Below are positions 1 to 47,170 of a stretch of 47,170 nt of DNA, piece after piece (the stretch's first letter is position 1; every line of letters starts with the position of its first letter). Source of the DNA: an uncultured bacterium (GTDB lineage: Bacteria > Bacillota > Clostridia > Lachnospirales > Lachnospiraceae); the NCBI GenBank assembly GCA_945949875.1, contig CAMFGH010000008.1, positions 1 to 47,170 on the forward strand, read 5' to 3'. The notes beneath the pieces are model-generated. The model was not told where the DNA came from. It ran no database searches and saw nothing but the letters and a program-made list of their open reading frames with translations. The translations under genes and the position numbers were made by a program.

Positions 1-751
1 TTTGTTTTTGTATATTTGCTCTTTGAGTGACTTCTCCTTTCTTTAAATTTTCATACTTCCGGGAGAGACTCCTCTGCTCCCGAATAAGTTGCTTTTCCAG
101 TTTCTTTAATCTTGCCGATTTATTTATGTTCTTATAGGTTTTACCATTGGAAACAATGGCGAAATCCTTTAAACCAAGGTCAATGCCGATTCCCTCGTTA
201 GAATTATTTGCAATCCCGGCATCAGGAATCTCCACAAGAACCGATACATAAAATCTGTCAGCCTTCATGGATACTGAACCACTTCTAATGACATACCCAT
301 CTTTCGTAGTAGGAATATATCCTTTTTCCTTGATACGAACCCACCCTAATGATGGAATATTGATCCTATGTCTTTCACAACGGCAATCTTTTGGATTATT
401 CTTTACGAAATACATCTTCACATCAGACTTTCCTTTCTTTTTGAAATTAGGAAAAGCACTTTTGTGTTCAAAAAATCTCTTAAAAGCCGTTTGTCCTTCA
501 TTTACTGATTGTGTAACAGCTTTTGAATATGCTTCCTTAATCCAGGAATATTCCGGATTATTGGGAAGATACTCATTGTTGAGCCATTTTCTAAAACTAG
601 CACTACTCATAAACTTTCCGCCTTTGGCATAAATCTCTTTATTATGAGAAAGATAGAAATTGTAAACATATCTACAGGTGCCTATTGTTTTATGAATTTT
701 GACTTTCTGTTCCTCTGACGGATTGATTTCCGTCTTGAAGCTCTTTAGCAA
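1..751 (-). CDS. tnpB: IS607-type TnpB RNA-guided nuclease, C-terminus beyond window edge
   Basis: About 250 N-terminal residues of a TnpB protein are encoded; the gene runs off the left edge. TnpB proteins are RNA-guided DNA endonucleases, ancestors of Cas12, which use a guide RNA from the element end to favour its retention. Visible features are the N-terminal helix-turn-helix-like segment (CRYVYNFYLSHNKEIY), the WIKEAYSKAVTQ helix, and the first RuvC motif GIDLGLKDFAIVSNG with its catalytic Asp. A TTG start at 749-751 is chosen because GAGGAG lies just upstream on the minus strand and no in-frame ATG precedes the conserved region. It overlaps the end of tnpA by about 60 nt, so translation is probably coupled. 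The zinc-finger region, remaining RuvC residues and guide RNA would lie outside the window, so intactness cannot be judged. Confidence 0.9.
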   Translation of the reverse strand, partial: MLKSFKTEINPSEEQKVKIHKTIGTCRYVYNFYLSHNKEIYAKGGKFMSSASFRKWLNNEYLPNNPEYSWIKEAYSKAVTQSVNEGQTAFKRFFEHKSAFPNFKKKGKSDVKMYFVKNNPKDCRCERHRINIPSLGWVRIKEKGYIPTTKDGYVIRSGSVSMKADRFYVSVLVEIPDAGIANNSNEGIGIDLGLKDFAIVSNGKTYKNINKSARLKKLEKQLIREQRSLSRKYENLKKGEVTQRANIQKQ

Positions 752-1361
752 TCTCCTCATCCCCCTCTATTTGTTTTTTATACTTACGAAGTCCATACAA
801 CCTACAGGAAAAAACGTGAAGGATAGAAACAATATCCTGTACAAGTTCTTCCTGCGGTGACAGTTCTTCATTGTTCACTACCACTATGGTTGTATGGAAC
901 TTCATACAGAATTTTTCAAACCAGTCATAGCCAAATCGGATAAATCTATCCTTATGTGTAACTATGATAGTTTTGATTTTCTGCTCCATTACTTCATCTA
1001 ACAATTCGTTCCATTTTTTACGATTGTAATTAAGACCACTTCCATAATCTTCAATACATTGGTCAACAATAATTCCTTTAGCATTACAAAACTGCCGTAA
1101 AAATGTGACCTGATTCTGCAAATCATCTTTTTGGTTTCTTGTAGAGACTCTGGCATAAATGACAACTTGACGCTGGTCATCAATAGTATTTAGACCTTTA
1201 AATTGAAGATATTGGTCATAAGTATAATAACGCCTATCAGTTGGAGTTCGGTTTGCCTTTAAAATTCCCTCCCTGTCCCAACGCTGTAAAGTCTTAACAG
1301 ACACGCCTAACAGTTCAGCAAAATCTTTTGGCTTGTAATTTGTGATATTTGATGTGTTCAT
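690..1361 (-). CDS. tnpA: IS607-family serine recombinase TnpA
   Basis: This 223-residue protein is the transposase of an IS607-type insertion sequence. Residues about 1-55 form a MerR-like DNA-binding HTH (KDFAELLGVSVKTLQRWDREG). From about residue 60 a resolvase-type catalytic domain follows, with the nucleophilic serine in YARVSTRNQ and the typical VTHKDRFIRFG segment. IS607 enzymes place DNA binding before catalysis, as seen here, and move through a circular dsDNA intermediate with little target specificity. The start at 1361 is preferred over an ATG 33 nt upstream because AAAGGAG precedes it. It overlaps tnpB downstream. The reading frame is complete, so it could still be active. Confidence 0.92.
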   Translation of the reverse strand: MNTSNITNYKPKDFAELLGVSVKTLQRWDREGILKANRTPTDRRYYTYDQYLQFKGLNTIDDQRQVVIYARVSTRNQKDDLQNQVTFLRQFCNAKGIIVDQCIEDYGSGLNYNRKKWNELLDEVMEQKIKTIIVTHKDRFIRFGYDWFEKFCMKFHTTIVVVNNEELSPQEELVQDIVSILHVFSCRLYGLRKYKKQIEGDEEIAKELQDGNQSVRGTESQNS

Positions 1362-1482
1362 TTTCTTTACTCCTTTGAGTACATTTAAACACATTTAATC
1401 ACTTATTACAACATATTCAATTACTTAGATATTTCTCCTTTTTTGAATGAATCAATATCCAATGTTTTTAATATAAAGTATT

Positions 1483-1626
1483 CTAATCATATAAAGAAAT
1501 ACCATATTTGAGTTTTCGGTAGATCTTGTATCCCAGGGTTCCGAACATGGCAAAAACAATGGCAAGAGTGGAGCCGCCACCGATGATCACCCCCACGATT
1601 ACAATAAGATATGTAAAAAAATTCAT
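1483..1626 (-). CDS. 47-residue single-pass membrane protein
   Basis: A small gene encodes one strongly hydrophobic helix near the N-terminus (about residues 5-30, starting MNFFTYLIVIVGVIIGGGS and ending near MFGTLGYKI) followed by a short basic tail (YRKLKYGI). A good ribosome site GGAGG sits 8 nt before the ATG. It is likely a small membrane protein with the tail in the cytoplasm. It follows the secreted-protein gene on the same strand with an 83-nt gap, so the two may form a transcription unit. I do not recognise the family. The glycine-rich helix would also fit a holin-like or pore-forming peptide, but nothing here proves that. Confidence 0.6.
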   Translation of the reverse strand: MNFFTYLIVIVGVIIGGGSTLAIVFAMFGTLGYKIYRKLKYGISLYD

Positions 1627-1709
1627 AGTATGTTCCTCCGATTTCACTTAATTTTTCGTACACAAATAAACCCATGCTTCCACAGGCTGATCCAATATAA
1701 TCAGTAAAA

Positions 1710-2123
1710 TCAGATTCTCTTTTTTCCATCCTTAGCGTGAATAAAGTGTAAGATTTCTGCAATATCCGTACCGGTGGTATGGATATTTGTACTTGCAGAA
1801 GTAAAGAACTTAAATGGAGACTGCAAAGATGCTAAATCACCCAGCAGGAAAATCAGTGTTTCGGATTTTCTCTGAGTTTCATTATGATTACGTGCAGCAG
1901 TCTGATGACTGAGTAAGCGGGTATGGGTATTCCCAAGCATTTCAGATGTGCATACATCCTCGTTTGAGATATGCTCGCCTGCTGTAAGAACCTGGCCTGA
2001 TTCGTTTGCTGCATCAAAAAGATACATCGAGTCGTCTGCCTTGACCGCGTCAAAACAGATACAGGATGTCATAAAACATATCATTAAAATAAAACAATAT
2101 ATTTTACTTCTTTTACTTTGCAA
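1710..2123 (-). CDS. Small secreted protein of unknown function
   Basis: About 137 residues with a clear export signal: basic start (QSKRSKIY), hydrophobic core (CFILMICFMTSCICF) and a possible signal-peptidase site after DAVKA. The MTSC segment could alternatively be a weak lipobox. A TTG start near 2123 is chosen because AAGGTGG precedes it on the minus strand; the ATG at 2156 lacks a ribosome site. The mature part (SMYLFDAANESGQVLTAGEH...) has no catalytic motif that I can recognise. It lies upstream of the 47-residue membrane protein on the same strand. The pair could be an exported peptide system, but this is only inference from layout. Confidence 0.5.
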   Translation of the reverse strand: MQSKRSKIYCFILMICFMTSCICFDAVKADDSMYLFDAANESGQVLTAGEHISNEDVCTSEMLGNTHTRLLSHQTAARNHNETQRKSETLIFLLGDLASLQSPFKFFTSASTNIHTTGTDIAEILHFIHAKDGKKRI

Positions 2124-2292
2124 CAAATTCACCACCTTAATGGGAAATGGTATCATATCTTGTTTTTTTTTGCAATGTATGGAAAGAAATTAAAAAGATA
2201 ATTCCTCGCGTTTATCGCAGATTCGGCAAATATTTTATAAGGTATAGTCTATTATATGTCTGCGGAATGGTATGTGATGTGTTATACTTTGA

Positions 2293-2382
2293 ATAAGAGA
2301 AAATTCCATATTTGAAGCTACAGAGTCAGACGGTAATCTTGTGCATGCGGGGGATGTATTTGAGTTCCAAGAGAGAAGGTAG
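2293..2382 (+). pseudogene. Possible 3' remnant of a lost gene
   Basis: A stop-bounded 29-codon stretch without a start codon reads like the C-terminus of a protein (ENSIFEATESDGNLVHAGDV, ending QERR). It ends 5 nt before the lipoprotein start. It may be what remains after a deletion that brought the lipoprotein gene here. The stretch is short, so chance is a real alternative. Confidence 0.22.
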
Positions 2383-2387
2383 GATTG

Positions 2388-3317
2388 ATGAAGAAAAACA
2401 TTGCATGGATATTGATGGTTATAGCAATTCTTTCGCTGATTGGATGCGGGGAGAACAAAAATGAGATAACGAAAACCGATGTCGATTTACAAGAGGAGGA
2501 GACAATAATTACGGTTTTATCAGCAACTATAACGGAGATTAGCGGTGATACTATGCTGGTAAAACCAGTAGAAGGTTCCTGGGAATTAAGTTCGACGGAC
2601 TGTATTAGCGTTTCCATGAAAAGTATGCCCGCTTCAGCGGAACCGAAGGTAGGTGATACGGTTGAGATCACCTATAATGGGGAGATTATGGAATCTTATC
2701 CCTCTGAGCTTGGTGGTGTGACAAGCATTAAAATAATATCTGCTATAGAGGAAAAAGAACAAAGTACAGGAGAAGAACTGCCGGCTTATGAATATCACGG
2801 AGATGATATGCAGGAAGCAGCAATCATTGACTACTTTCTAAAGGAAAATGCCGGTGATAGATCCTATGGAGAGGTTTCCATTCCTGCGTTTTGCATTTTT
2901 CAATCGGAAGTGGATACAGATGACCGCATAAAGGTGTATGGAAATTTCTGGATGTTTACATATAGCAGGCAGGGAACTACTCTATTTTGTGAAAGTGGAG
3001 GAGAAACTCCCGGGGTAATTTATCTGAAAAAAGACGGAGACCATTATATCGTAGATGAATTTGACCGTGTTGGAGACGGATCAGATTATGCAGAAGATAT
3101 TGAAAGAATATGTGCCGGAAATAAAGCGCTGAAAGAGCAGTACTTTTCTGCAACAGACGCCAGAAAAGAACCACTGAAAACAAGAAGACTCTGGTACATA
3201 TCAAATTATGTGAAGGACAATGGGCTGGATATTACTGCATATCAGGATTATGGCTGGGAACCGGTTAAGCTTTCCAAGACAGAAAACTGGGATATGAAAA
3301 AAGAGCTCACTTGGTGA
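2388..3317 (+). CDS. Lipoprotein of unknown function
   Basis: A 309-residue protein begins with a classic lipoprotein signal: MKKN, a hydrophobic stretch, then the lipobox SLIGC with the lipidated Cys near residue 20, followed by an acidic linker (GENKNEITKTDVDLQEEE). It would be anchored on the outer face of the membrane. Residues about 40-115 resemble a small beta-barrel (ITEISGDTMLVKPVEGS, PKVGDTVEITYNG), a pattern seen in secreted DUF3221-like proteins. The remainder (about 125-300) is a separate domain with no motif I recognise. The ATG at 2388 is chosen over the TTG codon directly before it. No linked partner gene explains its role. Confidence 0.8.
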   Translation: MKKNIAWILMVIAILSLIGCGENKNEITKTDVDLQEEETIITVLSATITEISGDTMLVKPVEGSWELSSTDCISVSMKSMPASAEPKVGDTVEITYNGEIMESYPSELGGVTSIKIISAIEEKEQSTGEELPAYEYHGDDMQEAAIIDYFLKENAGDRSYGEVSIPAFCIFQSEVDTDDRIKVYGNFWMFTYSRQGTTLFCESGGETPGVIYLKKDGDHYIVDEFDRVGDGSDYAEDIERICAGNKALKEQYFSATDARKEPLKTRRLWYISNYVKDNGLDITAYQDYGWEPVKLSKTENWDMKKELTW

Positions 3318-3358
3318 TGAACATATGAAGAAGGTAGAGAAATGGGGGAAGAAACGAT

Positions 3359-3727
3359 ATGGAAATAAAGAAGATCAATCATGATTTTTCAGTCTGCAAA
3401 GTAGTGGACTATTCACTTGTAAATTTTGATGCAGAATACTGCTTTACCGGAAGTACCGATGAAGAAAAATCGTTGGTTTGCATGACAGGAGACGTTCCAT
3501 CTAATGTAATAGAAAGAGATGACGGATGGAAAGCATTTCGTATACAGGGTGTACTGGATTTTTCGTTGATTGGAATTTTGTCCAAGATTTCCGGACTTCT
3601 GGCAAAAAATGGAATTGGAATTTTTGCAATATCGACCTATAACACAGATTATATTCTTACCAAAAAAGAGAGTTACCGGAAGGCTTTGGAAGTGTTAAAG
3701 GGTGCCGGACACGAAATAGTTGAATAA
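3359..3727 (+). CDS. ACT-domain protein (COG3603-like)
   Basis: The 122-residue product has two halves: an N-terminal region with YCFTGSTDEEKSLVC, and a C-terminal ACT-like fold with the segment FRIQGVLDFSLIGILSKISG followed by NGIGIFAISTYNTDYIL. This matches the stand-alone ACT_7/COG3603 family. ACT folds bind amino acids and control enzymes; the ligand of this family is not known to me. GGGGAAG lies just before the ATG. The stop codon is directly followed by the open frame of a truncated gene, suggesting a recombination junction. Confidence 0.82.
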   Translation: MEIKKINHDFSVCKVVDYSLVNFDAEYCFTGSTDEEKSLVCMTGDVPSNVIERDDGWKAFRIQGVLDFSLIGILSKISGLLAKNGIGIFAISTYNTDYILTKKESYRKALEVLKGAGHEIVE

Positions 3728-4513
3728 TGGTATGGAAAATTTGTTTGGTATGATAAAAAGGAGAAAACTGTATTTTTTTCTGGAGAGAAAAGTTCCCTTG
3801 TAGAACATGTGATGGCACCAACATGGGCAGAAAACACTATTTTTGCATTAGTGGATGACGGAAATGAGATGTTTATCGGCCGATACATTATGGAAAAGGG
3901 AGAGTGGGAAGTTTTGCTTCCAGTTTCTCTGTTTCAGGAGAAACTGGACGAACAGATAGATGCCTCTTTGTTTCGTAATTTCAGGATGATGAGTGGAGAT
4001 GATTTGACATTCGTATATGATGATGTCATATATCGTTATAGCCCGGTTACGGAAGAAGTGGAAGCTTTACTGGAAGGCAATCATATACAGAGATTTGAGT
4101 GGGCAGATGAACATACATTGTTACTGCTTCATGAAATGGGTGACCTGTTTATTGGATGGTTAGAGAAATATGATATTCAAACAGGAGAGAGTGAGGTTAT
4201 CGATAAAAGCGTGACGGATTTCGTATATCTGCCGGATGATGATCAGGTGGCATATGCCAAGAAATACTTCCTGGGAAGCTGGTGTGAGTACGAATTGAAT
4301 TTTGCAGATATAAGGAATATGAAAATAGCAAAAAACAAAAGATATTATAACGCATCGCTGGGACAGCTTTTCCTGGATGCTGATCATAATATTTTTGTGG
4401 TAGAAAGCCACTTGAGTCCGGATAATGAACTTGAAGTGAGAAGAATACTTAGAGGGACGCTGGGGGCGGTATATATTACAAAGGTTGAGGATGATTGTAT
4501 CGGGGTTAGGTGA
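3728..4513 (+). pseudogene. N-terminally truncated propeller-like protein
   Basis: An open frame starts immediately after the ACT gene stop and continues to 4513, but its first 27 codons (WYGKFVWYDKKEKTVFF...) contain no start codon, and the first GTG/ATG (3809/3812) lacks a ribosome site. The translation has repeated hydrophobic strand pairs such as ALVDDGNEMFIGRYI, LTFVYDDVIYRYSPVTEEVE and YLPDDDQVAYAKKYF, typical of beta-propeller sensor or lipoprotein modules. The likeliest reading is a gene that has lost its 5' end, including any signal peptide. Its 3' end overlaps the opposing MATE fragment by 8 nt, so that side is also a junction. Residual translation cannot be excluded. Confidence 0.5.
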
Positions 4514-4831
4514 TAAAAATTGCACCGCCTGAGCAGATAGTAATATAGGAAATAGTCTGTTCCAGAGCTTCTGATGGAGCATGCATCAGTGTTGCAAATT
4601 GTGGTGCAGTGCATACCATTATTACGGTAATAAATATAGATATCATGCCGAACAGCCAGATGCCGCTGCCGATACATATACATCTGCAAGATTTCCCCCG
4701 AACTGTCCGACTATCAGCAGGTCTGCTGCGCCATACATGGTCTGCAAAAACAGGGCAAACAGTACAGGAAAAGCAAATCGAATCAGCGGTGAAAAGATGT
4801 TCCCTTCTGTAAAACTTTTTGTTTTTTGCAT
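4506..4831 (-). pseudogene. MATE efflux protein, N-terminal fragment with frameshift
   Basis: On the minus strand the first part reads MQKTKSFTEGNIFSPLIRFA, then FALFLQTMYGAADLLIVGQF, the standard first helix of a MATE-family exporter. The frame is broken near 4650-4660; translation in a neighbouring frame continues with GIWLFGMISIFITV and ALEQTISYITICSGG, which matches the following MATE helices. It stops abruptly at AIFIT, where intact relatives continue for more than 300 residues. It has both a frameshift and a 3' truncation and cannot make a transporter. An intact but distinct MATE gene lies at 39463-40836. Confidence 0.75.
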
Positions 4832-4884
4832 AATAGTTATGCATGTAAATGGCAATAATACTGATTGATGATTAAATGAAGATA

Positions 4885-4926
4885 CATTACTAATTCATTG
4901 CAAATGTAATGAAATGACAGTATAAT
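4885..4926 (+). promoter_or_regulatory. Promoter with overlapping operator of the relB-like gene
   Basis: TTGCAA at 4898-4903 and a perfect TATAAT at 4921-4926 are 17 nt apart. The inverted repeat CATTAC (4885-4890) / GTAATG (4906-4911) overlaps the -35 box and spacer. RelB-type antitoxins repress their own promoters through such palindromes, so autoregulation is likely. AGGAGG follows before the ATG at 4959. Confidence 0.72.
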
Positions 4927-4958
4927 ATATCTATAAAATATTTTAGGAGGATGTATAT

Positions 4959-5252
4959 ATGGCAAGTACAATACAAATACGTGTAGATGATGAATTAAAA
5001 ATAAAATCAGACAATCTTTTTAAGGATCTTGGGACGGATACTACTACTGCGATAAGAATTTTTTTGACTCAGGCCGTTGCAAATAATGGGTTCCCTTTTG
5101 AAATAAAGAAAGTGATGAAAAATCCATATGTAGAAATATCGGAAGATGTGATGTTACAGAAATTAGAATCATCCAGGAATCATGCAAAACAAGGTAAATA
5201 CCGAGACGCAGATGATGTGATATCAGATATGAGGGCAAAGTATGGAATATAA
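4959..5252 (+). CDS. RelB/DinJ-family antitoxin
   Basis: A 97-residue ribbon-helix-helix protein opens with MASTIQIRVDDELKIKSDNL and continues with LGTDTTTAIRIFLTQAV, the diagnostic signature of RelB/DinJ antitoxins. The N-terminal half binds operator DNA as a dimer; the C-terminal half (after about residue 55) normally wraps the cognate RelE/YafQ mRNA-cleaving toxin. It has an excellent promoter and ribosome site. Its last codons overlap the first codons of the next ORF, as in intact toxin-antitoxin pairs, but that ORF keeps only the first part of a toxin. The antitoxin is therefore an orphan here. Confidence 0.92.
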   Translation: MASTIQIRVDDELKIKSDNLFKDLGTDTTTAIRIFLTQAVANNGFPFEIKKVMKNPYVEISEDVMLQKLESSRNHAKQGKYRDADDVISDMRAKYGI

Positions 5253-5544
5253 GGTTGTTATTACTTCAGATGCTGAAGATGAATTTGATGCATCTGATGC
5301 CGAGCAGGTGGCAGGTCTTCCTGATAACGATACAGCAATTGTTATACTGGAAGGAATCAGTATGTATCTGAGAAATGATGAAGTGAATCAATTGTTTGTG
5401 GCATTAGAAAAAAAGTATGCCAATCTACATATTTTGATGGATGTCTATACAGAATTTGGTGCAAAAGCATCGAAATATAAGAATCCGGTCCATGACGTCG
5501 GGGTGACGGAATTGTGTGGGCTTGCCAATTTTGCAGGTGAATGA
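5242..5544 (+). pseudogene. Chimera: RelE-type toxin start fused to methyltransferase fragment
   Basis: The first 16 or so residues (MEYKVVITSDAEDEFD) match the N-terminus of RelE/YafQ toxins and sit where the toxin gene should start. From about residue 17 the sequence changes to an internal piece of a leucine-carboxyl-methyltransferase/TcmP-type SAM enzyme: LPDNDTAIVILEGISMYL, LHILMDVYTEFGAKASKYKN, then NPVHDVGVTELCG. The toxin active-site region and the SAM-binding N-terminus of the methyltransferase are both missing, and the C-terminus is cut after GLANFAGE. The fusion is in frame, so a 100-residue protein could be made. I infer a deletion product with no toxin activity, but a retained new function cannot be excluded. 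Confidence 0.72.
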
Positions 5545-5565
5545 AAGAACTGAGGAGAAGAAAAC

Positions 5566-6059
5566 ATGGCAAACATTGTAACAGGGTGTCGCATCTTATG
5601 CAGTATAGGGATGTTATTTTTTCCTGCCTTTTCGTCGGGATTTTTTATCTTATATCTGATCTGCGGTTTGACAGATATGGTGGACGGAACCATCGCAAGG
5701 AAAACAAATACAGCCAGTGAATTTGGAGCAAAATTAGATTCGACTGCCGATTTTATATTTGTGGCAGCAGCTTTGTTAAAAATATTGCCGGTTTTGGCTA
5801 TATCATGTTGGCTATGGGGATTGATATTGGGAATTGCACTGGTTAAAATCGCGAATGTTATTTCCGGATTTGTGCGCGAAAAAAGATTCATGGTCGAACA
5901 CACCATCCTGAATAAAAGTACAGGGTTCCTTCTTTTTTGCTTCCATTGACTGTTTTATTTATCGAACTGAAATACAGCGCTGTGGTTGTCTGTTTTGTGG
6001 CAACGTTTGCAGCAATTCAGGAAGGATATTATATCTGGACAGGTCGGGAAATCGTGTAG
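5566..6059 (+). pseudogene. CDP-alcohol phosphatidyltransferase, frameshifted at T6
   Basis: The product carries the family motif D-x2-D-G-x2-A-R-x8-G-x3-D-x3-D in GLTDMVDGTIARK and ASEFGAKLDSTADF. These membrane enzymes join a CDP-activated lipid to an alcohol such as glycerol phosphate. The zero frame stops at 5949 after FLLFCFH. A shift at the six-T run 5933-5938 restores LLPLTVLFIELKYSAVVVCF and the expected last helix, ending with a TAG at 6057-6059. The whole is about the usual length if the frame is repaired. This is either a real inactivating change, a slippage-prone phase switch or a sequencing error. AGGAG lies before the ATG. Confidence 0.8.
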
Positions 6060-6125
6060 TTGTACAGATAGAAATGATGTAGCTATACAGATGGAAATGA
6101 TATAGTTATACAGATAGAAATGAAA
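6057..6125 (+). repeat. Three 23-bp imperfect tandem repeats
   Basis: Units at 6057-6079, 6080-6102 and 6103-6125 share the pattern TAG-TTATACAGATAGAAATGA. The first unit begins with the stop codon of the preceding frame and the last reaches the next gene's start region. The core TATACAGATAG recurs in the repeat at 7537-7620. Confidence 0.85.
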
Positions 6126-6137
6126 ATGGAGAAAAAC

Positions 6138-6461
6138 ATGGCTTCAAGCAAAGATTATCTACAATTTATTTTGGAACAGCTTTCAGGACTTCCGGATATC
6201 ACCTATCGAATGATGATGGGAGAATACATGATTTATTATCAGGGGAAACTGGCTGCATATATTTGTGATGACCGGCTCCTGATAAAACCTTTGGAGAGTG
6301 TGAAACGATTGCTGCCGGATGCACCCATGGAACCGCCATACGAGGGCGCAAAGGATATGGTCCTGGTGGAGGATGTGGATAACAGTGATTTTTTGAAGGG
6401 ATTGTTTGAGGCAATGTACGATGAACTGCCGCTTCCAAAACCGAAAAAGAAAAAGGTGTAG
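6138..6461 (+). CDS. TfoX N-terminal-domain protein
   Basis: This 107-residue protein consists of one TfoX_N-type domain (YRMMMGEYMIYYQGKLAAYICD, split here as MMMGEYMIYYQGK and LAAYICDDRLLIKP) and a basic tail (PKPKKKKV). In Gammaproteobacteria TfoX/Sxy is a competence regulator; single-domain clostridial versions are common, and their role is unknown to me. The ATG at 6138 is chosen because GGAG stands 6 nt before it; two earlier in-frame ATGs lie inside the tandem repeat and lack a ribosome site. It is flanked by broken genes but is itself full length. Confidence 0.8.
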   Translation: MASSKDYLQFILEQLSGLPDITYRMMMGEYMIYYQGKLAAYICDDRLLIKPLESVKRLLPDAPMEPPYEGAKDMVLVEDVDNSDFLKGLFEAMYDELPLPKPKKKKV

Positions 6462-6577
6462 AAATATAGTCTTTTTGCGAGTAAACTATGGGTAGAGAGA
6501 GGTAAACTGCGGGTCGGTTGAGTAGAGAGGAGATGTGTTATACCATGCAATCATCGAATAAGGGAGGGCAAGAAGCC

Positions 6578-6778
6578 ATGAAAAGACAGACATTAGGAAC
6601 TATGATTGCAACACTGAGAAAAGAAAATGGAATGACACAGCGTGAACTTGCTGAAAAGATGGGTGTGGCAGTAGTTGTACTCAGCGCAATGGGCAGTTTA
6701 GATGCCAACACCGGTATTACCATGCTGGGTGTTGGACTTACTTGTATTGGTATTACTGTGATTGGAGAAAAGAAGTAA
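6578..6778 (+). pseudogene. XRE-type regulator with in-frame central deletion
   Basis: The 66-residue frame starts as a Cro/C1-type repressor (MKRQTLGTMIATLRKENGMT, then QRELAEKMGV) but jumps directly to a C-terminal membrane segment (AVVVLSAMGSLDANTGITML and GVGLTCIGITVIGEKK). Intact relatives have the recognition helix, the rest of the HTH and a linker between these parts. MGV occurs at the junction and is typical of both parental positions, so a deletion between short direct repeats is likely. GGGAGGG precedes the ATG. The product could still insert in the membrane but cannot form a normal HTH. Confidence 0.68.
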
Positions 6779-6844
6779 TGCCTGGGGTTTTCTTTTACAA
6801 TGATATGAACAGAAAACCTGAAAGAGAGAGCTTGTATTTGACTT

Positions 6845-6885
6845 CCGCAACATAGAACTGGATACTGTGTTGCGGTTTTTCTTTT
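6845..6885 (+). terminator. Rho-independent terminator
   Basis: The perfect 8-bp stem CCGCAACA (6845-6852) / TGTTGCGG (6868-6875) is followed by TTTTTCTTTT. It directly precedes a GNAT remnant. Confidence 0.8.
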
Positions 6886-6892
6886 ACATGTC

Positions 6893-6979
6893 TATCACAG
6901 GCTGGGATTTGTAGACACCGATAAGGAGCAGGTGGTAAATGGAATATGTTTCACTCCGATGGAATATCGAAGGGGATGA
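6893..6979 (+). pseudogene. C-terminal remnant of a GNAT acetyltransferase
   Basis: In frame with a stop at 6977-6979 the DNA encodes YHRLGFVDTDKEQVVNGICF and then TPMEYRRG. Y-x-x-L-G-F is the last conserved motif of GNAT acetyltransferases and the tail fits that family. No start or N-terminal part remains; the preceding bases are a terminator. The complete GNAT gene at 7009 is a different sequence. Confidence 0.62.
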
Positions 6980-7008
6980 AAAGATAATAAAAGAGAGTAG
7001 GATAATAT

Positions 7009-7515
7009 ATGAGACTCAGAGATTATGCAAAAGAAGATTCAGCCATCATCGCCGGCTGGATAAAAGATGAAAAAATGTTATATGACTGGTCGGCGGACTG
7101 TATTGGGAAATTTCCTCTTTCTGCAAATGACCTGGATGATTATTATGTGTCCTATGGAAAAACGACAAAAATAGTGCCACTTAGCATGGTGGATGAAGAG
7201 GGGCGTTTATGCGGTCATTTCTTCATCCGTTTTCCCAAGGAAGAAGATAAAAGTATTGTCCGGTTTTGTTTTGTGATTATAAATCCGACTTTGGCAGGTC
7301 AGGGAAAAGGAAAAGAGATGATAAGACTTGCAGTTGACTATGCAAAGGATGTATTGAATGCTACAAAAATCACCCTGGGTGTTTTTGCAAAGAATGACAG
7401 CGCAAAATACTGTTATCAGGCGGTTGGTTTTCAGACAACCGGGGAAGTGATTACCTATAAAACAAAACTGGGTGAGCTGGAATGTTTTGAGATGGAGCGC
7501 CTGATAGAATCGTAA
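7009..7515 (+). CDS. GNAT-family N-acetyltransferase
   Basis: A 168-residue acetyltransferase of the RimJ/RimL-like branch. It starts MRLRDYAKEDSAIIAGWIKD, has the acetyl-CoA pyrophosphate-binding segment INPTLAGQGKGKEMI (Q/R-x-x-G-x-G/A) near the middle, and ends with the YCYQAVGFQTTGE motif. It would transfer an acetyl group from acetyl-CoA to an amine of an unknown substrate in the cytoplasm. TAGGA precedes the ATG. The end of the coding region resembles the units of the downstream tandem repeat. Confidence 0.9.
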   Translation: MRLRDYAKEDSAIIAGWIKDEKMLYDWSADCIGKFPLSANDLDDYYVSYGKTTKIVPLSMVDEEGRLCGHFFIRFPKEEDKSIVRFCFVIINPTLAGQGKGKEMIRLAVDYAKDVLNATKITLGVFAKNDSAKYCYQAVGFQTTGEVITYKTKLGELECFEMERLIES

Positions 7516-7536
7516 GGATGATGAGATGAAATGGAT

Positions 7537-7620
7537 AATTGAATCATACAGATAGGTGATTGAATCATGCAGATAGATGCTTGAATCATACAGATAGGTG
7601 ATAGGATTATACAAATAAAA
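7537..7620 (+). repeat. Four 21-bp imperfect tandem repeats
   Basis: Units at 7537-7557, 7558-7578, 7579-7599 and a weaker 7600-7620 follow the pattern GATTGAATCATACAGATAGG. The core ATACAGATAG is shared with the repeat at 6057-6125, and GATAGAATC at the 3' end of the GNAT gene looks like a further degenerate unit. Confidence 0.85.
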
Positions 7621-7641
7621 AAGAGAGAAGGATCGATACAT

Positions 7642-7986
7642 ATGGAAGATTTATTTGGCTGTGTGATAGTGATTCTGGTTGGCTGTGTTATGCTGTCTAT
7701 TGGAATCGTGCAATATAGAAAAAAAGATCCGGTGGGATTTTATTCCGGCGAAAAGCCACCACGCCCGGATGAACTGACTGATGTAACAGAGTGGAATCAT
7801 AAGCATGGAATGCTTTGGATGGGATTTGGCTTATCTATTTTCCTGGGATGTTTGCTTGGCTTTCTGCTAAGAGATAGTATGATTTGCGCATTTTTCTTTA
7901 TAGGGGGTGTCGTGATACCGTTGCCGGTCATGATTCTTTTACATCAGAAATATGTGAAGAAATACAGAAAACAGTTACCGAAATGA
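7642..7986 (+). CDS. Small three-helix membrane protein
   Basis: A 114-residue protein with hydrophobic segments at about residues 6-25, 56-75 and 80-100. After the first helix comes the soluble stretch YRKKDPVGFYSGEKPPRPDE followed by TEWNHKHGMLWMGFG. A loop of the form P-V-G-F-x-S-G-x-K-P-P before helix two is common in SdpI/DUF3784-like membrane proteins of Firmicutes. The function is unknown to me. AGAAGG precedes the ATG. Confidence 0.75.
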   Translation: MEDLFGCVIVILVGCVMLSIGIVQYRKKDPVGFYSGEKPPRPDELTDVTEWNHKHGMLWMGFGLSIFLGCLLGFLLRDSMICAFFFIGGVVIPLPVMILLHQKYVKKYRKQLPK

Positions 7987-8053
7987 CTCATTGGAGAGAA
8001 CATTTTTGGAAAGGAAAAATTTTACATAAAGTAAAAATTTGTATCATGCAAAA

Positions 8054-8800
8054 ATGAAAACAAAAATACAACTGAATGCCAATCATTTAAAATTAATAGC
8101 CATACTTGCCATGACGGCGGATCATGTGACAGACCTGTTTTACCCGTCTTTTCCTGCAGAGCCGGTACCGGTGGTCATGCATTTGTTTGGAAGGGTGACT
8201 GCACCGATCATGTGGTTTTTTGTCTGTGAAGGATATTATTACACCCGAAATGTAAAGAAATACATGCTGCGTCTGCTGGTATTTGCTGTGATATCCCACT
8301 TTGCATACTGCTTTGCTTTCGGCATGTCACCGATTCCTTTTCAGACGGGGATTTTCAATCAGACCAGCGTTATGTATCCGCTTTTCATTGCAGTTCTGGT
8401 CATGTGGATGCAGGATACCAAACTTCCTATGAAAGACTGGTTGAAAAAGATTTTGATCTTTGTGCTGATCTGGAGTGCATTCTGTGCAGACTGGAGCTGT
8501 ATCGCTGTTATGGCAATCCTGGAAATGTATAAAAAGCGTGGTGACTTAAAAGGTCAGATGCTGGAGATCATCCAGTGGGTGACTATGTATGGTGTGATTG
8601 CATTCTTCTTTGTGAGCAAGGTATATGCACTGATTTTGATAGGTGTACTTCTGGTGTATCCGGTTTTGAAATTATATAACGGGGAAAAGGGAAAAGCAGG
8701 ATGGATGAAATGGTTTTTCTATATCTATTATCCACTGCATCTGGTGATTATCGGGATTCTGCGCCTTGTGATGTATGGAAACGTGAACCTGCTTTTCTAG
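8054..8800 (+). CDS. TraX-family membrane protein
   Basis: A 248-residue polytopic protein whose start (LNANHLKLIAILAMTADHVT) matches the TraX family. F-plasmid TraX acetylates pilin; chromosomal clostridial relatives have no pilin context and are probably membrane acyltransferases acting on an unknown substrate. About eight hydrophobic helices are visible, with the conserved GRVTAPIMWFFVCEGYYYTR loop and a C-terminal YYPLHLVIIGILRL helix containing the conserved His. The ATG at 8054 is chosen; a TTG 15 nt earlier is possible, and neither has a good ribosome site. No conjugation genes are nearby. Confidence 0.85.
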   Translation: MKTKIQLNANHLKLIAILAMTADHVTDLFYPSFPAEPVPVVMHLFGRVTAPIMWFFVCEGYYYTRNVKKYMLRLLVFAVISHFAYCFAFGMSPIPFQTGIFNQTSVMYPLFIAVLVMWMQDTKLPMKDWLKKILIFVLIWSAFCADWSCIAVMAILEMYKKRGDLKGQMLEIIQWVTMYGVIAFFFVSKVYALILIGVLLVYPVLKLYNGEKGKAGWMKWFFYIYYPLHLVIIGILRLVMYGNVNLLF

Positions 8801-8862
8801 GAAAGTAAACGGGAATCCTTGGTAATTCAATTATCGATGTGGTTCATGATAAATGCTTCAAA

Positions 8863-8949
8863 ATGAAACAGCGAAAACAAGAGTGGGTAACATGAAACAG
8901 CGAAAACAAGAGTGGATAACATGAAAAAGCGAAAGCAAGAGTGAGCAAA
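8863..8949 (+). repeat. 29-bp tandem repeat creating coupled minicistrons
   Basis: ATG codons at 8863, 8892, 8921 and 8950 are spaced exactly 29 bp apart; the last is the start of the downstream hydrolase. Each of the first three opens a tiny frame (MKQRKQEWVT, MKQRKQEWIT, MKKRKQE). The first two end in a TGA overlapping the next ATG as ATGA. Each unit carries an AAGAGTG-like sequence before the following ATG. Confidence 0.85.
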
Positions 8950-10056
8950 ATGAAAAAAGCGAAAACAGGAAAAAGAAAAATTGGGAAATGGATTTTGGCC
9001 GGGATAGGAATTCTTCTCGTGATTTTTCTCTTTGGGACATACCGTTTATTCCGGGAAGAGATGCAGATCATCGGTTCCATTCAGAAAGAGAAGGACAATC
9101 CTTTTTACGAAATGACATTCCATACCGATTATCACATGGATGAAATATTGCAAAAGGAAATAAAATCAGACGATGAGCTGGCTAAGGTTCTGGCGGGATA
9201 TATTTCTCATGGATTCTACAAGCCGGAGGGAGAGTACCGGACAGAAATCGGATGCAGCACCATAACTGCCAGGACCAGTGATGGGCGTCTCCTCTGGGGA
9301 AGGAATTTTGACTGGGATAAAAGTACACCCATTGTGGTGAAAAGTATTCCGGAGGAAGGGTACCGTTCCATTGCTACCTGCGAATTTGGAAACATTACAA
9401 GTGATGAAAATCCGAATCTGGATTCCATGGGAAACAAATTCCTGGCGGTGGCTTCTTATTATGTGCCCATGGATGGCATTAATGAAAAAGGACTGTGCGT
9501 AGCCGATCTGGAAGTGAATGAAGGTGGCATGGTCACAGTAGATACAAAGAAGCCGGATATCACTGTAACCATGGCCATTCGTCTGCTGCTTAATCGTGCG
9601 GCGAATGTGGAAGAAGCGGTTGCACTTCTTAAGCAGTATGATGTGTTTGCTTCCGGCGGGATATCCCATCATTTGTCCATGGCAGATGCTACAGGAAGAT
9701 CGGTCAGTGTGGAATTTGTAGAGGGAGAAATCATTGTAGTGGAAACGCCATGTGTGACAAACTTTAATTTGGCAAAAGGTGATATCTCTGCCGGTGGTGA
9801 AAACGCTCAGGAAAGGTATCTGATCTTACAGCAGGTTTTGCAGGAAACCGAAGGTATCATGGATAAGGATCAGGTACAGAAGGCACTGCTTTCCGTCAGA
9901 AAGCCGGAAGGACAGTGGACCACCAGATGGTCTATTGTTTATGAATACATGGGAAGCAATGAACTTAATGCAGGCAATGAAAAGGATGAAAATGAGTTTT
10001 CCCTGGATTACTATTTTGATGGGAACTTTGAAAGAAAATATACGATAGGATTATAA
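8950..10056 (+). CDS. Membrane-anchored choloylglycine-hydrolase/C45-like amidohydrolase
   Basis: A 368-residue protein with a basic N-terminus, one transmembrane helix (about residues 13-30) and an outward-facing catalytic domain. IGCSTITARTSDGRLLWGRN shows the Ntn-hydrolase pattern of linear-amide C-N hydrolases (bile salt hydrolase, penicillin V acylase, C45 peptidases), with the probable nucleophile Cys102 followed by the expected GRNFDW. Bile salt hydrolases expose the Cys by removing Met or a short propeptide; here about 101 residues precede it, so proteolytic processing would be needed if the mechanism is the same. The substrate is unknown. A GTG at 8941 is an alternative start. The 5' region is the fourth unit of a 29-bp repeat. 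Confidence 0.82.
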   Translation: MKKAKTGKRKIGKWILAGIGILLVIFLFGTYRLFREEMQIIGSIQKEKDNPFYEMTFHTDYHMDEILQKEIKSDDELAKVLAGYISHGFYKPEGEYRTEIGCSTITARTSDGRLLWGRNFDWDKSTPIVVKSIPEEGYRSIATCEFGNITSDENPNLDSMGNKFLAVASYYVPMDGINEKGLCVADLEVNEGGMVTVDTKKPDITVTMAIRLLLNRAANVEEAVALLKQYDVFASGGISHHLSMADATGRSVSVEFVEGEIIVVETPCVTNFNLAKGDISAGGENAQERYLILQQVLQETEGIMDKDQVQKALLSVRKPEGQWTTRWSIVYEYMGSNELNAGNEKDENEFSLDYYFDGNFERKYTIGL

Positions 10057-10060
10057 TTAC

Positions 10061-10075
10061 TCTACGGACCGTAGA
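10061..10075. promoter_or_regulatory. 15-bp palindrome upstream of XRE regulator
   Basis: TCTACGG-A-CCGTAGA is a perfect inverted repeat with a single central base. TTCTACGATTCGTGGG nearby (10096-10111) resembles a second half-site. The location before an HTH gene suggests an operator, which is inference. Confidence 0.4.
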
Positions 10076-10162
10076 TTCCGCATAAATTCACCATATTCTA
10101 CGATTCGTGGGTGTAAAAATGTCCCCTCTTTTTTTACGATGACATCAGAAAGGAGAAACAGC

Positions 10163-10768
10163 ATGGATCAATTGAAGATTGGAAAATTTATCGCTGAAGA
10201 AAGAAAACGTAAGAAATATACCCAACGGGATCTGGCAGATCTTCTGGGCATCAGCGATAAAACGGTTTCCAAATGGGAACGGGGAAATGGGTTCCCGGAG
10301 GTGTCATTATTATTACCACTTTGTAACGAACTGGAGATCACAGTAAATGAACTTTTATGTGGTGAGCGGTTGCAGGAAGTGGATTATAAAAAGAAAGCGG
10401 AGGAAAATATGGTGAATTTAGTAAAAGAAGCGCAGGAAAGTAAAAAGAAAATCATGATTTCAGTATTGGTAGTGCTACTTACATTGGTAGCCACTATTTC
10501 TATATTGGTAGTGGCCAGCTACATTCCGATGTCTCAATGGATTCGTATTTTGTTATATGTCGTTGGAGTCGGAATCCTGGCACTTGGAATAGGCATTGCA
10601 TGTATCCTGGACCGGGAAGCAGGAGCTTTCGAATGTCCGGACTGCGGGGAACGGTTTGTGCCGGATATGAAAACATATGTTATGGCACCACATACGCTGA
10701 CAAAAAGAAAAATGACCTGTCCGAAATGTGGAGCTACGAAATACTGCAGGCATGTGATGAATAAATAA
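10163..10768 (+). CDS. XRE regulator with membrane helices and zinc ribbon
   Basis: A 201-residue protein with three parts: a Cro/C1-type HTH (about 1-60, YTQRDLADLLGISDKTVSKW), two transmembrane helices (about 95-150, IMISVLVVLLTLVATISILV and WIRILLYVVGVGILALGIGI), and a C-terminal cysteine region with CPDCGE and CPKCGATKYC, typical of a zinc ribbon. It likely binds DNA from the membrane and senses something through the membrane or zinc part. The ATG at 10163 follows AAAGGAG; an earlier in-frame ATG lacks a ribosome site. The target genes are unknown. Confidence 0.85.
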   Translation: MDQLKIGKFIAEERKRKKYTQRDLADLLGISDKTVSKWERGNGFPEVSLLLPLCNELEITVNELLCGERLQEVDYKKKAEENMVNLVKEAQESKKKIMISVLVVLLTLVATISILVVASYIPMSQWIRILLYVVGVGILALGIGIACILDREAGAFECPDCGERFVPDMKTYVMAPHTLTKRKMTCPKCGATKYCRHVMNK

Positions 10769-10828
10769 TGGAAAAATATGGGGGAAGCCCTTATCAATTT
10801 AAGAAAAGATGCCGAAATAGTATATAAC

Positions 10829-10844
10829 CACACATGGATGTGTG
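10829..10844. promoter_or_regulatory. Inverted repeat upstream of the 230-residue protein
   Basis: CACACAT (10829-10835) and ATGTGTG (10838-10844) form a 7-bp stem with a two-base spacer, about 40 bp before the start codon. It could be an operator or a 5' leader hairpin. Confidence 0.35.
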
Positions 10845-10883
10845 TCTGATACAAATCAGTTTCTTTTCAAGGAGGATAAAGAG

Positions 10884-11576
10884 ATGAAAGTAGATGCATA
10901 TACGAACGCTTATGCAAGTACACAGGCAACATACGGTAAAAGCGGTACTGTTGCAAAACGGGAGACAGTGTCCGATACCAAAGCAGCAGATGACAAGGGC
11001 GTATCCGTAGAGTTTTCCAAAGAAGGGATGTCTGCATCCAAGGCTGCAGAAGAAAGCACCGATGGGAAAGTGGAAGTAAAACAGACATCCAGAGCAGAAG
11101 AAATCGCAGAAAAGACAAATAAGATGTCAGCCAGTGAAAGAAAAGCACTTGTTGCACAGCTGAAATCCGATCAGGAAAGCAGACAGAGTCAGCTGGTTTC
11201 ACTGGTAGAACAGATGCTCTCCAAGCAGACCGTTTCCTATGGAACTACCAATAATATCTGGCAGATACTGTCTAAAGGCAATTTCACAGTAGATGCGGCA
11301 ACCAAAGCCCAGGCCCAGCAGGATATTTCAGAAGATGGTTATTATGGTGTAAAACAGACGTCCGAAAGACTGTACCAGTTTGCACTTTCTCTGTCCGGTG
11401 GAGATGTGGATAAAATGAAAGAACTGCAGTCTGCCATGGAAAAAGGATATAAGAAAGCAGAAAAGACCTGGGGTGGAAATCTTCCGGAAATCTGCCAGAA
11501 GACCATCGATGCAGCGAATAAACTGTTTGATGACTATTATGTAAGTCAGAAAACAGAGACTGCGGAAGCAGAATGA
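10884..11576 (+). CDS. Hypothetical 230-residue Lachnospiraceae-type protein
   Basis: A hydrophilic protein with no signal peptide or membrane segment. The first 80 residues are low complexity and probably disordered (A/S/T/K/E-rich). A helical segment follows (SASERKALVAQLKSDQESRQ, SQLVSLVEQMLSKQ), then a conserved-looking C-terminal region (ISEDGYYGVKQTSERLYQFA, LSGGDVDKMKELQSAMEKGY, AEKTWGGNLPEICQKT). It starts at the ATG after AAGGAGG. I recognise the general type in gut Clostridia but know of no function. The disordered start plus helical core would suit a scaffold or structural protein. Confidence 0.72.
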   Translation: MKVDAYTNAYASTQATYGKSGTVAKRETVSDTKAADDKGVSVEFSKEGMSASKAAEESTDGKVEVKQTSRAEEIAEKTNKMSASERKALVAQLKSDQESRQSQLVSLVEQMLSKQTVSYGTTNNIWQILSKGNFTVDAATKAQAQQDISEDGYYGVKQTSERLYQFALSLSGGDVDKMKELQSAMEKGYKKAEKTWGGNLPEICQKTIDAANKLFDDYYVSQKTETAEAE

Positions 11577-11611
11577 GATGGTGAAAACTGAATAGTACTG
11601 CGGAAGCAGAA
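11559..11611 (+). repeat. Duplicated 3' end of the 230-residue protein gene
   Basis: ACTGCGGAAGCAGAA occurs at 11559-11573 (last codons) and again at 11597-11611 just after the stop, with a period of 38 bp. Confidence 0.8.
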
Positions 11612-11680
11612 CAAAGCTGTGACATCGCAGAAATGTGGTATCAAATCGTAAAAAACACATTTGTATAAAACAATTTATGG

Positions 11681-11720
11681 GCAGTCTGTGAGAAAAGATG
11701 TATCTCACAGGCTGCTATTT
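11681..11720 (+). terminator. Probable terminator hairpin
   Basis: A 12-bp stem (11681-11692 with 11704-11715, one G-T pair) is followed by an A/T-rich but interrupted tail TATTTATATT. It separates the upstream gene from the ytr-like operon. Confidence 0.55.
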
Positions 11721-11741
11721 ATATTGATGGGAAAAATCTAC

Positions 11742-11797
11742 TTGCATTTATTCGAAAACGGTGTTACAGTATCGGTGTACTAGAACAAATAATACAC
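11742..11797 (+). promoter_or_regulatory. Promoter and putative GntR operator of the ytr-like operon
   Basis: TTGCAT (11742-11747) and TACAGT (11765-11770) are 17 bp apart. Immediately downstream the inverted repeat GTGTA (11775-11779) / TACAC (11793-11797) would overlap the transcription start. YtrA-type GntR proteins repress their own operon from such sites, so this is the expected operator. Confidence 0.6.
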
Positions 11798-11843
11798 ATA
11801 ACACACACAGTACACAATATTGTCGAAAGGAGAAGCCGAAGAC

Positions 11844-12194
11844 ATGATTATCATTGATTACAAAGATACCAGGCCTATATATGAGCAGATTGTCGAAAAA
11901 ATACGGACATTGATACTCAAAGGAGTGTTGGAACCAGACAGTCAGCTGCAGTCTGTCAGATCTTTAGCAATGGAATTGTCCATTAATCCCAATACGATAC
12001 AAAAAGCCTATACGGAATTGGAAAGACAGGGTTTTATATACACCATCAAAGGCAGGGGTAATTTTGTACGGTATGATAAATCTTTATTGGAAGTAAAAAA
12101 GGAAGAGTTACGAGGTAAAGTGGAAGAAGTCCTGAAAGAAGCAGATGAACTGGGAATCAGTCGAAAGGAATTGTTGGAAGGGGTGGAGATATGA
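11844..12194 (+). CDS. GntR-family regulator, YtrA type
   Basis: A 116-residue short GntR protein: winged HTH (IYEQIVEKIRTLILKGVL, LQSVRSLAMELSINPNTIQK, AYTELERQGFIYTIKGRGNF) plus a short C-terminal helix pair for dimerisation, with no large ligand domain. This is the layout of YtrA in Bacillus subtilis, which represses an ABC transporter operon and is released by cell-wall-active antibiotics. The ATG follows AAAGGAG. Its stop overlaps the next start as ATGA, so it is the first gene of the operon and likely autoregulated. Confidence 0.88.
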   Translation: MIIIDYKDTRPIYEQIVEKIRTLILKGVLEPDSQLQSVRSLAMELSINPNTIQKAYTELERQGFIYTIKGRGNFVRYDKSLLEVKKEELRGKVEEVLKEADELGISRKELLEGVEI

Positions 12195-13096
12195 TTGAGA
12201 TAAAAGGAATATCGAAGTCTTTTGAAGAGATAAAGGCAGTAGATAATGTCAGTGTGACAATAAAAGAAGGAAATGTTTTTGGCCTGATCGGAACCAATGG
12301 AGCAGGAAAAAGTACGGTGCTTAGAATGGTAACAGGCGTATACAAACCGGATGAAGGTGTGATCACCATTGACGGACTTCCGGTGTTTGATAATGTGGAA
12401 GCAAAAAAGAAGTTTTTCTTTATACCGGATGAACCTTACTTTTTTAATCAGGCTAACAGCATAGAAATGGAACATTATTATTCCTCTGTTTATGAGGAGT
12501 TCAACGTGGAAGAGTTTTACAGCTTTCTGGAAAAATTCGGTTTGGACAAAAATCGTAAGATCAGAACATTTTCCAAAGGAATGAAAAAGCAGTTGGCTCT
12601 TCTTTTGGGAATCTGCTCAGGAACAAAGTATTTACTTTGTGATGAGACCTTTGACGGTCTGGACCCGGTGATGCGCCAGAGCGTAAAAGCACTTATGGCA
12701 AAGAAAATGGATGAACGGGGACTTACTCCCATCATTGCGTCCCACAATCTGCGGGAATTGGAAGACATTTGCGACCATGTAGGTCTTTTACATAAGGGCG
12801 GAGTCCTTCTTTCCAAAGATCTGGAAGATATGAAATGTAACATCCAGAAAATACAGTGTGTATTTACAGAGCCGGAGCAGAGAGACATCATTCTGCGTGA
12901 TCTGGAGATCATGAAAGAAGATATCCGGGGCTCTTTATGCACCTTAACAATACGTGGAACAAAAGAACTGGTAGAGGCAAAATTCGGTAGAGTCAGTACC
13001 GTATTCTTTGAGGCTTTACCACTTTCTCTGGAAGAAATATTTATTAGTGAAACGGAGGTTGCAGGATATGATATTAAAAAACTCATTCTGGACTAG
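12191..13096 (+). CDS. ABC transporter ATPase, YtrB type
   Basis: The 301-residue ATPase has Walker A GTNGAGKST (about residues 37-45), a signature variant FSKGMKKQL instead of LSGGQ, Walker B YLLCDETFDGLD, and the H-loop ASHNLRELEDIC. The SKGM-type signature is common in exporters of the YtrB/CcmA-like group that go with GntR regulators. It energises the permease encoded next, whose start overlaps it by 29 nt. In Bacillus the corresponding protein works with YtrC and YtrD. Confidence 0.88.
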   Translation: MIEIKGISKSFEEIKAVDNVSVTIKEGNVFGLIGTNGAGKSTVLRMVTGVYKPDEGVITIDGLPVFDNVEAKKKFFFIPDEPYFFNQANSIEMEHYYSSVYEEFNVEEFYSFLEKFGLDKNRKIRTFSKGMKKQLALLLGICSGTKYLLCDETFDGLDPVMRQSVKALMAKKMDERGLTPIIASHNLRELEDICDHVGLLHKGGVLLSKDLEDMKCNIQKIQCVFTEPEQRDIILRDLEIMKEDIRGSLCTLTIRGTKELVEAKFGRVSTVFFEALPLSLEEIFISETEVAGYDIKKLILD

Positions 13097-15248
13097 TAGT
13101 AAAGAAAATTTCAAAAGAAGAGTATGGCCCTTTGCATTATTTTGCCTGCTTCTGCTTTTTGTTTATCCGGTAAGGATTGCGATGATCATGAACACGCAGG
13201 TGTCCCTGAGTATGACGCTTCAGGCACTTCAGAAGGATGCTTTCAGTTATATCGGATTCGATGCTGCTTCGGTATGCTGTCTTACTGCCGGCGCGATCAT
13301 CAGTGCCATGCAGGGATTTTTATGGCTGTATAACCGGAAGAAAGCCGATATGTATGGCTCACAGCCGATTTCTGCTGTAAAAAGATTTCGGACGATTTAT
13401 GTGAATGGTATTCTGATTTATTTTGTTCCCCATATTATTGCAAAACTTTTGAGTGTACTGGTAATTCGTGTGATTGGAGGCTTCTCCGGAATCATGCTTC
13501 TGAATTTTTGTATTGGCTTGATTGCAGAATTGGTTTATTTCCTTGCGATCTACCATGTGACTCTGGCTGCAGTCATGTTATGCGGACATGGAGTGATTGC
13601 AGGACTTGCAACCTGTGTATTTCTGGGATATGAACCCATTCTCAGATTAGTGATTGACGAATATAAATCCAGCTTTTTTGTGACCTATTCTTATATTGGA
13701 AGAGCAAATGCACCTTACTATTTTACGCCACTGGCAAAAGGGGTGGATCTGGTAGGTAATTCCAGGGAAATCTGGAGCATCAAAGGATTCGAAATAGGAT
13801 CCGTGGCAAAAAATGTCTGGCTTCCTATGCTGCCGACCATGCTTTATTTACTTGTTTTTGGAATTATCGTAGGCATGATTGCATATGTGTGTTATAAAAA
13901 ACGTCCCATGGAAGCAAGTGGGGTGGCAGTTGCCTTCCCGGTTATCAAGGCGCCGATTAAGGTTGCAATATGCTTTTTAGCCGGACTGATCGGAGGAATC
14001 GGTTTCTATGGACTGTCGGGCCATAATATTGTTTTTGCCCTGATTGGTCTGGTTTCCGGGCTGGTGATTTCACAGTTCCTGATGGAAATCATATATCAGT
14101 TTGATATTCGTGCCTTATTACATGGAATGAAGTCCTTTGCAGTCTGCTGTGTGATGGCAGTAGGAGTCTTTATGATCTTCTGGCTGGATCTCATGGGTTA
14201 CGACCGTTTCGTGCCGAAGGCAGATGATGTGGAATATGCATCCATCCGAATTAATTTCGACAATGCTTATATAAGGGATTATGTAGATGAAGAGTTCAAC
14301 TATGACTACATTTCAGAATACGAAATGAAAAATATGAAGCTCTATGATCCAAGTGCTGTAATCGCTCTGGCAGAAAAAGGCATGGGAAGAGATGTATTCA
14401 AAGAAAAAGAAGAGGAAAGAGAAAAGATGGGGGATTATACCAGTGATCTGTGGTGTGAAGTCCTTTATCAGATGAAAAGCGGAAAGCAGGTCTGCCGCGC
14501 TTTCTACATAGATTATGAGGAGCAGGAAGACATTATGAACGCCCTGTTTGCCCAGAGAGAATTTAAGGAAGGAAGCGACATTTTACTCCGGGATGATATA
14601 TCAGCTCTTTTTGACATATGTGAGGCTACCTATTATAATGGAACAGTCGGAAGCAAAATCCCTAATGACCGTGTTTCCGGGCTGATGGAGGACTATGTCG
14701 CAGATTATACAGATATGACGTTCTCCGATATCAAAAAGGATGTACCCTATGGTCTTATCCAGCTCAGTTACCGGAAGGACAATTCTGTTCATATGCTGAA
14801 TTATCCGGTATTTACCACATACGAAAGAACTATTGCAGACCTGAATGACTGTAATGTGACACTGGAATTCAAGGTGGATCCGGCAGCAGTAGGAAGTGTT
14901 ACGGTATCCAATTACTCCTGCAATGAAGAGTCCATAGATTCGGTGGCCTGGGAAGACATGACGTTCTATGAGGATGGAAATGGTTCCGGCATCCCGGATG
15001 AGGTACACCATTTTTATGAAGAACCGCAGCAGATTCAGGAAATTCTGAAGAATGTATGCAATACGGAAATGGCTAATTACAGCTATATCTATAAGGAAGC
15101 GGTAGCTCCGGGTATGGATATCGAATTAACTTCAGCCGGAAATGAACTGGCAAACCAGTATAACTGGTACAACATGTATGTGCTTTTTAAATCGGGCAGT
15201 GTTCCGGAATTTGTAAAACGTGATGTTGGCGTGATAGAGAGAAGATAA
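13068..15248 (+). CDS. ABC permease with large extracytoplasmic C-terminal domain
   Basis: A 726-residue membrane protein. The first 390 residues hold about eight to ten hydrophobic helices (for example FALFCLLLLFVYPVRIAMIM and AFPVIKAPIKVAICFLAGLI), fitting two fused YtrC/YtrD-like units. After the last helix (FAVCCVMAVGVFMIFWLDLM, about residue 385) comes a soluble region of more than 300 residues (DUF6449-like position) rich in acidic and aromatic residues, probably outside the cell. The ATG at 13068 follows GGAGG; an upstream in-frame ATG lies deep in the ATPase gene. It pairs with the preceding ATPase. Confidence 0.85.
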   Translation: MILKNSFWTSSKENFKRRVWPFALFCLLLLFVYPVRIAMIMNTQVSLSMTLQALQKDAFSYIGFDAASVCCLTAGAIISAMQGFLWLYNRKKADMYGSQPISAVKRFRTIYVNGILIYFVPHIIAKLLSVLVIRVIGGFSGIMLLNFCIGLIAELVYFLAIYHVTLAAVMLCGHGVIAGLATCVFLGYEPILRLVIDEYKSSFFVTYSYIGRANAPYYFTPLAKGVDLVGNSREIWSIKGFEIGSVAKNVWLPMLPTMLYLLVFGIIVGMIAYVCYKKRPMEASGVAVAFPVIKAPIKVAICFLAGLIGGIGFYGLSGHNIVFALIGLVSGLVISQFLMEIIYQFDIRALLHGMKSFAVCCVMAVGVFMIFWLDLMGYDRFVPKADDVEYASIRINFDNAYIRDYVDEEFNYDYISEYEMKNMKLYDPSAVIALAEKGMGRDVFKEKEEEREKMGDYTSDLWCEVLYQMKSGKQVCRAFYIDYEEQEDIMNALFAQREFKEGSDILLRDDISALFDICEATYYNGTVGSKIPNDRVSGLMEDYVADYTDMTFSDIKKDVPYGLIQLSYRKDNSVHMLNYPVFTTYERTIADLNDCNVTLEFKVDPAAVGSVTVSNYSCNEESIDSVAWEDMTFYEDGNGSGIPDEVHHFYEEPQQIQEILKNVCNTEMANYSYIYKEAVAPGMDIELTSAGNELANQYNWYNMYVLFKSGSVPEFVKRDVGVIERR

Positions 15249-15249
15249 C

Positions 15250-16032
15250 ATGATACATAAAAATAATCCTGTTATTCAGGTGAAAGATCTATATAAAATA
15301 TATCGATTGGGTGAAGAACGGGTAAGAGCATTAAACGGAGTGGATTTTAATATTTACAAAGGAGAGTTTTGTGCCATTGTAGGTACCTCCGGCTCCGGAA
15401 AATCCACTCTGCTCAACATGCTTGCCGGACTGGAACATCCTACCAAAGGTAAAATTGTGATTGCCGGAGAGCATGTGGAAAATAAATCCGAGAATCAGCT
15501 GGTAGCATTCCGGCGGAAACACATCGGTTTTATTTTTCAGTCCTATAACCTTCTGCCTACCTTGAACGCCATCGAAAATGTTGCCCTGCCCCTTTCGTTT
15601 CAGGGAATCGACCGGAAAACGAGAAATAAGCGGGCTGTGAAGCAGTTGGAACTGGTGGGTTTGTCTACTCATATGAAGCATAAACCGACCCAGATGTCCG
15701 GTGGGCAGCAGCAACGAGTTGGAATGGCCAGGGCGCTGGTGGTGGAACCGGAAATCATTTTTGCAGATGAGCCTACGGGAAATCTGGATTCGGTCACATC
15801 TGAAGAGATGATGCAGCTAATGCGAAAGGTTGTAGAAGAAAAGGACCAGACTCTTGTCATGGTAACCCATGATGACCATCTGGCAGAATACGCTGACCGG
15901 ATTATACGAATTAAAGATGGAAAGATTATATCAATCACAGAAAAGTCGGATGCGGAAAGAGCAGATGCAGAGAAAGCAGATGCAGAAAAAGAAGATGTGG
16001 AAAAAGCGAAAGCAGCCGCACCGGAGTCTTGA
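15250..16032 (+). CDS. ABC ATPase of MacB/LolD type (YtrE-like) with acidic tail
   Basis: A 260-residue ATPase with Walker A GTSGSGKST, Q-loop HIGFIFQSYNLLPTL, signature MSGGQQQR, Walker B IIFADEPTGNLDS and H-loop MVTHDDHLAEY, the standard set for MacB/LolD/YtrE proteins that drive FtsX-type mechanotransmission permeases. The usual domain ends near residue 232. The remaining tail is four 15-bp repeats (15946-16005) encoding SDAER, ADAEK, ADAEK, EDVEK, followed by AKAAAPES. This tail is an unusual addition, probably created by repeat expansion. It starts one base after the permease stop. Confidence 0.92.
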   Translation: MIHKNNPVIQVKDLYKIYRLGEERVRALNGVDFNIYKGEFCAIVGTSGSGKSTLLNMLAGLEHPTKGKIVIAGEHVENKSENQLVAFRRKHIGFIFQSYNLLPTLNAIENVALPLSFQGIDRKTRNKRAVKQLELVGLSTHMKHKPTQMSGGQQQRVGMARALVVEPEIIFADEPTGNLDSVTSEEMMQLMRKVVEEKDQTLVMVTHDDHLAEYADRIIRIKDGKIISITEKSDAERADAEKADAEKEDVEKAKAAAPES

Positions 16033-16044
16033 TTGGAGGGCAAT

Positions 16045-17565
16045 ATGAAAAAGAAATGGTTGAAAAAAATTTTAATTATGTCATTATCCGGACTTATGTT
16101 TCTGGGCAGTTTTGCAGCATCTGCAGAACCGGTATATGCAGCAACTGTTACAGATAATGATAAGGACGATGACGAAGATGATGACAAAGATGATGATTTT
16201 GTGCCAAGTACCAGCGAGTTTTTAAAGCTGGCTGATAATTATCAGACACAGACAGTACAATACGGACAGAGCGTCATTATTGCACTTCCGGTGGTTAACT
16301 ATAGCAAATCACCTTTAAAAGATGTGGTTGTGACAGCTAAAATTTCCAATCTGGTATCGGAATGGCCTTTTGTACCAAATGTGGCAGGAGCAACCCAGAC
16401 TATTCGGAATTTCCCGGCCTATGACAGGGATAAGGATATTCATGCTGTCCGTCAGGATATCGGTTTTAATTTTGTTGTCCGGGAAGATGTAAAGACCGGA
16501 TATTATCCGATTCAGTTTGATTTCGTTTATACCAGAGATGACGTGGTGGAAAGCTGTACTTTGACTACCTTTGTACAGACCATCGGAAAAGAAGACAGTG
16601 GTTATCTGGATGAATCGGCAGACAAAGACCAGGTATCCAAACCCCGTATTATTGTAACCGGTTTTGAGACTGTTCCGGCACAGGTCTATGCAGGGGATAC
16701 TTTTACCCTGAAGATACATATGAAAAATACATCGGATTCTACTGCAGTAAGCAATGTGCTTTTTGATCTGCAGGCAGTGGAAGAGGGAACAGATAAGGAA
16801 AATACCTTTGCAGCATTCCTTCCCACCTCCGGTTCCAGTTCCGTATATATGGACAGCATTGCTCCGGGACAGACGAAGGATATTGTGATGGAAATGTCAG
16901 CTAAGTCCGATCTGGCACAAAAACCGTATGTACTGGATGTCAATATGAAATACGATGCAAAAGACATTGTAGATCTGACGGATAAAGCCAGTGTTTCAGT
17001 ACCGATCTATCAGGCACAAAGATGTGAGACCGGGGATGCAGAGATCAATCCGGAAAGCATCGAGGTGGGAAACCAGGCAAATATCATGTTCGACGTATAT
17101 AATACCGGTAAGACTACTTTGTATAATGTGTGGGTAAAATTCCAGGGCGATACAATATCCGGTGGTGATACGTTCCTGGGCACCATTAATTCCGGTGCGA
17201 CAGGAAGCGTGGATGCCATGGTAACCGGTGTGGCAGGAACTATGGATGATGGAACCATCACTGCACTGATTTCCTTTGAAAATGAATCCGGCGTAGTAAC
17301 CACCATTGAAAAACCGCTTACTCTTATGGTAATGGAGTTTAGTGAGGAAGGCATGATGGATGATGGCGTGTGGGAGGATGGAAATCTGGATGAGGCAGGT
17401 ATGGAAAACACTTCCAATTCACCGGTAAGAATCATTGTTCTTATAGTAATCCTCGTAGTCATTGCTGCCATCGTTATAATTGTTTTGATTCGGAAACGGA
17501 ATAAAAAGAAAAAAGAAAGACTGGATTTAGAAGCAGAGCTGGAGGCTATTGATGAGGATCATTGA
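16045..17565 (+). CDS. Membrane-anchored extracellular protein with Ig-like (CARDB-type) domains
   Basis: A 506-residue protein with a signal peptide (cleavage near VYA-A, residue 32), a strongly acidic Asp/Lys stretch right after it (DNDKDDDEDDDKDDD), several beta-rich repeats typical of COG1361/CARDB adhesion-like folds (VYAGDTFTLKIHMKNTSDS, VGNQANIMFDVYNTGKTTLY), a C-terminal membrane helix (about residues 461-482) and a basic then acidic cytoplasmic tail. It sits between the MacB-type ATPase and permease genes and overlaps the latter by 14 nt, so it likely works with that transporter outside the cell, in the place of a MacA-like adaptor. The Bacillus ytr operon has no equivalent that I know of. 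GGAGGG precedes the chosen ATG. Confidence 0.83.
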   Translation: MKKKWLKKILIMSLSGLMFLGSFAASAEPVYAATVTDNDKDDDEDDDKDDDFVPSTSEFLKLADNYQTQTVQYGQSVIIALPVVNYSKSPLKDVVVTAKISNLVSEWPFVPNVAGATQTIRNFPAYDRDKDIHAVRQDIGFNFVVREDVKTGYYPIQFDFVYTRDDVVESCTLTTFVQTIGKEDSGYLDESADKDQVSKPRIIVTGFETVPAQVYAGDTFTLKIHMKNTSDSTAVSNVLFDLQAVEEGTDKENTFAAFLPTSGSSSVYMDSIAPGQTKDIVMEMSAKSDLAQKPYVLDVNMKYDAKDIVDLTDKASVSVPIYQAQRCETGDAEINPESIEVGNQANIMFDVYNTGKTTLYNVWVKFQGDTISGGDTFLGTINSGATGSVDAMVTGVAGTMDDGTITALISFENESGVVTTIEKPLTLMVMEFSEEGMMDDGVWEDGNLDEAGMENTSNSPVRIIVLIVILVVIAAIVIIVLIRKRNKKKKERLDLEAELEAIDEDH

Positions 17566-18904
17566 TTTACTGCGAATGAGCACTGCAAACCTGTTTAAAC
17601 GTAAGGTACGAACCATTTTGACCGTCCTTGGCGTTGTCATCGGTGTTGCGTCAATTGTGGTAATGGTGTCACTGGGTCTGGGACTGAATAAAGCGACAAT
17701 GGAATCGTTGCAGGATTATGCGAGCCTGACGGCGATTACGGTGACGCCACCTTATAATGCAGAGGGAAGCAGTGAAAAAGATAAAAAATTCCTGGATGAT
17801 AATCTGGTTCAGGAACTGGAAATGATTCCCCATGTTCAAACTGTTGATCCTTATCTGGATATTGACGTTCTGGCAAAATACGGAGTATATGAAGGCTATT
17901 TTACATTGCGTGGTATGCCGGTTCAGGCGTTTGACAGTATGAATATCGAGGTGGGTCAGGGGACACTTCCTCAGGAAGGTGCCGGTGAACTTCAGATTTT
18001 CTTTGGTAACCAGATTATTACAAATTTTTACAATGCAAAAACCTATGAGTATTATTGGGATACCGGTGTGCTTCCGGATGTGGATCTGATGAACGATTCT
18101 ATTTTCTATATTCTGGATCAGGAACGGTATTATCAGTCCCAAAGCGGATCCTCAAATGAAGAGGGCGGTGCTGTAAAAAAGGCAAAAAAGTACTTATTTA
18201 CAACATGTGGTATCGGCGCCGGAGATGAGAATACCTATAACAGTCACAGCTATAGTGCTTATTGTGACATCAATGAGCTGCTTCCTATTTTAAAGAAAGA
18301 GTTTAAAGGAAGAGCCATTCCGGGACAGCCTACAAACAGCAAGGGGAAACCTTATAAAGAGGTTTATTACTCCGGTTTGATTATCAACGTAGATGATATG
18401 AAAAACGTGGCTGATGTCACCCAGATGATAACGGATATGGGATATCAGGCCTATAATGATGCAGAGTGGATTGAGTCAGAACAGCAGACTCTGAATATGA
18501 TCGAAGCTGTTCTGGGTGGTATCGGAGCGGTCTCCCTGTTAGTAGCGGCAATCGGTATCACCAATACCATGATGATGTCAATTTATGAAAGAACAAAAGA
18601 AATCGGTATTATGAAGGTGCTGGGATGCGATATGAGAAATATCGGAGCATTGTTTTTACTGGAAGCAGGATGCATCGGTTTCTTTGGCGGAGTCGTGGGA
18701 CTGATTCTAAGCTACAGCATGTCCGGGGTGATCAATTATCTGGTTGCCAATTCCGGAATGGGAGTTGATACCATTTCCTATATTCCGTTCTGGCTTGCCG
18801 GTATGGCGCTTTTGTTTGCGATTCTGGTAGGTATGATCGCGGGATTTTTCCCGGCAAGACGTGCCATGAAATTAAGTCCGCTGGCAGCAATTCATAATGA
18901 ATAG
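17552..18904 (+). CDS. MacB/FtsX-type ABC permease (YtrF-like)
   Basis: A 450-residue permease with the MacB layout: first helix (VRTILTVLGVVIGVASIVVM) with the LLRMSTANLFKRKVRT amphipathic start, a long extracytoplasmic domain (about 55-310), then three C-terminal helices with the FtsX motif IGITNTMMMSIYERTKEIGI and the ending FFPARRAMKLSPLAAI. It does not carry substrate across the membrane through a channel in studied relatives but couples ATP hydrolysis to movements outside. Its partners are the MacB/LolD-type ATPase and the extracellular protein upstream. GGAGG precedes the ATG. Its stop codon lies at the left end of a palindromic element. Confidence 0.92.
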   Translation: MRIIDLLRMSTANLFKRKVRTILTVLGVVIGVASIVVMVSLGLGLNKATMESLQDYASLTAITVTPPYNAEGSSEKDKKFLDDNLVQELEMIPHVQTVDPYLDIDVLAKYGVYEGYFTLRGMPVQAFDSMNIEVGQGTLPQEGAGELQIFFGNQIITNFYNAKTYEYYWDTGVLPDVDLMNDSIFYILDQERYYQSQSGSSNEEGGAVKKAKKYLFTTCGIGAGDENTYNSHSYSAYCDINELLPILKKEFKGRAIPGQPTNSKGKPYKEVYYSGLIINVDDMKNVADVTQMITDMGYQAYNDAEWIESEQQTLNMIEAVLGGIGAVSLLVAAIGITNTMMMSIYERTKEIGIMKVLGCDMRNIGALFLLEAGCIGFFGGVVGLILSYSMSGVINYLVANSGMGVDTISYIPFWLAGMALLFAILVGMIAGFFPARRAMKLSPLAAIHNE

Positions 18905-19152
18905 TGGGGACGTTTCTTCTGTCCGTAGAATAGCCCTTTTGTCTATAGGAGTGTCCCCTGTCTTGTAGCAGGAGCAAAAGCCTGTTAAAAATAGTTCTAA
19001 TACAAAATGCACAAGATAAGCGCAAAATCATCCAGACAATCTTATCTTGTGCATTTTTCTGTTCAAGTTTTCGCAGTGGGCTTTTGTATGGTGCAAGACA
19101 GGGGACACTCCTTAAGACAAAAGGGCTATTCTACGGACAGAAGAAACGTCCC
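18904..19152. repeat. Palindromic element copy 1 (about 249 bp)
   Basis: The outer arms of about 60 bp (18907-18966 and 19092-19152) are near-perfect inverted copies beginning GGGACGTTTCTTCTGTCC. The inner stem is a perfect 17-bp pair (19004-19020 with 19041-19057, AAAATGCACAAGATAAG) around a 20-nt loop. The element follows the stop codon of the MacB-type permease gene directly and would fold into one long nested hairpin. It resembles a MITE or REP/RAYT-type non-autonomous element; no transposase is linked. Confidence 0.85.
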
Positions 19153-19162
19153 TGCCTCCCAG

Positions 19163-19191
19163 TTGATTTTTTTCGCGGTAATAGATATGAT
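19163..19191 (+). promoter_or_regulatory. Promoter of the NUDIX gene
   Basis: TTGATT (19163-19168) and TATGAT (19186-19191) are separated by 17 bp, 10 bp beyond the end of the palindromic element. Confidence 0.6.
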
Positions 19192-19245
19192 ATAGACTAT
19201 GTGGAAAAGATATTTTATATAAAAACGAGGAGATAATAGAAATCT

Positions 19246-19746
19246 ATGGAATTATGGGATATTTATGATGAACAAAAAAAGCCAACCGGTCGCGTCATGA
19301 AGAAAAATGACTGGCATATGAAACCGGATGAGTTTCATTTGACCGTGCTTGGAGTGATCAGAAGACCAGATCATACTTTTTTGATCACACAGCGCGTTAT
19401 GACAAAGGCCTGGGCACCGGGCTGGTGGGAAGTATCCGGCGGTGGCGTACAGGCTGGGGAAAGCTCGGAGCAGGCAGTAAGACGGGAACTGTTGGAAGAG
19501 ACCGGTCTGGATGTGGAATATGCCCCGGGTGGCTATCAATTTTCCTATAAAAGAGTAAATCCTGAAGAGGGAGATAACTACTTCGTGGATATCTATCGTT
19601 ACGATATGGATGTGACAGAGTCCGATGTAAAACTTCAGGAAGAAGAAACCATGGGATTTAAATTTGCAACCCCAGATGAAATCAAAGAATTAGCAGAACA
19701 GGGCATTTTCCTGCATTATGACAGTATTAAGCAGGTGTTTGAATAG
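19246..19746 (+). CDS. NUDIX hydrolase
   Basis: A 166-residue enzyme with a complete NUDIX box at about residues 66-88 (GGVQAGESSEQAVRREL followed by LEETGL), matching G-x5-E-x7-R-E-U-x-E-E-x-G-U. These enzymes cleave nucleoside diphosphates linked to another group, using Mg2+ held by the box glutamates. The N-terminal MELWDIYDEQKKPTGR and the DEFHLTVLGVI segment resemble the YfcD/IPP-isomerase-like subgroup. The substrate is not predictable. Its stop codon is contiguous with palindromic copy 2. GAGGAGA precedes the ATG. Confidence 0.9.
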   Translation: MELWDIYDEQKKPTGRVMKKNDWHMKPDEFHLTVLGVIRRPDHTFLITQRVMTKAWAPGWWEVSGGGVQAGESSEQAVRRELLEETGLDVEYAPGGYQFSYKRVNPEEGDNYFVDIYRYDMDVTESDVKLQEEETMGFKFATPDEIKELAEQGIFLHYDSIKQVFE

Positions 19747-20120
19747 TGGGGACGTTTCTTTTGTCCACAGAATAGCCCTTTTGTCCACAGGAGTGCCCCC
19801 TGTCTTGTGACAGGAGCAAAAGCTCTGTTAATAATAGTTCTAAAACAAAATGCACAGGATAAGATTGTCTGCATTCATTGCGCTGATCATTCCGATGAGC
19901 CTCAAAACAAAAATCGTGTTTAGCAAAGGCTTCCACGATTTTAGAGTCTCATCTCCATAGCGCAAAAATCATGAAGACAATCTTATCTTGTGTATTTTTT
20001 ATCCTGTTTTTCTAAGTGGGCTTTTTCTTCTGTAGCAAGACAGAGGGACACTCCTAGGGACAAAGGGCTATTCTATAGACAAAGGGCTATTCTGTGGACA
20101 AAAGGAACGTCCCCACTATA
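19744..20120. repeat. Palindromic element copy 2 (about 377 bp, fullest copy)
   Basis: The ends are inverted (ATAGTGGGGACGTT and its complement at 20107-20120). Arms pair through AGAATAGCCCTTTTGTCC; the right arm has an extra tandem copy of AAAGGGCTATTCT. An inner pair with core AAGATTGTCT continues through GCGCT and GATGAG to a central 9-bp stem AAAATCGTG/CACGATTTT (19910-19918 with 19934-19942). Nearly the whole element is one imperfect palindrome filling the gap between the NUDIX gene and the convergent hemolysin III gene. Confidence 0.85.
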
Positions 20121-20121
20121 C

Positions 20122-20769
20122 TTACGCCACATAAAAATACATAAAGATAAAGTGGCAGAAGCTTCCCACCATAACAAAAATATGGAAAATCTCGTGGGAG
20201 CCGAAGTATTTATGTTTGCTGTTAAACAAAGGCAGCTTTAAGGCATAGATGATTCCACCAATGGTATAAATGATGCCACCGCCAAGGAGCCAGAGAAAAG
20301 CTGCTCTTGGGAGGGTGAAAAACAGATCTCCAAATACCGGAATACATACCCAGCCCATAGAAATGTATATGATAGAAGAGAACCATTTTGGACAGGTGAT
20401 CCACAGAGCATTGATCAGAAATCCGACAATGGCGATTCCCCATACCAAAGCCAGCAGGTGATATCCTTTTGCTTTGTCCAGTATGATCATGCAGACAGGA
20501 GTATAGGAACCGGCTATCAGTACGAAAATCATCATATGGTCTATTTTTTGGAAAACCTTAAGTGCTTTCCCGGACAAATTGACACTGTGGTAGGTAGCAC
20601 TGGCACCATAGAGAACCACCATGCTAAAGACAAAAATAGTCATGGCAATCAGGCATGTGGTGCTGTTGAGGGCAGCTTTGACCAGAAGCGGAGAAGCAGC
20701 AAATAAAGTGATCATCATGGCAATAAAGTGTGTTATGGAACTGCCGGGTTCACGAATGGTAAGTTGCAT
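20122..20769 (-). CDS. Hemolysin III / PAQR-family membrane protein
   Basis: A 215-residue seven-helix protein. The conserved PAQR residues are visible: Ser and His in YGASATYHS, the Asp in KIDHMMIFVLIAGSYTP, and the two C-terminal histidines in HEIFHIFVMVGSFCH. These residues bind zinc in relatives, and the family may act as membrane hydrolases; haemolytic activity is known only for the founding member in a heterologous host. AAAGGAGG precedes the ATG on the minus strand. The stop lies within 2 bp of the palindromic element, which probably serves as its terminator. Confidence 0.92.
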   Translation of the reverse strand: MQLTIREPGSSITHFIAMMITLFAASPLLVKAALNSTTCLIAMTIFVFSMVVLYGASATYHSVNLSGKALKVFQKIDHMMIFVLIAGSYTPVCMIILDKAKGYHLLALVWGIAIVGFLINALWITCPKWFSSIIYISMGWVCIPVFGDLFFTLPRAAFLWLLGGGIIYTIGGIIYALKLPLFNSKHKYFGSHEIFHIFVMVGSFCHFIFMYFYVA

Positions 20770-21365
20770 AAAGAACGCCTCCTTTTAAACAAGTTTGTAT
20801 GATAAACTATTATGAAAACTTTTGTAGGAAAAAATACAAAATGAAGTACCAAAACCCATCATGTAGTAATAAAAACTATATATCGCATAACCAATACTAC
20901 ATCTAATGGTTTGCAATGTCAATATATTGAAAGGAAAATGGGATATGCGGAAGCAAAAGTTGAAAATACTGGAAGTGGAATAGAATATACCGGAAAGAAA
21001 ATAGAATATCTACTGAATGCGACTTTTGAAACAAGCATACATATATCCAATAAAAGATTACCGCTTGTAATATTCACTTCAGAAAGCGGCAGTAAAAGTA
21101 TACAAATCATCCTGGCTTTTAACCAGTTTTATACTTTGCATACTGCTTGGAATGATTCGAGATCTTTTTGGACAGTATTATTTCCCGGCTTAGGAGATAT
21201 TTGAAATCAAAATTAAAAATTGAACTTCAAATGCTACTGCCTACTTGAACTTATTCTGTGTCCGGCGGTAAATAGTTGCTCGACATGTGATTCGCATGGA
21301 AAAAGATACTGCTTGAAACTTCAAATATGCACTTAGGCAGTAACCAGCGCAAAAATGTTTTATCA
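20770..21365. other. Intergenic region without a supported gene
   Basis: About 600 bp separate hemolysin III from the solo repeat arm. It contains A-rich sequence, a weak open frame (see rejected items) and an inverted pair TACTGCCTA / TAGGCAGTA (near 21232 and 21335), each preceded by ACTTCAAAT. These may be remnants of another mobile repeat. I see no convincing gene or RNA. Confidence 0.5.
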
Positions 21366-21445
21366 GGATAAAAGGGCTATTCTGAGGACGGAAGGAACGT
21401 CCCCCATAGCATGTCAGGACGGAAGGAACGTCCCCATAGCATGCC
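21366..21445. repeat. Palindromic element copy 3 (solo arm with tandem duplication)
   Basis: GATAAAAGGGCTATTCTG followed by GAGGACGGAAGGAACGTCCC matches the right arm of copies 1 and 2. The terminal 30-31 bp (21385-21415 and 21416-21445) are duplicated in tandem, each ending CATAGCATG. No left arm is present. Confidence 0.75.
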
Positions 21446-21448
21446 TAT

Positions 21449-21484
21449 AAAAAAACCGCAGTCACTTAAATGACTGCGGTTTTC
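21449..21484 (-). terminator. Bidirectional terminator after tRNA-Trp
   Basis: The stem AAACCGCAGTCA / TGACTGCGGTTT has a 6-nt loop. On the minus strand it is followed by a T-run, suiting termination of the tRNA transcript. Confidence 0.85.
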
Positions 21485-21491
21485 TAATGAG

Positions 21492-21562
21492 CAGGGGCAG
21501 TAGGAATCGAACCCACATCGATGGTTTTGGAGACCACTGTTCTACCTTTGAACTATGCCCCT
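21492..21562 (-). tRNA. trnW: tRNA-Trp (anticodon CCA)
   Basis: The 71-nt cloverleaf is complete: acceptor AGGGGCA/TGCCCCT, D stem GTTC/GAAC, anticodon stem GTGGT/ACCAT with loop CTCCAAA, and T loop GGTTCGATTCC. The anticodon reads CCA, giving tryptophan. The 3' CCA is not encoded and must be added enzymatically. Confidence 0.95.
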
Positions 21563-21706
21563 ATATTCTATTGCGTTATGTCGGCGACGTGCTCAAAACG
21601 TGTTTACACCCCTGCCTTGACCACTGATTTTTTCAATATATTGCGTCAACGAAAATTATTATAGCAAAGATAAGAAATCAGTGCAAGTGTTTTTTGAGCT
21701 ATAGGG

Positions 21707-21776
21707 AAAAAGTGTTGATAAAACCGTAGAAACAAAATTTACTGTATATGGTGAGAAAAGTTCACGTATGCAGTAA
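21707..21776 (+). repeat. Dispersed 69-bp repeat, copy A
   Basis: It starts AAAAGTGTTGATAAAACCGT, continues with AGAAACAAAATT, and ends in the palindromic part TTACTGTATA...GCAGTAA. It matches the reverse complement of 46134-46202 at nearly every position; the first 38 or so bases are identical. Confidence 0.85.
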
Positions 21777-21800
21777 TGTTGAATAATAAGCTAAAAATGA

Positions 21801-21838
21801 TTACTGTACAGAGTAGAAAAGGTTCCTGCATACAGTAA
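21801..21838 (+). repeat. Palindromic half of the 69-bp repeat, second copy
   Basis: TTACTGTA and TACAGTAA form perfect 8-bp ends around GGTTCCTGCA-containing sequence. It repeats only the palindromic half of copy A, 25 bp downstream of it. Confidence 0.75.
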
Positions 21839-21906
21839 GTTCGGAAAAAATCCTAAGATTTTGTACTACAGATATACAAAAACAAGCCAAAAATACCAGA
21901 AAACAA

Positions 21907-21938
21907 AAATACCAGAGGCAGTACCTCTGGTATTTTCG
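21907..21938. terminator. Bidirectional hairpin terminator
   Basis: AAATACCAGAGG and CCTCTGGTATTT form a 12-bp stem with a 5-nt loop, with A and T tracts on either side. It could end transcripts from either direction. Confidence 0.65.
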
Positions 21939-21975
21939 TTGTGTAAAAGGGGAATTCTTTCGGAATTGATAATCC

Positions 21976-21997
21976 AAAACTTAGGTTGGTTCCTAAG
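21976..21997 (-). terminator. Weak terminator of the CNB-domain gene
   Basis: CTTAGG/CCTAAG forms a 6-bp stem with a 6-nt loop; on the minus strand it is followed by TTTTGG. It lies 115 bp beyond the stop of the 759-residue protein gene. Confidence 0.35.
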
Positions 21998-22111
21998 CTA
22001 ATTAAAATTATATTACTTCAATACGATATAATCTATAAAAATATTGCGTATTTTTGCCAAAAAATAAAACTATATTAGCTGTTGAGGCATAATAGGGCGA
22101 TTAAATTAGTA

Positions 22112-24391
22112 TTATTTGCCAAAATATTCTATTTCCTGCAACAAAATAGGAGGAACAGGTTCACGCTTCGCCTCCAGCTTTTTCTGCAGATTATCCAGTT
22201 TATGAACCTTTTGGGCTGTTCGAATCCGATATTTGTCTAACACATCCTGATAGATCGGATTGGTTACCAGATGGGTACGGGCCTTTTGGCTAAATGGACA
22301 AAACTGAAACAGGATAGACCTGGCAACACGGTTTAAATGAGGAGAGCCACTGCTTTCGTAAGTCATATAGGTAATATAGTCTGATACAAAAACAGATTTG
22401 AAGCTCTGCTTATTTCTCTGAAGACTTAATTTGACTTTTTCCTTATTTTCAGAAGACAGATCCGAATTCTTCTTATAAAACTGAAGATAGTCACAGTACA
22501 GGCTGGTAAGGGACGGGTCGGAGACATCATTCCAGCGTCCGCCCTGGGTACGTTTACAGATCTCCCAGCGATATTCTCCTGCCATATGCATCATGACTTT
22601 TGTCAAATCTTCCAGCTGGAAAACAGGGAGCATCATTCTAGCGGGAGTTCTACGACTCTTATCAGAGATTTCCTGCCACATAACACCACGGGTACCTACC
22701 ACCGGCATCAGAATAATATCCGGCAGAACTTCCACATGCAGGAAATCATGGATGTTTTCCCGTTCTGATAAAACTGTATTTACTTCCCGGTAAAAGAGAC
22801 TGTAGTCCAGCTGTCGAAGTGCATTTTCCACTTGGATGATCTGATCCGGATAAAGAAGGGCATCCTGTGGCGGTTTTAAAAACTGGTGCTCAGATAAAAC
22901 CGGACAGAAGGTGGCAAGATGACCATTGGCAATCTTGCTGGCACTCTGAAACATATTGTTCAGTTCGTACATGACCATCATGGCGCGGTCTTTTGACATG
23001 CGGGCAGCCACCTCATCGGGCAGTCCCCGTTCTGTTTTCAGGCTACGTACATGTTTTTCGAAATCTTCTTCAAATTCATTGATACTTGGATTTTTCTGAC
23101 CGGAATAAATCGCCTGAAGCCATTCATATATGGTATACACGCCCAGGTCCTGGCTGTGTCCAAAATGTTCTGCCAGTTCATAGAGGAAAACAGCACACTC
23201 CATTCCACATAATTCGGCATCTACATAGCCGAAATTGAAAAACATTTTCAGCACAGTAGGTATGGTTTTTTCGGAAAGACTGATCTGGAAAGCAGATATA
23301 TATATCCGATAAAATGCAGCAGTCAATGCTTTCCGGCATTTTATGGCTTCGTTACTGCCGGAGTTTTTGTCCGGAAGCTCTTTATACTCAGACAATAAAC
23401 GAAGAAATTCGTCGGTTTCCTCCGGAGAACAATCGGCATATTCCAAAATCTGATGCAGGGAATTGGAAAGCTTCTGGCCGATACGACTGTCTGTTTTTCC
23501 GGAAGACGATACTGCGGTAGCCTGCATTTTTTCTTTTTTTTCCATTCTTATCTGATATTCCTGCCATCTGCTCTGGATAAGATCACGGGAAATGCCCGGA
23601 AGATTTTCTGCACGCTTTACCATATTCGTGATCGTTTGGGAAAGGACTTCACTTTGGGCAGTTTGCGAGCCGACACGTAAAGACAATCCGGTAAAGAGAT
23701 CAAACAGATCCAGTCTGTTTTCGTTCAGAAGAAGCCGGGACATTTCTGTCAGATATTCATAAAGAAGCTGGTAATTCTGCAAAAGCTCATGGAAGTCTGC
23801 GGAAGCATGGTACAGATAGCCGGGAATAATATCCTGGGAACACAAAACGTCCTGCATCTCTTTTCTATTTAAAATGGTATGGATACCATTTTGGAAACTG
23901 TGTTGCCAGTCCGGAAGGAGATATTCACTTCCCAAGGGTTCCAGTTCCTCAATACTGGAAAGCTCTTTGATGACAACATGAAGTTCGTTACAGAGTTTTT
24001 TGTATTGGGCATTGGAAGAAAGCAGGAAATGATGGAGTTCCTGGCAGGTCGTCTGCAAAGAGTCATAATAATGAATCATTTCCGAAAGAGTATTATTCAT
24101 GGAAAGGGCAAGATGGGCCATGTGTTCCGGTTTGTCTGCAAGGAAGCCGGAATTTACAAGCTGCTGAGGATTGCCATAGGGCAAAAGTTCCGTATTTTCC
24201 AAAGCAGTGTAAGTGAGAAAGTGGCTGTCCTGATCAAAATCCACAAAGCCGATGATATCTCCCTTATGTAAGGTGAGAAAACCGTCGGTAAAAGAAGCCC
24301 GGACTGTTCCGGAAGTGATATACCAGAAAGAGTCCACCGGTTGCCCGGCGTGGAGAAATGTTTCTCCGGAAGGAATGAGTTTGGTTGCCAT
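22112..24391 (-). CDS. Cyclic-nucleotide-binding-fold protein with large helical C-terminal region
   Basis: A 759-residue cytoplasmic protein. Residues about 1-95 form a CRP/CNB-type beta roll (GETFLHAGQPVDSFWYITSG, LHKGDIIGFVDFDQ), but the phosphate-binding cassette lacks the usual Arg, so cAMP binding is doubtful. The remaining 660 residues are mostly helical, with no HTH, kinase or cyclase motif that I can see, and include an acidic, Tyr-rich middle and a conserved-looking block MPVVGTRGVMWQEISDKSRR near residue 570. It resembles a Lachnospiraceae family of unknown function. AAAGGGGAT precedes the ATG. It stands alone on the minus strand, divergent from the next operon. Confidence 0.78.
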   Translation of the reverse strand: MATKLIPSGETFLHAGQPVDSFWYITSGTVRASFTDGFLTLHKGDIIGFVDFDQDSHFLTYTALENTELLPYGNPQQLVNSGFLADKPEHMAHLALSMNNTLSEMIHYYDSLQTTCQELHHFLLSSNAQYKKLCNELHVVIKELSSIEELEPLGSEYLLPDWQHSFQNGIHTILNRKEMQDVLCSQDIIPGYLYHASADFHELLQNYQLLYEYLTEMSRLLLNENRLDLFDLFTGLSLRVGSQTAQSEVLSQTITNMVKRAENLPGISRDLIQSRWQEYQIRMEKKEKMQATAVSSSGKTDSRIGQKLSNSLHQILEYADCSPEETDEFLRLLSEYKELPDKNSGSNEAIKCRKALTAAFYRIYISAFQISLSEKTIPTVLKMFFNFGYVDAELCGMECAVFLYELAEHFGHSQDLGVYTIYEWLQAIYSGQKNPSINEFEEDFEKHVRSLKTERGLPDEVAARMSKDRAMMVMYELNNMFQSASKIANGHLATFCPVLSEHQFLKPPQDALLYPDQIIQVENALRQLDYSLFYREVNTVLSERENIHDFLHVEVLPDIILMPVVGTRGVMWQEISDKSRRTPARMMLPVFQLEDLTKVMMHMAGEYRWEICKRTQGGRWNDVSDPSLTSLYCDYLQFYKKNSDLSSENKEKVKLSLQRNKQSFKSVFVSDYITYMTYESSGSPHLNRVARSILFQFCPFSQKARTHLVTNPIYQDVLDKYRIRTAQKVHKLDNLQKKLEAKREPVPPILLQEIEYFGK

Positions 24392-24414
24392 AGATATCCC
24401 CTTTCTATGAAAAA

Positions 24415-24501
24415 GCTTTCATATACAATAAAATTCGAGAAAGCATTCATATACACAATAAAGTTCAAAAAGCCATTCATTTTCACAATAAAGTTCTTGC
24501 T
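24415..24501 (-). repeat. Three imperfect tandem repeats (28-30 bp) before the CNB gene
   Basis: Units 24415-24442, 24443-24471 and 24472-24501 share GC-TTCATATACACAATAAAGTTC. On the minus strand each contains an ATG, and the array ends about 24 bp before the real start. They lie in the leader or promoter region. Confidence 0.82.
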
Positions 24502-24626
24502 GATTTGAACAAAAATTCCTATTTTTCATTATACTAATTGGCACTTTTTTTGTGAAGTCCTTCTGTACTTTTTCCGGTTTTTTTGATATGATGAATTACA
24601 TATAACGATTATGGGGTGAAAATCGG

Positions 24627-25070
24627 GTGAACGGGGATCTTGATAACAGGCGAAAGATTATAGAACAGTACAAGCCGGACGTACAACTCCTGATACGCTA
24701 CATTCCCTGGCTTGAGCAGAAAAAGGATGAACAGGTTGTAAAAGAGTATGGCAGGGAAGAGGAGACAGTGCTTACGTTCCCGGTGTATGACAGTACTCTG
24801 CTGGCACTTGTTAAGACAGCACAGAAGACCTGTTTTATGAATCGAAATTACAGATATATTTATACCAGATATGGAATCCATTCGGTGGCCAAAGAGATAG
24901 AGCTGATTGAACATGCCACATTACGGGAAATGGATCTGCTGGGTGGCATTCTGTCCAGATATGTCATGAGTGGCATGACAAAGGGTAGTGTCTGGCCGGA
25001 AGCTGTGCAGAATGGAGTTTTTCTGGCATTGTTTAAAAAACTGCAGGAGTTAGTTGATATAACGTTATAG
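24627..25070 (+). CDS. Hypothetical 147-residue protein upstream of TetR
   Basis: A mainly helical, soluble protein (RRKIIEQYKPDVQLLIRYIP, then WLEQKKDEQVVKEYG, LIEHATLREMDLLGGILSRY). No signal peptide or membrane segment is present. A GTG start is used; GGGGTG lies 8-10 nt before it. It is 28 bp upstream of a TetR gene and in the same orientation, so the two are probably co-transcribed. I do not recognise a function. It may be controlled by the regulator. Confidence 0.65.
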   Translation: MNGDLDNRRKIIEQYKPDVQLLIRYIPWLEQKKDEQVVKEYGREEETVLTFPVYDSTLLALVKTAQKTCFMNRNYRYIYTRYGIHSVAKEIELIEHATLREMDLLGGILSRYVMSGMTKGSVWPEAVQNGVFLALFKKLQELVDITL

Positions 25071-25098
25071 AAGATATAAAGATAGAAAGAAGTTTGAC

Positions 25099-25683
25099 AT
25101 GGGAGAGAAATCGGTACAAAAGAAAAAGTATATATTGGAGACGGCGCACAAAGTCTTTGTAGAAAAAGGCTTTCGTAATGTTACGATGAAGGATGTGGTT
25201 GACGCATGCGAAATCAGCCGTGGCGGATTATATTTATATTTTTCCAGTACTGAAGAAATCTTTTTAGAACTGATCCGTATGGAATCCCAGGAAACGGATG
25301 ATGTATTTGCCGGAAGTATCAGCGCAGTTGCTTCTGCAGCGGAGATTCTGGCTGTATTTTTGAAAGAGCAGAAGCGTGAAATTTTACGTGCAAAAAAGAC
25401 ATTATCTGTGGCGACCTATGAGTATTTCTTTGCAAATAATGTAAGCAGGAAGGATAACTTTCTGAAAAAACAGTTTGATGAGGCTGTTATTTTATTGGAG
25501 AAACTGATTAATACCGGTATTGAGAATGGCGAATTTTACGAAGTAGATGCCCGCATTGCCGCTAAAAATATTATGTATGTATTGGAAGGACTCAAGATTG
25601 CATCATTGACCATGGGTGTTTCCGGTGAAACAATTGATAAGGAACTGCTGATTCTGGTGCAGGGCCTTGTGATAGAGGAATGA
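25099..25683 (+). CDS. TetR-family transcriptional regulator
   Basis: A 194-residue regulator with the N-terminal TetR HTH: KKKYILETAHKVFVEKGFRN followed by VTMKDVVDACEISRGGLYLY and FSSTEEIFLELI. The C-terminal part (about 65-194) is the helical ligand-binding and dimer domain. Members usually repress nearby genes until a small ligand binds. The likely targets are its own operon with the 147-residue gene and perhaps the divergent CNB gene. The ligand is unknown. Confidence 0.92.
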   Translation: MGEKSVQKKKYILETAHKVFVEKGFRNVTMKDVVDACEISRGGLYLYFSSTEEIFLELIRMESQETDDVFAGSISAVASAAEILAVFLKEQKREILRAKKTLSVATYEYFFANNVSRKDNFLKKQFDEAVILLEKLINTGIENGEFYEVDARIAAKNIMYVLEGLKIASLTMGVSGETIDKELLILVQGLVIEE

Positions 25684-25687
25684 TTTT

Positions 25688-25720
25688 AGATGCTTCAGAG
25701 TCCCGGATTCTGAGGCATCT
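25688..25720 (+). terminator. Hairpin after TetR gene
   Basis: A 12-bp stem (25688-25699 with 25709-25720, one G-T pair) lies 5 bp after the stop. No T-run follows, so it may act only as an mRNA 3' stabiliser or a weak terminator. Confidence 0.5.
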
Positions 25721-25747
25721 TCGCAAATAATGAGTAGATGGAGGAAA

Positions 25748-25765
25748 ATGTTTCAGTATGGGTAA
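25748..25765 (+). other. Five-codon minicistron overlapping the purL start
   Basis: GGAGG (25740-25744) is only 3 nt from ATG TTT CAG TAT GGG TAA at 25748-25765, while the purL ATG at 25758 is 13 nt away, beyond normal spacing. Ribosomes might first translate the tiny frame and restart at purL, or the long spacing may simply lower expression. Confidence 0.35.
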
Positions 25766-28700
25766 CGTACGACGTATCTATGTGGAAAAGAAAGCACCTT
25801 TTGCAGTAAAGGCAAAGGAACTGCGGGAGGAAATCGGAAGCTATCTTCAGATCGCTTCGGTAACAGGTGTAAGAGAATTCATTCGCTATGATGTGGAGAA
25901 TATCAGTGATGCAGTATTTGAAAAAGCATGTCTGACTGTTTTTTCAGAGCCGCCGGTTGATATTTTATATCGTGAAACCATCGATATCCCGGAAAATGCG
26001 CATGTATTCAGCGTGGAATATCTGCCGGGACAGTTCGATCAGAGAGCGGATTCCGCAGTGCAGTGTGTGAAATTTTTGAAGGAAGATGAGGAACCTGTGA
26101 TCCGGACAGCAGTTACTTATATGATTTTAGGTGACGTGTCAGATGAGGAAATGGGTCGGATCAAGGCATACTGTATCAACCCTGTGGATTCCAGAGAAAC
26201 GGATATGGTAAAACCGGAAACTCTGGTAACCGTATATGAAGATCCTGCTGATATTAAGATATTTGACGGATTCTGTGATATGCCGGAAGCGGATTTGAAG
26301 CAGCTTTACGATTCTTTAAGTCTGGCTATGACATTCAAAGATTTCCTTCATATTCAGAATTATTTTAAATCCGAAGAGCACAGAGATCCATCCATGACGG
26401 AAATCCGTGTACTGGATACCTATTGGTCGGATCACTGCAGACATACCACCTTCTCTACCGAACTTACCGATGTGGAATTCGGAGAAGGCTATTACAGAGT
26501 ACCATTGGAAACTACATATCAGAGTTATCTGGATACCAGAGAAGAGATATATGCCGGCAGATCCGATAAGTTTGTGTGCCTGATGGATCTGGCTCTGATG
26601 GCAATGAAAAAACTGCGTGCAGATGGCAAGCTGGAAGACATGGAAGTATCTGATGAGATCAATGCATGTTCTGTAGTAGTACCGGTGGAAATGGATTATG
26701 GCAATGGACCGGTGACGGAAGAATGGCTGGTATTTTTCAAAAATGAAACCCACAACCATCCAACGGAAATCGAACCTTTCGGTGGCGCCGCTACCTGTCT
26801 CGGTGGTGCTATCCGTGATCCCCTTTCAGGACGTGGCTATGTATATCAGGCCATGCGTGTAACAGGTGCCGCAGATCCTACCGTGCCGGTATCGGAAACA
26901 TTAAAGGGTAAATTATCCCAGGCAAGACTGGTCAGAGGTGCAGCTCAGGGCTATTCCTCCTATGGTAACCAGATCGGTCTGGCAACCGGTTATGTAAAAG
27001 AAATCTATCATCCGAATTATGTGGCAAAAAGAATGGAAATCGGTGCAGTCATGGGTGCTGCTCCGAGACGTAATGTGATCCGTGAGAATTCGGATCCGGA
27101 TGATATCATCATCCTGCTGGGCGGACGTACCGGTCGTGATGGCTGTGGCGGTGCTACCGGTTCTTCCAAGGCACATACTACACAGTCTATTGACGTTTGT
27201 GGTGCAGAAGTACAGAAGGGTAATGCGCCTACAGAGCGTAAGATCCAGAGACTTTTCCGAAGAGAAGAAGTTTCTAAACTGATTAAAAAATGTAATGACT
27301 TTGGTGCCGGCGGTGTATCCGTGGCAATCGGTGAGCTGGCAGATGGTCTGGTAGTGGATCTGGATAAAGTGCCGAAAAAATATGCCGGTCTGGACGGTAC
27401 GGAACTGGCTATTTCCGAATCTCAGGAACGTATGGCAGTAGTAGTGGCACCGAAAGACGTGGATGAATTCCTGAAATATGCAGAACAGGAAAACCTGGAA
27501 GCAGTACAGGTGGCAGTGGTAACCAAAGAGCCAAGACTGGTACTGAAATGGCGTGGAAAAGAAATCGTAAATATCGCCAGAGCATTCCTGGATACCAACG
27601 GTGCTCATCAGGAGACCACTGTAAAAGTAGAAATCCCATCCGAAGAAGAGAATCAGCTTAAGAAGATTGCCCTTCCGGAAGTGGAAGAAGCATTAAAAGA
27701 AAGTGATGTCAGAAAAGCATGGATTTCATCCCTGCATGATTTAAATGTATGTTCCCAGAAAGGTCTGGTAGAGCGGTTTGATGCATCCATCGGTGCAGGC
27801 TCAGTATTTATGCCTTATGGTGGCGTACATCAGCTTACAGAGACCCAGACTATGGTGGCAAAACTGCCTGTTCTGAAGGGTAAGACAGATACCGTAACCA
27901 TGATGAGTTATGGTTTTGATCCATATATCTCATCCTGGAGCCCATATCATGGAGCTGTCTATGCAGTGACAGAATCCATGGCTAAGATTGTGGCAACCGG
28001 TGGTGATTACAAGAAGATCCGTTTCACATTCCAGGAATATTTCCGTAGAATGAGTGAAGAACCGAGCAGATGGAGTCAGCCTTTTGCAGCGCTCCTTGGT
28101 GCATATGATGCCCAGATTGGCTTTGGTCTTCCATCCATCGGTGGAAAGGATTCCATGTCCGGAACCTTTAACGATATCGATGTTCCGCCGACCCTGGTTT
28201 CCTTTGCAGTGGATGTGGCGAAAGAAAAAGATATCATCACACCGGAATTGAAAAAGGCAGGAAATAAACTGGCATATTTCGAAATCGATGTGGATGAATA
28301 CGATATTCCGAATTATGAAAAAGTAATGGAGCTTTATGATGGTATTTCTGCCCTGATTCATGCAGGTATTATTAAGTCTGCTTATGCTGTGGATACGAAA
28401 GGTATTGCAGTGGCAGCATCCAAGATGGCATTCGGTAACAAGCTGGGTGTGAAATTTGATGCTGAAAAACTGGAAGCAGAGGATCTGTTCCGCTGTGGCC
28501 TTGGCAACATTCTTGCTGAAATCGATGCAGATAAGCTTGCTGAACTGGAAAACAAAGCAGAAGAACTGGATATCAGTTACAGTATTGTAGGTGAGGTAAC
28601 TGCAAAAGCAGCCTTTGCCTATGACGATGCTTTGATTTCTATGGAAGAAGCACTGGATAGCTGGAAATCCAAACTGGATAAAGTATTCCCATACAAAGGG

Positions 28701-29573
28701 GAAAAGGGAACAGAAGCAGTAGAATCCCCACTTTACAAGGCGGATTCCATTTACGTATGTAAAAACAAAGTGGCCAGACCTACCGTATTTATTCCGGTAT
28801 TCCCTGGCACCAACTGTGAATATGATTCTGCAAAAGCCTTTGAACGTGCCGGAGCAGATGTAATCACAAAAGTATTTAAAAATATGACACCGGAAGATAT
28901 CAGAGACTCTGTAGAAGTGTTTGAAAAAGCCATCAATCAGTCTCAGATCATCATGTTCCCGGGTGGATTCTCAGCTGGTGATGAACCGGATGGAAGTGCT
29001 AAATTCTTTGCAACTGCATTCCAGAATGAGAAGATGAAAGAAGCAGTCATGAAGCTGTTAAGCGAAAGAGATGGTCTTGCTCTCGGAATCTGTAATGGTT
29101 TCCAGGCGCTGATCAAGCTTGGCCTTGTTCCGTATGGTGAAATTGTCGGTCAGAAAGAAGATTCACCGACTCTTACATTCAATACAGTAAACAGACATAT
29201 TTCTAAGATGGTATATACCAAAGTAGTTTCCAATAAGTCTCCATGGCTGGCACAGGCTGAACTTGGAAAGACTTATGTAAACCCGGCATCCCATGGAGAA
29301 GGCCGATTTGTTGCACCGAAAGAGTGGCTGGATAAGCTGTTTGCAAATGGCCAGGTAGCAACCCAGTATGCAGATCAGGAAGGCAATGTATCCATGGATG
29401 AAGAGTACAATATCAATGGCTCCTACTGTTCCATCGAAGGTATCACATCACCGGATGGAAGATGCTTCGGTAAGATGGCACATTCCGAACGTCGCGGTGA
29501 AAGTGTAGCAGTGAATATCTATGGAGAACAGGATATGAAGATCTTCGAATCCGGTGTGGCCTATTTTAAATAA
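25758..29573 (+). CDS. purL: Phosphoribosylformylglycinamidine synthase, single-chain
   Basis: The 1271-residue enzyme carries out the ATP- and glutamine-dependent amidation of FGAR to FGAM, the fourth step of purine synthesis. The order is the N-terminal linker, the two AIRS-like halves (NETHNHPTEIEPFGGAATC, GDGG-type loops such as GRTGRDGCGG and GKDSMSGTF) and a C-terminal class I glutaminase domain (from about residue 1010) with FPGTNCEYDSA, nucleophile Cys1112 in GICNGFQAL and the His/Glu pair in PASHGEGRF. All catalytic parts are present. It is the large fused form, so no PurQ or PurS is needed. It stands apart from other pur genes. Confidence 0.98.
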   Translation: MGNVRRIYVEKKAPFAVKAKELREEIGSYLQIASVTGVREFIRYDVENISDAVFEKACLTVFSEPPVDILYRETIDIPENAHVFSVEYLPGQFDQRADSAVQCVKFLKEDEEPVIRTAVTYMILGDVSDEEMGRIKAYCINPVDSRETDMVKPETLVTVYEDPADIKIFDGFCDMPEADLKQLYDSLSLAMTFKDFLHIQNYFKSEEHRDPSMTEIRVLDTYWSDHCRHTTFSTELTDVEFGEGYYRVPLETTYQSYLDTREEIYAGRSDKFVCLMDLALMAMKKLRADGKLEDMEVSDEINACSVVVPVEMDYGNGPVTEEWLVFFKNETHNHPTEIEPFGGAATCLGGAIRDPLSGRGYVYQAMRVTGAADPTVPVSETLKGKLSQARLVRGAAQGYSSYGNQIGLATGYVKEIYHPNYVAKRMEIGAVMGAAPRRNVIRENSDPDDIIILLGGRTGRDGCGGATGSSKAHTTQSIDVCGAEVQKGNAPTERKIQRLFRREEVSKLIKKCNDFGAGGVSVAIGELADGLVVDLDKVPKKYAGLDGTELAISESQERMAVVVAPKDVDEFLKYAEQENLEAVQVAVVTKEPRLVLKWRGKEIVNIARAFLDTNGAHQETTVKVEIPSEEENQLKKIALPEVEEALKESDVRKAWISSLHDLNVCSQKGLVERFDASIGAGSVFMPYGGVHQLTETQTMVAKLPVLKGKTDTVTMMSYGFDPYISSWSPYHGAVYAVTESMAKIVATGGDYKKIRFTFQEYFRRMSEEPSRWSQPFAALLGAYDAQIGFGLPSIGGKDSMSGTFNDIDVPPTLVSFAVDVAKEKDIITPELKKAGNKLAYFEIDVDEYDIPNYEKVMELYDGISALIHAGIIKSAYAVDTKGIAVAASKMAFGNKLGVKFDAEKLEAEDLFRCGLGNILAEIDADKLAELENKAEELDISYSIVGEVTAKAAFAYDDALISMEEALDSWKSKLDKVFPYKGEKGTEAVESPLYKADSIYVCKNKVARPTVFIPVFPGTNCEYDSAKAFERAGADVITKVFKNMTPEDIRDSVEVFEKAINQSQIIMFPGGFSAGDEPDGSAKFFATAFQNEKMKEAVMKLLSERDGLALGICNGFQALIKLGLVPYGEIVGQKEDSPTLTFNTVNRHISKMVYTKVVSNKSPWLAQAELGKTYVNPASHGEGRFVAPKEWLDKLFANGQVATQYADQEGNVSMDEEYNINGSYCSIEGITSPDGRCFGKMAHSERRGESVAVNIYGEQDMKIFESGVAYFK

Positions 29574-29591
29574 AAACAGGTAATGATGAGC

Positions 29592-29625
29592 GCCCAAAGG
29601 AGAGCGTAGATACTCTTCTTTGGGC
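29592..29625 (+). terminator. Hairpin between purL and carA
   Basis: A 13-bp stem (29592-29604 with 29613-29625; outer part GCCCAAAG/CTTTGGGC) follows the purL stop by 18 bp. No T-run follows. A second inverted pair, TGTGCATA (29631-29638) and TATGCACA (29669-29676), lies between it and carA and could be an operator or leader stem. Confidence 0.5.
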
Positions 29626-29737
29626 ATGCTTGTGCATATATACTTATGTAAACTTCACTATGGATATCTATGCACATAGGCGAAAAGGGACATAATATAT
29701 ACCAGGAGAAAAATTGACAGATGGAGGAACCCAGTGA

Positions 29738-30838
29738 ATGAAAGCATTTTTGATTTTGGAAGATGGCACGGTTTTTCAGGGAACACATATCGGTGTGGAA
29801 AAAGAAGTGATCAGTGAAATCGTTTTTAATACTTCTATGGCAGGATATCTGGAAGTACTGACAGATCCGTCCTATGCAGGACAGGCAGTCTGTATGACTT
29901 ATCCTTTGATTGGAAATTATGGGGTATGTCTGGCAGATATGGAATCCAGACAGGCATGGCCGGATGGATTTATCGTAAGAGAACTTTCCAGGATTCCAAG
30001 TAATTTCCGAAGCGAAATGTCGATTCAGGAATTTCTGGAGCAGCAGAATATTCCGGGAATCGCTGGGATTGATACCAGAATGCTGACAAAGATCCTTCGT
30101 GAAAAAGGGACCATGAATGGTATGATCACTACCAATGAAAGCTATGATCTGGATGAAATCATACCGAAACTGAAAGCCTATACAACCGGTAAGGTAGTGG
30201 AGAAGGTGACCTGCCCTGAAGCATATGAAGTGAAAGGAAAAAAAGAGCCAAATGGCGCTGGGAAAAAGGTAGCACTTTTAGATCTGGGTGCCAAAAACAA
30301 CATTGCCAGAAGCCTGGCTATGCGTGGATGCGATGTGACTGTATATCCGGCACAGACGAAAGCAGAAGAAATCTTAAAAGCAAGTCCGGATGGCATCATG
30401 CTCTCCAATGGCCCGGGAGATCCAAAGGAATGTACTGAAGTGATTCGGGAAATCAAAAAGCTGTATGACTCCGATGTGCCGATTTTTGCGATCTGTCTGG
30501 GACATCAGCTGATGGCGCTGGCCACAGGAGCAGATACCTATAAATTGAAATATGGTCACCGAGGCGGGAATCATCCGGTAAAAGATCTGGAAACCGGGAA
30601 GGTTTATATTTCTTCCCAGAACCATGGGTATGTAGTGGACATGGACAAGCTGGACCCCAAGGTGGCAACCCCGGCCTTTATTAATGTCAATGACGGCACC
30701 AACGAAGGCCTTGCCTATACAGGAAAAAATATTTTTACGGTACAGTTCCATCCGGAAGCGTGCCCGGGTCCTCAGGATTCCAGCTATCTGTTTGATAGAT
30801 TCTTAACTATGATGGACGAAAAAGGAGGAAACAACTAA
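29738..30838 (+). CDS. carA: Carbamoyl phosphate synthase small subunit
   Basis: A 366-residue glutaminase subunit that releases ammonia from glutamine and passes it to CarB. The N-terminal CPSase small-chain domain (DGTVFQGTHIGVEKEVISEI) is followed by a class I amidotransferase domain with LSNGPGDPKE, nucleophile Cys253 in AICLGHQLMAL and the catalytic His/Glu in FTVQFHPEACPGP. It is full length. It overlaps carB by one base, so the subunits are coupled. GGAGG lies 10 nt before the ATG. Confidence 0.98.
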   Translation: MKAFLILEDGTVFQGTHIGVEKEVISEIVFNTSMAGYLEVLTDPSYAGQAVCMTYPLIGNYGVCLADMESRQAWPDGFIVRELSRIPSNFRSEMSIQEFLEQQNIPGIAGIDTRMLTKILREKGTMNGMITTNESYDLDEIIPKLKAYTTGKVVEKVTCPEAYEVKGKKEPNGAGKKVALLDLGAKNNIARSLAMRGCDVTVYPAQTKAEEILKASPDGIMLSNGPGDPKECTEVIREIKKLYDSDVPIFAICLGHQLMALATGADTYKLKYGHRGGNHPVKDLETGKVYISSQNHGYVVDMDKLDPKVATPAFINVNDGTNEGLAYTGKNIFTVQFHPEACPGPQDSSYLFDRFLTMMDEKGGNN

Positions 30839-33800
30839 TGCCAAAGAATCCAAATGTAAAGAAAGTATTAGTCATTGGCTCCGGTCCTATCGTTATCGGC
30901 CAGGCTGCAGAGTTTGACTACGCAGGCACACAGGCCTGTCGTTCCCTGAAAGAGGAAGGTATGGAGGTGGTTCTGGTCAATTCCAATCCGGCCACCATTA
31001 TGACAGATAAAGATATTGCAGATAAGGTATATATCGAACCTTTAACAGCAGAAGTGTTGGAAAAGATCATTGAAAAAGAAAAACCGGATTCCGTTCTGCC
31101 AACCCTTGGTGGTCAGGCTGGTCTGAATCTGGGTATGGAACTGGATGAATCAGGCTTTTTGGCAGCCCACCATGTAAAGCTTCTTGGTACCACTGCTAAA
31201 ACCATCAAAAAAGCAGAAGACCGTCTGGAATTTAAAGAGACCATGGAAAAAATCGGAGAGCCCTGTGCTCCTTCCCTGGTGGTGGAAAACGTACCGGATG
31301 GTGTGGAATTTGCCAATAAAATCGGGTATCCGGTGGTACTTAGACCTGCTTATACCCTGGGTGGTTCCGGCGGCGGTATTGCCCATAATCAGGTGCAGCT
31401 GGAAGAGATTCTGGAAAATGGTCTGAGACTTTCCCGTGTGGGCCAGGTTCTGGTAGAACGCTGCATTGCCGGCTGGAAAGAGATCGAATATGAGGTAATG
31501 AGAGACAGCGCAGGGAACTGTATCACGGTCTGCAACATGGAAAACATTGATCCGGTAGGCGTGCATACCGGTGACTCTATCGTGGTGGCTCCTTCCCAGA
31601 CCTTATCCGACAAAGAATATCAGATGCTTCGTAGTGCAGCACTGAATATCATCAATGAACTGGAAATCACCGGTGGATGTAATGTGCAGTTTGCCCTTCA
31701 TCCTACCAGTTTTGAATATTGTGTCATCGAGGTAAATCCCCGTGTCAGTCGTTCTTCCGCTCTGGCTTCCAAGGCTACCGGTTACCCCATTGCCAAGGTA
31801 GCAGCCAAGATCGCGCTGGGATATACCCTGGATGAAATCAAAAATGCCATTACCGGCAAGACTTACGCCAGCTTTGAACCGACGCTGGATTACTGCGTTG
31901 TAAAGATACCGCGTCTGCCATTTGATAAATTTATTACAGCAAAACGTACCTTGACCACGCAGATGAAGGCAACCGGTGAGGTCATGAGTATCTGTAATAA
32001 CTTTGAAGGTGCTTTGATGAAAGCCCTTCGCAGTCTGGAGCAGCATGTGGATTGTCTGCGCAGTTATGACTTTTCCAAGCTGAGTGCAGAAGAGCTGGTA
32101 GAGCGAATGAAAATCGTGGATGACCAGCGGATCTTTATCATTGCAGAGGCCATTCGGAAAGGGGTAGATTACGATACCATCCATGAAATCACCATGGTGG
32201 ATCACTGGTTTATCGACAAAATCGCGATTTTAACCGAGATGGAAGCCCGGCTGGAACAGGAAGGAAAAGCTCTCTGTGTCGATACGTTGACCGAAGCAAA
32301 GAGACTGGAATTTTCGGATGCAGTCATTGCCAGACTGACCGGTCTTGGCGAAGAAGATGTGAAGAAGATGCGTTATGAAAATGGCATCACAGCATCCTTT
32401 AAAATGGTAGATACCTGCGCAGCAGAATTTGCAGCTTCCACGCCATATTATTATTCTGTATTCGGCGGAGAAGATGAAGCCAAAGAAACCACCGGAAAGA
32501 AGAAGGTTCTGGTTCTTGGTTCCGGCCCGATCCGTATCGGGCAGGGTGTTGAATTTGACTATTGTTCCGTTCATGCCACCTGGGCCTTTGCGAAAGCCGG
32601 ATATGAAACCATTATTGTAAACAACAATCCGGAGACTGTTTCCACTGACTTTGATATTGCAGACAAACTGTATTTTGAGCCTCTTACTCCGGAGGATGTA
32701 CAGAACATCGTAGATGTGGAAAAACCGGATGGTGCGGTGGTTCAGTTCGGTGGACAGACCGCTATTAAACTCACCGAGTCCCTGATGAAAATGGGGGTAC
32801 CGATTCTGGGTACCAAAGCAGAAGACGTGGATGCAGCAGAAGACAGAGAGCTGTTTGATCAGATTCTGCAGGAGACTGATATTCCAAGGGCAGCAGGAGG
32901 TACTGTCTTTACTGCAGAAGAAGCCAAAGAGGTAGCAAACCGGCTGGGATATCCGGTACTGGTTCGTCCATCCTATGTACTTGGCGGACAGGGCATGCAG
33001 ATTGCCATTTCAGATCAGGAAATCGAAGAATTTATGGCAATCATCAACCGTTATTCTCAGGAACATCCGATTCTGGTGGATAAATATCTGCAGGGTAAGG
33101 AGCTGGAGGTGGATGCGGTATGTGATGGCACAGATATTCTGATTCCGGGTATCATGGAGCATATTGAAAGGACCGGTGTACACTCCGGTGACTCCATTTC
33201 CGTTTATCCGGCATTTACCGTCAGTGAAAAAGTAAAAGAGACCATTGCGGAATACTCCAGAAGACTGGCCAAAGCTCTTCATGTCATCGGACTGATCAAT
33301 ATTCAGTTCATTGCAGTGGGAGATGAAGTATATGTTATTGAAGTAAATCCCCGTTCTTCCAGAACGGTGCCATACATCAGCAAGGTAACCGGTATCCCGA
33401 TCGTGGATCTGGCTACGGAAGTGATCATCGGCAAAAAGATCCGGGATTTAGGATATGAGCCTGGGCTTCAGCCTGCAGCAGACTATGTGGCAATTAAGAT
33501 GCCGGTATTCTCTTTTGAAAAGATTCGTGGTGCGGAAATCAGCCTTGGTCCGGAAATGAAATCCACCGGAGAATGTCTGGGCATTGCACCTACCTTTGAT
33601 GAGGCTCTTTATAAGGCATTTTTGGGTGCTGGGGTTGACCTGCCGAAATATAAACAGATGATCATGACCGTAAAGGATGCAGATAAAGGGGAGGCGATTG
33701 AAATCGGCCGACGCTTTGAGAAACTGGGTTATACCATTTATGCTACCAGAAGTACAGCAGCAGCTTTAAATGAGGCTGGTGTGAAAGCCCGTAAGGTCAA

Positions 33801-34062
33801 TAAGATCCGACAGGAATCTCCTACCGTTATGGACCTTATCCTGGGACATAAGATCGACCTGGTCATTGATACTCCTACCCAGGGACGTGATAAGAGCAGG
33901 GATGGTTTCCTGATCCGCAGAACCTCTATCGAAACAGGAGTGTACTGTATTACTGCAATGGATACCGCAAGAGCCCTCGTGACTTCACTGGAAAACAAAG
34001 AAAAGCAGGGAAATGAAATGACACTGGTAGATATTGCAACCATTGCAAAGAGAGGGAAATAA
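30838..34062 (+). CDS. carB: Carbamoyl phosphate synthase large subunit
   Basis: This 1074-residue subunit makes carbamoyl phosphate from bicarbonate, ammonia and two ATP, feeding both pyrimidine and arginine synthesis. The two homologous halves are clear: KKVLVIGSGPIVIGQAAEFD at the start and KKVLVLGSGPIRIGQGVEFD near residue 557, each followed by an ATP-grasp domain (LRPAYTLGGSGGG and VRPSYVLGGQGMQ). The C-terminal MGS-like allosteric domain (about 940-1070) ends the protein. It is of normal length with no missing motif. No pyr or arg genes adjoin, so the pair is likely regulated on its own. Confidence 0.98.
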   Translation: MPKNPNVKKVLVIGSGPIVIGQAAEFDYAGTQACRSLKEEGMEVVLVNSNPATIMTDKDIADKVYIEPLTAEVLEKIIEKEKPDSVLPTLGGQAGLNLGMELDESGFLAAHHVKLLGTTAKTIKKAEDRLEFKETMEKIGEPCAPSLVVENVPDGVEFANKIGYPVVLRPAYTLGGSGGGIAHNQVQLEEILENGLRLSRVGQVLVERCIAGWKEIEYEVMRDSAGNCITVCNMENIDPVGVHTGDSIVVAPSQTLSDKEYQMLRSAALNIINELEITGGCNVQFALHPTSFEYCVIEVNPRVSRSSALASKATGYPIAKVAAKIALGYTLDEIKNAITGKTYASFEPTLDYCVVKIPRLPFDKFITAKRTLTTQMKATGEVMSICNNFEGALMKALRSLEQHVDCLRSYDFSKLSAEELVERMKIVDDQRIFIIAEAIRKGVDYDTIHEITMVDHWFIDKIAILTEMEARLEQEGKALCVDTLTEAKRLEFSDAVIARLTGLGEEDVKKMRYENGITASFKMVDTCAAEFAASTPYYYSVFGGEDEAKETTGKKKVLVLGSGPIRIGQGVEFDYCSVHATWAFAKAGYETIIVNNNPETVSTDFDIADKLYFEPLTPEDVQNIVDVEKPDGAVVQFGGQTAIKLTESLMKMGVPILGTKAEDVDAAEDRELFDQILQETDIPRAAGGTVFTAEEAKEVANRLGYPVLVRPSYVLGGQGMQIAISDQEIEEFMAIINRYSQEHPILVDKYLQGKELEVDAVCDGTDILIPGIMEHIERTGVHSGDSISVYPAFTVSEKVKETIAEYSRRLAKALHVIGLINIQFIAVGDEVYVIEVNPRSSRTVPYISKVTGIPIVDLATEVIIGKKIRDLGYEPGLQPAADYVAIKMPVFSFEKIRGAEISLGPEMKSTGECLGIAPTFDEALYKAFLGAGVDLPKYKQMIMTVKDADKGEAIEIGRRFEKLGYTIYATRSTAAALNEAGVKARKVNKIRQESPTVMDLILGHKIDLVIDTPTQGRDKSRDGFLIRRTSIETGVYCITAMDTARALVTSLENKEKQGNEMTLVDIATIAKRGK

Positions 34063-34141
34063 ATGCTTCATATTCCGGAAAAACATAGGAAAACTTTGGA
34101 GAAAAGAGCATTATCTTAGAATATTTGTAGGAATTTTCTTC

Positions 34142-34170
34142 TTACAAAAAAAGTTTCAGAGTGCTAAAAT
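34142..34170 (+). promoter_or_regulatory. Promoter of the CarD-like gene
   Basis: TTACAA (34142-34147) and TAAAAT (34165-34170) are separated by 17 bp, 47 bp before the start codon. No operator is apparent. Confidence 0.55.
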
Positions 34171-34216
34171 AATAGATGTAGCGTGAAGTTTTTGTAGTTT
34201 CGAAATGGAGTGTAAC

Positions 34217-34711
34217 ATGTTTAATATTGGAGACATTGTAGTTTCCTCAAATAATGGAATTTGTAAAATCACAAATATTGTAAAGCTGGATATGTTTCAA
34301 GAGATGAACAAGCCTTGTTTTTTGCTGGAACCTGTCACAGGTGAGAATACGAAGGTTTATATTCCGGTAGAGACAGCAGAAAAACGTGTCAGAAAAGTAC
34401 TGAATAAGGAAGAGGCAATGGATGTGATCGCCAGAGCTTCCGACATCGAAGAGATGGTCATTGATGATGAGAAGGATCGGGAGCATCGGTATAAAGAGGC
34501 AATCCAGAGCAGTGATCCCGAACAGCTTATCCGGGTGATCAAGAATATGTATCACCGCAGGAAACAGAGAACGATCCAGGGAAAAAAGACAACTGCTGTG
34601 GATGAACGCTACTTTAAAATAGCGGTGCATAATCTTCATTCCGAGCTTGCTTTTGCACTGGGATGTAAAGAGGATGAGATCCAGGATATGATCCAGAAGC
34701 AGGCAAAATAA
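34217..34711 (+). CDS. CarD/CdnL-family RNA-polymerase-binding regulator
   Basis: A 164-residue protein. The N-terminal Tudor-like domain (MFNIGDIVVSSNNGICKITN, then YIPVETAEKRVRKVL) matches the RNA-polymerase beta-subunit-binding part of CarD/CdnL and Mfd. The helical C-terminal part (about 70-164) contacts promoter DNA in relatives. Such factors stabilise open promoter complexes, often at rRNA genes. The ATG at 34217 is chosen because GGAG precedes it; an ATG 12 nt earlier is less likely. It leads a short same-strand run with queH and niaR. Confidence 0.88.
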   Translation: MFNIGDIVVSSNNGICKITNIVKLDMFQEMNKPCFLLEPVTGENTKVYIPVETAEKRVRKVLNKEEAMDVIARASDIEEMVIDDEKDREHRYKEAIQSSDPEQLIRVIKNMYHRRKQRTIQGKKTTAVDERYFKIAVHNLHSELAFALGCKEDEIQDMIQKQAK

Positions 34712-34733
34712 CGCAGAAGGGCTGATATTTTGC

Positions 34734-35468
34734 ATGGAAGGTACAGTAAATTATCAAAAAGAACTGGATAAGATCATAGAGAAGATATGTGACAGTGATC
34801 AGGGTGGGAACGGAAAGAAAAAAGTTCCCACTCTTCTTCTTCATAGCTGCTGTGCACCATGCAGCAGTTATTGTATGGAATATCTCCGGCAGTTTTTTGA
34901 TCTTACGGTTTTTTATTACAATCCGAATATTACCCAGCAGAGTGAATACCGGTTGAGGGCTGAAGAAGAGAAAAGGCTGATCCGGGCCTTTAATGAGCTG
35001 CCCACGGAAGATGGCAGAACCATAAAAATCATGGAGGGCGACTATGAGCCGGAACACTTTCTGGAGATGACAAAAGGTCTGGAACAATGTCCGGAGGGCG
35101 GGGAAAGGTGTTTCCGCTGTTATGAACTCCGGCTTCGAAAGACAGCAGAGAAGGCCAAAGAGCTGGGCTTTGATTTCTTTACGACAACGCTTACCATCAG
35201 TCCGCTGAAAAATGCAGCAAAGCTGAATGAGATCGGTATGCAGCTTGCGAAAGAGCTTGATGTTAACTGGCTGGTTTCTGATTTTAAGAAGAAAAACGGA
35301 TACAAGCGGTCCATTGAACTGTCACAACAGTATCATCTGTATCGGCAGAATTATTGTGGATGTGGCTTTTCCAAAGCAGAGAGCATGAAGCGGGAAATTC
35401 AAAAAGCCGGTAAACAATCAGACAGGGAGAATAAAAATTCAGGAGAAAACAGACAGGGAGAAGTTTAG
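34734..35468 (+). CDS. queH: Epoxyqueuosine reductase QueH
   Basis: A 244-residue member of the QueH (DUF208) family, which carries out the last step of queuosine tRNA modification by reducing epoxyqueuosine. The iron-sulfur and iron ligands are visible: LHSCCAPCSSY near residue 37, ERCFRCYELR near residue 124 and QNYCGCGFS near residue 205. The core ends near residue 215. The tail GKQSDRENKNSGENRQGEV is encoded by a duplicated sequence (CAGACAGGGAGAA at 35419 and 35450) and looks like a recent extension. The stop is 5 bp before niaR. Confidence 0.94.
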   Translation: MEGTVNYQKELDKIIEKICDSDQGGNGKKKVPTLLLHSCCAPCSSYCMEYLRQFFDLTVFYYNPNITQQSEYRLRAEEEKRLIRAFNELPTEDGRTIKIMEGDYEPEHFLEMTKGLEQCPEGGERCFRCYELRLRKTAEKAKELGFDFFTTTLTISPLKNAAKLNEIGMQLAKELDVNWLVSDFKKKNGYKRSIELSQQYHLYRQNYCGCGFSKAESMKREIQKAGKQSDRENKNSGENRQGEV

Positions 35469-35473
35469 AAAAC

Positions 35474-36007
35474 ATGAAAACAAATCCAGATGGAGAGGCA
35501 AGAAGAGAGCAGCTTTTACAGATTTTATATCATGCTTCCCAGCCGGTGTCTGGAACAGAGCTTTCCGGAAAGCTGGGAGTCAGCAGGCAGGTAATTGTGC
35601 AGGATATTGCGCTTCTTCGAGCCATTGATAAAAATATTCTTTCCACCAATAAGGGATATATTTTATATCATCAGGAAAAGAGCAGTAAAGTCCGTCGTAC
35701 GGTGAAAGTTTTTCATACAGATGACCAGATTACCGACGAACTTTATACCATCGTAGACGAAGGCGGCAGAGTGCTGGATGTCTTTGTGGAACATGAGATT
35801 TATGGACAGATCATGGTGGATCTGATCATCAATAATCGGGCAGATGTGAATGCTTTTATGGAAAAGGTGAAAAAGAATCATACCAAATCCTTAAATGAAC
35901 TCACAAATGGGGTACATTTTCATACCCTGGAAGCAGATAGCGAGCAGATATTGGATCGGATTGAAATCGCTCTGGACCAAAAAGGGTATCTCAGGAGAGA
36001 TTCATAA
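35474..36007 (+). CDS. niaR: Niacin-responsive repressor NiaR
   Basis: A 177-residue protein with an N-terminal winged HTH of the HTH_11 type (REQLLQILYHASQPVSGTEL, GKLGVSRQVIVQDIALLR) and a C-terminal 3H domain named for conserved histidines, here in KVFHTDDQ, FVEHEIYG and VHFHTLEA. NiaR represses NAD synthesis or niacin uptake genes when nicotinic acid is bound, probably with a metal at the histidines. The length and motifs are normal. The next gene is a membrane permease, a likely regulatory target. Confidence 0.93.
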   Translation: MKTNPDGEARREQLLQILYHASQPVSGTELSGKLGVSRQVIVQDIALLRAIDKNILSTNKGYILYHQEKSSKVRRTVKVFHTDDQITDELYTIVDEGGRVLDVFVEHEIYGQIMVDLIINNRADVNAFMEKVKKNHTKSLNELTNGVHFHTLEADSEQILDRIEIALDQKGYLRRDS

Positions 36008-36077
36008 AAAATGCTTCACAAAAAACTTGTGGTCGAGTAAAAAGTGTGCTATCTTGTATGACGGTAACAAAAGACAG

Positions 36078-36118
36078 CAATAGAAAATATGACAATAGTT
36101 TTCTATTGTTTTCTTTTT
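36078..36118 (+). terminator. Terminator after niaR
   Basis: A perfect 10-bp stem CAATAGAAAA/TTTTCTATTG with an 11-nt loop is followed by TTTTCTTTTT. It separates niaR from the permease gene, which then needs its own promoter. Confidence 0.85.
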
Positions 36119-36172
36119 ACACTTCACTGACAAGACAGTTGTAAACAGAACGACTTTACAGTCGGGTGTGAA
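36119..36172 (+). promoter_or_regulatory. Possible NiaR operator region before the permease gene
   Basis: TGACAAGACAGTTGT lies at 36127-36141, and CTTCAC / GTGAAG form inverted flanks around 36122-36172. NiaR sites contain TGACA and TGT half-sites, so this is a candidate, but the match is loose and no clear -35/-10 pair is visible. Confidence 0.3.
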
Positions 36173-36244
36173 GGATAAGAAATCAAAAAAGGAGAAATGC
36201 AAAAAGGATATGAAAAATATCCGAAACCTTTGCAGGAAGAAAAC

Positions 36245-37312
36245 ATGGAAAAAGTAAAATCAATTTTAAAGGAAATTTTTATTGACGGATTAAGCGGGAT
36301 GGCAACCGGTCTTTTTGCTACATTAATTATCGGAACCATTATTCAACAGGTGGGGAATCTAATCCCGGGTATGGTTGGACAGTATTTATACCTGATCGGT
36401 AAAGTGGCAGGAGTAGTCACTGGTGCAGGCATTGGTATTGGTGTTGCACAGCGTCTCAAATCCAGTCCCTTAGTTGTGGTATCCGCAGCAACCGCCGGCA
36501 TGGTAGGAGCCTTTGCCAGCAAGATCATCGCCGGATCCGTTCTGGTTGATGGAACTATGGTATTTGCCGGTGTAGGCGAACCTCTGGGGGCTTTTCTGGC
36601 AGCAATTACCTGTGTGTACATAGGCCGGCTGGTTTCCGGAAAAACAAAAGTGGATATACTGGTAACACCCTTTGTATGTATTGTATCCGGTTCTGCCATC
36701 GGACTGATCTTTGGACCTGGCATATCCAGCTTTATGACCTGGCTTGGAGCGATTATCAACTGGGGAACAGAACAGGCACCATTTTTGATGGGTATTGTGG
36801 TTTCCGTCCTGATGGGTATTATCCTTACCCTGCCCATCAGCTCCGCAGCGCTTGGCATTATTCTGGGACTGAACGGAATCGCAGCAGGAGCAGCTACCAT
36901 CGGATGCTGTGCCAATATGGTGGGCTTTGCAGTGGCTTCTTATAGAGAAAATAAAGTAAATGGTCTGTTAGCCCAGGGGCTTGGCACCAGCATGCTGCAG
37001 ATTGGTAATATTGTGAAAAAACCGATCATCTGGCTTCCGGCGATTATCACATCAGCTATTTTGGGACCGGTTTCTACCTGTCTTCTTCATATGACCAATA
37101 ATGCAACCGGTTCCGGTATGGGAACAGCAGGCCTGGTGGGCCAGATCAATGCATATCAGACCATGGTAAGTGAAGGGCTTTCTTCCGCAGTTGTACTGGC
37201 TGAGATCATTGTGATGCATGCGATCCTGCCGGCCATTCTGGCCTTTGTGATCTCGGAAATCATGAGAAAAAAAGGTTTGATCTCAGACGGAGATATGAAG
37301 CTGGATGTATAG
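36245..37312 (+). CDS. PTS_EIIC_2-type membrane permease (orphan EIIC)
   Basis: A 355-residue protein with about ten hydrophobic helices, starting FIDGLSGMATGLFATLIIGT, with conserved glycine-rich loops such as GAGIGIGVAQRLKSSPLVVV and MTNNATGSGMGTAGLVGQ. It matches the Pfam PTS_EIIC_2 group, which has EIIC-like membrane parts but no linked EIIA or EIIB. No phosphotransfer component is adjacent. Its place after niaR suggests it may import nicotinic acid or a related vitamin rather than a sugar; this is inference. The ATG at 36245 (AGGAAG upstream) fits family starts; the ATG at 36197, with GGAG only 2 nt away, is an alternative. Confidence 0.85.
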   Translation: MEKVKSILKEIFIDGLSGMATGLFATLIIGTIIQQVGNLIPGMVGQYLYLIGKVAGVVTGAGIGIGVAQRLKSSPLVVVSAATAGMVGAFASKIIAGSVLVDGTMVFAGVGEPLGAFLAAITCVYIGRLVSGKTKVDILVTPFVCIVSGSAIGLIFGPGISSFMTWLGAIINWGTEQAPFLMGIVVSVLMGIILTLPISSAALGIILGLNGIAAGAATIGCCANMVGFAVASYRENKVNGLLAQGLGTSMLQIGNIVKKPIIWLPAIITSAILGPVSTCLLHMTNNATGSGMGTAGLVGQINAYQTMVSEGLSSAVVLAEIIVMHAILPAILAFVISEIMRKKGLISDGDMKLDV

Positions 37313-37364
37313 AAGCGCAGCAATGAGGAATGGATAAAACACGGATAAAGCGGTGTCAATGGAT

Positions 37365-37426
37365 TTGCCAAAAATGTATTTTCGTTTTACAATGGTTTTG
37401 TCTATCGTTACTTTCCATATGGAAAG
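37365..37426 (+). promoter_or_regulatory. Promoter and palindrome before the SseB-like gene
   Basis: TTGCCA (37365-37370) and TACAAT (37388-37393) are 17 bp apart. A perfect 16-bp palindrome CTTTCCATATGGAAAG (37411-37426) follows about 10 bp beyond the expected transcription start, a typical repressor position. Confidence 0.5.
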
Positions 37427-37495
37427 ACGAGAGATTGGAACAAAAGATAGAATAAATGATCAGAAATATGATAGAGACAGAAAGGCGAAAAATAT

Positions 37496-38452
37496 ATGGC
37501 AGAACAGATGAAACAACCGGTTCTTCATAATGAAGAATTAGAGGCGCTGATTAAAGTGTTTCGTGATGCGCAGACCAAAGAGAATATGATGAAGATCCTG
37601 CAGCTTCTGGACAAGACCCTGATCATGCAGCCGGCACTTTTGCCACCGAATGTAGATAAGGCAACGGTAGAAAAACTGGCAAAAGCCGGTACTGTGAAAA
37701 TGGATGGAAAGGTGCGTCCCCAGCCGGTAGTATTTAAAAACAGTAACGGAGAAAGTTTTTTCCCGGTCTTTACTTCCAAAGAGCAGATTCCTGCAGGACA
37801 GAAATATCCGGCCATGTTGTTCGTTCCATTTAAGGAATGCGCCAAACTGGCATCCAGACCGGAAGCCAAATTAAATGGAATCGTAGTGAATCCTTTTACC
37901 GATAATCTGATTTTACATCAGGCTGCATTTCAAGGGACTTCTCCGGTTATGGCAGCAGTGCAGAAGGTGGAAGAATTATCCCCGAAACAAAAACAGGCGA
38001 TTCTCAGAAACAGAATTGCAGGAGTAGAGATTCCAAAGAGATTCTTCCGGGAAAAAGGAGCGTTTCTGGATTTTGTGGGAGAAGACAGAGAAGAGAGAAT
38101 CTGCACGATCTTCCGTGACTTTTATGAAGAGGATAAAACAATTCAGGAAGCTTTCCCGTATGAAACAGGTGACTTTGAAGTAATGTCTTTAAATATCAGT
38201 GATACCATCCGTCTCTTAAGAATCGGACTTCCGGAAAAGAACTGCCTGATCGGAAGTATCACCAGTGTGTTGATGTTCTTAAATCCCGTGACCGGACAGG
38301 CAGTCTGCTACGCCATCAAAAAAGGCGAAAAGGGAAAAGGAAATACTTTTGGTGAAATCGATGCGGATGGAAAGTACCTGGATAAAGGAGAAGCTCCGGG
38401 AGAAGGAGAAGAGCTTTATACCTTGATGGGACAGCTTCCCTGGGAAAATTAA
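37496..38452 (+). CDS. SseB-family protein
   Basis: A 318-residue soluble protein with an SseB N-terminal-type domain in the first half (ELEALIKVFRDAQTKENMMK, FFPVFTSKEQIPAG, LNGIVVNPFTDNLIL). The C-terminal half (about 160-318) is less familiar and contains FPYETGDFEVMSLNISDTIR. SseB in enterobacteria is a type III translocon component or enhanced serine-sensitivity protein, but the domain is widespread in Firmicutes without secretion genes. The role here is unknown. It is a single-gene unit with its own promoter. Confidence 0.82.
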   Translation: MAEQMKQPVLHNEELEALIKVFRDAQTKENMMKILQLLDKTLIMQPALLPPNVDKATVEKLAKAGTVKMDGKVRPQPVVFKNSNGESFFPVFTSKEQIPAGQKYPAMLFVPFKECAKLASRPEAKLNGIVVNPFTDNLILHQAAFQGTSPVMAAVQKVEELSPKQKQAILRNRIAGVEIPKRFFREKGAFLDFVGEDREERICTIFRDFYEEDKTIQEAFPYETGDFEVMSLNISDTIRLLRIGLPEKNCLIGSITSVLMFLNPVTGQAVCYAIKKGEKGKGNTFGEIDADGKYLDKGEAPGEGEELYTLMGQLPWEN

Positions 38453-38536
38453 CTGCGAAAAATGGTAATTTCTGTATAGAAAGCGTAAAATACGGGAAAA
38501 ACTGTAGAAAAATGAAAAAGTATGGCAGAATAAAAC

Positions 38537-38565
38537 TTGCATAAAATCGTCCCCAATCTTATACT
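38537..38565 (+). promoter_or_regulatory. Promoter of the HPr-like gene
   Basis: TTGCAT (38537-38542) and TATACT (38560-38565) are 17 bp apart, about 66 bp before the start codon. Confidence 0.72.
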
Positions 38566-38631
38566 ATAGTTAACAGTTCTTCATGATAAAAAGACTATGA
38601 ACAATAAGAATACATATTGGGGGTAGAAAAG

Positions 38632-38868
38632 ATGACAACTGTAAAAGTAAAATTGGATAGTATTGAAAAGATCAAAGAATTCAACAGAATTGTATGCAAG
38701 TTTGAATGTGATTTCGACCTGGAGCAGGGAAGATATTACATTGATGCAAAATCCATGCTTGGTATCCTGAGTCTGGATCTGAGTGCTGTACTTCAGCTTC
38801 ACTTTACGACTTCTGAGGATGAAGCAGCATCCATTTTAGATGCTATTAAAGATTTTATTGAAGAATAA
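38632..38868 (+). CDS. HPr-like protein lacking the phosphorylatable His
   Basis: A 78-residue HPr-fold protein. The segment GRYYIDAKSMLGILSLDLSA aligns with the regulatory-serine region of HPr (KSIMGVMSLG), keeping a Ser at the Ser46 position, and the C-terminal helix EDEAASILDAIKDFIEE also fits. The active-site loop GIHARPA is replaced by sequence without His near residue 15, so it cannot accept phosphate from EI there. It may be a regulatory decoy, possibly phosphorylated by HPr kinase; this is inference. The ATG at 38632 follows GGGGGT; a strong promoter lies upstream. Confidence 0.82.
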   Translation: MTTVKVKLDSIEKIKEFNRIVCKFECDFDLEQGRYYIDAKSMLGILSLDLSAVLQLHFTTSEDEAASILDAIKDFIEE

Positions 38869-38889
38869 AACATATCATAGTATAATCCA

Positions 38890-38919
38890 AACTGCCGGTA
38901 GGTGTTCCTGCCGGCAGTT
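38890..38919 (+). terminator. Hairpin after the HPr-like gene
   Basis: A 13-bp stem (AACTGCCGG-TAGG paired with its complement, one wobble) closes on a TGTT loop. Only a short T-run follows, so termination may be partial, with read-through into the small genes downstream. Confidence 0.65.
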
Positions 38920-38953
38920 TATCCATGTAAATCATGTGAATAAGGAGACAGGT

Positions 38954-39136
38954 ATGGCAGGAGGAACCAGCTGCGACAGCTGCAATAATTACATATATGA
39001 TGAAGATTATGACTGCTATGAGTGTGACGTGGATCTGGATGAAGACGAAATGGCCAGATTTCTGACCTGTACTCATTTCGACTGTCCGTATTACCAGTCC
39101 GATAATGAATATGAAGTGGTAAAACATCAGATGTAA
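38954..39136 (+). CDS. Cysteine-rich 60-residue protein (DUF6472-like)
   Basis: A small soluble protein with cysteines spaced in pairs: TSCDSCNNYIYDEDYDCYEC near the N-terminus and LTCTHFDCPYYQ later, six in all. The pattern suggests a metal site, probably zinc or iron-sulfur, in an otherwise acidic chain. The start is the ATG after GGAGACAGG. It matches the clostridial DUF6472 type as I recall it; the function is unknown. It forms a short same-strand series with the HPr-like and 68-residue genes. Confidence 0.75.
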   Translation: MAGGTSCDSCNNYIYDEDYDCYECDVDLDEDEMARFLTCTHFDCPYYQSDNEYEVVKHQM

Positions 39137-39162
39137 TAAGCAAAAATACACAGGAGAAACAT

Positions 39163-39369
39163 ATGGAAAAGACCTTTAAAGAAGCTTATCTTGCGGGAGA
39201 AATTCCTTTTGAAGAGATCGATGAATACAGCTATCAGTGGGGACTTCATGATGAAGACCCAAGAACATTATGCCAGTTCCTTGGGCTGAACGCTGAAGAA
39301 GAGGATGCGTGGGTAAGTGAAGGAGAGGAAGCATTGATTGCTTTACTGGAAAAAGCGCGGGAATCCTGA
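39163..39369 (+). CDS. Small acidic 68-residue protein
   Basis: An acidic, probably helical protein (KEAYLAGEIPFEEIDEYSYQ, WGLHDEDPRTLCQFLGLNAE). AGGAG precedes the ATG by 7 nt, and it follows the Cys-rich gene by 26 bp, so the two are likely co-transcribed. No membrane segment or known motif is visible. The family is unknown to me. Confidence 0.62.
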   Translation: MEKTFKEAYLAGEIPFEEIDEYSYQWGLHDEDPRTLCQFLGLNAEEEDAWVSEGEEALIALLEKARES

Positions 39370-39462
39370 CAGGAGTGACCGGGCTTTTCTTTCTGTTATT
39401 AAAAATTCCTTGTCGGGAATACCATTTCGAAAAGGGGCTTAAAAATAAAGCTGGGAATAGAT

Positions 39463-40836
39463 ATGAAAACTGCATGGATGCAAAAAGAAAAAAACAGTAT
39501 AAAGGGAACCATGTTTACCGGAAAACAGCTCCGATTATTGATTTATCCTCTGATTATTGAGCAGATTCTGGCGGTTACCGTAGGCATGGTGGATACCATG
39601 ATGATATCCTATGCCGGAGAAGAGGCTATGTCCGGGGTATCCCTGGTAGATATGATCAACAACCTGCTGATCAGTATATTTGCTGCAATTGCCACAGGCG
39701 GGGCAGTGGTGGTTTCCCAGTATCTGGGACATAAAGATGAAAAAATGTCCGGCAAGGCAGCTGAGCAGCTTATTACCGTAAGCACGCTGATCGCATTGGG
39801 ATTTACCGTTTTTTCGATTGTTTTCCGGGGGCCTGTTTTATCCCTTCTTTTTGGCAAAGTAGAAGCAGAGGTTATGGAAAATGCTTTGGTTTATTTTCTG
39901 ATATCGGCATATTCCTTTCCTTTTCTGGCTATATTTAATGCCTGTGCAGCTATCTACAGATCCATGGGAAATTCCAAGATATCCATGCAGGTATCTGCCG
40001 GAATGAATATTTTTAATGCCATAGGAAATGCGATTCTGATTTTTTGGTTTCAGATGGGTGCGGCCGGAGCGGCACTTTCTACGCTGGCAGCCAGAATGGT
40101 GGCTGCAATTTATATGATGGTTTTGGTGGCACGAAAGGACAATCAGGTTACAGTCCGGTACAGCCGCCTGTTTACCCTGGATCATTCTATGGCTGGGCGT
40201 ATTTTACATATTGCGATTCCAAGTGGAGTGGAGAATGGACTTTTTCAGCTGGGCAGAGTACTGGTAGTAAGTATCATATCTCTGTTTGGAACTGCCCAGA
40301 TTGCTGCCAATGCGGTGGCCAATAACCTGGATTCTATGGGCTGTATTGCAGGGCAGGCTATGAACCTGGCCATGATCACAGTTGTTGGACAATGTATGGG
40401 AGCCGGTGAAAAGCAGCAGGCAGTATACTATACCAAAAAATTATGGAAGATTACCTATGTTATTACCTTCTGCGTGAATGTGGTGATCTTATCTTCCCTG
40501 CCCTGGATTCTGAATATCTACACTCTTTCACCGGAGGCCTATCGGTATGCTTTTATTTTAGTATGGATACATAATGGTATTGCCATTCTTTTATGGCCTA
40601 CTGCATTCACTATGCCAAACGCACTGAGGGCAGCAGGGGATGTAAAATTCACCATGTACATATCCATTTTATCCATGTGCATGTTCCGGATCGTATTCAG
40701 TATCATTCTGGGAATTTACCTGGGATGGGGAGCAATCGGTGTATGGATCGCCATGGTAATCGACTGGATTTTCAGGGCATCCATGTTTGTATGGCGTTTC
40801 TGTAAGAAAAAGTGGCTGGAATTTAAGGTGATTTAA
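39463..40836 (+). CDS. MATE-family efflux transporter
   Basis: An intact 457-residue multidrug/toxin extrusion protein with twelve hydrophobic helices. Family signatures are visible: LLIYPLIIEQILAVTVGMVD, TMMISYAGEEAMSGVSLVDM, the Q-Y-L-G repeat in VVVSQYLGHKDE and, in the second half, GQAMNLAMITVVGQCMGAGE. It exports cationic compounds in exchange for Na+ or H+ in known members; the substrate here is unknown. The N-terminal 18 residues are hydrophilic, and a downstream ATG (39511) is a possible alternative start. Confidence 0.93.
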   Translation: MKTAWMQKEKNSIKGTMFTGKQLRLLIYPLIIEQILAVTVGMVDTMMISYAGEEAMSGVSLVDMINNLLISIFAAIATGGAVVVSQYLGHKDEKMSGKAAEQLITVSTLIALGFTVFSIVFRGPVLSLLFGKVEAEVMENALVYFLISAYSFPFLAIFNACAAIYRSMGNSKISMQVSAGMNIFNAIGNAILIFWFQMGAAGAALSTLAARMVAAIYMMVLVARKDNQVTVRYSRLFTLDHSMAGRILHIAIPSGVENGLFQLGRVLVVSIISLFGTAQIAANAVANNLDSMGCIAGQAMNLAMITVVGQCMGAGEKQQAVYYTKKLWKITYVITFCVNVVILSSLPWILNIYTLSPEAYRYAFILVWIHNGIAILLWPTAFTMPNALRAAGDVKFTMYISILSMCMFRIVFSIILGIYLGWGAIGVWIAMVIDWIFRASMFVWRFCKKKWLEFKVI

Positions 40837-40854
40837 GGAAGAACGGAGGACAAC

Positions 40855-41262
40855 ATGGCAGAGAAAGAGAAAATTGTGATTGATGATGCAGAACGGGAAA
40901 AAGCACACCTGTGGGCAAGGGAACTATGCAGATATGCCGGTGCAGATGAAGCTTTCTTCCGGGATTTCTGGGAAAGACTGACTGCAGATGAAGAGATTTT
41001 CGAAGAATTTGTATATTATCTGGAATATCAGGATTTTCTGTATCAGGTAAAGATTCAGGGATACGGTCTGGTGGATTTAATGATCTTTCAGATTGACCAC
41101 TTTAAAGCGACAATGGATCAGGATGTGGCGGATATGAGACATAATAAAGATAAGATGCTTCTGATGGCATTTAACAGTCTGCTTCTGATGCGACAGAATC
41201 CGGAGCCATTTGTGAATATGATGCAGACCCAGACCGGAACGGAGTATCCGGGAAAATACTGA
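40855..41262 (+). CDS. Hypothetical 135-residue protein
   Basis: A soluble helical protein (DDAEREKAHLWARELCRYAG, FEEFVYYLEYQDFLYQVKIQ, MIFQIDHFKATMDQDVADMR). GGAGG lies 5 nt before the ATG. It follows the MATE gene by 18 bp and precedes the ABC-F gene, so the three may share a transcript. I do not recognise a domain. The sequence encoding its last residues (TEYPGKY) is duplicated after the stop. Confidence 0.7.
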   Translation: MAEKEKIVIDDAEREKAHLWARELCRYAGADEAFFRDFWERLTADEEIFEEFVYYLEYQDFLYQVKIQGYGLVDLMIFQIDHFKATMDQDVADMRHNKDKMLLMAFNSLLLMRQNPEPFVNMMQTQTGTEYPGKY

Positions 41263-41304
41263 GATCGGAATCGAGACAGAATATCCGGATAAATATAGAG
41301 AATC
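41233..41304 (+). repeat. Duplicated 3' end of the 135-residue protein gene
   Basis: CGGAGTATCCGGGAAAATAC (41240-41259) is repeated imperfectly as CAGAATATCCGGATAAATAT (41277-41296). The second copy lies after the stop codon, with a period of 37 bp. Confidence 0.7.
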
Positions 41305-41328
41305 AGTAAGAAAGCGTAAGGTACGAAT

Positions 41329-43167
41329 TTGAATATCATTACACTAGAACATATTTCGAAGGTATTTACAGAGAGAAAAGTTTTTGATGAGACAGACTTT
41401 TACCTGCAGGAAGGGGAGAAAGTAGGAATTGTAGGCATTAACGGAACCGGAAAGTCCACCCTTCTTAAAATCATTGCAGGAAAGGAAGAGACGGATGAGG
41501 GAAAGCGTATTACCGCTTCCAATCTGGTGATCCGGTATCTGCCCCAGCATCCGGATTTTGACCCTGAGGATAAAGTCCTGGATGCAGTGGTGGGAAGATG
41601 TCCGGAGTCTGAGCGAGTGGACCGGGAAACAAAAGCCAAGATTATGTTAACCAAGCTTGGCCTTTTTGATTTTGAACAAAAGACCGGAAACATGTCCGGA
41701 GGACAAAGAAAAAGGCTGGCACTGGCATCGGTTCTTTTATCGGATGCAGATGTCCTTTTGCTGGATGAACCTACAAACCACCTGGATTATGAAATGACGG
41801 AGTGGCTGCAGACTTATCTGCAGAACTTCCGTGGAAGCATCATCATGGTAACCCACGACCGGTATTTTCTGGACAGTGTATGTAACCGTATCGTAGAGTT
41901 GGATAAAGGGAAAATATATTCCTACCAGGAAAACTATTCCGGTTTCCTGGAACTAAAAGCAGAACGGGAAGAGATGGCCCTCGCCAGTGACCGAAAGAGA
42001 AAATCTCTTTTACGAACAGAGCTGGAATGGGTTCAGCGTGGGGCAAGAGCCCGTTCCACCAAGCAGAAATTCCGCTTAAACCGCTATGAAGAACTGAAAA
42101 ACATGAGGTCTCCGGAGACAGATGGTAAAGTAGAAATGGGCTCGGTCATGTCTCGAATGGGAAAGACAACAGTAGAATTGCACGGCATAAGTAAGTCCTA
42201 TGATGGAAAACAGATCATCCGGGATTTTACCTATATCTTTTTAAAGAATGACCGGATCGGAATCATCGGACCAAATGGCTGCGGAAAAACCACACTGATG
42301 AAAATCCTTGCAGGCAGGATGGAAGCGGATGAAGGAGAGAGAATCGTCGGTTCCACCATAAAAATCGGATATTACAGTCAGATGATAGAGGATGCACAGG
42401 CAAAGATGGACCCCCAGCAGCGGCTGATTGATTATATCAAAGAAGCAGCAGAATATGTACAGACAACGGATGGTATGGTTTCTGCTTCACAGATGCTGGA
42501 GAGATTTCTGTTTCTCCGGTCTGCCCAGTATTCCCAACTTGGAAAACTGTCCGGCGGAGAAAAGCGGAGGCTGATTCTGCTCCGGGTGCTGATGGAAGCC
42601 CCCAACGTGCTGATTCTGGATGAACCGACCAATGACCTGGATATTACCACCCTTGCCATTCTGGAAGATTATCTGGATCATTTTCAGGGTATTGTCATCA
42701 TTGTATCCCATGACAGGTTTTTCCTGGATCGGACTGTGGGACGCATTTTTGCGTTTCAACCGGATGGAAGCCTGAAACAGTATGAAGGTGGTTATACGGA
42801 TTATCTTTTAAAGAGAATGGAAGAAGATCCGGACATTCTGGCAGGAATGCAGAGTCTGACTGAAAGACCGGCAAAAACTGCCCAGGAAAAACAAAGCAGC
42901 AAAGAGGACTGGAAGAAACAAAGTGCCGCAAGCCGGAAACGGAAATTTACGTTTCAGGAACAACGGGATTATGAACATATCGAAGAGGAAATTGCAGAGC
43001 TGGAAGACAGACTGCAGGAGCTGGATGACCGGATGGGAAACTGTGCCAGTGATTTCATACGTTTAAATGAGCTGAATGCAGAGAAGGAAGAAACGGAGAA
43101 AAAACTGGAGGAAAAAATGGAACGCTGGATGTATCTGGAACAGCTGGCGGAAGAAATAAAGGAATAA
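41329..43167 (+). CDS. ABC-F family ATPase, Uup-like
   Basis: A 612-residue protein with two ABC domains and no membrane segment: Walker A GINGTGKST and GPNGCGKTT, signatures MSGGQRKR and LSGGEKRR, Walker B VLLLDEPTNHLD and VLILDEPTNDLD. An inter-domain linker with RGARARSTKQKFRLNRYEEL is typical of ABC-F proteins, and a C-terminal coiled coil (about 540-612) fits the Uup type. Such proteins act on ribosomes in translation or antibiotic protection; the Uup-like form argues against a dedicated resistance role. A TTG start after TAAGGT is used. Confidence 0.92.
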   Translation: MNIITLEHISKVFTERKVFDETDFYLQEGEKVGIVGINGTGKSTLLKIIAGKEETDEGKRITASNLVIRYLPQHPDFDPEDKVLDAVVGRCPESERVDRETKAKIMLTKLGLFDFEQKTGNMSGGQRKRLALASVLLSDADVLLLDEPTNHLDYEMTEWLQTYLQNFRGSIIMVTHDRYFLDSVCNRIVELDKGKIYSYQENYSGFLELKAEREEMALASDRKRKSLLRTELEWVQRGARARSTKQKFRLNRYEELKNMRSPETDGKVEMGSVMSRMGKTTVELHGISKSYDGKQIIRDFTYIFLKNDRIGIIGPNGCGKTTLMKILAGRMEADEGERIVGSTIKIGYYSQMIEDAQAKMDPQQRLIDYIKEAAEYVQTTDGMVSASQMLERFLFLRSAQYSQLGKLSGGEKRRLILLRVLMEAPNVLILDEPTNDLDITTLAILEDYLDHFQGIVIIVSHDRFFLDRTVGRIFAFQPDGSLKQYEGGYTDYLLKRMEEDPDILAGMQSLTERPAKTAQEKQSSKEDWKKQSAASRKRKFTFQEQRDYEHIEEEIAELEDRLQELDDRMGNCASDFIRLNELNAEKEETEKKLEEKMERWMYLEQLAEEIKE

Positions 43168-43231
43168 AGAAGTAAAACAATTAAGAAATAGAATAATAAA
43201 GAAATAGAATTAAGGAAAAACAGGAATCAAT

Positions 43232-43825
43232 ATGAAGCATATTATTTTTGATATTGGAAGTGTGTTGATCGGATACCGCTGGCAGGATATGCTGATGGTG
43301 GATCACGGGATGCCCGAGGAAGCAGCATGGAAAATCGGCAGAACAGTTTTTAACTCTCCTTACTGGAGTAAGTATGATGCAGGACTAATCACAACAGCAG
43401 AAATGATAGAATATGCAATACAGGATATTCCGGAACTGGCAGAGGATGTCAAATGGTTTTTTGAACATGCAGAGCTGATGCGGGTAAAAAGACCTTTGAT
43501 CTGGGAAGAGATGAAGATCCTTCGAAAGAAAGGATACAAAATGTATCTGCTTTCCAACTATTCGGGAGAACTTCTGAATATCCATTTAAAGGATACCGGT
43601 ATCGAAGAACTGGTGGATGGGGGAGTGATTTCCTATCAGATTCATCATGTGAAACCGGAACCGGAGATCTATCAGTATCTTTTAGATAAGTACGACCTGA
43701 AGGCAGAAGACTGTCTTTTCTTTGATGACCGGGAGGACAATGTGGAGGCAGCAAGAAAGCTGGGATTTTCCGGCATCGTTGTTACCGGTGAAGAACAGCT
43801 TTTAGAGGAACTGCAGAAGCTGTAA
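43232..43825 (+). CDS. HAD-superfamily hydrolase, subfamily IA (YihX-like)
   Basis: A 197-residue phosphatase-like protein. Motif I is HIIFDIGSVLIGYRW, where the second acidic position differs from the usual DxD, as in YihX-type members. Motif II is MYLLSNYSG, and motif III/IV is KPEPEIYQYLLDKYDL with CLFFDDREDNVEAARKLG. Residues 15-80 form the helical cap. It likely hydrolyses a small sugar phosphate in the cytoplasm. The 3' end, GCAGAAGCTGTAA, is duplicated just downstream. AGGA precedes the ATG. Confidence 0.9.
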   Translation: MKHIIFDIGSVLIGYRWQDMLMVDHGMPEEAAWKIGRTVFNSPYWSKYDAGLITTAEMIEYAIQDIPELAEDVKWFFEHAELMRVKRPLIWEEMKILRKKGYKMYLLSNYSGELLNIHLKDTGIEELVDGGVISYQIHHVKPEPEIYQYLLDKYDLKAEDCLFFDDREDNVEAARKLGFSGIVVTGEEQLLEELQKL

Positions 43826-43866
43826 TGTTATAAGACATTTTAGGATAAAACTGCAGAAACTGTAAT
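43811..43866 (+). repeat. Duplicated 3' end of the HAD gene
   Basis: CTGCAGAAGCTGTAAT (43811-43826, containing the stop) recurs as CTGCAGAAACTGTAAT at 43851-43866, with a period of 40 bp and one mismatch. Confidence 0.78.
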
Positions 43867-43887
43867 AGAATAAGATTTTTCAATAGG

Positions 43888-43958
43888 AAAATGCACAGAG
43901 CAAGGTGTCGGCATTCCATTATGCTAAGTCAGTGCGACAATCTTATTCTGTGCATTTT
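43888..43958. repeat. Palindromic element copy 4 (core only) / terminator-like hairpin
   Basis: AAAATGCACAGA (43888-43899) pairs perfectly with TCTGTGCATTTT (43947-43958). GACAATCTTAT just before the right half is the same as in the cores of copies 1 and 2. The outer arms are absent. It lies between convergent genes and could end both transcripts. Confidence 0.7.
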
Positions 43959-44016
43959 GTATATATCAGATTGATAAATTTCTGCGTAAAAGTTCGATTA
44001 TTAAGAAGCGGTAATA

Positions 44017-45042
44017 CTAATTTGCAACCTGCTCAGCAAAGGTGGTGTTCACTAAATCTTCATAGGGAAGAGGGGATTGCAGTTCTCCGGCATCCATCAG
44101 GATATTTTCCAGTAATAAGAAAGCATCCTCTGTGAAAACAAGGTCTGTTTTCCAGGTGTCCTGGGTAGCATAACGGGAGACAATGGTTTCTATGGTAGAC
44201 AGATCAGTTTCCGGAAATTGTGGTTTGATCACTTTGGAGATTTCAGCCGGTGTATGGGTATCACAGTATTCCATACCTTTCTGGAGAGCTTTGGTAAAGG
44301 CAGAAATGATGTCCGGATTGGCTTCCATGAAGCTCTTTTTAGCAGAGAAGGAAGTATATGGAACATAGCCGGAAGCCTCTCCCAGGGAAGCCACTACATA
44401 ACCGTCTCCTTTTTCTTCCAGAGCAGTTGCATGGGGCTCAAATTCCAAAGTAAAGTCACCCTGACCGCCTGAGAAAGCAGCAGCAGTAGAACCAAAGTCA
44501 ATAGACTGATCGATGGTAAGGTCAGATTTATTTATGTTGTTTTGAGATAGAATATATTCAAATACCATTTCCGGCATGCCACCTGCTCTGCCACCCAGTA
44601 CATTTTTCCCTTTCAGCATTTCCCATGTAAAATCTTCGATGGGCTCTCTTGCTACCAGGAAGTTGCCGGCTCTCTGGGTAAGCTGTGCAAAGTTTACCGC
44701 ATAATCGGTATTTCCCTCGGCATAGGTGTAGAGGGTACTTTCTGCACCCATGAAACCGATATCTGCTTCTCCGGTGAGGAGGGCTGTCATGGTTTTATCA
44801 GCGCCATAGCCGGTTACCAGTTCAAGGTCAATACCTTCCCGGGCAAAATATCCCTCTTCGATCGCAACATACATGGGAGCGTAAAAAATGGAATGTGCTA
44901 CTTCGTTCAGAATCACAGGTGTTTTTTCTTTCACCGGTGCATCGGCATTTTTTTGACCGCATCCGGTCATGATGAGTATGGTGGAAAACAGTGTGATGAT
45001 GGTAAGAAGCAGACTTACTGCTTTACGTGGATTTTTTTTCAT
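44017..45042 (-). CDS. ABC substrate-binding lipoprotein, NMT1/SsuA type
   Basis: A 341-residue lipoprotein with signal and lipobox (ILIMTGCGQK), followed by an SsuA/THI5-like binding domain: VILNEVAHSIFYAPMYVAIE, EEGYFAREGIDLELV, TGEADIGFMGAEST. Known relatives bind sulfonates, nitrate/taurine or thiamine precursors. The absence of an adjacent permease and ATPase means it is either an orphan binding protein or works with a transporter elsewhere. Substrate prediction is not safe. AGGA precedes the ATG on the minus strand. Confidence 0.9.
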   Translation of the reverse strand: MKKNPRKAVSLLLTIITLFSTILIMTGCGQKNADAPVKEKTPVILNEVAHSIFYAPMYVAIEEGYFAREGIDLELVTGYGADKTMTALLTGEADIGFMGAESTLYTYAEGNTDYAVNFAQLTQRAGNFLVAREPIEDFTWEMLKGKNVLGGRAGGMPEMVFEYILSQNNINKSDLTIDQSIDFGSTAAAFSGGQGDFTLEFEPHATALEEKGDGYVVASLGEASGYVPYTSFSAKKSFMEANPDIISAFTKALQKGMEYCDTHTPAEISKVIKPQFPETDLSTIETIVSRYATQDTWKTDLVFTEDAFLLLENILMDAGELQSPLPYEDLVNTTFAEQVAN

Positions 45043-45207
45043 AAAGATTCCTCATAAAAGATATTAAAATATAGTATGCGGATGTCGGAAAATTGTTTCC
45101 TTTTGAATGGACACAACCGGAAGGAAAATGCCGAATAGAAGTGAAGAATAAAAATGAAGTGAAATATAGTACAGAGATACAAAGAAGGATATGCGGAAGG
45201 TGGAAAT

Positions 45208-46101
45208 ATGCATAGAAAAGAACTTTCTAAAAAACTGATCGTACTGGATATTGATGGCACTCTGATCGACAGGAATCAGAAAATGTCGGAAAAAGTACGA
45301 TATGCCATTGCAAAAGCAAGACAGGAGGGAAATGTAGTGTGCATCTGTTCAGGCAGATGTCATTCCCAGGTTCCGGAAGAAATGAAGGAAGGTATTTTTG
45401 ATGGAATCATCAGTGCAGCAGGAGCAGCAGTTACCTGGAAAGAAAAGCTGATTGCAGCAGAATATCTGACAGAGGAGCAAATTGGGTTTCTCATGGATGA
45501 ACTGGAAAAGGCCAATTCCATCTGTGTGTATGAAGCTTATGACGGCATCTATATGAAAAAAAGCCATAAGGATACCTTGCTGGCATGTCTGGAAGGGGCT
45601 CCGGAAAAAGCGATTTTCAGGAATGTGAAGGAATTAAGTGAAAAGAAAATAAATGAGAAAGAATTAAGCCGGAAAGAATCAGGCGAGAAAGAATCAGGCA
45701 ATATGGTGTATCCCGAAAATATTCATAAGGTGTCCTTCTATATGTCTGATCAAAAGAAAGAATACTGGAAAGCATTATTACAGGAAAAAGGATTTGAAGT
45801 AAGTGCGTTCAGCCAGCCGGGCCCTTTGGGAAACTGTGGTGAAATCTGCAAAAGCAGTTATGATAAAGGATATGCTTTAAAGTTGCTTGCAGATTATTTG
45901 AATTGGGATATAAAGGATACCATCGCAATCGGAGACAGTGAAAATGATATTTCCATGCTTAAGGCAGCAGGTGTTGGCATTGCCATGGGAAATGCTTTAG
46001 ATGAGGTGAAAGTGCATGCGGATGAAGTGACAGAACCAGTGGATAAGGATGGGGTATATACCGCATTTGTAAGACATGGGATTATCCCGGCTGTGGACTA
46101 G
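45208..46101 (+). CDS. Cof-type HAD-IIB phosphatase
   Basis: A 297-residue phosphatase with motif I LIVLDIDGTLID (both Asp present), motif II CICSGR, the conserved Lys in SSYDKGYALKLL and motif IV AIGDSENDISMLKAAGVGIA. Cof-like proteins remove phosphate from sugar phosphates or flavin/pyridoxal cofactors. The cap domain contains a low-complexity insertion (about residues 143-168: KELSEKKINEKELSRKESGE) encoded by repeated AAAGAAT-type sequence and not typical of the family. GGAAGGTGG precedes the ATG. Confidence 0.92.
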   Translation: MHRKELSKKLIVLDIDGTLIDRNQKMSEKVRYAIAKARQEGNVVCICSGRCHSQVPEEMKEGIFDGIISAAGAAVTWKEKLIAAEYLTEEQIGFLMDELEKANSICVYEAYDGIYMKKSHKDTLLACLEGAPEKAIFRNVKELSEKKINEKELSRKESGEKESGNMVYPENIHKVSFYMSDQKKEYWKALLQEKGFEVSAFSQPGPLGNCGEICKSSYDKGYALKLLADYLNWDIKDTIAIGDSENDISMLKAAGVGIAMGNALDEVKVHADEVTEPVDKDGVYTAFVRHGIIPAVD

Positions 46102-46133
46102 AGTTATATGGCTTTTTAACCTTGTTTTTTTCT

Positions 46134-46202
46134 TTACTGTATGTAGGAACTTTTTCCACCCTATACAGTAAATTTTGTTTCTACGGTTTTATCAACACTT
46201 TT
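46134..46202 (-). repeat. Dispersed 69-bp repeat, copy B (reverse orientation)
   Basis: TTACTGTA (46134-46141) and TACAGTAA (46164-46171) bound the palindromic part; the remainder is the reverse complement of AAAAGTGTTGATAAAACCGT plus AGAAACAAAATT. It matches copy A at 21707-21776. It lies 33 bp after the Cof-type gene. Confidence 0.85.
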
Positions 46203-46238
46203 CGTCCTACAACCCTGAATCATATTTTGGCAAAACAT

Positions 46239-46276
46239 AAGCCGGCATTTCAAAACGAATAGTGAAATGTCGGCTT
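46239..46276. terminator. Bidirectional hairpin between convergent genes
   Basis: AAGCCGGCATTTC and GAAATGTCGGCTT form a 13-bp stem (one G-T pair) with a 12-nt loop. It lies 78 bp before the stop of the convergent membrane protein gene. Confidence 0.65.
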
Positions 46277-46353
46277 AAATATTACTTTCTACAATTCTGC
46301 ATCGCCCTAAAATAGTTTAAACTTCTTTCGAAGAGAAACTTAGCCATCCCGAA

Positions 46354-47109
46354 TTACATATATGGAATAATACTCATTACCAGGTTAAAGGTGGTAAAGA
46401 AAACATATGCCATATAGGACAGAAGCATGATTCCGATTGCAATGGTATAGAGGATATATGGCATTTTCGGTTTGTGCAGTACATATGCACGCCAGATAAA
46501 ATAACCCGGGCGGAATAAAATGGTAAATAAGATAAGTCCAAGAATTTTATAACCGCGCTGATGAATCAAAACAATATCTACAATAGAAAATGCCAGCATT
46601 GCCAGAGAGATCAGGGAACCAACGATGGACAATGAGTTATAAAGCGGAGAATATATGATAGCGTCCATGGAACCATTGAGGATACCATATATAACATCCT
46701 GATTCATAAGCTGATGCATGGTGATAAAGCCAATCACATAGGAGAGTGGGAATAAGATCATGATAAGCAGATTCCAGATGCCCGGAACATCTGTGGCAGG
46801 CATGGTCTGCTGCATATTCTGTGGATTGTAGTACTGCTGGTTGTAATTCTGCTGACCATAATTCTGATACTGCTGATCATAACCCTGCTGGCCATAATTC
46901 TGATACTGCTGGTTATAACCCTGCTGACCGTAATTCTGATACTGCTGGTCATAACCCTGCTGACCATAATTCTGATACTGCTGATCATAACCCTGCTGGC
47001 CATAATTCTGATACTGCTGGTTATAACCCTGCTGACCGTAGTTCTGATATTGTTGATCATTACTTGACTGCTCTGGGTCATTTGTGTATGGATTGGTATA
47101 TTCGCTCAT
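46354..47109 (-). CDS. Membrane protein with Q/N/Y/G-rich prion-like repeat
   Basis: A 251-residue protein with two parts. Residues 1-105 are low complexity, dominated by six 12-residue units QQYQNYGQQGY(N/D) at residues 19-90. Residues about 108-251 hold four transmembrane helices (IWNLLIMILFPLSYVIGFIT, LSIVGSLISLAMLAFSIVDI, ILGLILFTILFRPGYFIW, ILYTIAIGIMLLSYMAYVFF). The tail is likely cytoplasmic or surface-exposed and self-associating, as with Q/N/Y-rich segments elsewhere. No ribosome site is visible before the ATG; an inverted repeat lies there instead. The function is unknown. Confidence 0.82.
   Translation of the reverse strand: MSEYTNPYTNDPEQSSNDQQYQNYGQQGYNQQYQNYGQQGYDQQYQNYGQQGYDQQYQNYGQQGYNQQYQNYGQQGYDQQYQNYGQQNYNQQYYNPQNMQQTMPATDVPGIWNLLIMILFPLSYVIGFITMHQLMNQDVIYGILNGSMDAIIYSPLYNSLSIVGSLISLAMLAFSIVDIVLIHQRGYKILGLILFTILFRPGYFIWRAYVLHKPKMPYILYTIAIGIMLLSYMAYVFFTTFNLVMSIIPYM
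46840..47055 (-). repeat. Six 36-bp in-frame tandem repeats
   Basis: Six units of 36 bp encode 12 residues each without interruption. Variant bases show a higher-order pattern: two unit types (with GATCAT...GGCCAT and GGTTAT...GACCGT) occur twice in the same order, suggesting that a multi-unit block was copied recently. Confidence 0.93.
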
Positions 47110-47123
47110 TTTTTGTCACGTAT

Positions 47124-47153
47124 AATCCAATCATCTTAGATGGTGATTGGATT
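47124..47153 (-). promoter_or_regulatory. Inverted repeat before the repeat-protein gene
   Basis: AATCCAATCA (47124-47133) and TGATTGGATT (47144-47153) form a perfect 10-bp stem with a 10-nt loop, 14 bp upstream of the start codon on the minus strand. It could be an operator or a leader hairpin that hides or replaces the ribosome site. Confidence 0.5.
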
Positions 47154-47170
47154 TATTCCTTTCTCCCAGT

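Follow-up and report, generated by a model that had tools for sequence, protein, structure and literature searches.

The large nested palindromes in the window (by which we mean the whole 47,170-nucleotide stretch of DNA analyzed here) are probably composites of two nonautonomous mobile elements, an outer element, A, that would be moved by a RAYT/TIRYT tyrosine transposase and an inner element, B. The window contains two near-complete palindromes, copy 1 (18905 to 19153) and copy 2 (19747 to 20115). The initial annotation had described both as almost entirely self-complementary, and this was confirmed: the 64-nt arms are 94% complementary and the 48-nt arms 90%, and the RNA folds have minimum free energies of −158.3 kcal/mol for copy 1 (z = −19.6; none of 200 shuffles as low) and −196.2 kcal/mol for copy 2 (z = −19.4; none of 100 shuffles as low). 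That annotation had also read the copies as MITEs or RAYT/REP-type elements with a separable arm and core. This reading proved right, the arm seeming to belong to one mobile element and the core to another. Its picture of one family in several degrees of decay did not survive. Deletion derivatives do exist, but B is found on other arms in other genera, and a single decaying family was therefore rejected.

In copy 1, the left A arm (18905 to 18965, plus strand) begins immediately 3′ of the TAG stop codon (18902 to 18904) of an FtsX gene and is made of an end unit (18905 to 18924), a 20-nt unit (18925 to 18944), and a third unit (18945 to 18965). Between it and the right A arm (19093 to 19153, minus strand) lies a deleted B element (18969 to 19090, plus strand, ends approximate), a AAAATGCACAAGATAAG..CTTATCTTGTGCATTTT shell that has lost its apical domain and is not matched by the model R1. 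The left A arm of copy 2 (19747 to 19808, plus strand) likewise begins immediately 3′ of a TAG stop codon (19744 to 19746), here of a NUDIX gene, with end, 20-nt, and third units at 19747 to 19766, 19767 to 19786, and 19787 to 19808. The right A arm (20035 to 20115, minus strand) includes two 20-nt units and an end unit (20096 to 20115). The B element between these arms (19811 to 20031, plus strand, ends approximate) is matched by R1 at 19862 to 19982 with 126.3 bits, copy 2 being itself part of the model. It contains the conserved apical domain of B (19876 to 19966, plus strand), which comprises P1, a CATTCC/TCCAT internal loop, a GATGAG/CTCATC helix, an inner helix, and an AGC-AAAG-GCT tip. 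The inner arms and central hairpin that had been ascribed to copy 2 and not to copy 1 are thus indeed distributed in this way. A solo arm was also correctly recognized, at 21366 to 21404 (minus strand), and is joined by a second solo A end unit at 21416 to 21435 (minus strand). The supposed core-only form at 43888 to 43958 (plus strand) is real as a AAAATGCACA..TGTGCATTTT shell without A arms, but it lacks the conserved apical domain (no R1 match) and is a decayed or deleted B.

Confinement to this locus had been named as a result that would speak against an element family. The outer end GGGGACGTTTCTTTTGTCC, allowing three mismatches, instead occurs 47 times (23 + 24) in the genome to which the window belongs (2.76 Mb in 163 contigs, 86.8% complete), against 1 + 0 for the reversed control. 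When four mismatches were allowed in the regions fetched from this genome, 51 A ends were found, 24 of which are the paired ends of 12 whole elements measuring 88 to 550 bp. Each A arm begins with TGGGGACGTTTCTTTTGTCC followed by at least one unit of about 20 nt, AYAGRATAGCCCTTTTGTCC, and long forms add a third unit, ATAGGAGTGTCCCCTGTCTTG. Inside the A arms of the long forms is a different palindrome with GCAAAAGCC and AAAATGCACARGATAAG, whose apical domain is present in six composites. This single genome holds A with B, A alone, A around another interior, and B without A arms. A arms enclose a full core in copy 2, on contigs C15, C43 (position 14553), and C78, and twice on C19; they enclose a deleted core in copy 1, on C86 (position 6231) and C3, and on C43 at 11788, where the right A arm is also missing. 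A arms alone form a hairpin of 88 to 89 bp on C19 (position 9089) and C86 (position 8874), and solo A arms also occur. On C4, the interior between the A arms is something else entirely and includes 63-bp tandem repeats, and on C12 a core stands without A arms (judged by eye). A further "core-only" copy, on C28 at 26826, is a worn composite that retains TGGGGAC.

A is probably a REPIN-like terminal-repeat hairpin, its arms resembling the repeats at the ends of RAYT/TIRYT tyrosine transposase elements. Covariation of the arms, which had been suggested as a check, was found. Over the outer 60 nt, the two arms of a copy are more alike (0.883) than arms of different copies (0.811; 9 of 20,000 permutations), as they are over the outer 19 nt (56 of 20,000) and 40 nt (218 of 20,000), but the effect is modest and several copies fit a foreign right arm better. 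Seven of 11 foreign right arms fit copy 2 better than its own does over 60 nt, and the C4 element likewise fits most foreign ones better.

The sequences bordering A indicate where it inserts. YAG precedes 27 of the 51 A ends, YAGT being the commonest foot (21 of 51), and G is found at position −5 in 22 of 51; the characteristic foot is not the GTAG of GTAG-tagged REP sequences. Seven ends lie directly 3′ of an in-frame TAG (frames of at least 90 codons; counted, like the YAG feet, without a chance control). The FtsX gene beside copy 1 provides an empty site. All eight FtsX orthologues from the same genus terminate at the same residue, five with TAG and three with TAA, and none of the eight genomes has an A end in the 400 nt 3′ of the gene. 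The FtsX stop is therefore ancestral, and at this site it was the target that supplied the TAG. This empty site is the only one and comes from other species rather than from strains; copy 2 offers no second because the NUDIX gene has no clear orthologue in the genus.

The initial annotation had stated that no transposase is linked to the palindromes. Nothing within the window contradicts this, but the genome does encode a RAYT, situated between A arms on another contig, so the idea that a transposase is missing was rejected. Of three Y1_Tnp loci in the genome (four matches), only the one on contig C22, encoding the protein P0001, is of RAYT type. P0001 matches Y1_Tnp with an E value of 5.9e-14 and has HIH and Y---NP motifs, and residues H60, H62, Y119, N123, and P124 are invariant across it and eight aligned relatives. 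It scores 60.2 bits against NCBIfam REP_Tyr_transpos, below the 80-bit cutoff; its C terminus matches HTH_38 at an E value of 0.031, also below cutoff; and sequence comparison with solved structures gave weak matches, the best with an E value of 0.26. Within its own genome, P0001 matches only itself. Inverted A arms flank the gene, one about 0.4 kb upstream (C22 position 8938, plus strand) and the other about 2 kb downstream (position 12290, minus strand). Two other, unrelated genes intervene before the right arm, and the flanking may therefore be partly due to chance. No inverted repeat pair was detected within 1 kb of this RAYT locus. The other Y1_Tnp loci, on C63 and C78 (the latter with two overlapping matches), have no A end with up to four mismatches in the 4 kb and 2.5 kb fetched.

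Related genomes also speak for a connection between RAYT genes and repeats of this kind. A RAYT match was found in 20 of 78 relatives, and 29 loci were fetched from the 39 foreign matches. At 16 of these 29, inverted repeats lie within 1 kb on both sides of the gene at a level not reached by 100 shuffles (bases shuffled in 50-nt windows), and significant inverted repeats carry GGGAC or GTCCC at 12 of the 29 and GGGGAC or GTCCCC at 8. Palindromes of the form GGGGACG..CGTCCC are amplified (at least three, above control) in 11 of the 78 relatives. Seven of these 11 have a RAYT match, compared with 13 of the other 67 (Fisher P = 0.005; P = 0.043 when at least five copies are required). The correspondence is incomplete in both directions, as four genomes with amplified palindromes (G017, G047, G048, and G064) have no RAYT match and 13 RAYT genomes show no amplification. 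Among the matches listed, the inner sequence of the amplified palindromes differs by species. Judged by eye, the foot before GGGGACGG pairs with the inside of the end clearly in G050 (GATACA/TGTATC) and G018 (GGAAC/GTTCC) and partially in G017; G042 and G044 provided few elements (three and one), and the pairing is weak in the A family itself.

To follow B beyond its own genome, we searched 397 genomes of the family, including its own; scoring was limited to two candidates from each genome, and the resulting counts are lower bounds. At least 18 other genomes match, and the inner core is present in at least 13 genomes of 11 other genera when the five foreign genomes with matches of 24 to 34 nt are left out. 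At the 20 loci fetched from these 13 genomes, B stands without A ends: the only candidate in 71 kb is a four-mismatch match 1.4 kb from a B copy, with no A unit, and we do not consider it credible. At these loci, the core tops a palindromic stem, with 25 to 94 pairs outside the tip in an anchored alignment. Outside the tip, the right arm of a locus beats every arm from a foreign genus at 19 of the 20 loci; this control failed at L255 and was marginal at L260, and more offsets were allowed for own pairs than for foreign ones. The arms are mostly unlike between genera. By eye, the pieces shared are AATTGCGA near the end in G135 and G215 and AAAAGCCC in G371 and the genome of the window.

The tip, in contrast to the arms, is conserved. 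We aligned 28 tip sequences (7 from the genome of the window, those of the 20 loci, and MT840076.1). Changes on both sides are seen in 20 of 28 pairs, and 94.9% of the pairing cells are paired, compared with 82.8% in shuffled and 35 to 48% in slid alignments. Covariation is 0.391 versus 0.162, with none of 500 shuffles as high, and the unpaired motifs CATTCC, TTC-AGC-AAAG-GCT-TC, and TCCAT are conserved. Because copying of a palindrome could itself produce two-sided changes, these results demonstrate a kept fold and not an RNA. As single-stranded DNA, too, three tips have folds of lower energy than any of 200 shuffles (z = −4.3 to −5.7). In G215, R1 detected seven copies over 350 kb (two of them belong to the model), and a 400-kb sample of G270 gave two new copies; 343 kb and 444 kb from other loci gave none.

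The copies in G215 indicate how B moves. All seven have sharp inverted-repeat ends, similar to TAGGnAATTGCGAAAC..GTTTCGCAAnTACCTA, with unrelated flanks, and are 274 to 334 bp long. Six are bordered by target duplications of 9 to 12 bp, three exact and three with one mismatch, and the duplication is weak in the seventh; of 5040 pairings, none but the one observed scores as high. In G215, B is a MITE. More generally, B would be a MITE whose folded tip is conserved and whose arms can be exchanged, target duplications being found in one genus only. Duplications of this size are the mark of a DDE-type transposase, which would act on B in trans. Within 350 kb of G215, no autonomous partner with the same ends was found. 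A 60-bp form without the tip also has a repeat (TTTGTGAATA, by eye), and the tip therefore either is not needed for use of the ends or was lost later. The flanks of B at L259 in G431 are inverted rather than direct: beyond B, a mirror image is seen of the end of a 432-amino-acid gene, from its last codons through the stop into the 3′ region. The end of this gene looks SHOCT-like. Such mirrored flanks do not fit simple transposition and suggest fold-back copying. We infer movement of A and of B from comparison of sequences.

According to the composite explanation, a RAYT/TIRYT tyrosine transposase encoded elsewhere, on C22, would cut the TGGGGACG ends of A and join them, probably in single-stranded form, and A would insert one or both of its ends behind a YAG trinucleotide, which in several cases is the TAG that ends a gene. 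B would be a MITE in its own right, a long hairpin whose folded tip is conserved. In this lineage, a copy of B probably inserted in the loop of an A hairpin, after which the A-B-A composite would have multiplied by means of the A ends, with later deletions of the B tip giving rise to copy 1 and its like. As the composites share a common junction, a single entry of B into the A hairpin is the most economical history, and nesting probably proceeded in this order. Our confidence in the composite explanation is lowered by the empty site being single and by the RAYT of this genome having no close inverted repeat pair. A bolder reading of B, which we put forward tentatively, is that it forms a new class among mobile palindromes, one whose heritable part is the conserved folded tip and not the ends. 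The tip would move between vehicles with its fold kept while new arms took the place of the old ones, in part through fold-back copying of the host DNA alongside; it could ride inside a RAYT element and, as a hairpin of single-stranded DNA, might be recognized by a recombinase or replication protein.

Alternatively, a long hairpin transcript could carry B as a regulatory or small RNA with a defined structure, and the dispersal of B would then be secondary. The strong covariation and the conserved unpaired motifs of the tip are what such an RNA would show, and one tip column has nine G-U and one A-C mismatches. Outside that column, G-U and A-C mismatches are balanced, both in the tip (8 versus 9; 17 versus 10 with the column included) and in the arms (84 versus 90). 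This balance, a ratio considered without a control set, speaks for pressure acting on the DNA and not on a single RNA strand. Moreover, in a count by eye of ORFs at 21 foreign loci (100 codons or longer, no more than 250 nt from B), 3′ ends lie to the left in 13 cases and to the right in 11, and 5′ ends to the left in 9 and to the right in 7. With gene ends on both sides, the tip has no fixed orientation relative to its neighbors. The target duplications in G215 also argue against an RNA, which we regard as doubtful.

The same counts, with gene 3′ ends beside B exceeding 5′ ends (24 versus 16), together with 19 of the 51 A ends lying within 40 nt of the stop of a frame of at least 90 codons (a raw count without a chance control), would suit extended transcription terminators selected at gene ends and immobile. 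That similar copies occur at unrelated genes, that none lies behind FtsX in the eight same-genus genomes, and that B has sharp ends and duplications in G215 make this very improbable. We give equally little credence to A and B being one family, with the RAYT arms as its outer part and A lost from the genera that now have B alone. Such a history would account for six of the seven R1 matches in the fetched stretches of the genome of the window falling within A arms. It would leave unexplained why B sits on other arms, with no A end, in 13 other genomes; why G020 and G033, the two of those 13 covered by the RAYT search, have no RAYT match; why A without B exists in the same genome; and why B in G215 has ends and duplications of its own. 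Spread by phage or plasmid was rejected as well, for A on viral contigs and for B on viral contigs, plasmids, and phages. Viral contigs had no match to exact patterns for A or for the tip, plasmids had no match to the B core, and the one B core match among phages, MT840076.1, reads as a bacterial scaffold.

In a search of the window and 10 of the 20 foreign B loci against Rfam 15, nothing was matched except a tRNA and, next to a B copy, one TwoAYGGAY. In a permissive scan of 19700 to 20160, all matches were below threshold, the best being a miRNA family at 43.6 of 211 bits. A known RNA family as the source of the B tip was rejected, as no Rfam 15 match to the tip exceeded its gathering score in the window or at these 10 loci. 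A 16-base scan of a collection of genome contigs gave 105 stretches compared with an estimated 120 or so expected by chance; no A end within three mismatches was present among the 80 of these that were listed, and five that were examined are unrelated sequence. A scan of the collection with the RAYT protein recovered no relative even though relatives exist, and it is thus no evidence of absence; the collection, in both scans, may omit the genome of the window.

Among known systems, A is closest to TIRYT genes, TIRtrons, and RAYT subclass 2.1, which are described in two studies (PMC3733652, PMC6006769). By these accounts, TIRtrons have GGGGWSAS ends and TIR dimers (PMC3733652), and most TIRYTs fall in subclass 2.1, with no REP-like repeats near these genes reported (PMC6006769). 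Shared features are a Y1 transposase with HUH and Y---NP motifs, flanking GGGGWSAS-like terminal inverted repeats, and repeat families elsewhere in the genome that include many dimers. A differs in its end, GGGGACGT, of which GGGGAC fits the first six positions of GGGGWSAS and position 7 is G; in arms built of tandem 20-nt units; and in dimers that surround an apparent second mobile element and are up to about 370 bp long (550 bp where the interior is a different one). The C-terminal HTH of subclass 2.1 is at most hinted at in P0001. With REPINs, as PMC3116915 describes them, A shares an inverted doublet forming one hairpin, a RAYT gene adjoined by the same repeats, and arms that change together, but it is much longer and has, instead of a GTAG tag, the end motif TGGGGACG behind YAG. 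MITEs and stem-loop families are treated in PMC10969869 and PMC2267715, and the bacterial MITE QMITE2, with repeats of 7 to 9 bp (PMC10969869), is like B of G215 in its terminal inverted repeats, target duplications, and multiple copies (274 to 334 bp for B). The works on TIRYTs, REPINs, MITEs, and stem-loops compared here, in the parts available, contain no description of A or B, and no title or abstract listed in the literature searches dealt with these repeats. What sets B apart is that its folded interior tip is kept from genus to genus and its arms and ends mostly are not, the reverse of the usual MITE pattern. The bcr1 repeats of the Bacillus cereus group are, like B, a dispersed mobile repeat with a conserved fold; by description, they are set apart by their sequence and host group.

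An odd nested palindrome has thereby been split into what look like two mobile elements. The outer one, A, is probably tied to a transposase group, RAYT subclass 2.1, in which one survey reports no REP-like repeats near the gene (PMC6006769). The inner one, B, exposes a structured domain unmatched in Rfam 15. This folded tip has been kept over 11 other genera while the stem and ends mostly change, which raises the question of what reads the tip.

In the related genome G002 (L173), a tRNA-Trp-like sequence lies immediately after FtsX; in the window, over 18905-21562, FtsX and the tRNA-Trp-like sequence are separated by NUDIX, HlyIII and pieces of the A family, the outer hairpin arms with GGGGAC-type ends. 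Elsewhere in the source genome, at C4:32190-32739 (L020:1190-1739), what lies between the A arms is another sequence, which carries 63-bp tandem repeats that include ACAGTAAT and TTACTGT.

The inner long-hairpin element, B, was also found in other settings. On contig C9 of G215, a 60-bp B element lacking the tip (L295:15351-15412) is bordered on either side by a 10-bp direct repeat, and at L260:1416-1581 a B element is adjoined by a TwoAYGGAY RNA (Rfam match). In G431 (C34, L259:1511-1808), the end of a 432-amino-acid gene (final codons, stop and 3' region) recurs as a mirror image beyond B, as if the palindrome had been lengthened by fold-back copying. B is present as well in MT840076.1 (L268), deposited as a bacteriophage, whose open frames look bacterial by eye (a putative regulator, a putative integrase and a toxin-antitoxin-like pair).

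Four relatives (G017, G047, G048 and G064) carry many GGGGACG palindromes and have no match to the RAYT P0001, a tyrosine transposase of the source genome. By eye, in some relatives (L198-L230, L237), members of the GGGGACG family have a species-specific foot ahead of GGGG, and the foot is complementary to sequence within the end. This complementarity is possibly a guide-target pairing.
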